Shown here piece after piece: positions 1 to 38,574 of a stretch of DNA of 38,574 nt. Where the stretch lies: positions 1 through 38,574 of IMG/VR virus record IMGVR_UViG_3300043411_000541. The stretch is one strand, 5' to 3'. The notes under the pieces are model-generated. The model did no database searches. It was not told where the DNA came from and saw nothing but the letters and a program-made list of their open reading frames with translations. The position numbers were made by a program, and so were the translations under genes. The DNA is from a virus. Within the stretch, counting starts at the first letter, position 1. Every line of letters starts with the position of its first letter.

Positions 1-43
1 GAAATGCCTTTTGATACTGTTTGAGGTAGTCTGAACTTGCCAT
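1..43 (-). CDS. 5' fragment of internal virion protein gene (partial, contig edge)
   Basis: The ATG at 41-43 opens a minus-strand frame reading MASSDYLKQYQKAF before the window ends. It is the same gene start as the complete copy at 38474. It is a product of linearising a circle, not a second gene. The three base differences from the complete copy all fall in third codon positions and are synonymous. Confidence 0.9.
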   Translation of the reverse strand, partial: MASSDYLKQYQKAF

Positions 44-143
44 AATTATGCTCCGTAATATTTTTTATAAAAGTCTGGAGATTGTTTTTTCTGGTAATCT
101 CTTAGTGCTTGTAAATAACTAAATCCACCAGCCCCCTGTGTTC
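1..143. repeat. Terminal redundancy, left copy
   Basis: Matches 38432-38574. Positions 18-143 are identical to 38449-38574 (126 bases). Within the first 17 bases there are three differences, at 5, 8 and 17. The block holds the 3' end of the 46-600 gene and the first codons of the gene that is complete at 37695-38474. This is what a circular or circularly permuted genome looks like after linear assembly, and gives a unit length of about 38,431 bp. A true fixed terminal repeat is possible but less likely, because the repeat ends inside genes. Confidence 0.93.
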
Positions 144-600
144 CTGCACCACCATATATATCTTGGGTTGTTTCATACATTTGAGGTGTATTTACTTGGT
201 ACCCCTGAGAAGTTGTCCCTTTTGGCCCTTTATAAGTAGTTGGTGCTTTTTCGTACTGTTTTTGCAAATCGGCGTAGTTTGTTCTAGCCTCTGTTTCTCT
301 CGTTCCGTATAACTGTTCATTCATTGATTGAAGTTGATCGGAATAATCAGCTAAAGTGTTTTGTTCCGCTTGACCTCTTAAACCACTTCTTGATAATCCT
401 CTACCAATAAATCCTTGTCGTACTCCTTGAACTGCCGTGTCGATTTGTGGTGCAAAGAATCTTTCTGTTTGTTGCGTTACTCCACTTCTTGCTAGTTCTG
501 GTGAAAAGTAGTTACCAAAAGACAAAACTTTGGAAAAATCAGCAATCTGTTTTGTGTTCTTGAGAATACTATTAACTAATGTTTTATTGCTAGTCGCCAT
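46..600 (-). CDS. Probable internal virion (ejection) protein
   Basis: A 184-residue protein, hydrophilic and rich in Q, T, Y and G, with no signal peptide or membrane segment. A central G-R-G-L-S-R-S-G-L-R-G stretch (about residues 67-77) and Q-rich helical segments resemble small podoviral internal or minor head proteins. I do not recognise a named family. It is the first gene of the block that continues over the circle junction into 37695-38474 and 35947-37695, and the three together look like an ejection-protein set. It is preceded by its own promoter (631-660) and a leader with a GAGGG element about 17 bases before the ATG. Its C-terminal tyrosine-rich tail is in the terminal repeat. Confidence 0.6.
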   Translation of the reverse strand: MATSNKTLVNSILKNTKQIADFSKVLSFGNYFSPELARSGVTQQTERFFAPQIDTAVQGVRQGFIGRGLSRSGLRGQAEQNTLADYSDQLQSMNEQLYGTRETEARTNYADLQKQYEKAPTTYKGPKGTTSQGYQVNTPQMYETTQDIYGGAGTQGAGGFSYLQALRDYQKKQSPDFYKKYYGA

Positions 601-630
601 TGCATAATATCGTTGCCCTCTATTATATAT

Positions 631-660
631 ATTATATCACAACTACAGGCCTATAGTCTA
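631..660 (-). promoter_or_regulatory. Sigma70-like promoter for 46-600
   Basis: On the minus strand: -35 TAGACT (655-660), 18-base spacer, extended -10 TGATATAAT (-10 hexamer at 631-636). The spacer contains ATAGGCCTGTAG, a variant of the CCTATAG element seen in the other promoters of this genome. Transcription would start near 624, about 25 bases before the ATG. Confidence 0.7.
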
Positions 661-1497
661 TACAACCACCGTAAAGGTATTGCCTATTCCCCAAGTTCCC
701 GAGTTAAACTCACTTCCTCCGGGAGTAACAACAAAAATTCCTCTATCAAATGTTAATCCTGTTCCACCGCTACCACCGTACTGAATGAAGCATTCCTGGT
801 TTGGTATGGTTGTTGTTCCGTCTGTTAGTAGGGCTTTTGCTACCACGTTTTCAAAAGGAGGATCAATTCTATCTCTAAAAGGTAACAGGAAAAGTACATT
901 ATTACACGCTGGTAGTGCTACTGTTCCAGCCTTTAACCCTATTGTCGCAATTGGGCCATTCATATAATAGGAAACAACATAGCTTCCAAACGCACCACCA
1001 AATTCGGTTGTAGACCATTGCCAAGTGAATCCACCTGTCTCAAATACATAAACATCTCCTGTCGAGTAGTAAAACATTAGAGGGTGTCCAGATGGTGAAG
1101 GTTCGTCAGAAAATCCGAAGAATTCCGTATTGTCGGAAGTATAAGAGTAGTTGTCCCCACCATTCAAATAAATATAGTTTGTTGTTGAATCCTTATCAAT
1201 TACGTAAAAATATTTATCAACATTTAATTGCTTAATCCACACCTTATCACCTATTTTAATAGCACTGAATAATTCAGCCGAATCCGTAAATAAAGTGTCT
1301 ACTGCTATGTATGTTATGGCCGAAACATCAATTGATTCCCAGTCGGAACGGACACCAATAATCTTACCCTGTTTAGTTATTTTCAAGTCGCTTAATAGTC
1401 CACCCTTTGGAATATCAGATACGGGATTATTTTGGACTTCTTTTACTTGTATTTCAGGAAGTTTAATTGATTGTTCTAAATACTGATTTAATGCCAT
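658..1497 (-). CDS. Probable receptor-binding or tail-tip structural protein
   Basis: A 279-residue, beta-rich, aromatic- and glycine-rich protein. The N-terminal 40 residues are helical and polar, perhaps for particle attachment. The rest is G/T/Y/F-rich with alternating hydrophobicity, as in phage beta-sandwich or fibre tips. No family is recognised. The stop-start arrangement with the tail-hub gene at 1497 (1-base overlap) places it in the same operon, as the last gene before an independent promoter. A distal tail or receptor-binding role is inferred from this position and composition. Confidence 0.5.
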   Translation of the reverse strand: MALNQYLEQSIKLPEIQVKEVQNNPVSDIPKGGLLSDLKITKQGKIIGVRSDWESIDVSAITYIAVDTLFTDSAELFSAIKIGDKVWIKQLNVDKYFYVIDKDSTTNYIYLNGGDNYSYTSDNTEFFGFSDEPSPSGHPLMFYYSTGDVYVFETGGFTWQWSTTEFGGAFGSYVVSYYMNGPIATIGLKAGTVALPACNNVLFLLPFRDRIDPPFENVVAKALLTDGTTTIPNQECFIQYGGSGGTGLTFDRGIFVVTPGGSEFNSGTWGIGNTFTVVV

Positions 1498-2933
1498 TAG
1501 TTGAATACATCAAACTCTAACTTAATTTCGTAAATATCAAATGATCCTGTCGTTGATGAGTGAGTAAATTGTAGTTGTAAATATTTACCCTGCACGTTGC
1601 CTGGTAGTTCTAGTTTAACAGTTTTAATTAAATCCGTTCCAGATAAATCTACATTGTTATTTGTTCCCCCAACCTGCGACCAACTTGAATCTCCGTCTAA
1701 TCTATACTTTACGGTTACATATTCGGCCACATTTGTAGGCTTGAAACTTACATACACGTTATAATAGTTTTTAATTCTGTCTGGTAAATCAACGTCTAAC
1801 TTAGCCGTTTGCCATTCACTTGCGGTTGTTGAAGTGTTTAAAGATTGTGAACCGTCTACCTGCCATACTTTGTCGTTATCAATATCTTGAGCGTAAGAAA
1901 CAAAAGTTCCACCATTTTTAACAAGTGCAAAATCTCCAAACGGTCTATTTGGTAGGAAATCCCAACTATTTAGGTTTACATCATATCGTAGACATACGTC
2001 AGTATAGGCCGTTCCGTTATAGGTAACATCTCCAATATACAGTAAGTATCTTCCGTACTTATCTAAGCCACCTGCAACGCTTGTAGGCGAAGAAATTACA
2101 TCAATTATCCCTTGTACTTTTCTACTTATTAAAATAGGCTTATCTGCTCCACCGTACATATAAATTCCACCCCTGTTATACCAAAGCAATCGACCTTCGG
2201 ACACCTGTACACTTCTTGAGCTTGTAGTCCCGTAAAATCCAGGTACCTGAGTTAAAGAATAACCGTCGTATAACGAAAGTTTGTTTTCCGTAAAATAACA
2301 TATATTACCAGCGTATGTTGTCATTGCTGTAATAGGTTCACCAATGTTGTCAAAGAAGTTTGTTGTTGTGTTAAAAATATCCGTTAATTCTGTAGAAAAT
2401 ATCGTTCTATATGGATATTCTGTCCCTCCATATTTTACGTTTCCTAAGTATAGTTGATCGTTAAAATATGTTCCATGCTTTGCATATATTCCCGACACTG
2501 TTCCACTTGCCGAGCCGTCCCAATAGGTGAGAATATCGTTAAATCCCGTTGTTATATATAATCTTTCATCACTATCAAGAAACGCATTTATAAACTCTGC
2601 TTTGTCAGTTGTGTTATTAGCGAACCCCGATACAACGCCAGTCCACGTTGAACCCGTCCACTTACTTAAAACTGTCCTGTGTAGTTTTACAAGTGTGTGT
2701 GTTCCGTCCTCTTGATCAAAAACCCCTATCCCTTTTCCAACTCCACTTGCTGTTCCACTTCCTACTTCTGAATATCCCAACGCCTTAGATAAAATACCCG
2801 GTCTTCTGTTATCAATATTACTTACAAAAGGGCTTTCATTGTATGCTGTAGCTAGTGGAGAGGTGAATTCCTGCATTCCACCACTAAAATCGTTATATGT
2901 TTTAAACGCCCTTCTAGTTCTTTGTATATTCAT
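1497..2933 (-). CDS. Tail-hub / DNA-stabilisation-like protein (P22 gp10-type)
   Basis: A 478-residue beta-rich protein. Near the N-terminus it has N-D-F-S-G-G followed by S-P-L-A and I-D-N-R-R-P-G (residues about 15-46), a signature common to podoviral tail structural proteins of the packaged-DNA-stabilisation/tail-hub type. The body has repeated glycine/tyrosine blades (for example Y-F-N-D-Q-L-Y-L-G-N), consistent with a beta-propeller, and a C-terminal beta-sandwich. It would close the portal channel and carry fibres. It has no Shine-Dalgarno, only an AT-rich leader, and sits 15 bases after the tailspike gene. The family assignment rests on motif memory. Confidence 0.65.
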   Translation of the reverse strand: MNIQRTRRAFKTYNDFSGGMQEFTSPLATAYNESPFVSNIDNRRPGILSKALGYSEVGSGTASGVGKGIGVFDQEDGTHTLVKLHRTVLSKWTGSTWTGVVSGFANNTTDKAEFINAFLDSDERLYITTGFNDILTYWDGSASGTVSGIYAKHGTYFNDQLYLGNVKYGGTEYPYRTIFSTELTDIFNTTTNFFDNIGEPITAMTTYAGNICYFTENKLSLYDGYSLTQVPGFYGTTSSRSVQVSEGRLLWYNRGGIYMYGGADKPILISRKVQGIIDVISSPTSVAGGLDKYGRYLLYIGDVTYNGTAYTDVCLRYDVNLNSWDFLPNRPFGDFALVKNGGTFVSYAQDIDNDKVWQVDGSQSLNTSTTASEWQTAKLDVDLPDRIKNYYNVYVSFKPTNVAEYVTVKYRLDGDSSWSQVGGTNNNVDLSGTDLIKTVKLELPGNVQGKYLQLQFTHSSTTGSFDIYEIKLEFDVFN

Positions 2934-2948
2934 AGTAGTATTTAAATA

Positions 2949-5219
2949 TTAAGCAGCCTCGTAAGTCCCTTGTATAAAAATCTCGTCTCCTGTAGCCCAT
3001 GTCATTGGAGTAGTAGAAGATAATCCTAAATCGGTTAAATAAGTTGCATTAGCTAACAAAACCCTAATAGACATAGTCGTTGTACTTGCCCATACACCAT
3101 GTGCCTCAAATGCGGCGGTTCCACTGTCTAATATTCTTCCAAGCCCTAGTACTTGAGTTGTTGCGGTTCCTGGATAAGAGATAGAGGTAACGGGTAACGT
3201 GGCTGATACCACTCCAGATACGGAGGAGCTACTACCAAATACTATTCCAAGTCTAAAAAATACGGTTTTACCCAGCCTCGAATAGTATGCGGAGACCGTT
3301 CCATTTCCAACCGTTAGGTTTGTCCACGTTGGTGACCATGAAGTCCACGCTTGAGTTAGTATATTTGCATCTTTAATAGCTTTGGCTGTCGCAAATTTTG
3401 CGTCGTCGGTACCAGTGTTAATTTCTGCACCACTAGCCTTGACTGGAATATCTGCCGTAAATGCCAAGTTAGAATCGGCAATTGCTTTAGAAGTTACAAA
3501 CTTAAAATCGTCCGTCCCAGTGTTTACTTCTGTTCCCGTAGCCTTTAAATCTATATATTTATTTGTCCCGCTTCCTAAGTCGTTTAATTGTCCTGTTCCG
3601 TTAGGATATAGATTGTTCCCACTTATAACATAATAATCACTTGCACCACTTGCTATATTAATTCCGTAACCTTGTGTTCCTGCTGGTAAGTTAGCAATTC
3701 CAGAAGCTATATTATTGTTTGTAATGTTAAAGTATGTAACCCCAGCCGCTACATTTATTCCATGGTAGGTCGTAGAACTTCCCGCACTGTTATTTAATAT
3801 TTTGTTTCCTGATACTAAGAGATTTAATCCTCCCGTTACTGATATTCCATGCTTATCGTTATGAATAATTCTTCCACCAATAATATTTGAATCTACAATG
3901 TTTCCTGATACAAGTATTCCGTTCTCTGTATTATTCCCTGACCAACAGCCAACTAAGTTAATTCCTCTCATTGGCCCACCAGTACCTATTCCTAATTCCC
4001 AACCGTTGTGTCGGCAAGAATCTGCCATTACAGTGTTAAAGAATATCCACTCTAAGTTAGCAACGGCTGCGTTATTATCAAGTGTAACTCCTTTATACGT
4101 TCCATGAATATCGATATTATTAAATACCGCTCCCTGTATAGCTCCTAATATTTTTATTCCTACGTCAGTTCCAGTTCCCGTTGTGTTATCAATTACAATA
4201 TTAGAGAATGTTGCGTCTGCACCATTACCAGTCAAGTATATATAAGAATCAATACAGTCTTCTATATAAACATTATCAACCAATCCTGCGGCTGGTGATC
4301 CTCCTAAACCATAGTACTGATTTTCAATTGTTATGTTTCTTACTGAATATTGAGTTGGTGTCCCGTCAAAGAATACTCCGTACCCACCAGTTTTTGTTAT
4401 TCCATTAAATATAGTTAAATCTTCAAGTGCGAAGTAATCACACTCGTGGAATCTAATTACACTTTGAGAGTTCGTATACCCTTTAACTACCGTTCCACTT
4501 CTACTTTCTCCTACTATTCTGACACCGTTACTGTTATTAAGAATTTCAGAAGTAGTTTTATATATTCCCTTTGGTAAGAATACAGTACCACCACCGTTGG
4601 CTTCTGCTGCGTCTACTGCAGCCTGAATTTCTGCTGTGTCGTCATTTGAATCATCACCCAAAGCTCCATAATCTCTAACATTGAAAACTTCTTCCCTTTG
4701 CCATTTCAATCCGTTACTTTGTGCAGAATCTGCCTTTAGTTTTGTATAGTTAGCACCAACAGTTAGTTTAACTGGCGTGTTATCAGCACTTGCACTTATT
4801 AAATCACCCTTTGCATCTACTATCGAGCTTGCAATTGCCCCAACCTGTGTAGCTGTTACAGAGTGAGGATTACTTGTGTTAGCAATATGGGTATCAATTT
4901 GTGCATGAGTATTTGTTCCAATGTCTGTTAAACTTGTATGAGTTTTTGTTGTAATATCGGCAATGCTTGAAACTGTTTTATTTATTTCCGACCAATCGTA
5001 ATCACCGCTTACGGCTACAACATCTCCAGTTCTACCAAATACCGAAGCAACTGCACCACTTCCACCACCTGAAACAGAATTATTAATGGTTTCAAAGCTA
5101 ACCGCCTTTACAGTTCCGCTTGCACTTTCTGTTGTATCACTAATATCAACAATAGGAATTAAATCCCCGTTTGCTAAACTTGTAAGTACTGTCAATTGTG
5201 ATATTTTTCTTTTTGCCAT
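2949..5219 (-). CDS. Tailspike with pectate-lyase-type beta-helix
   Basis: A 756-residue modular tailspike. Residues 1-45 form an attachment motif (K-I-S-Q-L-T, G-D-L, D-I-S-D-T-T, S-A-S-G) shared with the next gene. At about 57-80 is the phage-fibre motif A-S-V-F-G-R-T-G-D-V-V. From about residue 180 it has F-N-V-R-D-Y-G-A-L-G-D-D and then A-A-V-D-A-A, G-G-T-V-F-L-P-K-G, the classic start of the pectate-lyase-3 beta-helix, followed by many N-N-I / I-S-G-N rungs to about 570. The C-terminal 130 residues (W-S-P-T-W to the end) are a domain shared with 5219-5995. The helix probably binds and cleaves a host surface polysaccharide. Its start codon abuts the preceding gene's stop. Confidence 0.88.
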   Translation of the reverse strand: MAKRKISQLTVLTSLANGDLIPIVDISDTTESASGTVKAVSFETINNSVSGGGSGAVASVFGRTGDVVAVSGDYDWSEINKTVSSIADITTKTHTSLTDIGTNTHAQIDTHIANTSNPHSVTATQVGAIASSIVDAKGDLISASADNTPVKLTVGANYTKLKADSAQSNGLKWQREEVFNVRDYGALGDDSNDDTAEIQAAVDAAEANGGGTVFLPKGIYKTTSEILNNSNGVRIVGESRSGTVVKGYTNSQSVIRFHECDYFALEDLTIFNGITKTGGYGVFFDGTPTQYSVRNITIENQYYGLGGSPAAGLVDNVYIEDCIDSYIYLTGNGADATFSNIVIDNTTGTGTDVGIKILGAIQGAVFNNIDIHGTYKGVTLDNNAAVANLEWIFFNTVMADSCRHNGWELGIGTGGPMRGINLVGCWSGNNTENGILVSGNIVDSNIIGGRIIHNDKHGISVTGGLNLLVSGNKILNNSAGSSTTYHGINVAAGVTYFNITNNNIASGIANLPAGTQGYGINIASGASDYYVISGNNLYPNGTGQLNDLGSGTNKYIDLKATGTEVNTGTDDFKFVTSKAIADSNLAFTADIPVKASGAEINTGTDDAKFATAKAIKDANILTQAWTSWSPTWTNLTVGNGTVSAYYSRLGKTVFFRLGIVFGSSSSVSGVVSATLPVTSISYPGTATTQVLGLGRILDSGTAAFEAHGVWASTTTMSIRVLLANATYLTDLGLSSTTPMTWATGDEIFIQGTYEAA

Positions 5220-5995
5220 TATGCTGATTCGTAACAGAAATTAACCCTGATTTTATCTCCAGTTGTCCAAGTCATTGGTACAGTAGAAGAAATTGCCGCA
5301 ATTGAAACATAAGTCGCATCTGATTTACTTACTCTAATTTCACCTGCTGCTATCCATAAACCCTGAAAGTATCCAGTACCAGAATCTTCAAACACAACAA
5401 ATCCAATTGGGAAACTTCCACCAGCAATGTTGGTCGCTGCCGTTACGGGCAAGGCCAAACTTGTAGCCCCAACGGTACTGTCTGCCGCAACTGTAAAACT
5501 TGCATATCCAACAACCGTTTTTCCTATCAATTTATAAGCTCCAACATTGGCACCACTTCCTTCGGTTATTCCTGACCATGCTGGTGTAAATGATGTCCAA
5601 GCGTCTCCCAAGTCCACTATGTTATTTAAGTCTGCTAGAACGCCTGTAAACCCGTCTAGCGTGTTTAATTCTGACGCCGTAGAAGTTAAAGAAACATTCT
5701 CATTTATTTTAGGACTTGTTAAAGTCTTATTTGTTAAAGTTTGTATATCGGAAGTACCGACAATGTCTCCAGTTGTTCCATGAGTAGTTGTATCAGAAAT
5801 GTGAGTAGTTAAACTACCTGAAAGAGTTGTTAAATCTGCTTCGAGTGCGTAATCCTGTAATAAATTCGCAAAAGTTATTGATTTTGTACTACCACTAGCA
5901 CTTTGAGTTGTGTCGCTAATATCGTTAACCAAAAACAAATCTCCACTTGCTGGAGTACTTAAACTTGTTAATTGTGATAATCTAATATCAGACAT
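5219..5995 (-). CDS. Short tail fibre, paralogue of the tailspike ends
   Basis: A 258-residue protein that looks like the tailspike without its enzyme. Residues 1-45 repeat the L-S-Q-L-T, G-D-L-F-L-V-N-D-I-S-D-T-T attachment motif. Residues about 85-120 hold T-L-T-N-K-T-L-T-S-P-K-I and L-N-T-L-D-G, common in phage fibre stems. The last 125 residues (W-T-S-F-T-P-A-W to C-Y-E-S-A) match the tailspike C-terminus. It may be an alternative or companion fibre, or a template for domain exchange. AAGG lies six bases before the ATG, and its start overlaps the upstream gene by 8 bases. Confidence 0.75.
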   Translation of the reverse strand: MSDIRLSQLTSLSTPASGDLFLVNDISDTTQSASGSTKSITFANLLQDYALEADLTTLSGSLTTHISDTTTHGTTGDIVGTSDIQTLTNKTLTSPKINENVSLTSTASELNTLDGFTGVLADLNNIVDLGDAWTSFTPAWSGITEGSGANVGAYKLIGKTVVGYASFTVAADSTVGATSLALPVTAATNIAGGSFPIGFVVFEDSGTGYFQGLWIAAGEIRVSKSDATYVSIAAISSTVPMTWTTGDKIRVNFCYESA

Positions 5996-6308
5996 CTAAA
6001 ACCTTAGTATAATAACCCCCGCTATTTATAACTATTAAGTCTAAATTCTCAGTTACCAACCTATCACCGCCTTCGGTTAGAAAATAAGAACCAATACTTA
6101 TCTCACTATAATTACTTGCTACATCACTGTTTTTAACGTAAGTAGTCACTATATCCCTTACCATAAGGAAATCATCATTTTCCGCCACTATGAAATCCTC
6201 GTCCTCGTCTGCCAAATATAACTCGTTGTCTTCTTCTATATAGTCGGTATACTGGTTAGTATACTTAGTATACGTAGTCGCTTGATTTACTACTTTTGTA
6301 TATGGCAT
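5988..6308 (-). CDS. Hypothetical acidic tail-region protein
   Basis: A 106-residue protein, very rich in Y, T, D and E. The middle has an acidic ladder (E-E-D-N-E-L-Y-L-A-D-E-D-E-D-F) and a repeat-like pattern of short beta strands ending in D-L-I-V. No family is recognised. It lies between the adaptor and the fibres and is translationally coupled to both (1-base and 8-base overlaps), so a small head-tail or fibre-joining structural role is a reasonable inference. Confidence 0.55.
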   Translation of the reverse strand: MPYTKVVNQATTYTKYTNQYTDYIEEDNELYLADEDEDFIVAENDDFLMVRDIVTTYVKNSDVASNYSEISIGSYFLTEGGDRLVTENLDLIVINSGGYYTKVLDV

Positions 6309-6958
6309 TAATATACATCTCTAATAATTACACTTCCACCCTCGTCTACTCTATCGACCACCTCGTCGGTCATAGTTTCAAGTGACATCATAAAGTCCTG
6401 TATCATTTCTCTTGCTTCGTCCATTAATCCTTGTCGTCTTTTTGCCTGTCCTACTGCGTACTCAATTAGTAAGTCCTCATATCCGTTTGGTAAAACTGGC
6501 TCGTCTGTATCATCAACTAAATCAACTACATTCTCGATATACCATAAGTGAACTCCATTGCTGACTGTTGTGGTTGGAGTTGGAAAAATCTGATACATAT
6601 TACCCAATAATGCTACTACTGGGCTTGCGGAAGATATTGATTGTTGAGGGTCATTTATAGTATCTCTACTGATAACCTTAGCCAAAACCCTTGTGTCCTC
6701 GGTTGTATAACCTATTTCTAGGCGATCGAATTTCATGAAATCATCTGGAAATCCATATCTTGATTGTGTGGATACTAAATCGGTATAAGTTTCTCTTAAT
6801 CCGTATCCCTGACCTAACGAGGTTACTTTGTTATATACTTTGTGATACGCCCTGTTTAAATTAGCCTTAACCTCTGTTCTTGTAACTAATTTAGTATCAC
6901 CCGTTAAATCTTGGTTTATTGAATACCCAACATTTGTTATCATTTCCGAAAACGTCAT
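6308..6958 (-). CDS. Head-tail adaptor (connector) protein
   Basis: A 216-residue, mainly helical protein with the features of phage adaptor proteins (P22 gp4 / gp6-like). These are an N-terminal helix leading to L-N-R-A-Y-H-K-V (residues about 30-40), then a central beta element with R-Y-G-F-P-D-D-F (residues about 67-75), then G-Y-E-D-L-L-I-E-Y-A-V-G and a C-terminal helix. It would sit under the portal and receive the tail hub. It is the first gene after promoter 6990-7019. The leader is about 25 bases and contains GAGGG, and AAGG lies near the ATG. Confidence 0.7.
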   Translation of the reverse strand: MTFSEMITNVGYSINQDLTGDTKLVTRTEVKANLNRAYHKVYNKVTSLGQGYGLRETYTDLVSTQSRYGFPDDFMKFDRLEIGYTTEDTRVLAKVISRDTINDPQQSISSASPVVALLGNMYQIFPTPTTTVSNGVHLWYIENVVDLVDDTDEPVLPNGYEDLLIEYAVGQAKRRQGLMDEAREMIQDFMMSLETMTDEVVDRVDEGGSVIIRDVY

Positions 6959-6989
6959 TGCCTTACTTTCTAATGCCCTCTATGTATCT

Positions 6990-7019
6990 ATTATACCATA
7001 CTATAGGATACTAACTCAA
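6990..7019 (-). promoter_or_regulatory. Sigma70-like promoter for the tail operon
   Basis: Minus strand: -35 TTGAGT (7014-7019), 18-base spacer, extended -10 TGGTATAAT (hexamer 6990-6995). The spacer carries CCTATAG five bases before the TGG. It lies in the only real gap between the tail operon and the 7021-7272 gene, so tail genes can be expressed separately. Confidence 0.85.
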
Positions 7020-7020
7020 C

Positions 7021-7272
7021 CTAGTTTTGATCAACTCCACTCTCTACCTTCTTTATATACTTTACAATATCAACGAGAAATAATTGTAATCCGTCCTTCT
7101 TATTTAAAGAATTTAGGTACATATCGAACACAATCTCTTTATGAGTTTTCTTTTTTACCTTTTCAACAACAGGTCTTTTACTGTTTTTCTTTATTCTCTC
7201 CAATGCTTCGCCAACTCTTTCTCTTACATCTTGGTCTGCGTAATCCGTTGTATAAGGTTTTGATATATCCAT
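7021..7272 (-). CDS. Hypothetical small charged protein
   Basis: An 83-residue, lysine- and glutamate-rich protein, predicted largely helical (V-R-E-R-V-G-E-A-L-E-R-I, then V-E-K-V-K-K-K-T-H-K-E). No membrane segment and no known motif. It follows the Ig-like protein gene by 11 bases. Its stop codon falls inside the next promoter's -35 region, so it is the last gene of its transcription unit. Confidence 0.5.
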   Translation of the reverse strand: MDISKPYTTDYADQDVRERVGEALERIKKNSKRPVVEKVKKKTHKEIVFDMYLNSLNKKDGLQLFLVDIVKYIKKVESGVDQN

Positions 7273-7283
7273 TGTTTAATTGA

Positions 7284-8885
7284 TTATCTAGCAAAAGGTA
7301 TAAATCCCATACCAATTAGGTCTTTAACTACTGTTCCACCTCCACCGCTAGTATCTACAATAAAACTTCTTGTACTACTCCAAGCACCATAAGCATTTGA
7401 ACCGCTAGGGTCTATTCCTCGTACTCTCCAATAATATGTATCGTCAGCCAAAGTGTCTCCACCCTGTACAGTGTATTGGATGTTTTCTAGAGAGGTGAAA
7501 GGGTCGGTATCACCACCAACGTCTGGATTAGCAAATCCCAAATCCGTACCCGAAACCTTATCTAACAAAGGTATTCCAACCGAGCCATTAACCGCTATGT
7601 CATCAAAGTCTACAGAGTTACCAGAAGTGGGTGCGTATACATAAATCCTGAAAGTAACTGCGGTAGTCAAATTTTGAAAACCACCAGCAGACAAATCAAC
7701 GCTAATATTTGACCAAGTAGTCGCTTGAGTTGATAGGTCTCCGCCAGATAAATCAGCCGCATAACTGTCTATACTTGACCTAACTCCGTATCCTCTAGGC
7801 GTAGAAGCTCCTCCTCTAGTAGCGTTAAATGTTAATGTAGTTAGATTATACCTAACACCAGCGTTAGGAGTTAATGTAAATGTAAAATAGCAACCATTTG
7901 TTATTGCGTTAGCCAAAGAAGTTTGACTGTTATCAACTGGGTAGCATTGCATAGTGGGGTCACTTGCATAACCTACTAAAGTTGTTGTATCTATAGTTCC
8001 CATTCCAGCACCCCCAACAATTGTATCTCCAGTTACCGAAGCGTTTGCACTTGTCGCTGTTTTTACACTCCCTGTAAAGTTATACCCTAATAAAACACCA
8101 TTACCTGAATTAGTACTATTAAAGGTATTTAGTGTGTCAATGTTCACATTGTATCTAATATCTCCCGACTCGGTATCTGTACCAGTAAAATCTAAAACAG
8201 GAGTTGTATCACTTCCTGTACTAGCATCTGCTGGTGAATTGAGTGCCACCGTTGGAGAAACATCACCAGTAAATATAATCCAAGACATAGCACCATCTTC
8301 ACCTGTTGTTGTTCCAGTACAAGTTCTTGTTGCTGTTCCAGCCGTTGTGGAGGTAGCCGTAGTAAATCTTAGTACTCCAGCGTCAACATCTAAATCTTCG
8401 GTGAGGTTAGCCCAAGCTTTGGCGACTGTATCAGTTGCACCAATAGCGACCGCCAACATTCCACCCCCTGCTGCTATAACAGTAGAGCCAGTTGTTAGTG
8501 GGTCGGTAGCGTCCATATCGGTAGAAATATCACTACCAGTTGAGCCAAGAACTCCACCATAAACTACATATACCGCAATATGATTTTGAGTGTTAGTAGC
8601 ATTAGCCCCATAAGTAACCGCTATATCGGCTGTTGTCCCTGTTGGATACGCTAAGTAAAAGAGTTGAGACCTAACAACGCCCTGTGTAGCACTTGTTCCC
8701 GCAGTCATTGAGTTTCCATCAATCGTGCAAGAGTTTATAGTTCCACTTGTTAATTCAGAACCAACCATTACAACAACTATTCTGTTTGGTGCAGCAGTTC
8801 CGATACTTGCAGCAGTATAAGTCGCTACATTAGAAGAAGCCGATACTCCGTTTGGATTTGCCGTTCTTGTAATCGTTACTGCCAT
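7284..8885 (-). CDS. Virion surface protein with Ig/FN3-like domains
   Basis: A 533-residue protein almost free of charged residues and rich in T, G, S, A and V. A first beta domain (residues 1-205) is followed by repeats that begin S-P-A-D-A-S-T-G and P-V-L-D-F-T-G-T-D, typical of cadherin/Ig-like linkers. Near residue 490 is D-T-Y-Y-W-R-V-R-G-I-D-P-S-G, the strand-F signature of fibronectin-III-like domains. The C-terminus ends in a G-rich linker plus a short hydrophobic tail (L-I-G-M-G-F-I-P-F). Such proteins decorate capsids or tails and bind carbohydrate weakly. AGAGGG lies about eight bases before the ATG. Confidence 0.6.
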   Translation of the reverse strand: MAVTITRTANPNGVSASSNVATYTAASIGTAAPNRIVVVMVGSELTSGTINSCTIDGNSMTAGTSATQGVVRSQLFYLAYPTGTTADIAVTYGANATNTQNHIAVYVVYGGVLGSTGSDISTDMDATDPLTTGSTVIAAGGGMLAVAIGATDTVAKAWANLTEDLDVDAGVLRFTTATSTTAGTATRTCTGTTTGEDGAMSWIIFTGDVSPTVALNSPADASTGSDTTPVLDFTGTDTESGDIRYNVNIDTLNTFNSTNSGNGVLLGYNFTGSVKTATSANASVTGDTIVGGAGMGTIDTTTLVGYASDPTMQCYPVDNSQTSLANAITNGCYFTFTLTPNAGVRYNLTTLTFNATRGGASTPRGYGVRSSIDSYAADLSGGDLSTQATTWSNISVDLSAGGFQNLTTAVTFRIYVYAPTSGNSVDFDDIAVNGSVGIPLLDKVSGTDLGFANPDVGGDTDPFTSLENIQYTVQGGDTLADDTYYWRVRGIDPSGSNAYGAWSSTRSFIVDTSGGGGTVVKDLIGMGFIPFAR

Positions 8886-8901
8886 TTATATTCCCTCTAA
8901 A

Positions 8902-10458
8902 CTAAATTTCGTAACCGACCGCAGTTACATAAACATTTCCTGCTGTAGTAGTTATTATTAAATCAGCTGCATCTTCTGCTGACGTCCAAGGATACTCAGC
9001 CGAGAAAGGAAGTACTACTCCTGAGTTAGCTGCAAGTTCTCCCTTCCATATAGGACTATCACCACCCGCCAAATCGTCTTCTAAGGTAACGGTTGCTGCT
9101 GCCGATACGTTTATATAGAGCGTAGTAATATGCCATCTTTTTCCTGCTGCTGGAGACCAAATAATCCCGTCTGTTACTGCACCTGCGTTTGTATAGTATT
9201 TTTGTGCTTTCGCAGTATGAGAGGTTACATCATAATCAGGTGGTATTAATTTTCCAATTGCGTTAGTTCCTGCGGCCAAAGCTGGTAAAGAAGTAACATC
9301 TACATCTCCAATATCAACTCCAGAGTTTGCGGTTAACTTACCAATGCCTGCTGTTCCTGCTGCTAGTCCTACTGTCTGACTTGCTGCGATATTTACGGTT
9401 CCTATTACCTTCGTAGTTTCTGCTGCTAGCGTAGCGTTTGCCGTTACGGTTCCGCTTACTGGTTGTGTAGCTTGCCAGAAAGTACCTGTTACTGCCGTTG
9501 TAGGCATACTTAAAACATCTACTTGCAATTCACCTGATGCGTCTGTCTTAATTGCTTGTGGATTTGTTCCGTCTTGTCCTAATATGGCAATACCTTTTGT
9601 TACTGTTCCCGTTCCGTCTGTATAAACAGAATCATCTATCAATTCTACTGCGGTTTTTACGCTTCCTAGTGTAGTTTCTGTCGCAAATCCTGTAATTGCT
9701 GCTGGTGGTGTCAGTGTAGTTATCTGTGCCGCCGTTAATACTACTGGTAAAGATGCTGCTGCTAGGGCTTGTCCTTGTGCTGGAATATTATCCGTCTTTG
9801 CCTTAATTGCCGCTAGATTACCACCCGCTTCTAAAGCTAAAGCCGAGGTGTTTAGGTTCGTTCCCGCATTTGCAGTCACACTGCCAGTTACAGTTACATC
9901 ATTATTAGCTCCCAAATCAACAACTACCGAACTAGCCCTTAATTGTGTGTCTGTTAAAGGCTGTGTTAATACCGCTAAAGCGTTTGCTGCTCCTTCTACA
10001 AGTGCTGCTGTACCCGTAATTGTTGCGTCTGTATCGCCTTCTGTATATTGAGTTCCACCGCCAAACGAGGTTATCTGATTACCACTTCCGTCTACTATCG
10101 CAACTCCTACTGCCTCTGTAGCCCCTGAAATAGGCAATGCAGTTCCTGCTAGTGAAGCGGTTGCATTAACATCTAGTTTTCCACCAGTTACTGTTGCAAC
10201 TTCACCACCCGCGTCTACAATTTGAGTCTTTTGTGAACCGTCACTTTGTTTAGTGCTTGTAGCTAGTCCAGTAGTGTCGATACTTGCCGTAGCATTTACG
10301 TTTAATTTACCGTTAGCGTCAGTACTAAGTCTTTTCCATTCCAAACTATCCGAATTCCAGCCAAAACCACCAACTTTCTTTAATTCTACGTTGGCTGTAT
10401 CATCATGTTCCTCTTGGGCTACTTGATTGACGTATTTATGTTCTTTATCCAATGCCAT
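8902..10458 (-). CDS. Fibre-like structural protein with repetitive beta segments
   Basis: A 518-residue, A/T/V/G-rich protein of low complexity. Short repeats such as G-K-L-D-V-N-A-T-A-S, V-T-V-T-G-S-V-T-A-N-A and I-G-K-L recur through residues 45-400, consistent with a trimeric beta fibre. The last 100 residues form a more ordered domain (K-R-W-H-I-T-T-L-Y-I-N-V through V-Y-V-T-A-V-G-Y) of the kind found at the ends of head fibres and decoration proteins. A good Shine-Dalgarno (AAGGA) stands nine bases before the ATG, inside the end of the overlapping 10445-10591 gene. Confidence 0.6.
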   Translation of the reverse strand: MALDKEHKYVNQVAQEEHDDTANVELKKVGGFGWNSDSLEWKRLSTDANGKLNVNATASIDTTGLATSTKQSDGSQKTQIVDAGGEVATVTGGKLDVNATASLAGTALPISGATEAVGVAIVDGSGNQITSFGGGTQYTEGDTDATITGTAALVEGAANALAVLTQPLTDTQLRASSVVVDLGANNDVTVTGSVTANAGTNLNTSALALEAGGNLAAIKAKTDNIPAQGQALAAASLPVVLTAAQITTLTPPAAITGFATETTLGSVKTAVELIDDSVYTDGTGTVTKGIAILGQDGTNPQAIKTDASGELQVDVLSMPTTAVTGTFWQATQPVSGTVTANATLAAETTKVIGTVNIAASQTVGLAAGTAGIGKLTANSGVDIGDVDVTSLPALAAGTNAIGKLIPPDYDVTSHTAKAQKYYTNAGAVTDGIIWSPAAGKRWHITTLYINVSAAATVTLEDDLAGGDSPIWKGELAANSGVVLPFSAEYPWTSAEDAADLIITTTAGNVYVTAVGYEI

Positions 10459-10591
10459 GGGTTTTTTCCTTGAATGATCTTATAATCTCCTCTAAAGTCA
10501 TACCCCCATTTAGTAGCTCTTGTAACATAACTTGGGGAATCTCCATGAGAATCTTGTTGTTTTTGTCTACAATCACTACTTTTAGCTTCAT
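10445..10591 (-). CDS. Small hypothetical protein, probably leaderless
   Basis: A 48-residue protein starting MKLKVVIVDKNNKILMEIP and ending K-T-H-G-I-G. It has a beta-hairpin-like start and an amphipathic C-terminal helix (L-L-N-G-G-M-T-L-E-E-I-I). It overlaps the fibre gene by 14 bases, and its 3' end supplies that gene's Shine-Dalgarno, so the two are probably coupled. The -10 box TATAAT ends only five bases before the ATG, so the transcript would begin at or beside the start codon. Confidence 0.65.
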   Translation of the reverse strand: MKLKVVIVDKNNKILMEIPQVMLQELLNGGMTLEEIIRSFKEKTHGIG

Positions 10592-10596
10592 TCTAT

Positions 10597-10626
10597 ATTA
10601 TACCATACTATAGGCTTAGATGTCTT
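10597..10626 (-). promoter_or_regulatory. Sigma70-like promoter for the fibre operon
   Basis: Minus strand: extended -10 TGGTATAAT (hexamer 10597-10602), 18-base spacer, weak -35 AAGACA (10621-10626). CCTATAG lies five bases before the TGG, exactly as in the promoter at 6990-7019. It overlaps the 3' end of the 10616-10990 gene. Confidence 0.78.
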
Positions 10627-10990
10627 GTAGGTCGCTATACGCACTTTTAATAGTGCCCTGTATCTTGAAATAACGCTTTAATCTACCTATACGGGTATCA
10701 CCAAGCCTTAAACTTCCTAGCTCTGTTTCTATACGCCTTAGGGCCCTTCTAGGGTCGCCATACAACTCTTTTGCTTGGTTATATAACTTAGCATAATCAA
10801 TTTTCTCTTGAGCTGTTAGTCCAGTATAATCCAAACCAAGCCATTCACTTGCTAATATCTCATCACTTAATAAATCTTCGTTAGGGTTCTGTTTTACTTC
10901 TAGTTCTTCCATCACCTCCACTATTTCGGGTGGTTTTGGTGTTTCAATTATTTGCTCTTTGTACTTGTCGTAAACTTCTTTAAATTCCAT
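10616..10990 (-). CDS. Hypothetical helical protein
   Basis: A 124-residue protein. The N-terminal third is acidic and helical (E-V-Y-D-K-Y-K-E-Q, then E-V-M-E-E-L-E-V), and the C-terminal half is basic and helical (D-P-R-R-A-L-R-R-I-E-T-E-L, then R-I-G-R-L-K-R-Y-F-K). It could be a small nucleic-acid- or capsid-binding protein. No family is recognised. Its start codon overlaps the stop of the GT-B glycosyltransferase gene by one base. Confidence 0.5.
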   Translation of the reverse strand: MEFKEVYDKYKEQIIETPKPPEIVEVMEELEVKQNPNEDLLSDEILASEWLGLDYTGLTAQEKIDYAKLYNQAKELYGDPRRALRRIETELGSLRLGDTRIGRLKRYFKIQGTIKSAYSDLQDI

Positions 10991-12144
10991 TATTTTTTAA
11001 GGTTCTTATTTCGTTTATTCTCCCACACTTGCTTATATAATTTGGCTATTCCCTCTGCCTTTTCCTTTAAACTTCTCTTTTCTACTAATTTTCTTGCTTC
11101 CTTACCAACTTTCTTACCCAATTCCCTTTCTTTCTCTAACTTCTTTAGTACTTTCACTAATTCCTTGTTGTCTTCAAACAAAAATCCAGTCTTTCCGTCT
11201 GCTATTACGTCAGTAAATGGTGCCACCTTACTTGCAACTAAAGGCAATGATAATCCAGCACTATCCCAAAACTTCAAAGGATCTTTTCTGTTGTTAAATT
11301 CAAAGTCCTGTAAAGGAGCAATTAAACAATCTAAATCCAACATTTTCATTCTCATTGGGTTGGCTTCAAACGGCAACCAACTCTCTTGTCTTACCTGTCC
11401 CTCTACTTCGTCAAAGCCTGAGAACTTTTGACCTATCATGTAAAAGATTCTCTTTTTATCACCTTTTAAAAACTTAATAATACTGTCTTTCACCATGTTA
11501 ATATCTCCAAAGTGCGACATACCACCGCAAAATCCAAACCTAAACTCTCCGTCCTTATCTTTATCCACAACCTCCACGTTTGGATACAAAGAAAGGTCTA
11601 TAAAGTTAGGTACAACGGCTATATCCCTATTACCAGCCCTCTGGCTTAAAAACTGTCCCAGTCTTTCAGTTACTGCCGTTACCATGTCGCTTTCCTCCAA
11701 CATTTCCTGAATATCTAATAGTCGGTGCTTATTATCCCATTTATCAAATCCGTTTACTCCGTTCTTCCAAAGTGAAATTGGTTTGTCGTCTACTGTTACC
11801 GACACATCTTGGGTTCCGTACTCTCTGTAATGTTCGGAACTTGGCAATACACTGAATAAATCGTCGTCAAGATCAAAAACCAGTGGTTTAGTTGGGTACG
11901 CCTGTCTTATTTCCCTTGCTAGTTGTTGGGAACCAGCCTTAAAAACTATTATATCCGCCAACATGAATATCTTTTTAAGTTCTTCTTCCTTGAACTTTTT
12001 GCCTTCTAACACTTCCGCCTTAAATCCGTCTATCTCGTTTATATACTTAAACGGTCTTCTTATTCTCATGTTTCCACACGCACCATTATCAGCCCCTAGT
12101 GCTAGGATTGTGAATTTCTTGTCTTGGAAGTTATATGTTTGCAT
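10990..12144 (-). CDS. GT-B fold glycosyltransferase (group 1/family 4-like)
   Basis: A 384-residue cytoplasmic protein. The N-terminal half has a Rossmann-like layout (A-D-I-I-V-F-K-A-G, L-V-F-D-L-D-D-D-L, then S-D-M-V-T-A-V-T). The C-terminal half has F-G-F-C-G-G at about residue 204 and the donor-site region L-P-L-V-A-S-K-V-A-P-F-T-D-V-I-A-D-G-K-T-G at about 305-325, typical of family 4 GT-B transferases that use nucleotide sugars. A basic C-terminal helix follows. It is embedded between capsid and fibre genes, so it may glycosylate a virion protein or remodel a host glycan late in infection. GAGGG precedes the ATG by four to five bases. Confidence 0.82.
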   Translation of the reverse strand: MQTYNFQDKKFTILALGADNGACGNMRIRRPFKYINEIDGFKAEVLEGKKFKEEELKKIFMLADIIVFKAGSQQLAREIRQAYPTKPLVFDLDDDLFSVLPSSEHYREYGTQDVSVTVDDKPISLWKNGVNGFDKWDNKHRLLDIQEMLEESDMVTAVTERLGQFLSQRAGNRDIAVVPNFIDLSLYPNVEVVDKDKDGEFRFGFCGGMSHFGDINMVKDSIIKFLKGDKKRIFYMIGQKFSGFDEVEGQVRQESWLPFEANPMRMKMLDLDCLIAPLQDFEFNNRKDPLKFWDSAGLSLPLVASKVAPFTDVIADGKTGFLFEDNKELVKVLKKLEKERELGKKVGKEARKLVEKRSLKEKAEGIAKLYKQVWENKRNKNLKK

Positions 12145-12162
12145 TTTTCCCTCTATGTAAAT

Positions 12163-12459
12163 TTATATTTCTGTTTTAGGTACAGCCCTGAACAAATCCA
12201 TTTCCTCACTCTTTAAAAACTGCTTGTAAAAAACCTCGTCTTTTAAAGCTCCTGCCCCGTATTTATTTACTAATAATGTTCTTACCTCTATTGGGTAACT
12301 AGCGACAAGCCTCCAGTGTGCGTCTCCTACTCCCTTTTTACTTCTGTCCATGTAATCTTGCTTGTTTGCTTGATTATGAAGTATTAGTGATTCGTCACTC
12401 ATTGCCTTTCGCAAATTATCCTGTACTTTGTTTTGTATTATTTTGATTGAATCGTTCAT
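12163..12459 (-). CDS. Hypothetical small protein next to the major capsid gene
   Basis: A 98-residue, soluble, helix-rich protein (I-I-Q-N-K-V-Q-D-N-L-R-K-A-M at the start, H-W-R-L-V-A-S-Y-P-I-E-V-R in the middle). No family is recognised. It lies directly behind the capsid hairpin (12480-12501), so its expression is probably lower than that of the capsid protein. Possible roles are head completion or decoration, inferred only from position. No Shine-Dalgarno is visible. Confidence 0.5.
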   Translation of the reverse strand: MNDSIKIIQNKVQDNLRKAMSDESLILHNQANKQDYMDRSKKGVGDAHWRLVASYPIEVRTLLVNKYGAGALKDEVFYKQFLKSEEMDLFRAVPKTEI

Positions 12460-12479
12460 ATTTTTGTACCATTAAAAGT

Positions 12480-12501
12480 GGTAGGCATTACGCCGCCTAC
12501 C
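12480..12501 (-). terminator. Hairpin after the major capsid gene (partial terminator or attenuator)
   Basis: On the minus-strand transcript, GGTAGGC pairs with GCCTACC (12495-12501 with 12480-12486) around an eight-base loop, followed by ACTTTTAAT. It is a 7-bp, GC-rich stem with only a short T run, so partial termination or mRNA stabilisation is more likely than a full stop. It starts 16 bases after the capsid stop codon. Confidence 0.65.
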
Positions 12502-12517
12502 AAAGCGTTTCTCACAA

Positions 12518-13405
12518 TTAAGCAGTTGTTAATTGAGTGATTTTACCGTTAGCTTTTTCGTTCTTAGCTACTAGTGTTAATTCACCTTCAATTACTCCTC
12601 GCTTACTGTCTCCAATAGATGGAACTTCGTGATGTCCAATTGGTCTAAGTGTTCTAATTTCCCACTTATCTTTTTCCAATATTGCTACTTCACTTGTTAC
12701 CATTGCTCTATCGTAGATAACCTCAAGAATACCGAAGTCTGATTCATAAACATCAACTCTGTTGATGATTTTGTTTGCAGATGCGTCAATGTTCTTGGTG
12801 TTTGATGCTGTGAATCCTGAGATTGCTCTCTTTTGGAATCCATTAGCATAAACTGTGTCAGGGTTACCTCCAGCTGCTGAAATTGTTTCTAATGCATCAT
12901 TAAACATAGACTCTGAAAGAGCTTCGTCTCCTGATCCTGAACCTGTTTCAACGTTAGTTGTAATCCAAGCCAATACACCTTTCATTTGTCTAGCTGCACC
13001 AGATGTTCCTGATACTGCAGATGCGTTATTGACAAGTGCATATTCAATGTCTCTTGCCATTTCTTTCATCTTTTTCTCCATTTGGTAAGCATATTCTTTA
13101 TCTCTACCAGCTTTTGAAACAATATCTAATGTGTTAGATACTTGAAAAGGTTTGTTAAATATTTGAGTGTAGTTACCAAGTCTTGTGGTTGCACTTAGAG
13201 TTGGAAACGTATAGTCTGCACCCTCAACTTGAGCGTTTGCTGCTGCTGATGCTAACTCGTCTGTCTGCCATTCTACGTATGTACCTGTTGCGGTACCTTT
13301 TGCAAAACCAGAAAACATTGGTGTGTCTACTGGACTAATCATTGTGATTAAATCCATGAGGTCTTCTCGTTCTCCTACTGCCTCATATTGTGTAAATATA
13401 GCCAT
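12518..13405 (-). CDS. Major capsid protein, SU10-like family
   Basis: A 295-residue protein with the pattern of the SU10-type HK97-fold major capsid family. The N-terminal L-M-D-L-I-T-M-I-S-P-V-D-T-P-M-F-S-G (residues about 16-33) is followed by V-E-W-Q-T-D-E-L (about 44-51), F-Q-V-S-N-T (about 86-91), a spine-helix-like E-Y-A-Y-Q-M-E-K-K-M-K-E-M (about 103-115) and a C-terminal I-R-T-L-R-P-I-G-H-H-E-V-P-S-I-G-D-S-K-R-G. It directly follows the scaffold gene and is followed by a hairpin, as usual for the most abundant product. There is no Shine-Dalgarno; the leader is A-rich. In-frame start and length fit the family. Confidence 0.85.
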   Translation of the reverse strand: MAIFTQYEAVGEREDLMDLITMISPVDTPMFSGFAKGTATGTYVEWQTDELASAAANAQVEGADYTFPTLSATTRLGNYTQIFNKPFQVSNTLDIVSKAGRDKEYAYQMEKKMKEMARDIEYALVNNASAVSGTSGAARQMKGVLAWITTNVETGSGSGDEALSESMFNDALETISAAGGNPDTVYANGFQKRAISGFTASNTKNIDASANKIINRVDVYESDFGILEVIYDRAMVTSEVAILEKDKWEIRTLRPIGHHEVPSIGDSKRGVIEGELTLVAKNEKANGKITQLTTA

Positions 13406-13431
13406 TGTTCTATTTTGTTATTTTAAAGCCC

Positions 13432-14160
13432 CTACTTTCCTAACCGTTTTAATATCACGTCACTCCACGAAATTTCACCTCGTGATGCGGCCTGTATTTC
13501 TTCTTTTCTACTATCACTTTGAACATTTGCTGGTGTTCCAGCCCTCTCTGTGTAAGTAGGTTGCATTTTAGATTTGATTTTCAAATCAGCCAATGCGTCT
13601 TCGTGCATTAATTTATAAGCTTTCTCTGGGTCTTTAATCCCTTCGTCGTCCATAAATTTTGCAACTTCTTCTGGAACAAATTTAGGTTCTCCTTTAGTAC
13701 CGTCATACTTTGCAGACAATGTTTCAATCTTGCTTCCAAAGTCTCTGATCATTTCTTTCTGCTCTATAATGGACTGTACCATTTGTTGAACGTCTTCGAT
13801 TCTTGCGTACCCCATTTCACGTAATGCAGCGTCTGCTTCTTGCCTAACTGGGTCTGCTTGCACTTGAGGTTTAAATGCACCTTCTAGTCTATCTAGTACT
13901 TGTGCTTTCTCTCTTAGTGTAGCGAGTTCCTTTTCATAGGTCTCGGCTCGTACTCTGTAATCGTCCATGCGGGACTTAGGAACCATTTGCTCCTTTGCAC
14001 TTTCTACTTGCGTATCCTGTGCGTCATTAACTTCTCCCTGGGGTTTTATCGTCTTCTCTGACGTTACTTGGGTATCATTAACCTGTTTGTTGTCTACTTG
14101 CGAGGTAGTTGCACTTGTCTGTGCATTGGCTTGTGCCGTTACGCCATTCCCTTCGTTCAT
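13432..14160 (-). CDS. Scaffolding protein
   Basis: A 242-residue, strongly polar protein. It has a disordered N-terminus rich in N, Q, T and V, a coiled coil around residues 55-90 (Y-R-V-R-A-E-T-Y-E-K-E-L-A-T-L-R-E-K), a second helical region (V-Q-S-I-I-E-Q-K-E) and a short basic C-terminus (I-L-K-R-L-G-K). Composition, size and placement between portal and major capsid genes are those of tailed-phage scaffolds, which guide procapsid assembly through a basic C-terminal helix. The function is inferred from architecture and position, not from a specific motif. Confidence 0.75.
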   Translation of the reverse strand: MNEGNGVTAQANAQTSATTSQVDNKQVNDTQVTSEKTIKPQGEVNDAQDTQVESAKEQMVPKSRMDDYRVRAETYEKELATLREKAQVLDRLEGAFKPQVQADPVRQEADAALREMGYARIEDVQQMVQSIIEQKEMIRDFGSKIETLSAKYDGTKGEPKFVPEEVAKFMDDEGIKDPEKAYKLMHEDALADLKIKSKMQPTYTERAGTPANVQSDSRKEEIQAASRGEISWSDVILKRLGK

Positions 14161-14219
14161 TGTGTTTTACCTACATTTTTACGAGTTCAGTCTCGAATTA
14201 GGTTTTTTAAACTTATTTA

Positions 14220-14271
14220 CTGGCTTATAACCAGTGTGGCAGCTACCGAGGGGAAAAAGTAGCCACCACAC
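14220..14271 (-). promoter_or_regulatory. Structured leader between portal and scaffold genes
   Basis: A 13-bp stem pairs 14234-14246 with 14259-14271 around a 12-base loop. It is directly followed by a second small stem (14220-14223 with 14231-14234). Two G-U pairs in the middle close the long helix only in the minus-strand RNA; on the plus strand they would be C-A mismatches. There is no T run, so it does not look like a terminator. It lies about 60 bases before the scaffold ATG and could control scaffold dosage, RNA processing or mRNA stability. Confidence 0.72.
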
Positions 14272-14281
14272 CATTTACAAG

Positions 14282-16222
14282 CTATTGCCCCATTACTCCG
14301 ACTTCTGGTTGCATTTCTTGTTCTGCCCCAACCATTACCAATCCATCATCTCCAACGTTATATTCAAGCTGTCCCGCAGCCAACGATTCAATCAATTGAG
14401 GATTATCTATAAATGGAGTATCAAGTCTTAGATTATTCATTGCAAAATCTTCAACTAACCCTTTTCCTGCGTCTGTTAGCATATCGTAAATCTCTTGTGG
14501 TACTACCATTGTTACATCTACTGGTTGTCCTTGCTCCGTTCCCTGTTCTTGTACTTGTTCTTCTTGTGGTGCTTGTCCTTGAGCCATTGCCATATCCTTC
14601 ATCATTTGCTCGTCCATTCTCTGTTGTATTTTTTCAGTATTCAATCCAAATGTTTCCTGTACAGTCTTTTTGTCTACTAATTGCATAGAGTATAACTTCA
14701 TCATAGTTTCTTCCTTTGCACTCTTTGTATACGCAACACCACTAATAATGGAAACCTTAACCCTTGGATTTTCTGGTAACATGACTACATTTTCTTCTCC
14801 CTCGCCAACTGTTCCGTCCTTACCAACTATAAAGAATACCTTCTCTTTTCCGTCTACCTTAAATTTGAATTGCTTTCTAACTGCTTGAAAGTTGTATAAC
14901 AATCTTAGCAATCGTTCTGCTAAAGTGCTAAGCGTATTTATTACGTTATCAATTGGGTCTGAAAGTGAGTTATAAGCGTTTGCTACTAAATCTTCTAATG
15001 CTCTTGCTGCTGTTACTCCTGTAGGTGCTATACCTCTTAATGCTTCTGGTGCCGCTCCTATATCATTCATATATCCAACCAAATTACTAATCTGATTAAA
15101 TGGCGTACTTGGAAGCGGTGCAATTGGTAATTGTGTAAACTCTGAACCTCTTGTTTTACTGATAATCTTTCCGTTCTCGTTTGTTACTACAGATACTTTT
15201 GCGTTCTTATCTTTAACAAATCTACCTTTAACCATTACGTGAATATACTCAAGAATATTTCTTTCGTTATAGTTAATTGCTTTGTTTAGAGGTACCAAAT
15301 CTTTAACCCAACCTGCACTGTTCATTTCGTCACTGTCTGTTTCTGGTTCGTAGTATATAAATGGCAAGTCGTCGTATCCAGGTGCTTCGTCGGCTCTAAG
15401 TATTACGCCATTACACGTGGTAATAACCATTATCTTATTCTGTCCGTCCTCACCCTTTTGCTTTATCCACATTTCATGAATTAATCCAGCCTTTGAACCG
15501 TTACTCTGTTGTAGTTTTGCATTCAATAATTCTTTATATGGTGATTCTGTTGTTTTTTCACTTCCTGTTAGTTTGTCGGTATTCTTGTATCGTGGATTAC
15601 TCTTAATCTCGTCAAGTGGTTTTCTTACAACCTTTACTATATATCGCAAATCGTCTAAGCATCTTGCAAATGGGTCTGGGTATATATCAAACGTATTATA
15701 CGATTCAACATACAATTCACCCATTCCGTCTTCACCTTCCTCATATCCGTACTGTAACCAACCCTTACCAGTAATTAGGCCATTCTTTACAGCCTTTTTC
15801 ATAGTAGATTCTAAATCTAACTCGTCATACAAATTTGTTAGGAAGTTTCCTAATACTTGTCGTGTGTCATCACTAATTTCGCCGTAAGGTTCTGCGTCTA
15901 CGTCCCACTCTGGTCTTTGTCTTAATACAGCGTTTCTAACCGCCCTAACAGTACTTTTAATCAAGTTTACATACATTCCAAGTGGATCACTTGAATCAAA
16001 CACAATTGTTCCTCTAGTATCATTCCACTTAATATTGTGATAGCCACGATACATAGCGTCGGCAACCAACCAGTCCTTCTCTACAGTTGAAGAACGTGCA
16101 TTTTTTGATTCGTTGAATTTCTCTTGCTCTAAATGAAGATTTTTTTCGTCCTCAAGTCGATTTGATTCGACCTTTTGTCTATTATCCAAACCTTTCTTTT
16201 CTAACTTGGCAGTCTTAGGCAT
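14282..16222 (-). CDS. Portal protein (P22-like)
   Basis: A 646-residue protein, the usual size for P22-type portals. A charged N-terminal helix (residues 1-50) is followed by W-L-V-A-D-A-M-Y-R-G-Y-H-N-I-K-W (about 51-66), N-L-I-K-S-T-V-R-A-V (about 86-95) and the core block with F-D-I-Y-P-D-P (about 178-184). A long Q/E-rich C-terminal region (about 540-600) resembles a barrel or crown extension. It forms the dodecameric DNA channel and docks the terminase. It begins 10 bases before the end of the 16232-16459 gene region, with no Shine-Dalgarno and an AT-rich leader. A second possible ATG lies 9 bases upstream in frame. Confidence 0.85.
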   Translation of the reverse strand: MPKTAKLEKKGLDNRQKVESNRLEDEKNLHLEQEKFNESKNARSSTVEKDWLVADAMYRGYHNIKWNDTRGTIVFDSSDPLGMYVNLIKSTVRAVRNAVLRQRPEWDVDAEPYGEISDDTRQVLGNFLTNLYDELDLESTMKKAVKNGLITGKGWLQYGYEEGEDGMGELYVESYNTFDIYPDPFARCLDDLRYIVKVVRKPLDEIKSNPRYKNTDKLTGSEKTTESPYKELLNAKLQQSNGSKAGLIHEMWIKQKGEDGQNKIMVITTCNGVILRADEAPGYDDLPFIYYEPETDSDEMNSAGWVKDLVPLNKAINYNERNILEYIHVMVKGRFVKDKNAKVSVVTNENGKIISKTRGSEFTQLPIAPLPSTPFNQISNLVGYMNDIGAAPEALRGIAPTGVTAARALEDLVANAYNSLSDPIDNVINTLSTLAERLLRLLYNFQAVRKQFKFKVDGKEKVFFIVGKDGTVGEGEENVVMLPENPRVKVSIISGVAYTKSAKEETMMKLYSMQLVDKKTVQETFGLNTEKIQQRMDEQMMKDMAMAQGQAPQEEQVQEQGTEQGQPVDVTMVVPQEIYDMLTDAGKGLVEDFAMNNLRLDTPFIDNPQLIESLAAGQLEYNVGDDGLVMVGAEQEMQPEVGVMGQ

Positions 16223-16231
16223 TCTTGGGCA

Positions 16232-16459
16232 TTATTTATTTTGGTACAAATCCGGCATAGCATCAATATCCACGACTTTGTCCCCCACCTTCTCCTCGTC
16301 GTCTTCCTTTGGCTTATCTACTATATACTCAAACTCACTTAAATCTTTACTCTTTAACATAATAAGCATCTCTTTGCGTTCCTTGTAGGATAAATAAAGC
16401 TGAAAGATTAAAGCTCCTGATAATCCCAACACCGAAACAATTGCAATTATTATTTCCAT
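16232..16459 (-). CDS. Small single-pass membrane protein, leaderless
   Basis: A 75-residue protein. Residues 1-25 are a membrane segment (I-I-I-A-I-V-S-V-L-G-L-S-G-A-L-I-F-Q), followed by a K/E-rich region and an acidic cytoplasmic tail. It could be a small inner-membrane effector or a signal-anchor protein; no family is recognised. Its ATG begins eight bases after the -10 box TATAAT, so the transcript is nearly or fully leaderless. It is the first gene of the portal-capsid transcription unit. Confidence 0.6.
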   Translation of the reverse strand: MEIIIAIVSVLGLSGALIFQLYLSYKERKEMLIMLKSKDLSEFEYIVDKPKEDDEEKVGDKVVDIDAMPDLYQNK

Positions 16460-16467
16460 CTATATAT

Positions 16468-16497
16468 ATTATATCATAATTTACTATAGGCTGTCTA
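16468..16497 (-). promoter_or_regulatory. Sigma70-like promoter for the portal-capsid operon
   Basis: Minus strand: -35 TAGACA (16492-16497), 18-base spacer with GCCTATAG at its start, extended -10 TGATATAAT (hexamer 16468-16473). The start site is predicted at the ATG of the 16232-16459 gene. Confidence 0.82.
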
Positions 16498-16498
16498 T

Positions 16499-17854
16499 TT
16501 ACAGGCTTATTTCATCACCATTATCTATATCAAATCCGTCTTCGTCAGGAATATAGACCTCACCCTTTGGAATAATAGGCTTGTTATATGCGTCCATATA
16601 TATTCTTTCACTCCAATCAGGTCTATTCATTGCTACATACCTAATTGGGTCTACTAAGTCGTCGTTTAGCTTATAAACCTCTGGCTTACTGTATTGGGAA
16701 TCGTCCCTTTTAGGGATAAACTTATAGCCCCCCATTTGTTCGGTAGTTTGTTTACATCTTCTTACAACCTTAAACTTTCCATTTCTTAAATATTGCGTAA
16801 TTCTGTTTATACCAGCCATTACATCATTTACACCTGGAGTTAGGGGCAGTGGTATCTCCATGATTGTAGGGTCTTGTAATTGGTCGTACATACTCATTCC
16901 ACTTGTTTGGTCTGTTCCTTTACTTGCAGGATCAATTATCCACTCTTGTATATCTTGTCGTCTTAATCCGTTTCGTTCAAGTATTCCATTAATAAGTTGC
17001 TCAATATCTTTAGTCGTTGTGTACTGTTTTTGTTCCTCGTCTATCACGTAAAGATTATGTTCCCTATCTTCTGCCATTAGTACGATTCCTGTTGGGTGTT
17101 GCCAACCCACATCAATTCCAATAAAGTATAAAGAATCTTCTGCCCTGTCGTAATTATCGATAAGCATTGATTCATTCCAGTCTGGATATATAAGTCCTGT
17201 AAAACTTTCAAAACTAGCTTCGTACTCTTGCCTAAACATTGCTTCGCTCATTGAAGCCCTTGCCATTTCAACTTCTTCTGGGTCAATATACGGATTGTTA
17301 ATCGTTTTAAAGTTCCATGTTTTATAATTAGGTTTATTCTCTACACTAGGAACAAAGAATGTTTTATATACCCAGTCTTTTCCCTGTGGAGTTGTTGTTA
17401 CCCATACCGAACCCTTGTAGTCCGTTAAAGAAGGTCTTAAAGTCTCCCATACCCTTTGACCTTGGTTATACATAGACGCTTCGTCTAGCCACGCCCAGTG
17501 ATATTTTCTACCTCGACCTATCCTGTCAGGGTCTGCGTATCTGAATACAATTTCAGAACCATTAATTAAAGTTAATCGCATTTCTGACTTATTCCATTCT
17601 CTTATACTTGAATCAGGTATCCAATCCATTACCATTTTCACGTTCACGTCGTTTAAATCTTGATACGTTGGAGCAACTATAATTCCACTGGTTGGCATAC
17701 CCAATTTCTTTGGCATTTGGTCGGCCCAGTACAAGCCCTCTATTGTCCCCGCAATTGACTTTCCAGCCCTACGACCAGCAATGATTGTCCTGTACCTTGC
17801 GGTGCTTTTATGAAACTCATTCTGGTATTTGTGTGGTTTATAACTTTTTTGTAT
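16499..17854 (-). CDS. terL: Terminase large subunit, no conventional start codon
   Basis: The packaging ATPase/nuclease. The Walker A A-G-R-R-A-G-K-S is read around 17755-17780, Walker B is W-A-W-L-D-E-A-S, and the nuclease domain has F-I-G-I-D-V-G-W, W-I-I-D-P-A-S and D-D-L-V-D-P. From 17854 to 16499 it is about 450 residues, normal for the family. The frame is open back to a stop at 17867-17869 and contains no ATG, GTG or TTG before the Walker A motif. The only near-start codon is ATA at 17852-17854, giving I-Q-K-S-Y-K-P-H-K-Y-Q. The first TTG (17734) would delete the ATPase P-loop. The start is therefore ATA, or the protein is made by a frameshift from the overlapping zinc-ribbon gene at an eight-A run, or one base is wrong in the sequence. 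Confidence 0.9.
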   Translation of the reverse strand: MQKSYKPHKYQNEFHKSTARYRTIIAGRRAGKSIAGTIEGLYWADQMPKKLGMPTSGIIVAPTYQDLNDVNVKMVMDWIPDSSIREWNKSEMRLTLINGSEIVFRYADPDRIGRGRKYHWAWLDEASMYNQGQRVWETLRPSLTDYKGSVWVTTTPQGKDWVYKTFFVPSVENKPNYKTWNFKTINNPYIDPEEVEMARASMSEAMFRQEYEASFESFTGLIYPDWNESMLIDNYDRAEDSLYFIGIDVGWQHPTGIVLMAEDREHNLYVIDEEQKQYTTTKDIEQLINGILERNGLRRQDIQEWIIDPASKGTDQTSGMSMYDQLQDPTIMEIPLPLTPGVNDVMAGINRITQYLRNGKFKVVRRCKQTTEQMGGYKFIPKRDDSQYSKPEVYKLNDDLVDPIRYVAMNRPDWSERIYMDAYNKPIIPKGEVYIPDEDGFDIDNGDEISL

Positions 17855-18149
17855 TTTTTTTAGCCTTTATATTATCTACTTCACTATGCAAACACGAATT
17901 GCATATTAAAAACGAACCCTCGTTAATTTCTATTTCAAACAGTTCAGTAAATTCCTTTCCCTGTCTACAGTTTATACATTGATTCAAAGCCACAACCTTC
18001 TCTAACGGTTCTTGAAGTAGTCCATACGCTGGACACTCTGGTAATGTGCAATAACTATACAACCCAAGCCACTTGGACTTCATTTGGTTTAAACAATAAT
18101 TACATGTTCTCACTGAACGTAATGTACTAAACTTATATATTATATTCAC
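17838..18149 (-). CDS. Zinc-ribbon protein overlapping terL
   Basis: A 103-residue protein with several metal-binding pairs: C-N-Y-C near residue 16, C-T-L-P-E-C near 34, C-I-N-C near 58 and C-N-S-C near 83. It ends in a lysine-rich tail (K-A-K-K-N-T-K-K-L). Some such small zinc proteins next to terminases resemble terminase small subunits or HNH relatives, but the H-N-H residues are not evident here. Its last 17 bases overlap the terminase frame in the +1 phase, beginning in a run of eight A residues. It starts at the stop of the exonuclease gene. Confidence 0.6.
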   Translation of the reverse strand: MNIIYKFSTLRSVRTCNYCLNQMKSKWLGLYSYCTLPECPAYGLLQEPLEKVVALNQCINCRQGKEFTELFEIEINEGSFLICNSCLHSEVDNIKAKKNTKKL

Positions 18150-18919
18150 TAGACTTGGTTCACATACTTCACATCTGAATTAAGAGTAACCCTACCCGAC
18201 ACCCAAGTACCACAATCCTTACACTGATACCTTTTCCTTTTGCCTACGTTGGAGAATGTATATCCACCCTTTCGGAAGTTCTCCCCGTTACACTTTGGGC
18301 AAGTGTCGGGCATATCATTTAATAGTGCCATGTTAGGATGTGACTTCATCCACGGTCTTAATCTTAGATAAAGCTTTTCTTCTAGTTCAACGTCTATCTT
18401 GTTATAATCCTTCATCATCTTCCACGCCTTCTTTTCACCCATTAATACCTTCCTCCACATAGCCCAACCTTCGTGTTCCATTTTATGACCAAACCCAAAC
18501 TGTCCACATAAATCGTCTAATTTATTTCTACTAAATCTTCCAATCCTTTTTGCTTCCTTTTTGGTGTCAATCTGTTTGTATGGTGCAGGCGGATTCATAC
18601 CATGTACTATCATTCTTGAGTTAGCAGTCTTTTGATCAAAACTATCTCCATTATGTGCCACCACTATATCCGCTTCTTCAAACAACTCATGTATCTTTTT
18701 TACCACCTGTTTATCGTTTAATACCCCAGGTTTATATCCTTTAAAATCGTCTTGACCAATCACCCTTACATTCTTGTCTCCTAACCACTTATACGCAAAG
18801 CATAGTATTGTAGGCTCTTGTATAATCTCAAGGGCGTTGCTTTCGTATGCACCCCAGTTGTAGCTTATCATTGGACTTGTTTCTATATCCCAAATCAGCG
18901 TTTTTGCTTCCCCCTCCAT
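18149..18919 (-). CDS. DnaQ-like 3'-5' exonuclease with C-terminal zinc ribbon
   Basis: A 256-residue RNase H-fold nuclease of the DEDDy type. Motif I is W-D-I-E-T (D11, E13), motif II is V-A-H-N-G-D-S-F-D (D92, D95) and motif III is Y-N-K-I-D-V (Y172, D176). A zinc ribbon with C207/C210 and C233/C236 is appended. It degrades single-stranded DNA or RNA ends using two metal ions. The zinc ribbon probably supplies nucleic-acid binding. It lies among packaging genes and not replication genes, so a role in DNA repair, recombination or host-nucleic-acid turnover is possible. The start has no Shine-Dalgarno. Confidence 0.82.
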   Translation of the reverse strand: MEGEAKTLIWDIETSPMISYNWGAYESNALEIIQEPTILCFAYKWLGDKNVRVIGQDDFKGYKPGVLNDKQVVKKIHELFEEADIVVAHNGDSFDQKTANSRMIVHGMNPPAPYKQIDTKKEAKRIGRFSRNKLDDLCGQFGFGHKMEHEGWAMWRKVLMGEKKAWKMMKDYNKIDVELEEKLYLRLRPWMKSHPNMALLNDMPDTCPKCNGENFRKGGYTFSNVGKRKRYQCKDCGTWVSGRVTLNSDVKYVNQV

Positions 18920-18941
18920 TGTTTTAGGCAGTTAAAATAAA

Positions 18942-19829
18942 CTACTCTCCGTACACTCTGTAAAAATCTACCGTCTCTTTAATAACTTCGTTCAAATCTC
19001 TATATTCAATTGGGAATGGATTCTCAGCAACTACTGTTGAACCTGGTGTTTCTCCATCTCTCATAGGTACTTCGACAATTTCACTCTTTGAATCACACGC
19101 TTTAATAATCATTTGTGCAATCTCAAATACCGTTGGTGCTAGTCCTGTACCAGCTTCTACTTTAGTAGCAGGAGCAGTCTTGCCACTAGCGATATTCTCT
19201 AAATGGCTTACTAATACCTTAGCTACATCTCCAGCATAAATCATGTCCATCTTTGAGCAATTATCTCTACCACCGTATACAGTAATAGGTTCATCTTTTA
19301 ATGCTTGAGTAATGAATGTAGCCATAATCTTACCCGTATTCTTTACTTTCTGTCGTGGTCCTACGGCGTTTAATGCCCTTACAACACCACCTCTAACTCC
19401 TCTATACTTTGAATACTTCATGACTTCCCGTTCTGCAGCCATTTTAGTGTTTGAGTAATTGTTATGTTCAAAAAAATTACCTACTGATATATAAACCATA
19501 GGAACATCAAAAGTCTCACAAGCGTCTAAGGTATTTAAAATACCAAGCACATTGTTCTCATACCATGGCCAAACGTCTTCTGTATGCTTAGTACCTAGAA
19601 TTGCTGCTAAGTGAATTACACCGTCTACCTGCTCTACTAATTTATGAGCCAGAGCCTTATCCCTAACGTCTCCTAAATAAATTTCATCAGGGATTTCTCT
19701 TTTAGTTAATCCTTTGACCGTTCTCATACTTCTTTGTAGCCCTACTACATAGTATCCTCGATCGTGTAGTTCTCCTACAACATAACTAGGAATGAAGCCA
19801 TTTGTTCCCGAAACTAAGCATTTCTTCAT
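18942..19829 (-). CDS. NAD-dependent sugar-nucleotide epimerase/dehydratase (extended SDR)
   Basis: A 295-residue extended short-chain dehydrogenase. The Rossmann motif is S-G-T-N-G-F-I-P (residues 7-14; the third glycine is replaced by proline). D-V-R-D is near 54-57, H-L-A-A at 73-76, and the catalytic Y-S-N-T-K at 125-129 (Y125, K129). The C-terminal part matches the UDP-sugar-binding half of the family. It converts a nucleotide sugar, probably as donor supply for the two glycosyltransferases encoded here. It is preceded by an AT-rich leader without Shine-Dalgarno. Confidence 0.85.
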   Translation of the reverse strand: MKKCLVSGTNGFIPSYVVGELHDRGYYVVGLQRSMRTVKGLTKREIPDEIYLGDVRDKALAHKLVEQVDGVIHLAAILGTKHTEDVWPWYENNVLGILNTLDACETFDVPMVYISVGNFFEHNNYSNTKMAAEREVMKYSKYRGVRGGVVRALNAVGPRQKVKNTGKIMATFITQALKDEPITVYGGRDNCSKMDMIYAGDVAKVLVSHLENIASGKTAPATKVEAGTGLAPTVFEIAQMIIKACDSKSEIVEVPMRDGETPGSTVVAENPFPIEYRDLNEVIKETVDFYRVYGE

Positions 19830-19840
19830 TTTAAATAAAA

Positions 19841-20038
19841 TTATAATTTAAATAACTTTGTAGCCAATCCCCAATTATTTTTCAAATCATATTGACGATG
19901 GCACTTGTAACATAATATCCACCAAGATTCTTTACTTCTAGTGTATGACCAATCTTTACTTGCTAGGTTTAGTAATATCCTTAAACACTTTTCACGTCCC
20001 GCTGGAGTTACTACTATTACTTTTGTTCCGTTAATCAT
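19841..20038 (-). CDS. Short HNH-like fragment
   Basis: A 65-residue protein with A-G-R-E-K-C-L-R-I-L-L-N near the middle and W-W-I-L-C-Y-K-C-H-R-Q-Y-D at 42-54. The C-Y-K-C-H-x-x-Y-D block resembles the end of small HNH or zinc-ribbon endonucleases; the N-terminal HNH half is absent or very divergent. It may be a complete small zinc protein or a decayed nuclease. Its ATG overlaps the stop of the glycosyltransferase gene in an ATGA arrangement. Confidence 0.45.
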   Translation of the reverse strand: MINGTKVIVVTPAGREKCLRILLNLASKDWSYTRSKESWWILCYKCHRQYDLKNNWGLATKLFKL

Positions 20039-20991
20039 AATCCGTTATAATAACCCTTACTTAATTCGTCCTTACTTAATCTGTCGTATCTCTTTAACAA
20101 ATCTGTGTTCTGGAATATATGTGGCTTCTGGTGTGGTGAAAACGTAAAATGAGAAACGAAGGCGTCAGGACAAATGATATTACTTCTACCAGTCACAAGT
20201 GGTATCTTTTCAGTTAGCCATATTTCCTCGTCTAAATCCTCAAACTTACCATCAAACTGTGCATAATCACTCCCAAAGATTGCAAAATTACTTATACTGA
20301 ATCTGCTAGCATCTGTTAGTAAATATCCATCACCATTCCAACTTACCCTTTTATCCTCTGTATCATCAACACCACCCTTAAAAAACAAATCCTTAACAGT
20401 TCCCCCTTTAATTTTTCCAAGTAATACCTCATGTAAGTATTCAGCAAACTCTCCACTACCCCATCCAACATCATCCATACACCACGTAGTGCAAGCTCCA
20501 TAATCAAACATAATATTACCCTCCTGCTGGTGTAGGAAACTAATAATTGCGTTATTCCAAATGTTACCAAAAACCGCCCAATACTCTGGGTGTTCTAATC
20601 TAAACCTAACAATATTCTTAAAGAAGTCATCCTCTATATAAACAATATCATCATCAAACCTAATGTAGATGGTGTCGGGATCAACACAATACTCAAAGAA
20701 TCTCCCTGTATTCCATTGTAACGGCCCATAATCACTTCTTGCCCTATCCTCTGGTGTGTTCTCGCCCTTATGATAGAACTTGTATCCTTCTGGTAATTGG
20801 TAAACTTTAAATAACGAATCCCTTTTTGCTAAATCGTGTATATAATCAATATCAGATTCAACGTCTGTATTTTGCCACAACATAACCTCATCAATCACAT
20901 CTCTATGCTTCTGGAAATATCGTACTAAAATGGAAAGTGTTTGTCGCCTGCCCGCTGCTACGAATGGTTTAATCTTGTATCCCTCTATCAT
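20035..20991 (-). CDS. GT-A-like glycosyltransferase
   Basis: A 318-residue soluble protein. The DxD motif is R-F-D-D-D-I-V-Y-I (D113-D115), which binds the metal and nucleotide sugar in GT-A enzymes. The N-terminal F-V-A-A-G-R-R-Q-T-L-S-I-L (residues 10-22) and D-E-V-M-L-W-Q-N-T-D fit the nucleotide-binding strand arrangement. The C-terminal part has W-N-G-D-G-Y-L-L-T and several tryptophans that could form the acceptor site. It probably transfers a sugar to a glycan, protein or DNA. It has its own promoter (21031-21060) and opens a cassette with the epimerase. Confidence 0.7.
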   Translation of the reverse strand: MIEGYKIKPFVAAGRRQTLSILVRYFQKHRDVIDEVMLWQNTDVESDIDYIHDLAKRDSLFKVYQLPEGYKFYHKGENTPEDRARSDYGPLQWNTGRFFEYCVDPDTIYIRFDDDIVYIEDDFFKNIVRFRLEHPEYWAVFGNIWNNAIISFLHQQEGNIMFDYGACTTWCMDDVGWGSGEFAEYLHEVLLGKIKGGTVKDLFFKGGVDDTEDKRVSWNGDGYLLTDASRFSISNFAIFGSDYAQFDGKFEDLDEEIWLTEKIPLVTGRSNIICPDAFVSHFTFSPHQKPHIFQNTDLLKRYDRLSKDELSKGYYNGL

Positions 20992-21030
20992 TAATAGATT
21001 TATAAACTGATTTCCCCACCTTATGGATAT

Positions 21031-21060
21031 AGATTACCATTAAACCCTATAGGTTGTCAA
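21031..21060 (-). promoter_or_regulatory. Sigma70 promoter for the glycosylation cassette
   Basis: Minus strand: perfect -35 TTGACA (21055-21060), 18-base spacer beginning ACCTATAGG, -10 TAATCT (21031-21036) preceded by TGG. This is the best -35 of the genome. The predicted leader is about 33 bases. Confidence 0.82.
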
Positions 21061-21061
21061 T

Positions 21062-21472
21062 TATATATAGTCTGTTATTTAATACCTAACGGTTGCCTGA
21101 AGACCGAAACTCACTCCCTACTAATAGGAAGTTTGAATAGTTCACAAAGGCGTGATTATATAACCAAGTAAATGGTGTGTGATTCAAAACATGTTTATTG
21201 TCACAGTGTAGCTACCACTGGGCGGATTCCTCATCCGTGCTTTCCGTTCATAGTCTATACCTAACGTATAGCCGTCAGACCGTTTGTAACCCTCCCTTGC
21301 CTTCTATGGCACGTTACGATCCTATTCCAAGGTGTACTGTGTTACCCGTACATATACCATAACTACTCCAGAATTAACTGGTAATCCCCCTCGGTCATAC
21401 CAACCAACTCTCTAATTCAAAACAATAAGGTGCACCCATATTGTAAACATGTCCTTGATTCAACACCAAGAT
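21062..21472 (-). ncRNA. Large structured RNA candidate B
   Basis: About 410 bases without a credible gene, starting just after promoter 21480-21508. A 9-bp long-range helix (21444-21452 with 21189-21197) encloses a multibranched core. Local helices: 21454-21457/21467-21470; 21422-21427/21439-21444; 21368-21371/21378-21381; 21286-21290/21341-21345 with 21295-21299/21328-21332 inside; 21255-21260/21266-21271; 21223-21227/21233-21237; 21204-21208/21216-21220; 21113-21120/21125-21132; 21090-21093/21103-21106. The 8-bp helix near the 3' end includes a G-U pair in the minus-strand RNA that would be a C-A mismatch on the plus strand, supporting the strand. It may belong with the large phage-associated RNAs such as ROOL or GOLLD in kind, but I cannot match it to any of them. 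Confidence 0.72.
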
Positions 21473-21479
21473 ACAATAT

Positions 21480-21508
21480 ATTATACCATAAAGACTATAG
21501 GCCGTCTA
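21480..21508 (-). promoter_or_regulatory. Sigma70-like promoter for RNA candidate B
   Basis: Minus strand: -35 TAGACG (21503-21508), 17-base spacer beginning GCCTATAG, extended -10 TGGTATAAT (hexamer 21480-21485). The predicted start is near 21473, immediately before the structured stretch and far from any gene start. Confidence 0.8.
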
Positions 21509-21514
21509 ATTCTC

Positions 21515-21660
21515 TTTAATCTGGACGCTGATTAGCCCCGTACTTCCTCACTGTCAACGGTATTTGCGTAACTACAGGCTAGGCGGTCTTATATACGTAA
21601 CTCAACCACCGCTTTTTCATCAGACCAGCGTTGTGAGTGATTTGCTGTCGCCCAGATTGA
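21515..21660 (-). ncRNA. Structured RNA candidate A
   Basis: A 145-base folded domain. The strand 21518-21530 pairs in two coaxial pieces, with 21652-21658 (7 bp) and with 21626-21631 (6 bp). Inside are 21583-21587/21608-21612 (5 bp) and 21538-21541/21557-21560 (4 bp). It lies between a small membrane-protein gene and the promoter of RNA B. It could be a separate RNA, a 3' structural element of the upstream mRNA, or an upstream domain of RNA B. The strand is not decided by the pairs seen, and minus is inferred from the neighbours. Confidence 0.55.
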
Positions 21661-21666
21661 AAAGAA

Positions 21667-21804
21667 CTACTCAATATTAATAAATAAAAGAACAATAAAC
21701 ACTAACCAGAAGTTCCAACCAAATAACAAACAGATCAACAAAGCAATTAGTATCTTTGGTACTAAAGCCACAAACAAAACTATTAAGCTAACTATTATTT
21801 CCAT
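21667..21804 (-). CDS. Small hydrophobic membrane protein
   Basis: A 45-residue protein, almost all hydrophobic, with two possible membrane segments: L-I-V-L-F-V-A-L-V near the start, and F-G-W-N-F-W-L-V-F-I-V-L-L-F near the end. Its ATG is read out of frame from the last codons of the small-terminase gene (17-base overlap), which suggests translational coupling. It could be a small membrane effector or holin-like peptide; nothing specific can be claimed. The ATG-to-stop frame is clean and continuous with the operon. Confidence 0.5.
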   Translation of the reverse strand: MEIIVSLIVLFVALVPKILIALLICLLFGWNFWLVFIVLLFINIE

Positions 21805-22159
21805 CTTTAAAGTCCCCTACAAATATTCCTGCTTCAATCCTTTCTCCTTTACTTGTAACATCAACGTTCGCCGTTGGGCTCATTTCGTCCCTTTCTTTTC
21901 TCTCTAACCACCATTTACTTGTATTCTCGTCACCACTATCAATCTTTGCAACTAGGTTAGTTCTTGCTATTGTGTTTACTTCGTTTTGCCATGCAGTTAC
22001 TTTTAATAGAAGCTCAGGATCATTCTTTAACCATTCAGTTACTGTTGGCTGTGGTATTCCTGCGTACTGACAAGCCTTCGTTGATGAGTAACCTAACTTA
22101 TAATAAGGCTTTAATACTTCCATGACTTTTTCTCTATCCCAAGGTATTCCCTGTGCCAT
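21788..22159 (-). CDS. terS: Probable terminase small subunit
   Basis: A 123-residue protein with an N-terminal helix-turn-helix: V-L-K-P-Y-Y-K-L-G-Y-S-S-T-K-A-C-Q-Y-A-G-I (residues 15-35), then P-Q-P-T-V-T-E-W-L and a linker helix (W-Q-N-E-V-N-T-I-A-R). The C-terminal tail is D/E/K-rich (M-S-P-T-A-N-V-D-V). This HTH plus oligomerisation-helix plan matches phage small terminases, which recognise the packaging site and deliver DNA to the large subunit. The gene is about 4 kb upstream of terL with the glycosylation and RNA block in between, so the pair is split. An alternative is a HTH regulator. Confidence 0.65.
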   Translation of the reverse strand: MAQGIPWDREKVMEVLKPYYKLGYSSTKACQYAGIPQPTVTEWLKNDPELLLKVTAWQNEVNTIARTNLVAKIDSGDENTSKWWLERKERDEMSPTANVDVTSKGERIEAGIFVGDFKDGNNS

Positions 22160-22404
22160 TATTGTATTGCTAATATATTCTTGTATTCTATAACTAAATA
22201 GTCTTCTATCGTTCCGCTATCAGATGAGTAATAAATTACATCACCCTCTTTTATATCTGTAATATCACTTGAAACAAATACCACTTTAGCTATCTTATCT
22301 TCTTTGTCGTCTGGAATGTATAGCCCCGTTTTAGAAACTTCTTTTGCCTCCCTTACTTCCTTTACTGCCAACACTCTTTCACCCAATACTCTAATTGTCT
22401 GCAT
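22159..22404 (-). CDS. GroES-like co-chaperonin
   Basis: An 81-residue protein starting MQTIRVLGERVLAVKEV. It has the GroES layout: an N-terminal R-V-L-G-E-R-V-L strand, a mobile-loop region around residues 18-30 ending G-L-Y-I-P-D, a K-V-V-F-V-S strand, and the I-K-E-G-D-V-I-Y-Y-S turn (about 51-60) followed by Y-L-V-I-E-Y-K-N-I-L-A-I. I chose the start at 22404 because residue 1 then matches the family and AAGG/AAAGGA lie 4 and 9 bases upstream; the longer frame to 22443 adds a foreign N-terminus. Like T4 gp31, it may pair with host GroEL to fold the capsid protein. It starts inside the end of the 22391-22630 gene. Confidence 0.82.
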   Translation of the reverse strand: MQTIRVLGERVLAVKEVREAKEVSKTGLYIPDDKEDKIAKVVFVSSDITDIKEGDVIYYSSDSGTIEDYLVIEYKNILAIQ

Positions 22405-22630
22405 TAGCCTTGATCCTTTCAAGTAACTTATTAAGATTATCAACCATTAACTCAAATTGGTCTAATGTTAATGTGTAATCCGAATACTCAATGTCTTTTC
22501 TCTCTGTTAGTGCGAGTATGTATTCGCCAGCCTGAATAGTTACTTCTTCCACTGCTGGAATATCCGATACCTCTACCAATTCAACATCAACTGTAACCCC
22601 ACCTTTGCTACTTGAGTAGCTTCCTATCAT
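22391..22630 (-). CDS. Hypothetical protein, leaderless start
   Basis: A 79-residue protein, acidic, with a beta-rich first half (V-T-V-D-V-E-L-V-E-V) and a C-terminal helix (F-E-L-M-V-D-N-L-N-K-L-L-E-R-I). No family is recognised. It opens the GroES-terS transcription unit. The -10 box TATAAT ends six bases before the ATG, so the mRNA should begin at the start codon. Its last 14 bases hold the GroES-like start. Confidence 0.55.
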   Translation of the reverse strand: MIGSYSSSKGGVTVDVELVEVSDIPAVEEVTIQAGEYILALTERKDIEYSDYTLTLDQFELMVDNLNKLLERIKANADN

Positions 22631-22636
22631 GTATAT

Positions 22637-22666
22637 ATTATATCATAATTTAAATAACTTTAATAC
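22637..22666 (-). promoter_or_regulatory. Extended -10 promoter for the GroES-terS unit
   Basis: Minus strand: TATGATATAAT (-10 hexamer 22637-22642), with only a weak -35 candidate GTATTA (22661-22666). It closely resembles the -10 region at 16468-16473, including the leaderless spacing to the ATG, but has no CCTATAG element. Confidence 0.62.
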
Positions 22667-23110
22667 CTACTTACCAATTAACCCCTTATACTTTAACCTG
22701 TATTTGTCCGCTATTTCTATTAAATCCACCCTTGACAGTTTAAAAATCTGCTGGCTTAATATTGTCTTTGTTGTAAATTCCTCTAATCCGTATCTTTGTA
22801 TATACCAAATATGATATTTTGCGTAATTACCCCCAAGTCCTCCGTACCCAACGGATTTATTACAATGACTGCATTGAATGTTTACCAATCGTTCATCAAA
22901 GAGGATTGAATCGTGCCTTCCGTCTATACAATGACCCGCTTGAAGCTGTTTGAATGGACAATATTGACCACAGGTAACACAACACCCGCCATCTAGGCTT
23001 CCTGTTTGTTCTAGGCAGTCTCTAGCCCTTATAAATAGACTAAACCACCTCCACGCAGTCTTATTGATATTTGTTTTCTTTCGAGTTTTCTTTTTGGGCA
23101 GTTTACTCAT
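22667..23110 (-). CDS. NinG/Rap-like zinc recombination protein
   Basis: A 147-residue, basic, cysteine-rich protein. The N-terminus is K/R-rich (residues 1-15), then W-R-W-F-S-L-F-I-R-A-R-D. A zinc/HNH-like core has C-C-V-T-C-G (about 43-48), H-C-I-D-G-R-H (about 61-67) and I-Q-C-S-H-C-N (about 78-84). This cysteine-histidine spacing matches lambda NinG (Rap), which acts on Holliday junctions and other branched DNA during phage recombination. It is the last gene of the early block and has its own TTGACA promoter. Partner: the ERF annealing protein at 31064-31678. Confidence 0.75.
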   Translation of the reverse strand: MSKLPKKKTRKKTNINKTAWRWFSLFIRARDCLEQTGSLDGGCCVTCGQYCPFKQLQAGHCIDGRHDSILFDERLVNIQCSHCNKSVGYGGLGGNYAKYHIWYIQRYGLEEFTTKTILSQQIFKLSRVDLIEIADKYRLKYKGLIGK

Positions 23111-23135
23111 TTATTTTTGGGCTTATTTTAATACA

Positions 23136-23165
23136 ACATTACACCCCATAGACTTACACTGTCAA
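23136..23165 (-). promoter_or_regulatory. Sigma70 promoter for the ninG-like gene
   Basis: Minus strand: consensus -35 TTGACA (23160-23165), 18-base spacer, -10 TAATGT (23136-23141) preceded by GTG. A second -10-like sequence follows closely. The -35 overlaps the end of the small zinc-protein gene at 23166. Confidence 0.72.
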
Positions 23166-23315
23166 TTATTTATGATCACACCTTTCACAATACACCTTTC
23201 TAGTGTCCCAACGGGTTAATTTACCACCACACTTCTTACATATTTCTTGCTTGCTAGACCACCTTACTATCGAAATTACTAGAATTATATATAAGGTTAT
23301 TGGTATACAAATCAT
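23166..23315 (-). CDS. Small membrane-anchored zinc-ribbon protein
   Basis: A 49-residue protein. The N-terminal 18 residues are a membrane segment (I-P-I-T-L-Y-I-I-L-V-I-S-I-V), followed by a four-cysteine zinc ribbon: C-K-K-C at residues 26-29 and C-E-R-C at 43-46. The start overlaps the stop of the upstream gene as ATGA, which strongly supports a real coupled gene. No family is known to me. Confidence 0.7.
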   Translation of the reverse strand: MICIPITLYIILVISIVRWSSKQEICKKCGGKLTRWDTRKVYCERCDHK

Positions 23316-23848
23316 TTAAGTAGTTTTTCTATTTTACTTAAAATGCTAGAAAGTTTATTAAACATTTTTTCCTGATTAGCAAAATCCATTCTAGCAGTAT
23401 TAGTTAAATCGGATTTTATCCTATGACTTATCATTTCTAACTCCTCCTTTGTAAACTCCTGTGTAGTTTCTTGTTTACATTTATGTCCTTTGTTTCCACA
23501 AAACTGCTCCCCACATGCTACACATGCCGTGTCATATATCTCCTCTGTAACACCTATTGTAGTTTCTTGTTTCATTTCCAAAACCACTTTATTTATTAGT
23601 TTTTTTATCTTACTCTTTAATTCTATACTTGCACCGTCAATATCAAGAAGTTGGTGTATATATATCAATTCCGTTTCAGTTAAATCCTCTCCCTCTACTT
23701 CTTCTTTCTTTTCTGGTGAGGATAATTTGTTTACTCGGTCTATAACTTCATTAAGTTTATTTGCAATATCCATAAAATCCGACTGTATTGCCCCATTCGG
23801 CATATGTAAAAACCCTAACTTTTTTATTGCTTCAAATCTAGTTTTCAT
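23312..23848 (-). CDS. Hypothetical coiled-coil protein with cysteine cluster
   Basis: A 178-residue, helical protein. Residues 20-50 form a coiled coil (F-M-D-I-A-N-K-L-N-E-V-I-D-R-V-N-K-L). A cluster C-V-A-C-G-E-Q-F-C-G-N-K-G-H-K-C at about 109-124 looks like a metal site, and the C-terminal helix ends I-L-S-K-I-E-K-L-L-K. No family is recognised. It overlaps the upstream gene by 11 bases. Confidence 0.5.
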   Translation of the reverse strand: MKTRFEAIKKLGFLHMPNGAIQSDFMDIANKLNEVIDRVNKLSSPEKKEEVEGEDLTETELIYIHQLLDIDGASIELKSKIKKLINKVVLEMKQETTIGVTEEIYDTACVACGEQFCGNKGHKCKQETTQEFTKEELEMISHRIKSDLTNTARMDFANQEKMFNKLSSILSKIEKLLK

Positions 23849-24128
23849 TACTCTGTTCCTTTTGCTTTAATTTATCGTTTATGGGTAGTTCTGCCATTTT
23901 CAATACTTGAACAACCACATCAAAATATTCAGAACCATAACTCCTGTACTTTTTATTGCGAACATAACTTGACTGAAGCACCAAGTTGTCTAATAATTCT
24001 AGCAACTTCTTAAAGTCTCCAGTAGCAAATGTCTTTTTATCACTCCACCATATTTGCAACTCCATCGTATTCGCACTATGCGTTGCCAATTCGTTTGCTA
24101 ATTTCCATACACCCTCTAACTTTTTCAT
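23838..24128 (-). CDS. Hypothetical early protein with repeated leader (family I)
   Basis: A 96-residue soluble protein with a helical N-terminus (V-W-K-L-A-N-E-L-A-T-H-S) and W-W-S-D-K-K near residue 28. No family. Its start lies in the 31-base repeat 24126-24156, which also precedes the genes at 24962-25333 and 28667-29197. This shared leader is the best evidence for the start. Confidence 0.5.
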   Translation of the reverse strand: MKKLEGVWKLANELATHSANTMELQIWWSDKKTFATGDFKKLLELLDNLVLQSSYVRNKKYRSYGSEYFDVVVQVLKMAELPINDKLKQKEQSNEN

Positions 24129-24156
24129 TTCTTTAGTTATACTGAATTAAATTAAA
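24126..24156 (-). repeat. Start-site repeat family I, copy 1
   Basis: A 31-base repeat ending in the ATG of the 23838-24128 gene. It contains CAGTATAAC and then TAAAGAA before the ATG. Copies 2 and 3 (25331-25361, 29195-29225) are identical to each other and differ from this one by a single base. TATAAC eight bases before the ATG could serve as a -10 for a leaderless transcript. Confidence 0.8.
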
Positions 24157-24358
24157 AGTCCTTATTAATTATCTGAAAGATTGATATATGTTCGACCTCA
24201 TTCTCATTGAAACCATCACAATCTCTTTTAAATCGTTCCATAGCTATTTCTAAAGCGGACTTATACGAATTTGCGTAAAACCTCAAAGATAATCTCCTAT
24301 TATCAAAAAATTCAGCTACCACCTCAAAAACCATTACCACTTTCTTACTCTTTCCCAT
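24152..24358 (-). CDS. Hypothetical early protein, MGKSK family
   Basis: A 68-residue protein starting MGKSKK, with an amphipathic beta start (V-V-M-V-F-E-V-V-A-E-F) and a helix (S-A-L-E-I-A-M-E-R-F-K-R). The first five residues and the overlapping upstream frame recur at 25566 and 29712 in front of unrelated bodies. Function unknown. It overlaps the upstream gene by 14 bases. Confidence 0.5.
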   Translation of the reverse strand: MGKSKKVVMVFEVVAEFFDNRRLSLRFYANSYKSALEIAMERFKRDCDGFNENEVEHISIFQIINKDF

Positions 24359-24719
24359 TATCTTTATACTTCAATTTAGATAACATTTCCTCTATAATTT
24401 CTCTTCTTACAAGTTCTGGATATATGTGCCTTCCACTAAGAATATTTGTACTATCGTTAATTCTTAACACCTCTTCAAGGGTACGCTTACGCTCTTCTAA
24501 CCTAATCTCATCAAGTATACTTCGGAGTTCAACTATACTGTAAATTATTGTAGGCTCGCCTATTCTTTCAACTATTGAAAAACAGTTTTCTACTTTCTTT
24601 TCTACTATTTCTAAAGAGGAAAAGCCCTCGCCTTTTATATGCTCGTATTTACAGACCGCAGTTCCACCAAACCCGCTTTTCGCATTTGATAATGAAGGCC
24701 ATTTTGTGTCTTTTCTCAT
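24345..24719 (-). CDS. Mosaic early protein with shared ERKRTLEEV tail (copy 1)
   Basis: A 124-residue protein. Its N-terminal half (M-R-K-D-T-K-W-P, then I-V-E-R-I-G-E-P-T) is unique. The C-terminal 58 residues (E-E-R-K-R-T-L-E-E-V-L-R through L-S-K-L-K-Y-K-D-N-G-K-E) are nearly identical to the ends of 29699-29986, and partly to 25707-26096. The tail is helical and charged, with H-I-Y-P-E-L-V-R-R-E. The function is unknown; a protein-interaction tail is one possibility. It starts in an ATGA overlap with the zinc protein at 24716. Confidence 0.6.
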   Translation of the reverse strand: MRKDTKWPSLSNAKSGFGGTAVCKYEHIKGEGFSSLEIVEKKVENCFSIVERIGEPTIIYSIVELRSILDEIRLEERKRTLEEVLRINDSTNILSGRHIYPELVRREIIEEMLSKLKYKDNGKE

Positions 24720-24958
24720 TTCTTTGCAAACTTTTCTAACTTAATTACGTACTCTTTTAGTTCTTCTAATTCCTGTTTTAGATTGATATTTTTCTTTACA
24801 ACATCTCTGTACGAGTTCTTCATTGCGATTAGATCCTTTTCTATTCTTTCTTTGCTTCTATCCACAACAGCCTTTTTACATTTAGTACAAATTAAAACCT
24901 GCTCTCCATTTAGTACACCACCTTTAATTATTTCAGAATAACAGCAAGTACTTTTCAT
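24716..24958 (-). CDS. Zinc-finger/coiled-coil protein, duplicate A
   Basis: An 80-residue protein. The N-terminal C-C-Y-S and the C-T-K-C at about 24-27 form a probable zinc knuckle. It is followed by a coiled coil (I-E-K-D-L-I-A-M-K-N, L-K-Q-E-L-E-E-L-K-E) to the end. It is almost identical to the 28404-28646 product (a handful of changes). It may be a small DNA-binding or dimerising regulator. It follows a zinc-ribbon gene by 3 bases. Confidence 0.65.
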   Translation of the reverse strand: MKSTCCYSEIIKGGVLNGEQVLICTKCKKAVVDRSKERIEKDLIAMKNSYRDVVKKNINLKQELEELKEYVIKLEKFAKK

Positions 24959-24961
24959 TTC

Positions 24962-25333
24962 TTACTCCTTTTGCTTGGTTAAATTAAGCAACTGTCTTAC
25001 TAAGTTAAACACTACATCGGGAACTAAATCCTCAACGGCACTTCCTTCAAAACAATTTGTTTCCTCATAAAGATACCTAGAAATTGCTTCGTGTAGGCTT
25101 TTGCCTTCTCCATAATAAAGTTGTCCAACCTGTATATTCTCCCCTACTAAAACACACCAGGTATCTCCATCTTTAAAAAGCGAAGTTCCTTTTCTAATCT
25201 CTAAAGTATCCGTATTAGTAAATTGAGGTCCTTGTAATACCTTACATTTGGGGCAATCGTAAAGGGCTTTAGTTCCACTTCCAATTGTATTTATAATCCT
25301 ACCCCCACACTTTTTACAAATATACTTCTTCAT
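24962..25333 (-). CDS. Zinc-ribbon early protein
   Basis: A 123-residue protein with an N-terminal zinc ribbon (C-K-K-C-G-G at 5-10, C-P-K-C at about 28-31) and a soluble body (D-T-W-C-V-L-V-G-E-N). The C-terminus ends L-V-R-Q-L-L-N-L-T-K-Q-K-E. No family is recognised beyond the ribbon. It starts within family I repeat copy 2, which fixes the start codon at 25333. Confidence 0.6.
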   Translation of the reverse strand: MKKYICKKCGGRIINTIGSGTKALYDCPKCKVLQGPQFTNTDTLEIRKGTSLFKDGDTWCVLVGENIQVGQLYYGEGKSLHEAISRYLYEETNCFEGSAVEDLVPDVVFNLVRQLLNLTKQKE

Positions 25334-25361
25334 TTCTTTAGTTATACTGCATTAAATTAAA
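25331..25361 (-). repeat. Start-site repeat family I, copy 2
   Basis: A 31-base copy identical to 29195-29225 and one base different from 24126-24156, ending in the ATG of the zinc-ribbon gene. Confidence 0.8.
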
Positions 25362-25566
25362 CTACTTGCTTTTTATTTAGTTTAAACATTTTATATACCC
25401 AACTCTCACCTAGCGGACTTTTATATATAATTATCTTAGGTCTTTTCAGGTTGTGAACCCTTTTATCAAGCATTTCCCTAAATCTTTTTCCATCTTTTGT
25501 TTCTGAAAAAATGGTTTCATCTAATTCGTCAAATACCCTTAGTTTTATTTCTTTACTCTTTCCCAT
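25357..25566 (-). CDS. Hypothetical early protein, MGKSK family
   Basis: A 69-residue basic protein starting MGKSKE, with R-F-R-E-M-L-D-K-R-V-H-N-L-K-R-P near the middle. The shared five-residue start and its upstream bases recur at 24358 and 29712, but the body is unrelated. Function unknown. No Shine-Dalgarno is present. Confidence 0.5.
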   Translation of the reverse strand: MGKSKEIKLRVFDELDETIFSETKDGKRFREMLDKRVHNLKRPKIIIYKSPLGESWVYKMFKLNKKQVV

Positions 25567-25582
25567 TATCTTTATACTAAAA

Positions 25583-25720
25583 TTATGTAGTTTGTTTTCT
25601 CTTTATGTTTTTTGGAAGAAATCTACTGACAGCTAACTTCCCACTCTTTTGTTTAAAAGCCCATTTATGAAGTTTATCGTTTCTCCTTTTTGCTATCTTT
25701 GTCGCCTTATTGTTTTTCAT
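25583..25720 (-). CDS. Small basic protein
   Basis: A 45-residue, strongly basic protein (K-N-N-K-A-T-K-I-A-K-R-R-N at the start, L-P-K-N-I-K-R-K at the end), typical of small nucleic-acid- or RNA-polymerase-binding phage peptides. It overlaps the end of the 25707-26096 gene by 14 bases, at exactly the junction where the paralogous tails at 24345 and 29699 overlap MGKSK genes. Confidence 0.6.
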   Translation of the reverse strand: MKNNKATKIAKRRNDKLHKWAFKQKSGKLAVSRFLPKNIKRKQTT

Positions 25721-26096
25721 TATCTTTATACTTCAATTTAGATAGTTCTAAAACATATTTATTGTTTTTGTTTTCTTTTTCGGCAAACTCTATTGCCCTA
25801 GAAAGTGCTGTTCTATCATCTCTGCCTTTACCTAACGATGAACAGGCATCATCAAACCCATTCTTATATCCTCTTTCTAAATCATTTTCATAATACTGTA
25901 TCACCTCTTCAAGGGTACGCTTACGCTCTAGAAGTCTAATTTCGTCTATTCCGTCATACAAATCCATAATATGACCTACTATTCTATTAAATCCCTCTGT
26001 ACTCATTTCTTTGGCATTAACCTCGTACTCTCCTTGTAAGGCTATTAATATAGGTGCGATTTTCTTTTCTATTTCTTTGTTAGTATCTCTTGACAT
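25707..26096 (-). CDS. Mosaic early protein with shared ERKRTLEEV tail (copy 2)
   Basis: A 129-residue, helical, charged protein. It begins MSRDTNKEIE, like the 29699-29986 product. The middle carries E-I-R-L-L-E-R-K-R-T-L-E-E-V, then a diverged insert (Y-E-N-D-L-E-R-G-Y-K-N-G-F-D-D-A), and it ends in L-S-K-L-K-Y-K-D-N. Compared with the other two copies, the linker between the module and the end is replaced. Function unknown. Confidence 0.6.
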   Translation of the reverse strand: MSRDTNKEIEKKIAPILIALQGEYEVNAKEMSTEGFNRIVGHIMDLYDGIDEIRLLERKRTLEEVIQYYENDLERGYKNGFDDACSSLGKGRDDRTALSRAIEFAEKENKNNKYVLELSKLKYKDNEKQ

Positions 26097-26105
26097 AGGG
26101 GTTAG

Positions 26106-26375
26106 TTAGTTAATTTGTTCTTTTAATTTCCATCCGTGATTCTTTATTAAATCAGCCCTTTCTTTCAATATGGTAACCGCCTTCTCTAATGATATTTCTA
26201 CCCACTTATCACCATCCTGCATTTCAATCTTATAATTTTCGGGGTCTTGGTATACCCTATAAAACCCTATCATATAAGAGAACTCCGTAGGAATTGTATA
26301 TTGCATAGCATCTTTCACAAACAAGTCTGTCACTTTAAATATAGGCCCTTTTACTTCCTTTTCTTTCTTATCCAT
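26106..26375 (-). CDS. Hypothetical early protein with family II leader
   Basis: An 89-residue protein starting MDKKEKEV, with a mixed alpha/beta body (I-G-F-Y-R-V-Y-Q-D, then W-V-E-I-S-L-E-K-A-V) and an E-rich end. Its MDKKEK start and upstream leader are shared with the 29994-30446 gene, although the bodies differ. Function unknown. Confidence 0.5.
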   Translation of the reverse strand: MDKKEKEVKGPIFKVTDLFVKDAMQYTIPTEFSYMIGFYRVYQDPENYKIEMQDGDKWVEISLEKAVTILKERADLIKNHGWKLKEQIN

Positions 26376-26400
26376 AGTTATTTTACTAAAGTTAATTTAG
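26373..26400 (-). repeat. Start-site repeat family II, copy 1
   Basis: The sequence immediately upstream of the ATG (TTTAGT, AAATAACTATG with one base changed) recurs at 26689-26711 and 30444-30467. It lies before genes that share only their first residues or nothing at all, so this looks like an exchanged start cassette. Confidence 0.65.
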
Positions 26401-26691
26401 AAACATCTTAACCGCTTTAGTTAGGCACTTCTTGCATATATAGGCGGTGTAACTTTCGTAATCCTGTGGTTCTCCTAGAACAATGACATCACCGACCTTC
26501 TCGCCACACTCGCTACAATCCAGACTTGTCCAACTATCGTTACCAATAATGTCTGCAATCTCTTTTGGCGTACCTACGCCTTTTAGCTTTTGAAGTTTAT
26601 GTAAAATTCCTCTTTTTTCGTTTTTTCCGTATTGCCTTATCCACTCATTTACAATACCTTTGCATTTACTTTGCTCTGTCAGTATTTTCAT
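26392..26691 (-). CDS. Zinc-finger protein
   Basis: A 99-residue protein starting MKILTEQSK. It has basic helices (residues 15-45), then C-S-E-C-G-E-K and Y-I-C-K-K-C-L-T-K-A, a four-cysteine zinc site at about 61-88. I use the ATG at 26691 and not the longer frame to 26736, because the family II repeat ends exactly there and the longer frame would overlap the upstream gene out of phase. Probably a nucleic-acid-binding protein. Confidence 0.6.
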   Translation of the reverse strand: MKILTEQSKCKGIVNEWIRQYGKNEKRGILHKLQKLKGVGTPKEIADIIGNDSWTSLDCSECGEKVGDVIVLGEPQDYESYTAYICKKCLTKAVKMFLN

Positions 26692-26711
26692 AGTTATTTG
26701 ACTAAAGTTTG
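26689..26711 (-). repeat. Start-site repeat family II, copy 2
   Basis: Copy of the family II leader. It ends in the ATG at 26691 and supports that start codon. Confidence 0.65.
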
Positions 26712-26896
26712 TTAACCATATTTTTAAAGTCATCAAGTTGATTTCTCATTAACTCTATAATCATCTTTACGGCTTCCTCACCCTGTTTAGTTAATTGTAG
26801 ATTATCACCAGTACCGTCACCATCATCACTAATATCTTCAACTAAACTCCACAATCCCCATTCCGCAAACTTATCTTTAAATTCTTGTAATTCCAT
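26702..26896 (-). CDS. Small acidic early protein
   Basis: A 64-residue protein with an acidic core (E-D-I-S-D-D-G-D-G-T-G-D) and flanking helices (F-K-D-K-F-A-E-W-G-L-W, then A-V-K-M-I-I-E-L-M-R-N). It could be a DNA-mimic inhibitor or a calcium-binding loop, but no motif proves this. Its AT-rich leader is similar to that of the gene at 30463-30651. Confidence 0.5.
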   Translation of the reverse strand: MELQEFKDKFAEWGLWSLVEDISDDGDGTGDNLQLTKQGEEAVKMIIELMRNQLDDFKNMVNKL

Positions 26897-26921
26897 TTCT
26901 ATTTATTACTTAATTAAAATA

Positions 26922-27155
26922 CTACTTAAATAATTCTTTAAATAATTCGGTTGCTTTTTCGGTCGCCCTCTCTTTAGTGTTATATTCCCCAACTCTTAGA
27001 GCGTTTCCACCGATAGTTTTAATCACCACATAATAATAAGGAACCTGTCCCTCACCCTTTTCTACGTCTATTACCTCAATACTTGATACTCTAATCATAG
27101 GTGGCGTTGTGTTATACGAAGTATATACATACCACTCTTGTTTTTTGTTTCCCAT
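26922..27155 (-). CDS. Small beta-rich early protein
   Basis: A 77-residue protein with alternating strands (W-Y-V-Y-T-S-Y, Y-Y-Y-V-V-I-K) and a C-terminal helix (E-R-A-T-E-K-A-T-E-L-F-K-E). A compact alpha/beta fold is likely. Function unknown. Confidence 0.5.
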   Translation of the reverse strand: MGNKKQEWYVYTSYNTTPPMIRVSSIEVIDVEKGEGQVPYYYVVIKTIGGNALRVGEYNTKERATEKATELFKELFK

Positions 27156-27184
27156 ATAAATATAAAATAAAATTAAAATACTAC

Positions 27185-27328
27185 TTAAATACGAAACCTT
27201 CCTCCACGACCTGCCTTTACCTTCTCGTACGATACATTTATACCCCTTGTTCTTAGTAGATTCTTTAGGCTCCTATTAAACCTAATCTCTAAAAGTACGT
27301 TTTTTATCCAATTAAACAATTTACTCAT
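27185..27328 (-). CDS. Small basic protein
   Basis: A 47-residue protein (MSKLFNWIKNVLLEIRF at the start, A-G-R-G-G-R-F-R-I at the end). It is strongly basic with an amphipathic N-terminal helix, compatible with nucleic-acid binding or membrane association. The frame is clean and the leader AT-rich. It sits directly before structured RNA candidate C. Confidence 0.6.
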   Translation of the reverse strand: MSKLFNWIKNVLLEIRFNRSLKNLLRTRGINVSYEKVKAGRGGRFRI

Positions 27329-27368
27329 AATATAACTCTACTCAAATACAAAATTACTGGTATGAATA

Positions 27369-27529
27369 ACTCGCCTTCGTGTGCCACGAGTTTCCGACAT
27401 TTAGTTGGCTCTGGGTTACCTAGTAGGTAGAGATTTTATCTCTTTATATTGGTACTAAACCCTTAGAAGAGGTTCCGCTTCACCCTAGTTTAGACCTCCA
27501 CTCTTATCAAGGAGCTTCGCCAGTTGATA
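27369..27529 (-). ncRNA. Structured RNA candidate C
   Basis: About 160 bases of chained helices between two early genes. From high to low coordinates: a 6-bp stem 27524-27529/27505-27510; a 9-bp stem with one bulged base, 27488-27496/27451-27460, which contains a 4-bp stem 27466-27469/27478-27481; a 6-bp stem 27429-27434/27438-27443 with a 3-base loop; a small stem 27417-27420/27426-27429; and a stem 27369-27373/27387-27391. All are Watson-Crick pairs, so the strand cannot be decided from pairing; minus is assumed from the surrounding operon. No long open frame exists here. Confidence 0.65.
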
Positions 27530-27588
27530 TGCCTTCTTACACTCTTTTCGGTACATACCAGTAATTCTATATTCAAATTGTTAATGTA

Positions 27589-27936
27589 CTACTCAACCCT
27601 ATCACCACCCAATAATCTAACACTAGAGCCTCTCCTTCGTTTTGTCCCCTTATCGCTTCTAATCTTTCTAGTCCTCTTTGTTATAACTCCACTATTCGTT
27701 TTCAAATTTCCAAACAACACTCTATTAAATAAACTTGCAAACCATAATCTCTGTCCCATCATTAGTAAATCAAACCTTCTCATAATCATTCTAAATCCAA
27801 ATACCTTTGCTGTATCTATTCTTTCAGTTGTTACCCCTTTAATCTTCATTTGGTTTAACTTCTTGTTGTACTCGTACTTTTGGTTTGAGTACTCCCTAAT
27901 CTTTCCTAAGTACTGTTTTAGTGATTTTGTATTCAT
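27589..27936 (-). CDS. Hypothetical basic protein
   Basis: A 115-residue, strongly basic protein (N-Q-K-Y-E-Y-N-K-K-L-N-Q-M-K, then I-T-K-R-T-R-K-I-R-S-D-K-G-T-K-R-R-R-G near the end), with a short hydrophobic stretch (F-R-M-I-M-R-R-F-D-L-L-M-M-G). Probably nucleic-acid-binding. It is coupled to the upstream membrane protein by a one-base stop-start overlap. Confidence 0.6.
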   Translation of the reverse strand: MNTKSLKQYLGKIREYSNQKYEYNKKLNQMKIKGVTTERIDTAKVFGFRMIMRRFDLLMMGQRLWFASLFNRVLFGNLKTNSGVITKRTRKIRSDKGTKRRRGSSVRLLGGDRVE

Positions 27937-28130
27937 TATTTTGCTAAGTTTCTACATTGATTTAAAGTTAATCCTTGAGACTGCATACAAGCCTTTGTAC
28001 CCTTTTCAAAATTGATCGTGTATAGCGTCTGTACTGTGTAAAGAAACAACCAAATAAACGCTATTGCTACAAACCACACCAAAAACTTAACCATTGCATT
28101 ATTCATTTTCTCAAACTCTCGTCTTGTCAT
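27936..28130 (-). CDS. Single-pass membrane protein
   Basis: A 64-residue protein. A cytoplasmic-like N-terminus (T-R-R-E-F-E-K-M-N-N) is followed by one membrane segment at about 16-34 (L-V-W-F-V-A-I-A-F-I-W-L-F-L-Y). An outside part with two cysteines (A-C-M-Q, Q-C-R-N) could form a disulfide. It could modify the host envelope or serve superinfection exclusion, but nothing specific is shown. Confidence 0.6.
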   Translation of the reverse strand: MTRREFEKMNNAMVKFLVWFVAIAFIWLFLYTVQTLYTINFEKGTKACMQSQGLTLNQCRNLAK

Positions 28131-28170
28131 TTTTGTTATTTAATTAGCTTAACATTTACAGATTACCAAA

Positions 28171-28407
28171 CTAATCTACAGATTGCAATATCTTGCCCCG
28201 ACCTATAATATTATTTTTAATTGCATACACCCTTTGTGTAGAAATACCTAGTCTTTCAGCCATTTCCCTATACGTTAATCCTTGTTGTTTTAGTGAAAGT
28301 ACCTCTAGCTCTCTTTTAGTTAAAGCAACGTCAAGTCTTTTTGGTGCTACGTAGTACTTGCCAATATGTTTCTTTGTGTCTGGATATATTACTTTTAATC
28401 TTCTCAT
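28171..28407 (-). CDS. LuxR/GerE-type HTH transcription regulator
   Basis: A 78-residue protein. Residues 28-66 (L-T-K-R-E-L-E-V-L-S, then G-L-T-Y-R-E-M-A-E-R-L-G-I-S-T-Q-R-V-Y-A-I) are a clear LuxR/sigma-region-4-like helix-turn-helix, with a basic N-terminal extension and no receiver domain. It probably binds phage promoters. It is a candidate reader of the CCTATAG element, but that link is inference only. It starts in a 4-base overlap with the zinc protein gene. Confidence 0.8.
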   Translation of the reverse strand: MRRLKVIYPDTKKHIGKYYVAPKRLDVALTKRELEVLSLKQQGLTYREMAERLGISTQRVYAIKNNIIGRGKILQSVD

Positions 28408-28646
28408 TTCTTTGCAAACTTCTCTAACTTAATTACATACTCTTTTAATTGTTCCAACTCTTGTTTTAGTATTACGTTTTTCTTTACAACGTCCCTGTAC
28501 GAGTTCTTCATAGCGATTAGATCCTTTTCAACTCTTTCTTTGCTTCTATCAACAACAGCCTTTTTACATTTAGTACAGATTAGTACCTGTTCTCCGTTTA
28601 GTACACCACCTTTAATTATTTCAGAATAACAACAACTGCTTTTCAT
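28404..28646 (-). CDS. Zinc-finger/coiled-coil protein, duplicate B
   Basis: An 80-residue near-identical copy of the 24716-24958 product. It keeps the cysteine pairs and the coiled coil; the visible changes are conservative (for example I to V, N to V). It is paired here with the LuxR-type regulator, whereas the other copy is paired with the mosaic tail protein. Confidence 0.65.
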   Translation of the reverse strand: MKSSCCYSEIIKGGVLNGEQVLICTKCKKAVVDRSKERVEKDLIAMKNSYRDVVKKNVILKQELEQLKEYVIKLEKFAKK

Positions 28647-28666
28647 CTCTTATTCCTTTTGCTTGG

Positions 28667-29197
28667 TTAAATTAAAGTTCTCTTATACATAGCATAATCG
28701 AATACCATCTGTTTAATTTCTTCTGTAGACAGTTGCACTTCTGCAATGGCTGTTACATATTGAGAGGCTAGTAAATGCTTATTCCTACAACTAATAGCTC
28801 TCAAAATTTCTTTCTTCCAACATAAGTTCAACAAAGCTCTTTTATCTAGGTATTTATTCCTTTGAGGCTCTCTAATAACGGAAACTTTATTTTCCTCTAT
28901 GAGAATAATACCCCATCTTTCGGTTACAATATTTGCAACCTTTTCCACATACTTCTTTGTAGTAACTATATAGCAAAAATCACAAACCTTATCATAAGAC
29001 CAAGACTGTCTTTCAAGCCTGTTGGTAGTGTCTTTATCGGATTTAATCTCAAATCCATATATAGTGTTTGTATCCTTATTAAAGGCAGTCAAATCAAGTC
29101 TAGTTGTTCCTGTTGGCATTTCTTCCCTTATATTTGTAGGATTAAAAACCTCTTTTATCCATTCAATTAGTATTTTCCTAATGTCCTTATCCTTCAT
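28667..29197 (-). CDS. PD-(D/E)XK nuclease-like protein
   Basis: A 176-residue protein. Residues 24-57 carry the core of PD-(D/E)XK folds: T-T-R-L-D-L-T-A-F (D34) then G-F-E-I-K-S-D (E-x-K at about 50-52) and R-Q-S-W-S-Y-D-K-V. This matches small standalone nuclease families such as sce7726/MmcB-like proteins. It may cut host or phage DNA in repair, recombination or competition with other phages. The C-terminal half is basic and helical. It starts in family I repeat copy 3. Confidence 0.75.
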   Translation of the reverse strand: MKDKDIRKILIEWIKEVFNPTNIREEMPTGTTRLDLTAFNKDTNTIYGFEIKSDKDTTNRLERQSWSYDKVCDFCYIVTTKKYVEKVANIVTERWGIILIEENKVSVIREPQRNKYLDKRALLNLCWKKEILRAISCRNKHLLASQYVTAIAEVQLSTEEIKQMVFDYAMYKRTLI

Positions 29198-29225
29198 TTC
29201 TTTAGTTATACTGCATTAAATTAAA
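29195..29225 (-). repeat. Start-site repeat family I, copy 3
   Basis: A 31-base copy, identical to 25331-25361, ending in the ATG of the nuclease gene. Confidence 0.8.
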
Positions 29226-29478
29226 CCTCTTGCTCTTTTATTAATTTTGTATAAAAACTCTTTTGCAATATAATGTACCCTGTATGGTCATTATCCATAG
29301 TAAAAGGTAATATCATTGCGTTCCTATTTTCAAACTTTATAACTTCTTCAAACTCCACCTTTTCTGCCAAATCTTTTCCTAATCCTAATTTTATATTATG
29401 TAATAGGTCTGCAAGAGTTATATACATTTTCTCTGGTTTCTTACCTATCCTTATTTTTGTTTCTATTGTTTTGTCCAT
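29221..29478 (-). CDS. Hypothetical early protein
   Basis: An 85-residue soluble protein with K-P-E-K-M-Y-I-T-L-A-D-L-L-H near residue 13, a mixed alpha/beta middle (F-E-E-V-I-K-F-E-N-R) and a helical end. No family is recognised. AT-rich leader, no Shine-Dalgarno. Confidence 0.5.
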   Translation of the reverse strand: MDKTIETKIRIGKKPEKMYITLADLLHNIKLGLGKDLAEKVEFEEVIKFENRNAMILPFTMDNDHTGYIILQKSFYTKLIKEQEV

Positions 29479-29490
29479 ATAAATAAATAA

Positions 29491-29712
29491 TTAAATTAAA
29501 TCTAAACCTCTTTCAATATCGTTAAACTTCTTCAACCAACCTTTACCCACTAACTGCTCCACATAATACTGTGCAGTACTCAACTTTTTATTCCCAATAA
29601 AGACAGCAATTTCCCTCAATGTCGGTGCATAGTGTCTTTCAAAAATATAACCCTCTATATATTCAAATGCCCTTCTTTGCTTCATAGTTAAAGGTTTCTT
29701 ACTCTTTCCCAT
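29491..29712 (-). CDS. LexA-type DNA-binding domain without protease
   Basis: A 73-residue protein that begins MGKSKK and continues as the LexA winged helix: L-T-M-K-Q-R-R-A-F-E-Y-I (residues 8-19), A-P-T-L-R-E-I-A-V-F-I-G (about 31-42), S-T-A-Q-Y-Y-V-E-Q-L-V-G-K-G-W-L and R-G-L-D-L-I at the end. The S24 autoprotease half of LexA is missing, so it cannot be cleaved like normal LexA. It may be an antirepressor-like competitor or a phage regulator of SOS-type sites. It is one of three genes with the shared MGKSK start cassette. Confidence 0.8.
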   Translation of the reverse strand: MGKSKKPLTMKQRRAFEYIEGYIFERHYAPTLREIAVFIGNKKLSTAQYYVEQLVGKGWLKKFNDIERGLDLI

Positions 29713-29986
29713 TATCTTTATACTTCAATTTAGATAACATATCCTCTATAATTTCCCTTCTTACAAGTTCTGGATATATGTGATTTCCACTAAGAATATT
29801 TGTACTATCATTAACTCTTAACACCTCTTCAAGGGTACGCTTACGCTCTAAAAGTTTGATTTCATTAAATAATTCTATTATCTTTTGATGAATAGGGTAA
29901 ACTCCCCTGTCTTTATTAACGGCATCTCTATAATCATCAAGCAATTTGTCCAACTGTTCTATTTCTTTGTTAGTATCTCTTGACAT
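29699..29986 (-). CDS. Mosaic early protein with shared ERKRTLEEV tail (copy 3)
   Basis: A 95-residue protein. It begins MSRDTNKEIE as in copy 2, has its own middle (L-D-K-L-L-D-D-Y-R-D-A-V), and ends in the E-R-K-R-T-L-E-E-V-L-R through K-Y-K-D-N-G-K-E tail, almost identical to copy 1 (24345-24719). It therefore combines the head of one paralogue with the tail of the other. It overlaps the LexA-like gene by 14 bases. Confidence 0.65.
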   Translation of the reverse strand: MSRDTNKEIEQLDKLLDDYRDAVNKDRGVYPIHQKIIELFNEIKLLERKRTLEEVLRVNDSTNILSGNHIYPELVRREIIEDMLSKLKYKDNGKE

Positions 29987-29993
29987 AATTATT

Positions 29994-30446
29994 CTACTTC
30001 TTGTTTAGCTTAATCTTTTCTATTTTACTGTTTATCCTTTTAGCGGTTTTCTTCATTTCTTTCTCATCTCCGTAGTAAGTAATCTCCCATATAAAGTGAG
30101 CAAGAATATCTCTCGTGAGATGGTTTTCCAATGTCTTATCCTCTATGGGAATACTTGCAACTTCTATCCAATCCCTAAAAGACAATGAATATTGGTTAGT
30201 AGATATACCATAAAACTCATCTTTACTTGTCCAATTTGTATCTCTACCCGACACATACAGGGTTAATACTTCATCTGGATTTTTCAATTCAACAGGTTTC
30301 CATTCTTTAATCTTTAGAAACAAGTCTTTATAGTTATTTTTATCTTCTGGATAAAAGTACCTAATAGCCCTTTTTACCTCGCCCCATTTATTTAGTTTAG
30401 CAATATCTATAATATTTTCTATTTCTCTTTTTTCTTTCTTATCCAT
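29994..30446 (-). CDS. Hypothetical early protein
   Basis: A 150-residue soluble protein. It starts MDKKEKREIE, has W-K-P-V-E-L-K-N-P-D-E-V-L-T-L-Y-V-S-G in the middle, and ends with I-L-A-H-F-I-W-E-I-T-Y-Y-G-D-E plus a K-rich helix. The H-F-I-W-E-I-T-Y-Y-G segment resembles phage proteins of a widespread unknown family (DUF6557-like, from memory, uncertain). It shares a start cassette with 26106-26375. Function unknown. Confidence 0.5.
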   Translation of the reverse strand: MDKKEKREIENIIDIAKLNKWGEVKRAIRYFYPEDKNNYKDLFLKIKEWKPVELKNPDEVLTLYVSGRDTNWTSKDEFYGISTNQYSLSFRDWIEVASIPIEDKTLENHLTRDILAHFIWEITYYGDEKEMKKTAKRINSKIEKIKLNKK

Positions 30447-30467
30447 AGTTATTTGACTAAAGTTAAA
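30444..30467 (-). repeat. Start-site repeat family II, copy 3
   Basis: A third copy of the leader seen at 26373 and 26689, ending in the ATG of the 29994-30446 gene. Confidence 0.65.
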
Positions 30468-30651
30468 CCTTATTTCGGTATCTATCGAACACCCTTTCTA
30501 CGCTCTCTTGGTCTGGGGTTAGCCAACCTGCCGCCATAGAGTCTGAGTAAGCCTCCCATATATCGTGTACTTGAAAGACGGTAAAACCTTTAGTTTCTTC
30601 TGGGAACTCATTCATTAAACTATTTGCTTCTTCTAAATGATAATAATTCAT
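30463..30651 (-). CDS. Hypothetical small protein
   Basis: A 62-residue helical protein (Y-H-L-E-E-A-N-S-L-M-N-E-F, then V-H-D-I-W-E-A-Y-S-D). No family. The leader is similar to that at 26896. It lies between the ERF-associated and family II genes. Confidence 0.5.
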   Translation of the reverse strand: MNYYHLEEANSLMNEFPEETKGFTVFQVHDIWEAYSDSMAAGWLTPDQESVERVFDRYRNKV

Positions 30652-30683
30652 AATTATTTCTATTTACTACTTAATTAAAATAA

Positions 30684-31064
30684 CTAACTTAATTTATCTT
30701 TTACCCAATTTATAAACTTCTCCATATAATCCTTATAAAACACCATTGCTTCTTCTTCGGTTGGTTTTCTGTTTAACTGTTGTTGCTGTAAAACATAGAT
30801 AACACCCTTTAATCTTTTAGATGGTGATTTAAACTCAGTAAACCCATCATTTTCAGGCATATCCTTTAATAACTTGTCCATATCAACATTAATACTTTCA
30901 GGATTTGATTCTTCAGTAATAACAACTAAAGCAAGGTTACCCCTGTTGCGATCAATTTCCGCTATTTCCTCACTGCTTAACTCTACCAAAGTATCTAAAG
31001 TCAAAGAAACAGAATTATCACTTCTCCTGGAGTATCTTTTTAATTCTAAAGTAAGTGTTTTCAT
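30684..31064 (-). CDS. Hypothetical protein coupled to the ERF recombinase
   Basis: A 126-residue protein with a beta-rich N-terminus (L-T-L-E-L-K-R-Y, V-S-L-T-L-D-T-L) and a helical C-terminus (A-M-V-F-Y-K-D-Y-M-E-K-F-I). It overlaps the ERF gene by one base (stop-start), so the two are probably co-translated and may act together in recombination or DNA binding. No family is recognised. Confidence 0.55.
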   Translation of the reverse strand: MKTLTLELKRYSRRSDNSVSLTLDTLVELSSEEIAEIDRNRGNLALVVITEESNPESINVDMDKLLKDMPENDGFTEFKSPSKRLKGVIYVLQQQQLNRKPTEEEAMVFYKDYMEKFINWVKDKLS

Positions 31065-31678
31065 TACTGTAATTCTGCTAAGTATTTATTAACATCTACG
31101 AACCTAATCTTATCAAAACTTTCCAACCCCTTTTTCTCTAGCCATTGGTCAGGTAGCATCTTCTGAGTTACAAGTCTTTCAATTAAAGCCACTTGCTTTT
31201 CTGTAGCGTAAACATAAGTGCCTGGTGGGTTCTCACTCCCTTTTGATATTCCAATCGATTCTGGGGTGCTTGTAGCCCGTTTAGAGGCCTCTTTCTTCCT
31301 ATTCATTGCACCCTCTCCGTCATCATCAGTCGCCATCATTCCTAACATACTTTGTAATCCGTATCTTCTGGCATAAGTAATGGCACTTCCTTGAGCCTGT
31401 GGATCGTTTGGTTTAGCATTTACTATCCTTGTTTTACCCATAAACCATTCTCCGCTTTCGTGCATTAAAATAGTTTGTACAAAATCTCCCATTACTGGCT
31501 GTAATATAGAAATTCCACTACCATTTAAGGCTTCAACACACGCCTCTAAAATAGAATTGATATCTGCATAGCTACTGTGAAAGAATGGATTTGCACTATC
31601 CTTTGAGGCAACTTTCATTTCTTTCTGTGCCTGTAGCATAGCCGTAGCAATGTTCTTTATTTCCCTACTTGTTCTCAT
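31064..31678 (-). CDS. ERF-family single-strand annealing protein
   Basis: A 204-residue protein. It starts with the typical I-A-T-A-M-L-Q-A-Q-K-E-M (residues 9-20), followed by A-N-P-F-F-H-S-S-Y-A-D-I-N-S-I-L (about 27-42), G-I-S-I-L-Q-P-V and the Q-A-Q-G-S-A-I-T-Y-A-R-R-Y-G-L-Q-S-M-L core (about 94-112), ending at A-T-D-D-D-G. This is the ERF superfamily annealing domain. A less conserved C-terminal region follows. It anneals complementary single strands in phage recombination and genome circularisation. The NinG-like protein would process the resulting junctions. Confidence 0.9.
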   Translation of the reverse strand: MRTSREIKNIATAMLQAQKEMKVASKDSANPFFHSSYADINSILEACVEALNGSGISILQPVMGDFVQTILMHESGEWFMGKTRIVNAKPNDPQAQGSAITYARRYGLQSMLGMMATDDDGEGAMNRKKEASKRATSTPESIGISKGSENPPGTYVYATEKQVALIERLVTQKMLPDQWLEKKGLESFDKIRFVDVNKYLAELQ

Positions 31679-31689
31679 ACTTTTTAAAC

Positions 31690-31893
31690 CTAAATTTAAA
31701 TGTTTTATATACTAATCCATACCAACAGAGCAATATCATTACTCCGCAAGCAGGAATCAATATACAAATTGAAAGCGGGGCTGGAATCCCGAACAGTTTA
31801 CTCTAACAGTCGTTGCTAAGGATTTGAACCTTATACAAACGAAAGATACCATATCTTGTTTTCCCTTAAACTACTTTCGCCTCAAAGAGCAAC
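31690..31893 (-). ncRNA. Structured RNA candidate D, tRNA-like
   Basis: A gene-free interval between 31679 and 31937. A TAGTTGC/GCAACGA stem (31889-31895/31810-31816, one mismatch) closes a domain. Beside its 3' strand is a perfect T-arm-like hairpin with 7-base loop TTCAAAT (31817-31833). The 5' part forms a second stem GCGAAAG/CTTTCGT (31874-31880/31839-31845), enclosing a GTTT/AAAC hairpin with D-loop-like AAGGGA (31858-31871) and an AGATA/TATCT hairpin with 3-base loop (31844-31856, competing by one base with the stem). A normal anticodon loop is missing. Further 3', a CGGG/CCCG hairpin follows. A terminal G-U pair exists only in the minus RNA. It is therefore not an ordinary tRNA. Confidence 0.6.
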
Positions 31894-31896
31894 TAC

Positions 31897-31925
31897 ATAT
31901 TACCACATCACCAATACCACACAAG
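31897..31925 (-). promoter_or_regulatory. Promoter for RNA candidate D
   Basis: Minus strand: -35 CTTGTG (31920-31925), 17-base spacer, -10 TGGTAATAT (hexamer 31897-31902). TATAGGT lies just upstream. The predicted start is within a few bases of the GTTGC arm of the RNA. Confidence 0.6.
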
Positions 31926-31937
31926 ACCTATAAAGAT

Positions 31938-32216
31938 TTAATTAAAATCATAAGGTTCAACGTCTAAATTATGTCTTACCCAACCTAGTAACATTTCTTT
32001 TCTTTCCTCTCTAGTAGTTCTAGCAAAGAAAGGAATTCCCATATATTTATAATCTCGTTCTGGTTCAGTTATACTGTAAACAAATATCCCTTCTTCGCTT
32101 CTCTTAATTGAACCAGTTAATTTCTCTAATAGTTCATTCCAACCTTTTGATTCTTCAAAGCTAACAATCTCGGTATCCTTAACTATATTTCTTCTTACTA
32201 CTGTGAATAAAGCCAT
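31938..32216 (-). CDS. Hypothetical early protein
   Basis: A 92-residue protein with a mixed alpha/beta pattern (W-N-E-L-L-E-K-L-T-G-S, then V-Y-S-I-T-E-P-E-R-D-Y-K-Y-M). The C-terminal E-R-K-E-M-L-L-G-W-V-R-H-N-L is helical. No family is recognised. The leader at 32217-32299 is AT-rich and contains TATAGGCC and TAATATAT elements typical of this genome's promoters. Confidence 0.5.
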   Translation of the reverse strand: MALFTVVRRNIVKDTEIVSFEESKGWNELLEKLTGSIKRSEEGIFVYSITEPERDYKYMGIPFFARTTREERKEMLLGWVRHNLDVEPYDFN

Positions 32217-32257
32217 ATTTTTATTAATTAATTTATGTTAATTACATAGTATCAAAT

Positions 32258-32290
32258 ATTTTATATATTACAATAGCAATTTGGGCCTAT
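32258..32290 (-). promoter_or_regulatory. Possible promoter upstream of 31938-32216
   Basis: Minus strand: TTATAGGCCC followed at about 15 bases by TTGTAATATATAAAAT. It contains the inverted form of the CCTATAG element, but the -35/-10 assignment is ambiguous. Confidence 0.4.
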
Positions 32291-32299
32291 AACAATATT

Positions 32300-32653
32300 C
32301 TAAGATTTCTTCTCTTGCTTCTTCCCAATATACTCTCTTTGCCCATTCTCAAGGCTTAATTCGTTGGAAATATCTATATAACTAATCCAACCCAAAACGT
32401 TTGTATAATATTCTTCTCCCGTTTCATCACCCATTTTAACCCTTGCCTTTATTTGATTGTCTAATAAATTCCTAACTATCTTTACACAGTCCTTTATTCC
32501 TTGCTCGTACATTTCGTTTGGCTTGGTTTTTCCATATAGATCACGGTGAGCCGAGTTTATACAGTCCTTGCATTTAGACAGGTACTTTCCCCTTTTATTC
32601 TTCATGAACCTATTCTCGTTCTTTTCTTGTTTACAAAATTTGCAGGTTATCAT
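32300..32653 (-). CDS. Zinc-finger early protein
   Basis: A 117-residue protein with an N-terminal zinc site (C-K-F-C at 4-7, C-K-D-C at 28-31), then helical and basic (M-Y-E-Q-G-I-K-D-C-V-K-I-V-R-N-L-L-D). The two C-x-x-C pairs with a basic spacer resemble the N-terminal half of phage HNH/zinc-ribbon proteins, but the HNH residues are missing. It overlaps the upstream gene by 4 bases. Confidence 0.6.
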   Translation of the reverse strand: MITCKFCKQEKNENRFMKNKRGKYLSKCKDCINSAHRDLYGKTKPNEMYEQGIKDCVKIVRNLLDNQIKARVKMGDETGEEYYTNVLGWISYIDISNELSLENGQREYIGKKQEKKS

Positions 32654-32973
32654 AAGTTTGACCAGTCTGAACTAAATTTATTACTTTTACCCTTTTCTGA
32701 GGCTATCTTTAAGCCATAATTATCAATCTGCTGTATATTTTCTCTCATATACTTCAAAATCACGTTTGTTTTCAAGCTTTTAATTTGCCCTGAAACTTGC
32801 TCAAAGACTAATCTATAAAGCGACCATAGTTTAAAAGGCTCTTTTTGTATTCCCGACCTTACAAGTCTTCCATTCAAGTAAAAGAAATCACCATCTTTAA
32901 CCAACACTCCCTGTCCAATCAAGTACATAAGATTACCATTTGTTAGCAATCCGACATCTGTTTTGTATAACAT
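32650..32973 (-). CDS. Hypothetical protein coupled to the replication initiator
   Basis: A 107-residue protein with a beta-rich first half (G-N-L-M-Y-L-I-G-Q-G-V-L-V, F-F-Y-L-N-G-R-L-V) and a helical second half (Y-R-L-V-F-E-Q-V-S-G-Q-I-K). It starts one base after the initiator-like gene and ends in an overlap with the zinc protein. It could assist helicase loading, but no motif shows this. Confidence 0.5.
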   Translation of the reverse strand: MLYKTDVGLLTNGNLMYLIGQGVLVKDGDFFYLNGRLVRSGIQKEPFKLWSLYRLVFEQVSGQIKSLKTNVILKYMRENIQQIDNYGLKIASEKGKSNKFSSDWSNL

Positions 32974-32974
32974 A

Positions 32975-33841
32975 TTACTTTTTATTTAATTTAGATAAAT
33001 CACCTTCATTTGCAATCCATAACTTCAAATTCTCATACACTTTATACCAACTTCTAGGATAAAACCCTTTGGATAGATTAGTCTGGTGGTATTGATCAAA
33101 CCAATCTTTGGCGTTATCCCATTTGTTTTCTTTAAGCCATAACCTCTTTTCATGTCGGCTTAATAACTTTAACATGTTTGAAACTACCATTCTAGATTTA
33201 TAATCCTCTGGAAGTTTTATATCAAGCAGCGAGTTTATTTTCTCAATGAATTTATTAATATCAACATTTCCGTACTTCGTACTATTATCTTTAGATAATA
33301 TATTATTTATATTATTCTTATTTGTTTGTAGTTTTATCCGAGTCTGACGCCCTGTTTTGTCCGAGTCGAAATTATGTTGTTCTATAAACCTTATTTGACC
33401 ACCCCCCGCTTTAACCCTTCTTTTTGCTACTATTAACCCCACTTTTATAAGCGTTGAAACTGACCTGCCTGCCGTATCACCAGAACAACCAACAACACTT
33501 CCGAGCTGTTCGTTAGTAAAGTAGAATCTATCTGAGGAGTTTGTGGTGTAAAATCTAATAAAACCATATAGGATTGTTTCAATATGTGTAAGGCCGTACT
33601 TATCCATAATGTCTTTTCTAAATGGAATAAATTCTGGTGAAAATACTTTCTTAGAGTTAGATTTAGCAATTAGTATATCTTCCTGTTCCTCTGGTGAAAA
33701 GCTTGACGCAAAGACCGTGTCAGTCATTCCATCATGTTGAGTGGTAATTGAAATATCTTGTTTAATCTCCATAAGCTTGAGCATAAACTTATAAGAACCA
33801 CCCCTGCGTATAGGTGGGAGCAGGGGCAGTTCAACAGTCAC
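32975..33841 (-). CDS. Replication initiator/helicase-loader-like HTH protein (GTG start)
   Basis: A 288-residue protein. The winged-helix region at about 80-150 has Y-G-L-T-H-I-E-T-I-L-Y-G-F-I, then F-Y-F-T-N-E-Q-L-G-S-V-V-G-C-S-G-D-T-A-G-R-S-V-S-T-L-I-K-V-G-L-I, typical of phage O/DnaD-like initiators that open an origin and recruit host DnaC/DnaB. The C-terminal third is basic and helical (W-L-K-E-N-K-W-D-N-A-K-D-W-F). The start is GTG with AGGA six to nine bases upstream. It is the first gene of the early operon behind promoter 33862-33890. An origin may lie in or near this gene, as in lambda-like phages. Confidence 0.68.
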   Translation of the reverse strand: MTVELPLLPPIRRGGSYKFMLKLMEIKQDISITTQHDGMTDTVFASSFSPEEQEDILIAKSNSKKVFSPEFIPFRKDIMDKYGLTHIETILYGFIRFYTTNSSDRFYFTNEQLGSVVGCSGDTAGRSVSTLIKVGLIVAKRRVKAGGGQIRFIEQHNFDSDKTGRQTRIKLQTNKNNINNILSKDNSTKYGNVDINKFIEKINSLLDIKLPEDYKSRMVVSNMLKLLSRHEKRLWLKENKWDNAKDWFDQYHQTNLSKGFYPRSWYKVYENLKLWIANEGDLSKLNKK

Positions 33842-33861
33842 TCTTTTTCCTATACACTTCT

Positions 33862-33890
33862 AATGTACACCCCTTTAATTACCCTATCAA
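33862..33890 (-). promoter_or_regulatory. Early operon promoter
   Basis: Minus strand: -35 TTGATA (33885-33890), 17-base spacer, -10 TACATT with GTG extension (33862-33867). It would start transcription near 33855 and drive the early block. It lies back-to-back with the plus-strand promoter in a short control region. Confidence 0.68.
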
Positions 33891-33909
33891 GTGTAAAACA
33901 GCACCATTT

Positions 33910-33918
33910 CTTTATAGG
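33910..33918. promoter_or_regulatory. CCTATAG-like element in the divergent control region
   Basis: TTTATAGGCC lies between the two divergent promoters. It is the inverted form of the CCTATAG element found in the minus-strand promoters elsewhere, so it may be an operator for the same regulator. Confidence 0.5.
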
Positions 33919-33921
33919 CCA

Positions 33922-33949
33922 TTTAACTTTTTAAAAAAGCTGTTATACT
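33922..33949 (+). promoter_or_regulatory. Promoter for the only plus-strand gene
   Basis: Plus strand: -35 TTTAAC (33922-33927), 16-base spacer, extended -10 TGTTATACT (hexamer 33944-33949). It would start transcription near 33956, about 20 bases before the ATG. Confidence 0.62.
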
Positions 33950-33975
33950 AAGCTAAATATATAACCAATAACATT

Positions 33976-34179
33976 ATGATTACAAGAATTAAAACAAATA
34001 AATACGCAATGCACCGACTACTAGGACTAATCTCAATAAGAGAATCAATTTTAAATGATAAACAACTAATCGGTTACAAATTTATAAAACTAAACCCAAA
34101 AACAAAAAAGGAGTTTGGTGGAGAAATTGACACCGTAGATTTGAGTATAATTACAATTATTAATCAATTGGACATCTAA
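33976..34179 (+). CDS. Small hypothetical protein, only plus-strand gene
   Basis: A 67-residue basic protein. It has a K/R-rich start (I-T-R-I-K-T-N-K-Y-A-M-H-R-L-L-G-L-I), a helix (I-R-E-S-I-L-N-D-K-Q-L-I), and a beta end (L-S-I-I-T-I-I-N-Q-L-D-I). No helix-turn-helix is evident, so it is not clearly a Cro or repressor. The promoter, lysine-rich codon usage and divergent placement support a real gene in the early/late switch region. The leader lacks a Shine-Dalgarno. A control function is an inference from position. Confidence 0.65.
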   Translation: MITRIKTNKYAMHRLLGLISIRESILNDKQLIGYKFIKLNPKTKKEFGGEIDTVDLSIITIINQLDI

Positions 34180-34256
34180 TACCTTTTTACTATTAATTCT
34201 TACTGTAGGGCGTTTCGGGGGCGTTTAAAGTCGTGTATGGTACATATGGTGGGGCC
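34180..34256. other. Convergent intergenic spacer, G-rich, no terminator found
   Basis: The 77 bases between the convergent plus-strand gene and the HNH gene contain two near repeats of GGGCGTTT (about 34207-34230) and GTATGGTACATATGGTGGGG. I see no strong hairpin with T runs. It may hold a protein-binding site or simply be spacer. Confidence 0.4.
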
Positions 34257-34751
34257 TTAATACTCCTGCTTACTAATATCAATATAATCAGATATTTCTA
34301 CTCCGTAGTACTCAAACATTCTGTTAATTTCTTGTCTATCCTCAAAGCTAACGGGTCTATAACCGTTTAATCCCTGAAACCACATTCCATTTGCCAGCAT
34401 TTTAATTGAAGCCATAGCCCAATGTTCGTTTTCTCCGCTTTCACCCCTCCATATATTTGTGAGTATTTTTAGGTGTGTTTCCAAATGGTGTATTTTACAT
34501 TCCGTTTGCCCGTTACTCTCGCTGTTATAATACGGGTTTTTCTTATTATGATCTTTATGACTTGCGTCTATGTGCCAACCATCAAACTGCGACCTACCGC
34601 ACCTACAAGTATGATTATCTCTCTCTTTTATCTGATTAGCAATTCCATTTGAAAAGGCTTCAACATGATTAACTCGTTCTTGTAATTCTGGAATAGGCAT
34701 TCCACCAACTGTTTGTCTAGCATCAAATAAGCCACCTAGAAATGGAATCAT
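34257..34751 (-). CDS. HNH endonuclease
   Basis: A 164-residue protein. Core: H-T-C-R-C-G-R-S-Q-F-D-G-W-H-I-D-A-S-H-K-D-H (about 47-68), then C-K-I-H-H-L-E-T-H-L (about 85-94), which fits a zinc-stabilised HNH/beta-beta-alpha-Me fold with two cysteine/histidine zinc ligands and a catalytic histidine. HNH proteins of this size near phage packaging or lysis modules nick DNA for packaging or act as homing-type nucleases. It is the last gene of the late minus-strand unit, convergent with the plus-strand gene. Confidence 0.75.
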   Translation of the reverse strand: MIPFLGGLFDARQTVGGMPIPELQERVNHVEAFSNGIANQIKERDNHTCRCGRSQFDGWHIDASHKDHNKKNPYYNSESNGQTECKIHHLETHLKILTNIWRGESGENEHWAMASIKMLANGMWFQGLNGYRPVSFEDRQEINRMFEYYGVEISDYIDISKQEY

Positions 34752-34772
34752 AGTATTACATAATAAAATTAT

Positions 34773-34988
34773 TTACTTATCAGTACCTTCTACAAACTTT
34801 GCAATTGCAAATAGTAGAGCGTTAATAATCATAACCACTAACCCTGAGTACTCTTTGGCAAGCTCTAAGCTACCTAAATACTTTGAGAATTCAATTAAGG
34901 TGTAAGTTGCTACCCCTGAAATTAAAATCCATCTAAAAGCCCCCCATAGCTTTGATGTCATAAATGACAATCTACTCTGTAATTCCAT
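34773..34988 (-). CDS. Holin-like membrane protein
   Basis: A 71-residue protein with two predicted membrane segments: W-I-L-I-S-G-V-A-T-Y-T-L-I (about 21-33) and Y-S-G-L-V-V-M-I-I-N-A-L-L-F-A-I-A (about 43-59). N- and C-termini are charged (L-S-F-M-T-S-K at the start, K-F-V-E-G-T-D-K at the end). This is the usual topology and size of class II holins. It lies within the lysis cassette between a tiny membrane protein and the HNH gene. Confidence 0.62.
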   Translation of the reverse strand: MELQSRLSFMTSKLWGAFRWILISGVATYTLIEFSKYLGSLELAKEYSGLVVMIINALLFAIAKFVEGTDK

Positions 34989-34992
34989 ACTT

Positions 34993-35109
34993 TTAATTAA
35001 TTAAATAAAATATATAACCAAGTATAACCGAAATAATAGTAAATACAGTTCCAAGAACAATTAAGAATATTCCAATCATTCCTAAACTTGCTATTACAGT
35101 TCCAATCAT
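34993..35109 (-). CDS. Tiny membrane protein of the lysis cassette
   Basis: A 38-residue, almost wholly hydrophobic protein (M-I-G-T-V-I-A-S-L-G-M-I-G-I-F-L-I-V-L-G, then V-F-T-I-I-S-V-I-L). It has AGAGGG nine bases upstream of the ATG, the same motif as several late genes, which supports translation. It may be a second holin-like or antiholin-like product. Confidence 0.6.
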   Translation of the reverse strand: MIGTVIASLGMIGIFLIVLGTVFTIISVILGYIFYLIN

Positions 35110-35163
35110 ACTTAGTACCCTCTTTTTTATACCCGAAATATCAATTTCAGTTATTTTTAAAAT

Positions 35164-35673
35164 TTATTTACCTAATATAAGCTTCTGTATATCGTATGGA
35201 AGGTTAAACCTTTTCATAAACGCGTGTGTGTGATGATAAACCAACTCCGTTACTGGTCTTCCTGCTTTAACTACTTGACCTACTCTTACCCCACTAACCA
35301 ATTTATTATGGACCAATGTTAGTTTCCACCTTGAAACTCCAAATAACTTAACTCCAAAGCCAAGTACCACATATTTTTGAACCCCACTAGCGTAAACTCC
35401 CTCCACTCTAACATCAAAGTCAAAAGTGTTTTTATCGCCTACGTTTCCCGAAATATCAACCGCCATTTGTTTCTTTATATTTACTCCTAAGTAACTGGTA
35501 TCTTGATGAGAACCATCAAACTTTTTAGTAAATCCCTTGGGTGCGGTTGCGTTTTTAAACTTGTCCAGTGTTGTTCCCCAGTACTGACCAAGCCTGTTTA
35601 TATAATAAATACCGTTCTTGTCTTGAGTAACCCTAGCCTTAGTCCAATCAATTTTATTTGTAAAAAACTTCAT
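35164..35673 (-). CDS. Putative endolysin, M23 metallopeptidase-like
   Basis: A 169-residue protein. G-S-H-Q-D-T and M-A-V-D-I-S-G (about 54-76) resemble the H...D zinc-ligand segment of M23 (lysostaphin/LytM) peptidases. V-R-V-G-Q-V-V-K-A-G-R-P-V (about 128-140) is the conserved turn before the last strand, and Y-H-H-T-H-A-F holds an H-x-H. The match is weak but the order is correct, and the gene sits beside holin-like and XhlA-like genes. It would cut cross-bridges in peptidoglycan. No signal peptide is visible, so holin release is expected. An alternative is a structural protein with the same fold. Confidence 0.52.
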   Translation of the reverse strand: MKFFTNKIDWTKARVTQDKNGIYYINRLGQYWGTTLDKFKNATAPKGFTKKFDGSHQDTSYLGVNIKKQMAVDISGNVGDKNTFDFDVRVEGVYASGVQKYVVLGFGVKLFGVSRWKLTLVHNKLVSGVRVGQVVKAGRPVTELVYHHTHAFMKRFNLPYDIQKLILGK

Positions 35674-35685
35674 ATACTTATTATA

Positions 35686-35940
35686 CTACTTTATAAAAAC
35701 TAAAGAAACCAACGCCCCTATAAAAGCAACTAATATTATTCCAACAAAACTAAATACCAATACCCTTACTGTTTCAAATTCCTTTTTAGAAACCTTCTGT
35801 CTAACGGAACCCTTCACTTCTTCTAGTTCTCGCCTACTAACCGAGTTATTCCGTAGGTCCTTAACGTCAGATTTAATTTCTGAAACGTCTGAGGTTATCG
35901 AGTCAAGTTTTGCATTTATCACGGCTATATCTTTATCCAT
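35686..35940 (-). CDS. XhlA-like lysis accessory protein
   Basis: An 84-residue protein. Residues 4-55 are a coiled coil (A-V-I-N-A-K-L-D-S-I-T-S-D-V-S-E-I-K-S-D-V-K-D-L), followed by one C-terminal membrane segment (V-L-V-F-S-F-V-G-I-I-L-V-A-F-I-G-A-L-V) and a lone lysine. This is the architecture of the XhlA family, which in Bacillus phages works with a holin to deliver the lysin. An alternative is a spanin-like protein. It starts 6 bases after the stop of the 35947-37695 gene. Confidence 0.72.
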   Translation of the reverse strand: MDKDIAVINAKLDSITSDVSEIKSDVKDLRNNSVSRRELEEVKGSVRQKVSKKEFETVRVLVFSFVGIILVAFIGALVSLVFIK

Positions 35941-35946
35941 TTCATG

Positions 35947-37695
35947 TTATTGTGTAACTATTCCAACATTTCTACTTCCCGAAGCGTAAATATTCATTGC
36001 TTCTTTAAAGGATCTTAATTTTTGAGCTGCTATATTCTTTTCGTCTGTTGGTTCTGGAATTAATCCCCTGATTCTCTCGTATTCAGAGGGTGGTACATTT
36101 GCACCTGATAATGCAGATATTGCACTACCTCTTGCAGCGTCTAATGCTGAATAGTATGCGGTTTGTGTGTCTGATTGTGTACCCAAGAACCTACCAATTG
36201 AAGAACCTGCGGAAGCTAATTTTCCGGTCTGTGCTGTTCCACTATCTAATAATTGTAACGCTTTGTCTGCCATTTGGCCTGCGGAATTAAACATGGCCTG
36301 TTTTTCTGTTAGTTTCTGATTATCTGCACCACCTCCATACTGTTTTTGTAATTCACCAGCTAATGATAATAATTCACTCTCAGATGCGTTAGGGAATATC
36401 TGTTGTGCCATGCCTAATGCTGAAACAAAGTCCAATCCTTGTTCTTGTGATTGTTCTACTGGGGATAACTCTTGTTGTAACCGTTGATTGTCTTGCGAAG
36501 GTTTAATAGTAACCAACCCCTTTAAAATATTTCCTAATGCTTCAACCCCAACTCCAGATTGTGGAGTTAATTTTTCAATTCCACCCACTAAGCCAGTTAG
36601 TCCCTTTTCAGTTGTATTTACAACCCCTTGTGGAATAGGAATAGACGTTCCAGCTACACTAAGTTTAGGTTGTTTACTTACAACGTCTTTTAATTGATCT
36701 CCAACTTTAATTGCATCTGATAGCTTGCCTAACGCGGTATCCGCTTTCTTTGGTAACTGACTTCTTATAATGTTTCTTAGTGATTTAAGCTCTCTATCTA
36801 CGTTTACCGCACCCGTTGTTTTAACTACACCAGTAGATTTATAGTTAATTACGTCGTCTAAACTCTGATATATATTCCTAAGTTCTCCAACTGTTGGTGA
36901 ATCGCCTAATGAATCCACTGCCTGTAAAATATCTTTGACGGCTTTTCCGCCTGCCTTTTTATTTGCTATCTTTGAAAGTAGTCCTAAATCTACCTTTTGG
37001 GTTGCGTTGTTTAGAATTGTTTGTTTTGCTCCGTCGATAGGAATACCGCCCAATTTATCAACTTCTCCCGATAGTGCGGATATAACATCATTCTTTGCGT
37101 TTGCTAATTCTACTTTTCCAAATCCGATTTGAGAATTCTTTAATTCCTTATATGTATTTATATAAGTCCTTTTTGCTTGAGACACTTGTTTTGGTGTCAT
37201 GTCTAGTTTCTTTGGAGTAATTCCAGTTAGTAAAGATTCCTCCACCTTTCCTTGTGTTTTTTGAATTGTTGGTTTTAGCCCCGAAATAGCTTTTTGGCCA
37301 ATACCTAGTAAAGCACCTAATGCCCCACCAGTTGCCGCACCACCCAAAGCACCCGATAGTTCTTCACCTTGTTGAGAACCTCCAAAACCACCTAATCCAC
37401 CACCAACCGCACCAGTAGTTGCTAGACCCTTAATTCCCTGTCCAACAGGGGTTAAGTACGCACCGACACTTGCAATATCTTTTGTACCCTGTAAAAAGGG
37501 GTTTGACACTAACTGTTGTGCTTCGTTTAAATCTGTATATTTAGGCTGATATTTTTTTAATTGAGAAAATCCACTCTTTGTGGTCTCTGGTGTTCTTTTA
37601 ACATTTAAAGCCGTTTGATATAGGTTTTCCATTTCAGCTACATCACGAATTGGTCTCGTAATTCCTTTAAGTAAGTTTTGAAAGAAATTTGCCAT
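35947..37695 (-). CDS. Large internal virion (ejection/pilot) protein
   Basis: A 582-residue protein. Residues about 70-140 form glycine-rich hydrophobic runs (G-L-A-T-T-G-A-V-G-G-G-L-G-G-F, A-A-T-G-G-A-L-G-A-L-L-G-I), suited to insertion into a membrane. The rest is helical and charged. The C-terminal half is Q/S-rich (L-S-P-V-E-Q-S-Q-E-Q-G, then S-A-G-S-S-I-G-R-F-L-G). This resembles the pilot/ejection proteins of P22-type podoviruses that form a channel for DNA through the envelope. It overlaps the next gene's stop (TAATG). The assignment comes from composition and order. Confidence 0.62.
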   Translation of the reverse strand: MANFFQNLLKGITRPIRDVAEMENLYQTALNVKRTPETTKSGFSQLKKYQPKYTDLNEAQQLVSNPFLQGTKDIASVGAYLTPVGQGIKGLATTGAVGGGLGGFGGSQQGEELSGALGGAATGGALGALLGIGQKAISGLKPTIQKTQGKVEESLLTGITPKKLDMTPKQVSQAKRTYINTYKELKNSQIGFGKVELANAKNDVISALSGEVDKLGGIPIDGAKQTILNNATQKVDLGLLSKIANKKAGGKAVKDILQAVDSLGDSPTVGELRNIYQSLDDVINYKSTGVVKTTGAVNVDRELKSLRNIIRSQLPKKADTALGKLSDAIKVGDQLKDVVSKQPKLSVAGTSIPIPQGVVNTTEKGLTGLVGGIEKLTPQSGVGVEALGNILKGLVTIKPSQDNQRLQQELSPVEQSQEQGLDFVSALGMAQQIFPNASESELLSLAGELQKQYGGGADNQKLTEKQAMFNSAGQMADKALQLLDSGTAQTGKLASAGSSIGRFLGTQSDTQTAYYSALDAARGSAISALSGANVPPSEYERIRGLIPEPTDEKNIAAQKLRSFKEAMNIYASGSRNVGIVTQ

Positions 37696-38474
37696 TATCT
37701 TTTAAATATATTTTTTAATAAATTTGAGTAAAAGTTCACCCCAGTTTTTACATTTTGTATTGGATTAAACCTAATACCGCTTTGTGGTACTCCACTCTCT
37801 ACCATAGCTTTACCAACTGTATTGGTTAAATACTTATCTAGTAGGTTTCCCGTAACCCCGCCTTGTCCTGCCTCAAACCATTTAGGATTGACAAATCCAC
37901 TTTGTGCTGACTGTTGAGCTGTTTGCTGACTATTTGTAGCCGTTTTGTTCCTTGGGTCGTTTGGGTACTTGTCGAGTATATCTGGTATACCATCTCCATC
38001 TGAATCTCTCAATCCGCCACCCGCACCACCGCCACTTGATCTTCTTGCGTTCTCTTGAGCCTGTGCGTCCTGATACATTCTCCAAAGGTTTTCCGCGTTT
38101 GTCTGTTGTTTTTGTGCGTCTGTTTGGTATGCACTTGTTGCTTTTCCTAGTATATCTTGAAATTGTTGTCCTCTTGCGTTTAGTAAATCTGTAACACTTC
38201 CAATTTGTCCTCTTACTCCCGCTTGTCTACCTGATATTAGGGCTTCTTGTGCTAACGGGTTTCTTATTGCTGATTGATAGTATTCGTTTCTTAATTGTCC
38301 AGGTAATGCCTGTGCCTCGGCCTGTAGGTTATTCTGTTGGTCTATTAAATCTTTATTGTAGTTTGTCTTTTCGTTATACGCCTTTTCTAAATCACCCGCA
38401 AATTTGTTCACGTCATAACTTTGTGATTTCTGAAACGCTTTTTGATATTGTTTGAGGTAGTCTGAACTTGCCAT
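37695..38474 (-). CDS. Internal virion protein with calcium-loop motif
   Basis: A 259-residue, Q/N/A/G-rich protein. Residues 1-130 are helical and Q-rich. At about 155-170 a glycine linker is followed by D-S-D-G-D-G-I-P-D-I-L-D, a thrombospondin-type-3-like calcium loop that is rare in phage internal proteins. The C-terminus is hydrophobic and basic (F-Y-S-N-L-L-K-N-I-F-K-R). It belongs to the ejection set with the genes on either side. The start of the gene lies in the terminal repeat, so it is truncated at the left edge of the window. Confidence 0.6.
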   Translation of the reverse strand: MASSDYLKQYQKAFQKSQSYDVNKFAGDLEKAYNEKTNYNKDLIDQQNNLQAEAQALPGQLRNEYYQSAIRNPLAQEALISGRQAGVRGQIGSVTDLLNARGQQFQDILGKATSAYQTDAQKQQTNAENLWRMYQDAQAQENARRSSGGGAGGGLRDSDGDGIPDILDKYPNDPRNKTATNSQQTAQQSAQSGFVNPKWFEAGQGGVTGNLLDKYLTNTVGKAMVESGVPQSGIRFNPIQNVKTGVNFYSNLLKNIFKR

Positions 38475-38574
38475 AATTATGCTCCGTAATATTTTTTATA
38501 AAAGTCTGGAGATTGTTTTTTCTGGTAATCTCTTAGTGCTTGTAAATAACTAAATCCACCAGCCCCCTGTGTTC
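38432..38574. repeat. Terminal redundancy, right copy
   Basis: Right-hand copy of the 143-base overlap described at 1-143. It carries the start of the 37695-38474 gene and the 3' end of the 46-600 gene, so the gene order is continuous across the junction. Confidence 0.93.

Follow-up and report, generated by a model that had tools for sequence, protein, structure and literature searches.

On the minus strand of the window, i.e., the whole 38,574-nt stretch of DNA that was analysed, lies a gene for the large terminase subunit (terL), whose product gives the single TerL match in the whole record. The protein matches the Pfam families Terminase_6N (1.4e-13), Terminase_3, and Terminase_6C (1.8e-6), all above the cut-off, as well as PHROG 2, terminase large subunit (9e-46), and its profile matches solved terminase structures, e.g., 4zni and 5oea. 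The ATPase domain is represented by both the Walker A region and the conserved N-terminal motif, and the C-terminal RNase H-like nuclease domain by the Terminase_6C match. The TerLs of public phages turned out to be just 24-29% identical among the matches listed. A structure model built from an 11-sequence alignment has a pTM of 0.47 and a mean pLDDT of 31-35 at residues 1-30, and with such low N-terminal confidence it is uninformative on the start. The features of the locus are collected in Table 1.

Table 1. Features of the terL locus in the window
Feature	Position	Strand	Remarks
terL, large terminase	16499-17854	minus	451 codons plus stop, counted from ATA; Pfam, PHROG 2
Walker A region, AGRRAGKS	17756-17779	minus	GCT GGT CGT AGG GCT GGA AAG TCA
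YKPHKYQ, N-terminal motif conserved in this TerL family	17822-17842	minus	aligned to YKPHHVQ of the TerL ATPase 4zni
A6 run	17845-17850	minus	coding (CAA AAA AGT); conserved in L001, plain coding there
ATA, putative terL start codon	17852-17854	minus	ATG at the same codon in L001
A8 run	17854-17861	minus	in the A-rich, accessible leader; not conserved in L001
AAAGG, weak Shine-Dalgarno-like site	17864-17868	minus	9 nt before ATA; -3.2 kcal/mol
TAA closing the terL frame upstream	17867-17869	minus	in frame
Upstream Cys-rich gene, 103 aa	17838-18149	minus	GTG start, CxxC-type cysteines; not part of TerL
DNA polymerase exonuclease-like gene	18149-18919	minus	PHROG 403, 7.5e-78; same gene string as terL

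The start region and its surroundings

The minus-strand frame of terL runs TAA (17869-17867) AGG CTA AAA AAA ATA CAA AAA AGT TAT AAA CCA CAC AAA TAC CAG. No ATG, GTG, or TTG occurs in this frame before AGRRAGKS (17779-17756). The first such codon is a TTG at 17734, past Walker A, which bears out the initial observation of the sequence-only reading. If the wider set of table-11 starts is admitted, ATA (17854-17852) alone precedes YKPHKYQ, and ATC and ATT are found only inside the Walker A strand.

The Cys-rich gene upstream was described in the same reading as a zinc-ribbon gene that enters the region with a run of eight A followed by one of six, where a +1 change of frame would fuse it to terL. 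The geometry is as described: the gene passes through A8 and A6 and stops at 17840-17838, 17 nt inside terL, and it is one frame off terL, so that a +1 shift would join the two. As to the name, the cysteine pattern is present and is its whole basis; the protein gave no Pfam match above the cut-off and no PHROG match. Apart from A8, the coding strand of the window has no run of eight or more A's. Such runs are expected 7.8 times in dinucleotide-based random sequences and 3.0 times in synonymous gene shuffles, and the run was rejected as an unusual signal, since its number is not above chance. L001, the closest relative found, has AAATAAAA where the window has A8, i.e., the run is not conserved. 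The exonuclease-like gene that follows further upstream is present in the same order near terL in L016-L018.

The ends of the record overlap (1-143 vs. 38432-38574, 143 nt) with three mismatches, all of which are synonymous third-position transitions within one gene. The record appears to be a complete genome of ~38.43 kb, circular or circularly permuted, and the end differences were read as a sign that the sample of origin contains close strains or strain variants. An inexact end repeat of this kind would be missed by an exact end-repeat test. Long structural genes across the window are open, with no other frameshift in long genes and no further sign of sequence error; together with the fact that the end differences are synonymous, this argues for good base quality. 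Two pairs of direct repeats, each ~90% identical, are located in a region of small genes (24341-24517 with 29695-29871, and 24713-24987 with 28401-28675) and are likely recent duplications of small genes, and the repeat families D4-D7 are segments common to several further genes of the window. A search of genome_contigs returned no relatives, and a search of viral_contigs, a set that may leave out near-identical records, returned no near-identical second copy of the site.

Where related terminases begin

The TerL of L001 (IMGVR_UViG_3300049855_000181) is 80% identical to that of the window. Its start region reads AAA GGC TAA ATA AAA ATG CAA AAA AGT TAT AAA CCA CAC AA, and its ATG sits exactly at the window ATA, followed by 23 identical nucleotides. 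The start of terL in L001 is fixed at this ATG because an in-frame TAA lies two codons upstream. The two genes thus share the same N-terminus and an upstream AAAGGCT, but differ in the start codon itself and in the directly upstream gene, which in L001 is a tRNA-Thr gene in place of the Cys-rich gene. This tRNA-Thr (TGT; L001:18-92) ends directly before terL, and AAAGGCT at its 3' end doubles as part of the terL leader; the window retains AAAGGCT (17862-17868) without the tRNA, perhaps as a remnant. The comparison of the two terL genes gave a dN of 0.13 and a dS of 1.84, the latter being near saturation; purifying selection on TerL is strong. The fraction of differing synonymous sites is 0.20 in the first 20 codons vs. 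0.69 overall, and this conservation fits a true initiation region.

Further relatives are 44-51% identical in TerL, and in all readable ones a standard start codon lies 2-5 residues ahead of the conserved YKPHKYQ: ATG in L016, L050, L120, L075, L133, L071, L175, L177, and L179, GTG in L072, and TTG in L163 and L137. Several of these loci come from one virus found more than once, or from near-identical viruses, so that the set corresponds to about ten lineages. L183-L185 were left out of the start comparison because their N-terminus is made unreadable by an intein-like insertion, ending in DFIVTHN, that breaks TerL in Walker A between GK and S. The standard starts differ among the relatives, which suggests that the start codon drifts in this TerL family. 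None of the relatives has ATA at the terL start position. The window carries ATA where its relatives carry a standard start, with no alternative start possible. Judged from these alignments, the ATA position is the ordinary terL start, matching the ATG of relatives.

L050 and L133, whose TerLs are ~50% identical to that of the window, are instructive as to the overlap. Their TerL starts at the same place, with ATG, and their upstream gene shows the same 17-nt overlap with terL, in the relative frame seen in the window, because the codons TAT AA(A/G) for the conserved YK contain a TAA when read in that frame. On the sequences compared, it is the conserved motif that gives rise to the overlap geometry taken as a hint of a frameshift. 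Several relatives have an upstream gene that overlaps terL or directly adjoins it, but as a separate gene. In L050, L133, L120, L075, and L071 the upstream gene, overlapping or adjacent, encodes a small-terminase-like C-terminus (VDMTSQGEKITAGIFVD); in the window, this place is taken by the Cys-rich gene. The upstream genes of L050 and L133 were searched against PHROG with no match.

Explanations of the ATA codon

We consider it quite probable that this is an ordinary phage terL in which the start codon ATG has changed to ATA, and that AUA is used at reduced efficiency. Initiation at AUA (17854-17852), presumably by fMet-tRNA, would then yield the 451-residue TerL in lowered amounts. Several lines of evidence support this explanation: the ATG of L001 at the same codon, the purifying selection on TerL, the accessible leader, and an apparently complete genome with one TerL match. 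It is counted against it that ATA is known from one assembled record and that the relatives do not have it there, and also that the Shine-Dalgarno-like site is weak compared with the extended motifs at the AUA starts of Staphylococcus aureus. The sequence-only reading had offered an ATA start, a fusion of the Cys-rich protein with the terminase by frameshift or slippage, and an indel as three options, and only the ATA start has gained support from the comparison with relatives.

The leader of ATA is the most accessible among 48 starts of the window and ranks in the top 2% when set against random positions, and this unusually unstructured, A-rich leader may aid initiation at AUA. The AAAGG site perhaps contributes as well, although its pairing energy is no better than that at half of random positions. 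Shine-Dalgarno pairing at the gene starts of the window shows no enrichment over random positions, and the starts are A-rich, with A at -6 in 75% of them. Start regions that do not rely on Shine-Dalgarno pairing are known in hosts such as Bacteroidota, which the starts of the window resemble in this respect. Ribosomes finishing the overlapping Cys-rich gene 14 nt further on would probably aid the AUA start by translational coupling; in E. coli, ribosomes are known to re-initiate at overlapping genes (PMC2268962). A low yield of TerL may be tolerable, since each particle requires few copies of the protein. A further proposal, that the AUA start within the overlap keeps TerL low and is read mainly by ribosomes just off the Cys-rich gene, linking the supply of the packaging motor to translation of the latter, appears doubtful to us.

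The codon could also be an ATG in the true sequence, with the A in place of G arising from an error in base calling or assembly, or from a minor, non-functional variant that entered the consensus. We regard this as unlikely, a weight that is a matter of judgement and not a computed figure. A single substitution separates the window ATA from the L001 ATG, the starts of all relatives are standard, and the contig mixes strains, as seen from the three differences between its overlapping ends. However, these differences, being synonymous third-position transitions, look like true strain variation and not like random error, and the long structural genes are open with no other sign of error in the window. 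Should there be a sequence error at all, a G-to-A change at the start codon is more likely than an error in run length. Homopolymers are common sites of indel errors, and a misassembled run might hide an ordinary fused Cys-rich/terminase gene, yet no such fusion exists in any relative read, all readable TerLs begin at this place, and the long genes of the window contain no other frameshift; we find this extremely improbable.

A working terminase made by fusion of the Cys-rich protein to TerL, through +1 ribosomal frameshifting or transcription slippage at A8/A6, is suggested by frames one base apart, by the location of the only A8 of the window inside the overlap, and by the lack of a standard start in TerL itself. 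Nevertheless, fused genes were sought among the relatives read and none was found, nor is a shift site conserved. L001 has no upstream partner gene at all and has an in-frame stop before its ATG, and L050 and L133 combine an ATG start with this very overlap and frame. The A8 run is not conserved, and runs of this kind are expected by chance. Neither a homopolymer of at least nine bases nor a known +1 shift site is present, A8 and A6 being the only runs, whereas efficient bacterial transcription slippage is documented for runs of nine (PMC5009743). The heptamer A AAA AAG is a -1 site and was rejected as a candidate: it is in the wrong frame, and a shift there would run into a stop at 17742-17740 instead of entering terL. 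We hold such a fusion to be very improbable; although suggested by the raw sequence, it is not needed and is rejected on the comparison of sequences, which indicates that terL is a separate gene.

Significance and comparison with known AUA starts

The proposed AUA start of terL is a rare but already known kind of start codon in a new instance, in an otherwise ordinary terminase gene. If real, it would be a clear phage example of AUA initiating an essential gene whose relative uses AUG at that very codon, so that both the price of a non-canonical start and the ways of compensating for it could be tested. The case also bears on terminase-based phage surveys, since gene finders limited to ATG, GTG, and TTG would shorten TerL to a form without Walker A. 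Among the papers searched, none joined an ATA start codon with a phage genome.

Natural AUA starts have been reported in S. aureus for infC, ccpN, and citZ on the basis of ribosome profiling and reporters, and they accompany extended Shine-Dalgarno motifs (PMC13009471). AUA reporters of ccpN and citZ showed ~10% of the AUG activity, with up to 30% for ccpN, and the AUA start of citZ is confined to one lineage, NCTC 8325 (PMC13009471). The terL studied here would be similar to these bacterial genes in its natural use of AUA as a start, and the restriction to one lineage is shared with citZ. It differs from them in being a phage gene for which the evidence comes from sequence, and in having a weak Shine-Dalgarno-like site and an open, A-rich leader. 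A strong Shine-Dalgarno motif is an aid in the S. aureus cases and is not taken here as a requirement for initiation at AUA.

Follow-up and report, generated by a model that had tools for sequence, protein, structure and literature searches.

Among the structured RNAs encoded by phages, the pRNA of phi29 is moderately sized and forms multimers through contacts between its loops. It is known from phi29-like phages, pairs different loops and serves phi29-type packaging. Longer phage- or prophage-encoded non-coding RNAs are represented by ROOL, of about 660 nt and often located near tRNA genes, which forms an RNA-only nanocage, and by GOLLD, a structured RNA in many cases longer than 800 nt. OLE is a structured RNA of the bacterial chromosome. 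OLE, ROOL and GOLLD use symmetric kissing loops, AGCU being one variant of the OLE palindrome; ROOL, studied on an RNA of 659 nt, is a homo-oligomer formed through kissing loops, and the 5' and 3' halves of GOLLD are unequally conserved (PMC12286853).

We analyzed a 38.6-kb phage record, hereafter the window, in which the minus strand holds nearly all genes. A preliminary description had placed a large RNA, called here RNA B, at positions 21062-21472 and considered a kinship with ROOL, GOLLD or OLE plausible. This kinship was not borne out, no Rfam match to these families being obtained at the gathering score or at E-values up to 5. The boundaries also had to be redrawn: the conserved part spans approximately 21204-21410, whereas 21062-21200 is not conserved, and with about 210 nt it is not large by ROOL or GOLLD standards. 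Compared with OLE, RNA B is a structured RNA whose hairpin H6 holds UAGCUA where the OLE kissing palindrome can be AGCU, but OLE is much longer and chromosomal while RNA B is carried by a phage. RNA B shares with ROOL its phage origin, and with GOLLD its phage origin, its structure and the unequal conservation of its halves, although in GOLLD it is the 3' region that is universally conserved and in RNA B the 5' part. In contrast to the frequent location of ROOL near tRNA genes, and as a further difference from GOLLD, no tRNA was found in the window. The likeness to phi29 pRNA lies in the moderate size, in the possible loop-loop multimerisation and in the position of RNA B and of a second RNA, RNA A, adjoining terminase genes; here again no Rfam match was found, and the window phage encodes both the large and the small terminase subunits. 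A looser likeness in mechanism to ROOL, GOLLD or OLE is possible, as the palindromic loop conserved in RNA B would be suitable for kissing within a homo-oligomer.

On the minus strand, RNA B is flanked upstream by the terminase small subunit gene (21788-22159, minus) and downstream by a glycosyltransferase gene (20035-20991, minus), its neighbour on this side in both phages compared below. A 45-aa hydrophobic ORF (21667-21804, minus) follows the terminase small subunit gene, overlaps its end and forms the upstream limit of the non-coding block. The minus-strand block devoid of any plausible gene thus covers 20992-21666, and is shorter than the 0.8 kb initially assigned to it because this ORF occupies its upstream end. 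Within 21062-21472 the absence of a plausible gene was confirmed, the largest minus-strand ORF being of 33 aa with a TTG start. A protein-coding reading of this interval was dropped, ORF conservation being absent.

The glycosyltransferase protein led to one independent phage, L002, whose region upstream of this gene is intact (gene at 4001-4999, 58% identity). Two further records, L003 and L012, correspond to the L002 sequence from another assembly, and the number of independent genomes compared is therefore two. In L002 the glycosyltransferase gene is followed by epimerase and exonuclease genes in the same order as in the window, and is preceded, at the place of the window block, by a 1.95-kb non-coding gap. 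Other features of this neighbourhood were recorded in the relatives. At 2430-3000 in the wider L002 gap, TATGTGGATAAC is repeated in tandem alongside large inverted repeats, possibly a replication origin, with a terminator-like hairpin ahead of them at 2070-2091. Two small L002 ORFs, one at 3034-3216 that overlaps RNA A and one at 3766-3945, have a YN-G-WVV-like stretch in common and may encode paralogous small proteins. In another relative, L009, an HNH endonuclease gene (65-540) lies directly upstream of the glycosyltransferase gene and either replaces or adjoins the RNA block, the contig ending before the two can be told apart. Finally, a phage-like contig with distant relatives of the glycosyltransferase and epimerase genes (L034, JAKQDR010000278.1) is binned in a MAG from an order made up of roughly 1-Mb genomes, which hints weakly at hosts of reduced genome size.

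The consensus-like promoter initially reported upstream of RNA B is present. On the minus strand, TAGACG and TATAAT are separated by 17 nt at 21508-21480 (10 of 12 matches), with a TGG extended -10; the whole promoter (21479-21508, minus) reads TAGACG, 17 nt including CCTATAG, then TATGGTATAATA. Allowing at most one mismatch, TATGGTATAATA recurs at 5 sites in the window where 0.65 would be expected, every one of them on the minus strand, and we therefore regard it as a genuine phage promoter type. The identical motif precedes the RNA of L002, at position 3310. From the sequence, transcription is expected to start near 21473. Elsewhere, TATGGTATAATA promoters were observed in the window at 10596-10607 and 22636-22647 (minus; TATGATATAATA at 22636), and in the relatives at L002 8888, L005 1468, L009 3825 and L011 3844. 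Most of these other promoters are followed within about 10 nt by an ATG, which suggests leaderless mRNAs. CCTATAG occurs directly upstream of the -10 element at window positions 7001, 10608, 16484 and 21495.

The conserved core of RNA B (21204-21410, minus) is formed of six hairpins, H1 to H6, found in the same order in L002 at 3333-3527. In a search of 54.5 kb, a covariance model based on the window alone (21204-21412) recovered L002 3331-3527 over its full length with an E-value of 1.3e-8, the next-best match having an E-value of 1.6e-3; these E-values are rough, the calibration having been shortened. The two phages were also compared with our own Sankoff-type structural alignment program, using two shuffle controls of 100 shuffles each. 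Aligning 21438-21204 with L002 3320-3527 gave z-scores of 3.2 and 3.6, with none of the 100 shuffles scoring as high in either control; when H5 and H6 were left out, the z-scores were 2.2 and 3.0. H5 and H6 entered the model structure, and the alignment boundary at H6 was set, after L002 had been seen, so that both the covariance E-values and the alignment z-scores are somewhat optimistic. The alignment was clear only when bounded at H6: an intermediate alignment gave a z-score of about 2 and did not place the H6 loops opposite each other, the global alignment of the full regions failed to reach significance (z-scores of 1.0 and 1.6), and the 3' part gave no signal against L002 (-0.5 and -1.2).

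Going from 5' to 3', H1 (21371-21410, minus) is a long GU-containing hairpin in which 15 aligned pairs are kept in both phages, 5 of them changed on both sides. In the irregular hairpin H2 (21314-21362, minus), 15 aligned pairs are also kept, most of them changed on both sides; this element is less certain, as sequence-only MAFFT misaligns it. H3 (21298-21311, minus) is a small hairpin, UGCC-AUAGAA-GGCA, followed by the purine-rich AAGGGAG; its L002 counterpart is CUCU-GAAGA-AGAG followed by AAGGAG. H4 (21245-21282, minus) is a weak hairpin of uncertain pairing, aligned by the structural aligner only. The last two hairpins, of 5 bp each, align without gaps in the sequence-only MAFFT alignment: H5 (21223-21237, minus), CGGAU-GAGGA-AUCCG, and H6 (21204-21220, minus), which bears a 7-nt loop, GUAGCUA. 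Each has 3 of its 5 pairs double-compensatory, so that all 10 pairs are kept and 6 are doubly changed, and this compensation vanishes when the partners are slid by 1 to 3 columns. The loop of H6 is identical in L002 and contains the palindrome UAGCUA. It is the only loop of at least 6 nt in a 5-bp hairpin common to the window and L002 regions, and a common loop of at least 7 nt in such a hairpin was obtained in 0.6% of shuffled pairs.

G-U pairs account for 6 and 7 of the 54 aligned pairs of RNA B in the two phages, and for 5 and 7 of the 38 of RNA A. Since they become A-C mismatches on the other strand, the RNA strand is assigned to the minus strand, in the direction of the promoter. The comparison of these two sequences makes RNA B well supported as an apparently non-coding structured phage RNA conserved in a distant phage. 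In this respect the idea of an RNA that is structured and has a promoter of its own held up, the promoter and a hairpin-rich domain with compensatory changes both being kept in the relative.

The interval as a whole is not strongly folded, contrary to what had been proposed: its folding energy is little better than that of shuffled sequence (z-score of -0.68 for 21020-21480 and of -1.51 for 21062-21472, minus), and the plus strand of 21062-21472 scores as well as the minus strand (-1.68). A sub-domain, 21175-21472, reaches -2.43 with boundaries picked afterwards, against -0.67 for 21062-21174. The GC content is locally high at 21200-21400 (0.475, rank 5 of 383 windows). In L002, the RNA past the promoter folds better than shuffled sequence (-2.96 and -3.05). 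Among the helices singled out in the preliminary description, the 9-bp helix joining 21444-21452 and 21189-21197 is real in the window, where it forms the core of a 25-nt imperfect inverted repeat (5' arm 21444-21468, 3' arm 21173-21197, minus; 72% complementary), but it is specific to the window and not conserved in L002. There, no counterpart of the 3' arm follows H6, and the 5' arm is missing, as H1 comes just 13 nt after the -10 box. The 8-bp hairpin at 21113-21132 is likewise visible in the sequence, with one U-G pair, but belongs to the unconserved 3' part of the interval (21062-21172, minus). Both elements may be real in the window phage, without comparative support.

Two other stretches of the window drew attention by their folding. 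The lowest 200-nt folding z-score of the genome, -6.47 (20 shuffles), is found at 31679-31937 (minus), upstream of an Erf-like gene, the whole stretch having a z-score of -1.73. This intergenic stretch contains a tRNA-T-arm-like UAAGG-UUCAAAU-CCUUA and an acceptor-like pairing, with a long, almost perfect hairpin after them; neither ARAGORN nor Rfam found anything in it. The second stretch, 13401-13600 (minus), is also strongly folded (200-nt z-score of -5.08; -3.90 for 13380-13620) and is placed between gene 13432-14160 and the beginning of the gene for the major head protein.

Searches for catalogued families and for further copies were negative beyond the two phages. Rfam returned a single chance-level match over the whole window and over 20900-21900 (E-values up to 5), and none on the L002 gap, in line with the initial remark that the RNA fits no known motif. 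A leader of the LasI thermometer type (RF02759) was rejected, its 18.1 bits against a cut-off of 76 (E-value of 2) corresponding to chance. Distant blastn searches with the block gave one 30-bp chance match in phage records and none in plasmid records; with the L002 gap in phages, the matches listed comprised only short ones to a promoter region. Scanning viral contigs for a promoter-plus-loop pattern, we obtained true matches only in L002 and its near-identical copy, the others lying inside protein genes (GGTAGCTACA coding) or in unrelated sequence. No third copy of RNA A or RNA B was found among relatives collected by their exonuclease, epimerase, terminase or glycosyltransferase proteins, and 83 genomes from the order to which the MAG with a related phage contig belongs yielded none of RNA A. 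The covariance models R1 and R2 had convincing matches in these two phages only. RNA B matches no Rfam 15 family and thus appears to represent a new phage non-coding RNA family, seen in two independent genomes.

We tentatively favour, with a confidence just short of an even chance, the explanation that RNA B is a non-coding phage RNA, transcribed on its own, whose copies associate with one another by loop-loop kissing. A host polymerase of the sigma-70 type would make a separate RNA from the promoter at 21508-21480, and this RNA would end before or near the glycosyltransferase gene. The reason to infer a separate RNA is that sites of the TATAAT type stand immediately ahead of the next gene region in L002 and L009: TATAAT is present at the matching place in L002 (GTGTGTTATAAT, near 3960) and in L009 (TTGTGATATAAT). 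The site is less clear in the window. There the leader of the glycosyltransferase gene (20992-21061, minus) contains TTGACA and CCTATAG elements, and promoter calling on the window called none within it; a separate promoter of the gene at this place is possible, judging from the sites of the two relatives. In the proposed mechanism, the H6 loop would pair with its counterpart in a second copy (UAGCUA with UAGCUA), a loop-specific contact being suggested because GUAGCUA is kept while its stem is replaced. Self-association is thus read from one palindromic loop. As a homodimer or larger assembly, RNA B would then act in trans during infection, and one may guess that the assembly serves as a scaffold or as a host-takeover RNA made in quantity.

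The main rival is that RNA B is the cis-acting 5' leader of a glycosyltransferase-epimerase-exonuclease operon transcribed as one long mRNA, a 480-nt folded leader that would control translation or stability as an attenuator, a riboswitch-like element or an RNase shield. It owes this rank to the fact that no terminator was found between RNA B and the glycosyltransferase gene on the minus strand of the window. RNA B is moreover on the same strand as this gene and directly upstream of it in both phages, and its 3' part, which adjoins the gene, is variable as expression platforms are. Against a leader speak the TATAAT-type site located just before the gene in L002, the unequal distance from the core to the start codon, about 210 nt in the window versus about 470 nt in L002, and another possible small ORF between core and gene in the latter; nor did any alternative pairing with a ribosome-binding site come to notice. 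On balance we consider a leader possible but rather doubtful.

RNA A, of about 150 nt and multi-branched (21508-21658, minus), has its relative at L002 3124-3258 and lies directly upstream of the RNA B promoter. Between the two phages it shows 26 consensus pairs, none broken and 7 double-compensatory, with structural alignment z-scores of 2.7 and 3.3, and its sequence-level alignment is clearer than that of RNA B. The folding z-score of 21500-21669 (minus) is -2.61. Other readings of RNA A were rejected. Its 53-nt likeness to an L002 ORF, which could have indicated a decayed small gene, is accounted for by the RNA alignment, and the corresponding frame of the window lacks an ATG, GTG or TTG start ahead of the matching part. 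A hammerhead-like CUGAUGA is absent from L002 and has no GAAA partner.

The conservation of RNA A directly upstream of the RNA B promoter in both phages, and the restriction of R1 and R2 to these phages, would agree with RNA A and RNA B being one larger RNA or two cooperating RNAs, the promoter between them boosting the second half. However, the -35 element abuts the end of RNA A in the window, whereas about 50 nt separate RNA A from the promoter core in L002, and the window RNA A comes immediately after the terminase small subunit operon, of which it may be the 3' end. We therefore hold a single or joint element to be unlikely. More ambitious, and in our view decidedly improbable, is a two-RNA cassette of a new class, in which RNA A and RNA B would build a GUAGCUA-assembled homo-oligomer for packaging or host takeover; the subunit of such a particle would be much smaller than ROOL or GOLLD.

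Conservation at the DNA level, as a replication origin, a packaging site or a regulatory region whose hairpins would form in single-stranded DNA, could be invoked since the non-coding block adjoins the terminase small subunit gene and since the L002 gap has two tandem TATGTGGATAAC copies with a DnaA-box-like sequence and strong inverted repeats. Yet the window gap has no DnaA-box-like site, the wobbles of RNA A and RNA B pair on the transcribed strand only, and in both phages a promoter is directed into the conserved core, which leaves this explanation very little credence. Chance, in the sense of an accidental likeness to L002 in an ordinary promoter-bearing intergenic region, would fit the unexceptional folding energy of the full interval and the weak alignment of the full regions, but is already disfavoured and hardly tenable given the match of the window-only model to the syntenic place in L002 and the six double-compensatory pairs around an identical loop.

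Two neighbouring RNAs can thus be recognised with no more than two distant genomes, provided that synteny and compensatory change point the same way. Structured RNAs of phages to which no function is assigned, ROOL and GOLLD among them, constitute an open problem, for which the short conserved core of RNA B and its single candidate kissing loop would provide a small and easily tested model of phage RNA self-assembly. If RNA B is instead a leader, it would represent a new control element placed before a phage sugar-modification operon.

Follow-up and report, generated by a model that had tools for sequence, protein, structure and literature searches.

Locus and gene context

The sequence analysed here, hereafter the window, comprises all 38,574 bases of the IMG/VR record IMGVR_UViG_3300043411_000541. 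Protein searches point to a tailed phage with a P22-like portal, terminase, major head protein and ERF annealing protein, and the listed genes of the window are coded on the minus strand. On this strand a 259-nt gap (31679-31937), the fourth longest among the 13 gaps of at least 60 nt in the window, separates a 92-aa ORF from the ERF recombinase gene downstream, and within this gap lies an element composed of tRNA-like parts (Table 1). As the initial annotation had anticipated, ARAGORN run on all 38,574 bases reported neither a tRNA nor a tmRNA; the element stands alone, with no tRNA elsewhere in the window. Together with the Rfam searches this rules out a canonical tRNA, a tmRNA and other Rfam families, and the tRNA covariance model RF00005 did not match the element even at E <= 10.

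Table 1. Positions of the tRNA-like parts, the hairpins and the downstream gene (window coordinates)
Feature	Position	Strand	Remarks
Acceptor-like 5' strand TAGTTGC	31889..31895	-	6/7 pairs with 31816-31810; total span 86 nt
15-nt insertion TCTTTGAGGCGAAAG, junction of acceptor strand and D arm	31874..31888	-	possible 4-bp hairpin CTTT..AAAG; pairing probability about zero in the free fold
T8-A9-like dinucleotide TA and D arm GTTT-AAGGGA-AAAC	31858..31873	-	D arm proper 31871-31858
Hairpin AAGATA-TGG-TATCTT in the place of the anticodon arm	31843..31857	-	6-bp stem, 3-nt loop TGG; pair probabilities 0.70-0.93
T arm TAAGG-TTCAAAT-CCTTA	31817..31833	-	pair probabilities 0.91-0.99; sole T arm in the window
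Acceptor-like 3' strand GCAACGA	31810..31816	-	directly 3' of the T arm; followed by CTG, no CCA
Weak hairpin CGGG-ATTCCAGC-CCCG	31776..31791	-	4 bp, about -5.5 kcal/mol
Long imperfect hairpin in the ERF gene leader	31704..31768	-	-29 kcal/mol, z -6.81; 0/200 shuffles fold as well
ERF-family single-strand annealing protein gene	31064..31678	-	downstream of the element; PF04404 E 7.8e-26, phrog_2324 E 2.3e-42

Other stretches of the minus strand also attracted attention. A short hydrophobic reading frame at 31665-31800, with no AUG near its start, was seen by eye to overlap the long hairpin and the ERF start. The 796-nt gap at 20992-21787 contains no listed gene (whole-gap z -1.33) and carries a copy of a promoter-like motif at 21479. 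The 261-nt intergenic stretch at 27330-27590, with a closing stem of about 25 bp and z -3.57, is likely another structured RNA; a group I intron or other Rfam ribozyme was rejected there, the Rfam search giving no match at E <= 10.

Order and anatomy of the tRNA-like parts

Read from 31895 on the minus strand, the parts follow one another as acceptor strand, 15-nt insertion, TA, D arm, hairpin, linker, T arm and acceptor strand. The initial annotation had listed a T-arm hairpin with the loop TTCAAAT, an acceptor-like stem and a D-loop-like hairpin, and all three are present: the T arm combines a perfect 5-bp stem with the TTCRANN loop of canonical tRNAs, and the core acceptor pairing GTTGC/GCAAC extends to TAGTTGC/GCAACGA with six of seven pairs. 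Its further statement that these parts come in an order unable to build a normal tRNA was not borne out, as they succeed one another just as in a tRNA; the element differs in lacking the 7-nt anticodon loop with U33, in the place of which stands the 3-nt loop. The D arm, the sole match to the strict D-arm pattern on either strand of the window, keeps A14, R15, G18, G19 and A21 and lies 40 nt from the T arm, as in real tRNAs. The acceptor stem, by comparison with a tRNA, does not adjoin position 8: its partner strand is found 15 nt further upstream, and the sequence next to position 8, GCGAAAG, forms two of seven pairs with the acceptor 3' strand (counted by eye).

All four stems of the cloverleaf are able to pair, and the changes are confined to the loops and the junction. 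In the sequence of its parts the element is a tRNA; it departs from one in having three bases where the anticodon loop should be and extra nucleotides inserted between acceptor strand and D arm, and it is unable to decode a codon. The absent CCA is no objection, since a relative carries a real tRNA-Thr without an encoded CCA. A tRNA mimic or a decayed tRNA, which the initial annotation had offered beside a possible recruiting structure for RNase P or elongation factors, proved to be the right pair of readings: a D arm and a T arm as far apart as in tRNAs support a putative descent from a tRNA, and phages carry anticodon-less tRNA-like RNAs such as T4 RNAC.

Temperate phages copy the T arm and acceptor strand of tRNA genes, and the element offers this very portion. 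It might accordingly be an attP core that serves integration by matching the 3' part of a host tRNA letter for letter, but this explanation is largely refuted and highly improbable. The pattern AGGTTCAAATCCTTNGCAACG had no match in genome_contigs (84,980 species), so that no host or attB tRNA was found, a PHROGs scan covering 20 of the 62 listed genes of the window revealed no integrase, and the D arm would be left unexplained.

Frequency of the arms in shuffled and phage sequences

No single part is remarkable, given its chance frequency. The T arm alone is expected 0.39 times per shuffled window (present in 35 of 100 shuffles), the T arm with acceptor 0.08 times (8 of 100 shuffles) and D-arm-like motifs alone 3.0 times. 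With the span set to 84-89, T arm and acceptor occurred together in 36 of 1000 shuffles, and the phage loci compared gave 10 such matches, namely four class-II tRNA genes, four S16-type RNAs (see below) and two others. The combination of a D arm and, 36-70 nt further on, a T arm was found once in the window and in one of 2000 dinucleotide shuffles, a figure that is optimistic since the D-arm and T-arm patterns were written after the element had already been seen. Looser versions of these patterns, applied to 1,327,209 bases of phage sequence (overlapping loci included), matched nothing but the element and two real tRNAs, tRNA-Thr in L002 and tRNA-Met in L109; they recovered two of the four distinct ARAGORN tRNAs in the loci compared and are specific more than sensitive, as tRNA-Asn in L107 and tRNA-Arg in L074 escaped them. 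The resemblance of the element to a tRNA exceeds chance, and this excess, like the parts themselves, their order and their spacing, was observed directly.

Folding of the region and neighbouring hairpins

On its own, the tRNA-like part (87 nt) barely folds better than its shuffles (z -0.94), and the predicted fold, at -16.9, surpasses the cloverleaf, at -10.4, by 6.5 kcal/mol in stability. In the free fold the pairing probability of the D arm is low (0.02), and GCAACGA prefers to pair with TCGTTTGT immediately 5' of the T arm, giving an alternative 12-bp hairpin (z -3.06) as long as the acceptor and T stems of a tRNA together. The initial annotation had placed a strong GC hairpin after the element; the GC hairpin found there is the weak one of Table 1, and the strong hairpin is AT-rich, lies further downstream and is separate from the tRNA-like part. 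Judged by the z values of the three structures, the whole-region z of -3.0 comes mostly from this long hairpin.

The long hairpin, by far the strongest structure, could itself be the functional feature of a structured ERF leader, for example in RNA processing or in protecting the mRNA, the tRNA resemblance being a product of chance. The frequency of the single parts in shuffles, also of T arm and acceptor at the span of 84-89, agrees with such an explanation. We nevertheless consider it unlikely, as the joint pair of D arm and T arm arose in one of 2000 shuffles and occurred nowhere outside tRNAs in the other phage loci compared.

Searches for a promoter and for homologues

A dedicated promoter placing the transcript start at the acceptor stem, as initially annotated, was not recovered: a sigma-70-type scan of 31000-32700 detected none there, and the promoter-like motif TATGGTATAATA has no copy nearby. 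Three places on the minus strand of the window match this motif exactly, at 6989, 10596 and 21479, and it is common to the phage and two relatives (copies in L002, L003, L012, L013 and L014); it rests on these exact copies and the relatives, since the 11 matches obtained when two mismatches are allowed do not exceed the chance expectation (mean 9.8).

We searched for the same element in other phages, as the initial annotation had proposed, and found no homologue. Using blastn, none was detected in 50,697 phage records beyond short T-arm matches, and the exact element core had no match in viral contigs. A model of the element gave no credible match in 17 other viral records (one at E 1.85) and no homologue over 48 loci, where the next matches after the element itself, with E 0.36 to 2.6, all lay in or across phage tRNA or tRNA-like genes, in loci added for their tRNA-like content. 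In G024 and G026, which carry relatives of ERF, the preceding genes lie close to the ERF gene and leave no comparable gap. Scans using ERF or the 92-aa ORF as a single protein retrieved no relatives; the capsid protein, the replication protein and also a 71-aa protein did retrieve some, yet these contained no copy of the element. Host assignment through the epimerase gene yielded no relative in genome_contigs.

Kinship with a 190-nt element of G002 and G026, which like the present element has GAGGCGAA and a GGTTCRA loop, was rejected, as neither blastn nor the model gave a match. This RNA-like element (L014:13229-13417 and L113:354-542) is closed by about 20 bp, is 99.5% identical between G002 and G026 and, by eye, has a class-II tRNA-like 5' part and a GGTTCGA loop. 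The relative G002 also contains a 456-nt noncoding stretch with z -5.6 and no Rfam match (L012:385-840); its record (41,217 bp) is probably complete, given the 98-bp terminal direct repeat at the end of L014 and the start of L012. In G005, the tRNA model gave a T-arm-bearing tRNA-like stretch on the minus strand (L111:1501-1564) a score of 17.1 bits, which does not reach the cut-off.

The lack of conservation and of a covariance-model score, the acceptor mismatch and the absence of a stable fold would all suit a decaying tRNA gene, in which a phage tRNA lost its anticodon loop, gained the 15-nt insertion and has no present role. Two indels account for most of the difference from a cloverleaf, and relatives gain and lose tRNA genes: in L002 a tRNA-Thr precedes the terminase gene, a position that holds no tRNA in the window. 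Decay has to be set against the four stems that can still pair, the invariant D-arm and T-arm bases that were kept and the restriction of the changes to loops and junction. A long decay is disfavoured, since stems and invariant bases would also have gone, and a recent decay of a tRNA gene is possible; we regard decay as a serious, if somewhat doubtful, alternative, close behind the retained RNA of the T4 RNAC kind discussed below.

Anticodon-less RNAs of similar plan in other phages

Phage tRNA-like RNAs without anticodons have long been known from T4, in which rnaC and rnaD are annotated beside tRNA-Arg. Like the element, T4 RNAC (species 1 RNA, 139 nt) is phage-encoded and has a perfect T arm (CCGGG-TTCGAAT-CCCGG), an acceptor-like strand after it and no recognised anticodon arm. 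Unlike the element, RNAC and RNAD (species 2 RNA, 119 nt) lie beside tRNA-Arg in a tRNA cluster and have a different body, with no sequence similarity found. The transcripts of both are proven according to PMC9697503, which describes them as late RNAs confirmed by Northern blot and of unknown function. Their roles are likewise called unknown in PMC3014915, PMC12685909 reports an evolved phage with a mutated rnaD homologue, and the reference list of PMC11143913 names a 1978 catalogue of T-even phage tRNA-like molecules. A further tRNA-like gene outside translation is the Bacillus cereus pseudo-tRNA tRNAOther, described in PMC3399842, the deletion of which has a phenotype; it belongs to a bacterium and not to a phage.

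A permissive blastn search with the element (E <= 10) matched seven records over 19-29 nt each, and two groups of these matches led to conserved tRNA-like RNAs. In both, the element matches the T arm of unannotated tRNA-like RNAs adjoining tRNA genes, in Salmonella phages S16 and UTK0003, where the RNA lies just after tRNA-Arg, and in Providencia phage PSTCR5. The match in Pectobacterium phage POP12 was inside a tail fibre gene and was dropped.

The S16-type RNA occurs in T4-like and jumbo phages (Salmonella S16, Citrobacter CF1, Klebsiella JD18 and N1M2, Serratia 2050HW). It shares with the element an acceptor-like helix, a body without anticodon arm and a T arm, with spans of 85, 85, 86 and 88 in four of the five records compared against 86 for the element, and the Salmonella S16 RNA has TAGTTGC and a 19-nt T-arm match in common with it. 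The element thus fits a plan of acceptor and T arm at a span of 85-88 without anticodon arm, a similar plan being found in the shuffles at the frequency given above for spans of 84-89. Five S16-type copies align with 78% mean identity, and their acceptor strands differ yet pair (AGTAGAA/TTCTACT, ATCGAGA/TCTCGAT, TTCGGGA/TCCCGAT, CCGGGAA/TTTCCGT); for the S16 acceptor strand itself no partner beyond five of seven pairs was found. The conserved body TTAAACTTAGTGAGGAATTCGA sets these RNAs apart from the element. In a search of the window with the S16-type covariance model R1 (filters off, E <= 10), 13 background matches were obtained and the element did not rise above them; the match at 31765-31814 (9.6 bits) merely touches its 3' end. 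R1 is mainly a sequence test, since its automatic structure omitted the acceptor helix. As this model fails to recognise it, the element does not belong to the S16-type family.

The PSTCR5-type RNA, found in Providencia, Proteus and Salmonella phages, has a T arm identical in letters to that of the element (TAAGG-TTCAAAT-CCTTA) and differs from it in having a second T arm, in ending in ACCA and in following tRNA-Leu and tRNA-Ser. The S16-type RNA, the PSTCR5-type RNA and T4 RNAC are kin of the element in plan, not in family.

Proposed nature of the element

We tentatively favour the view that the element derives from a tRNA gene and has been retained as a small tRNA-like RNA without anticodon, similar in general kind to T4 RNAC. 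This reading comes slightly ahead of decay because the changes lie in loops and junction, the four stems can pair and the invariant D-arm and T-arm bases are kept. It is opposed by the lack of a homologue, the absence of a corresponding gap beside the ERF relatives of G024 and G026, the weak fold, the missing covariance-model match, the lack of a recognised promoter and the lone position, whereas T4 RNAC and the S16-type RNAs lie in tRNA arrays. If the element is an RNA of the RNAC kind, it would be transcribed together with the minus-strand genes, and its T arm, stacked on the acceptor-like helix, could be recognised by the host enzymes that mature tRNAs. RNase P might then act at the 5' side, followed by 3' trimming and possibly CCA addition, so that a stable tRNA-like RNA of about 86-90 nt would be excised ahead of the ERF message. 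Such an RNA may act by occupying tRNA-binding factors, or the element may merely be a processing site. That it represents a new lineage, namely a phage anticodon-less tRNA-like RNA outside tRNA clusters, fused to the leader of a recombination gene, excised by host tRNA enzymes and serving to decoy factors that bind tRNAs or defences that attack them, appears quite unlikely.

Anticodon-less tRNA-like RNAs escape standard tRNA finders, and the search from the element exposed two conserved, mostly unannotated groups of them. At E <= 1 the S16-type RNA matched 89 phage records, of which 12 cover 80% of the query and the weakest are short, chance-like matches; among the matches listed, most have no annotation there. 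The PSTCR5-type RNA matched 21 phage records at the same threshold, one of them under an annotated tRNA-Arg. With these two groups, the old question of the role of RNAC and RNAD would become testable by comparison.

A conserved and mostly unannotated anticodon-less tRNA-like RNA was located at L121:341-429, L124:599-684, L125:507-592, L126:503-590 and L127:488-573; it contains GGAATTCGACGG, which we take to recall the 5' motif of tmRNA.
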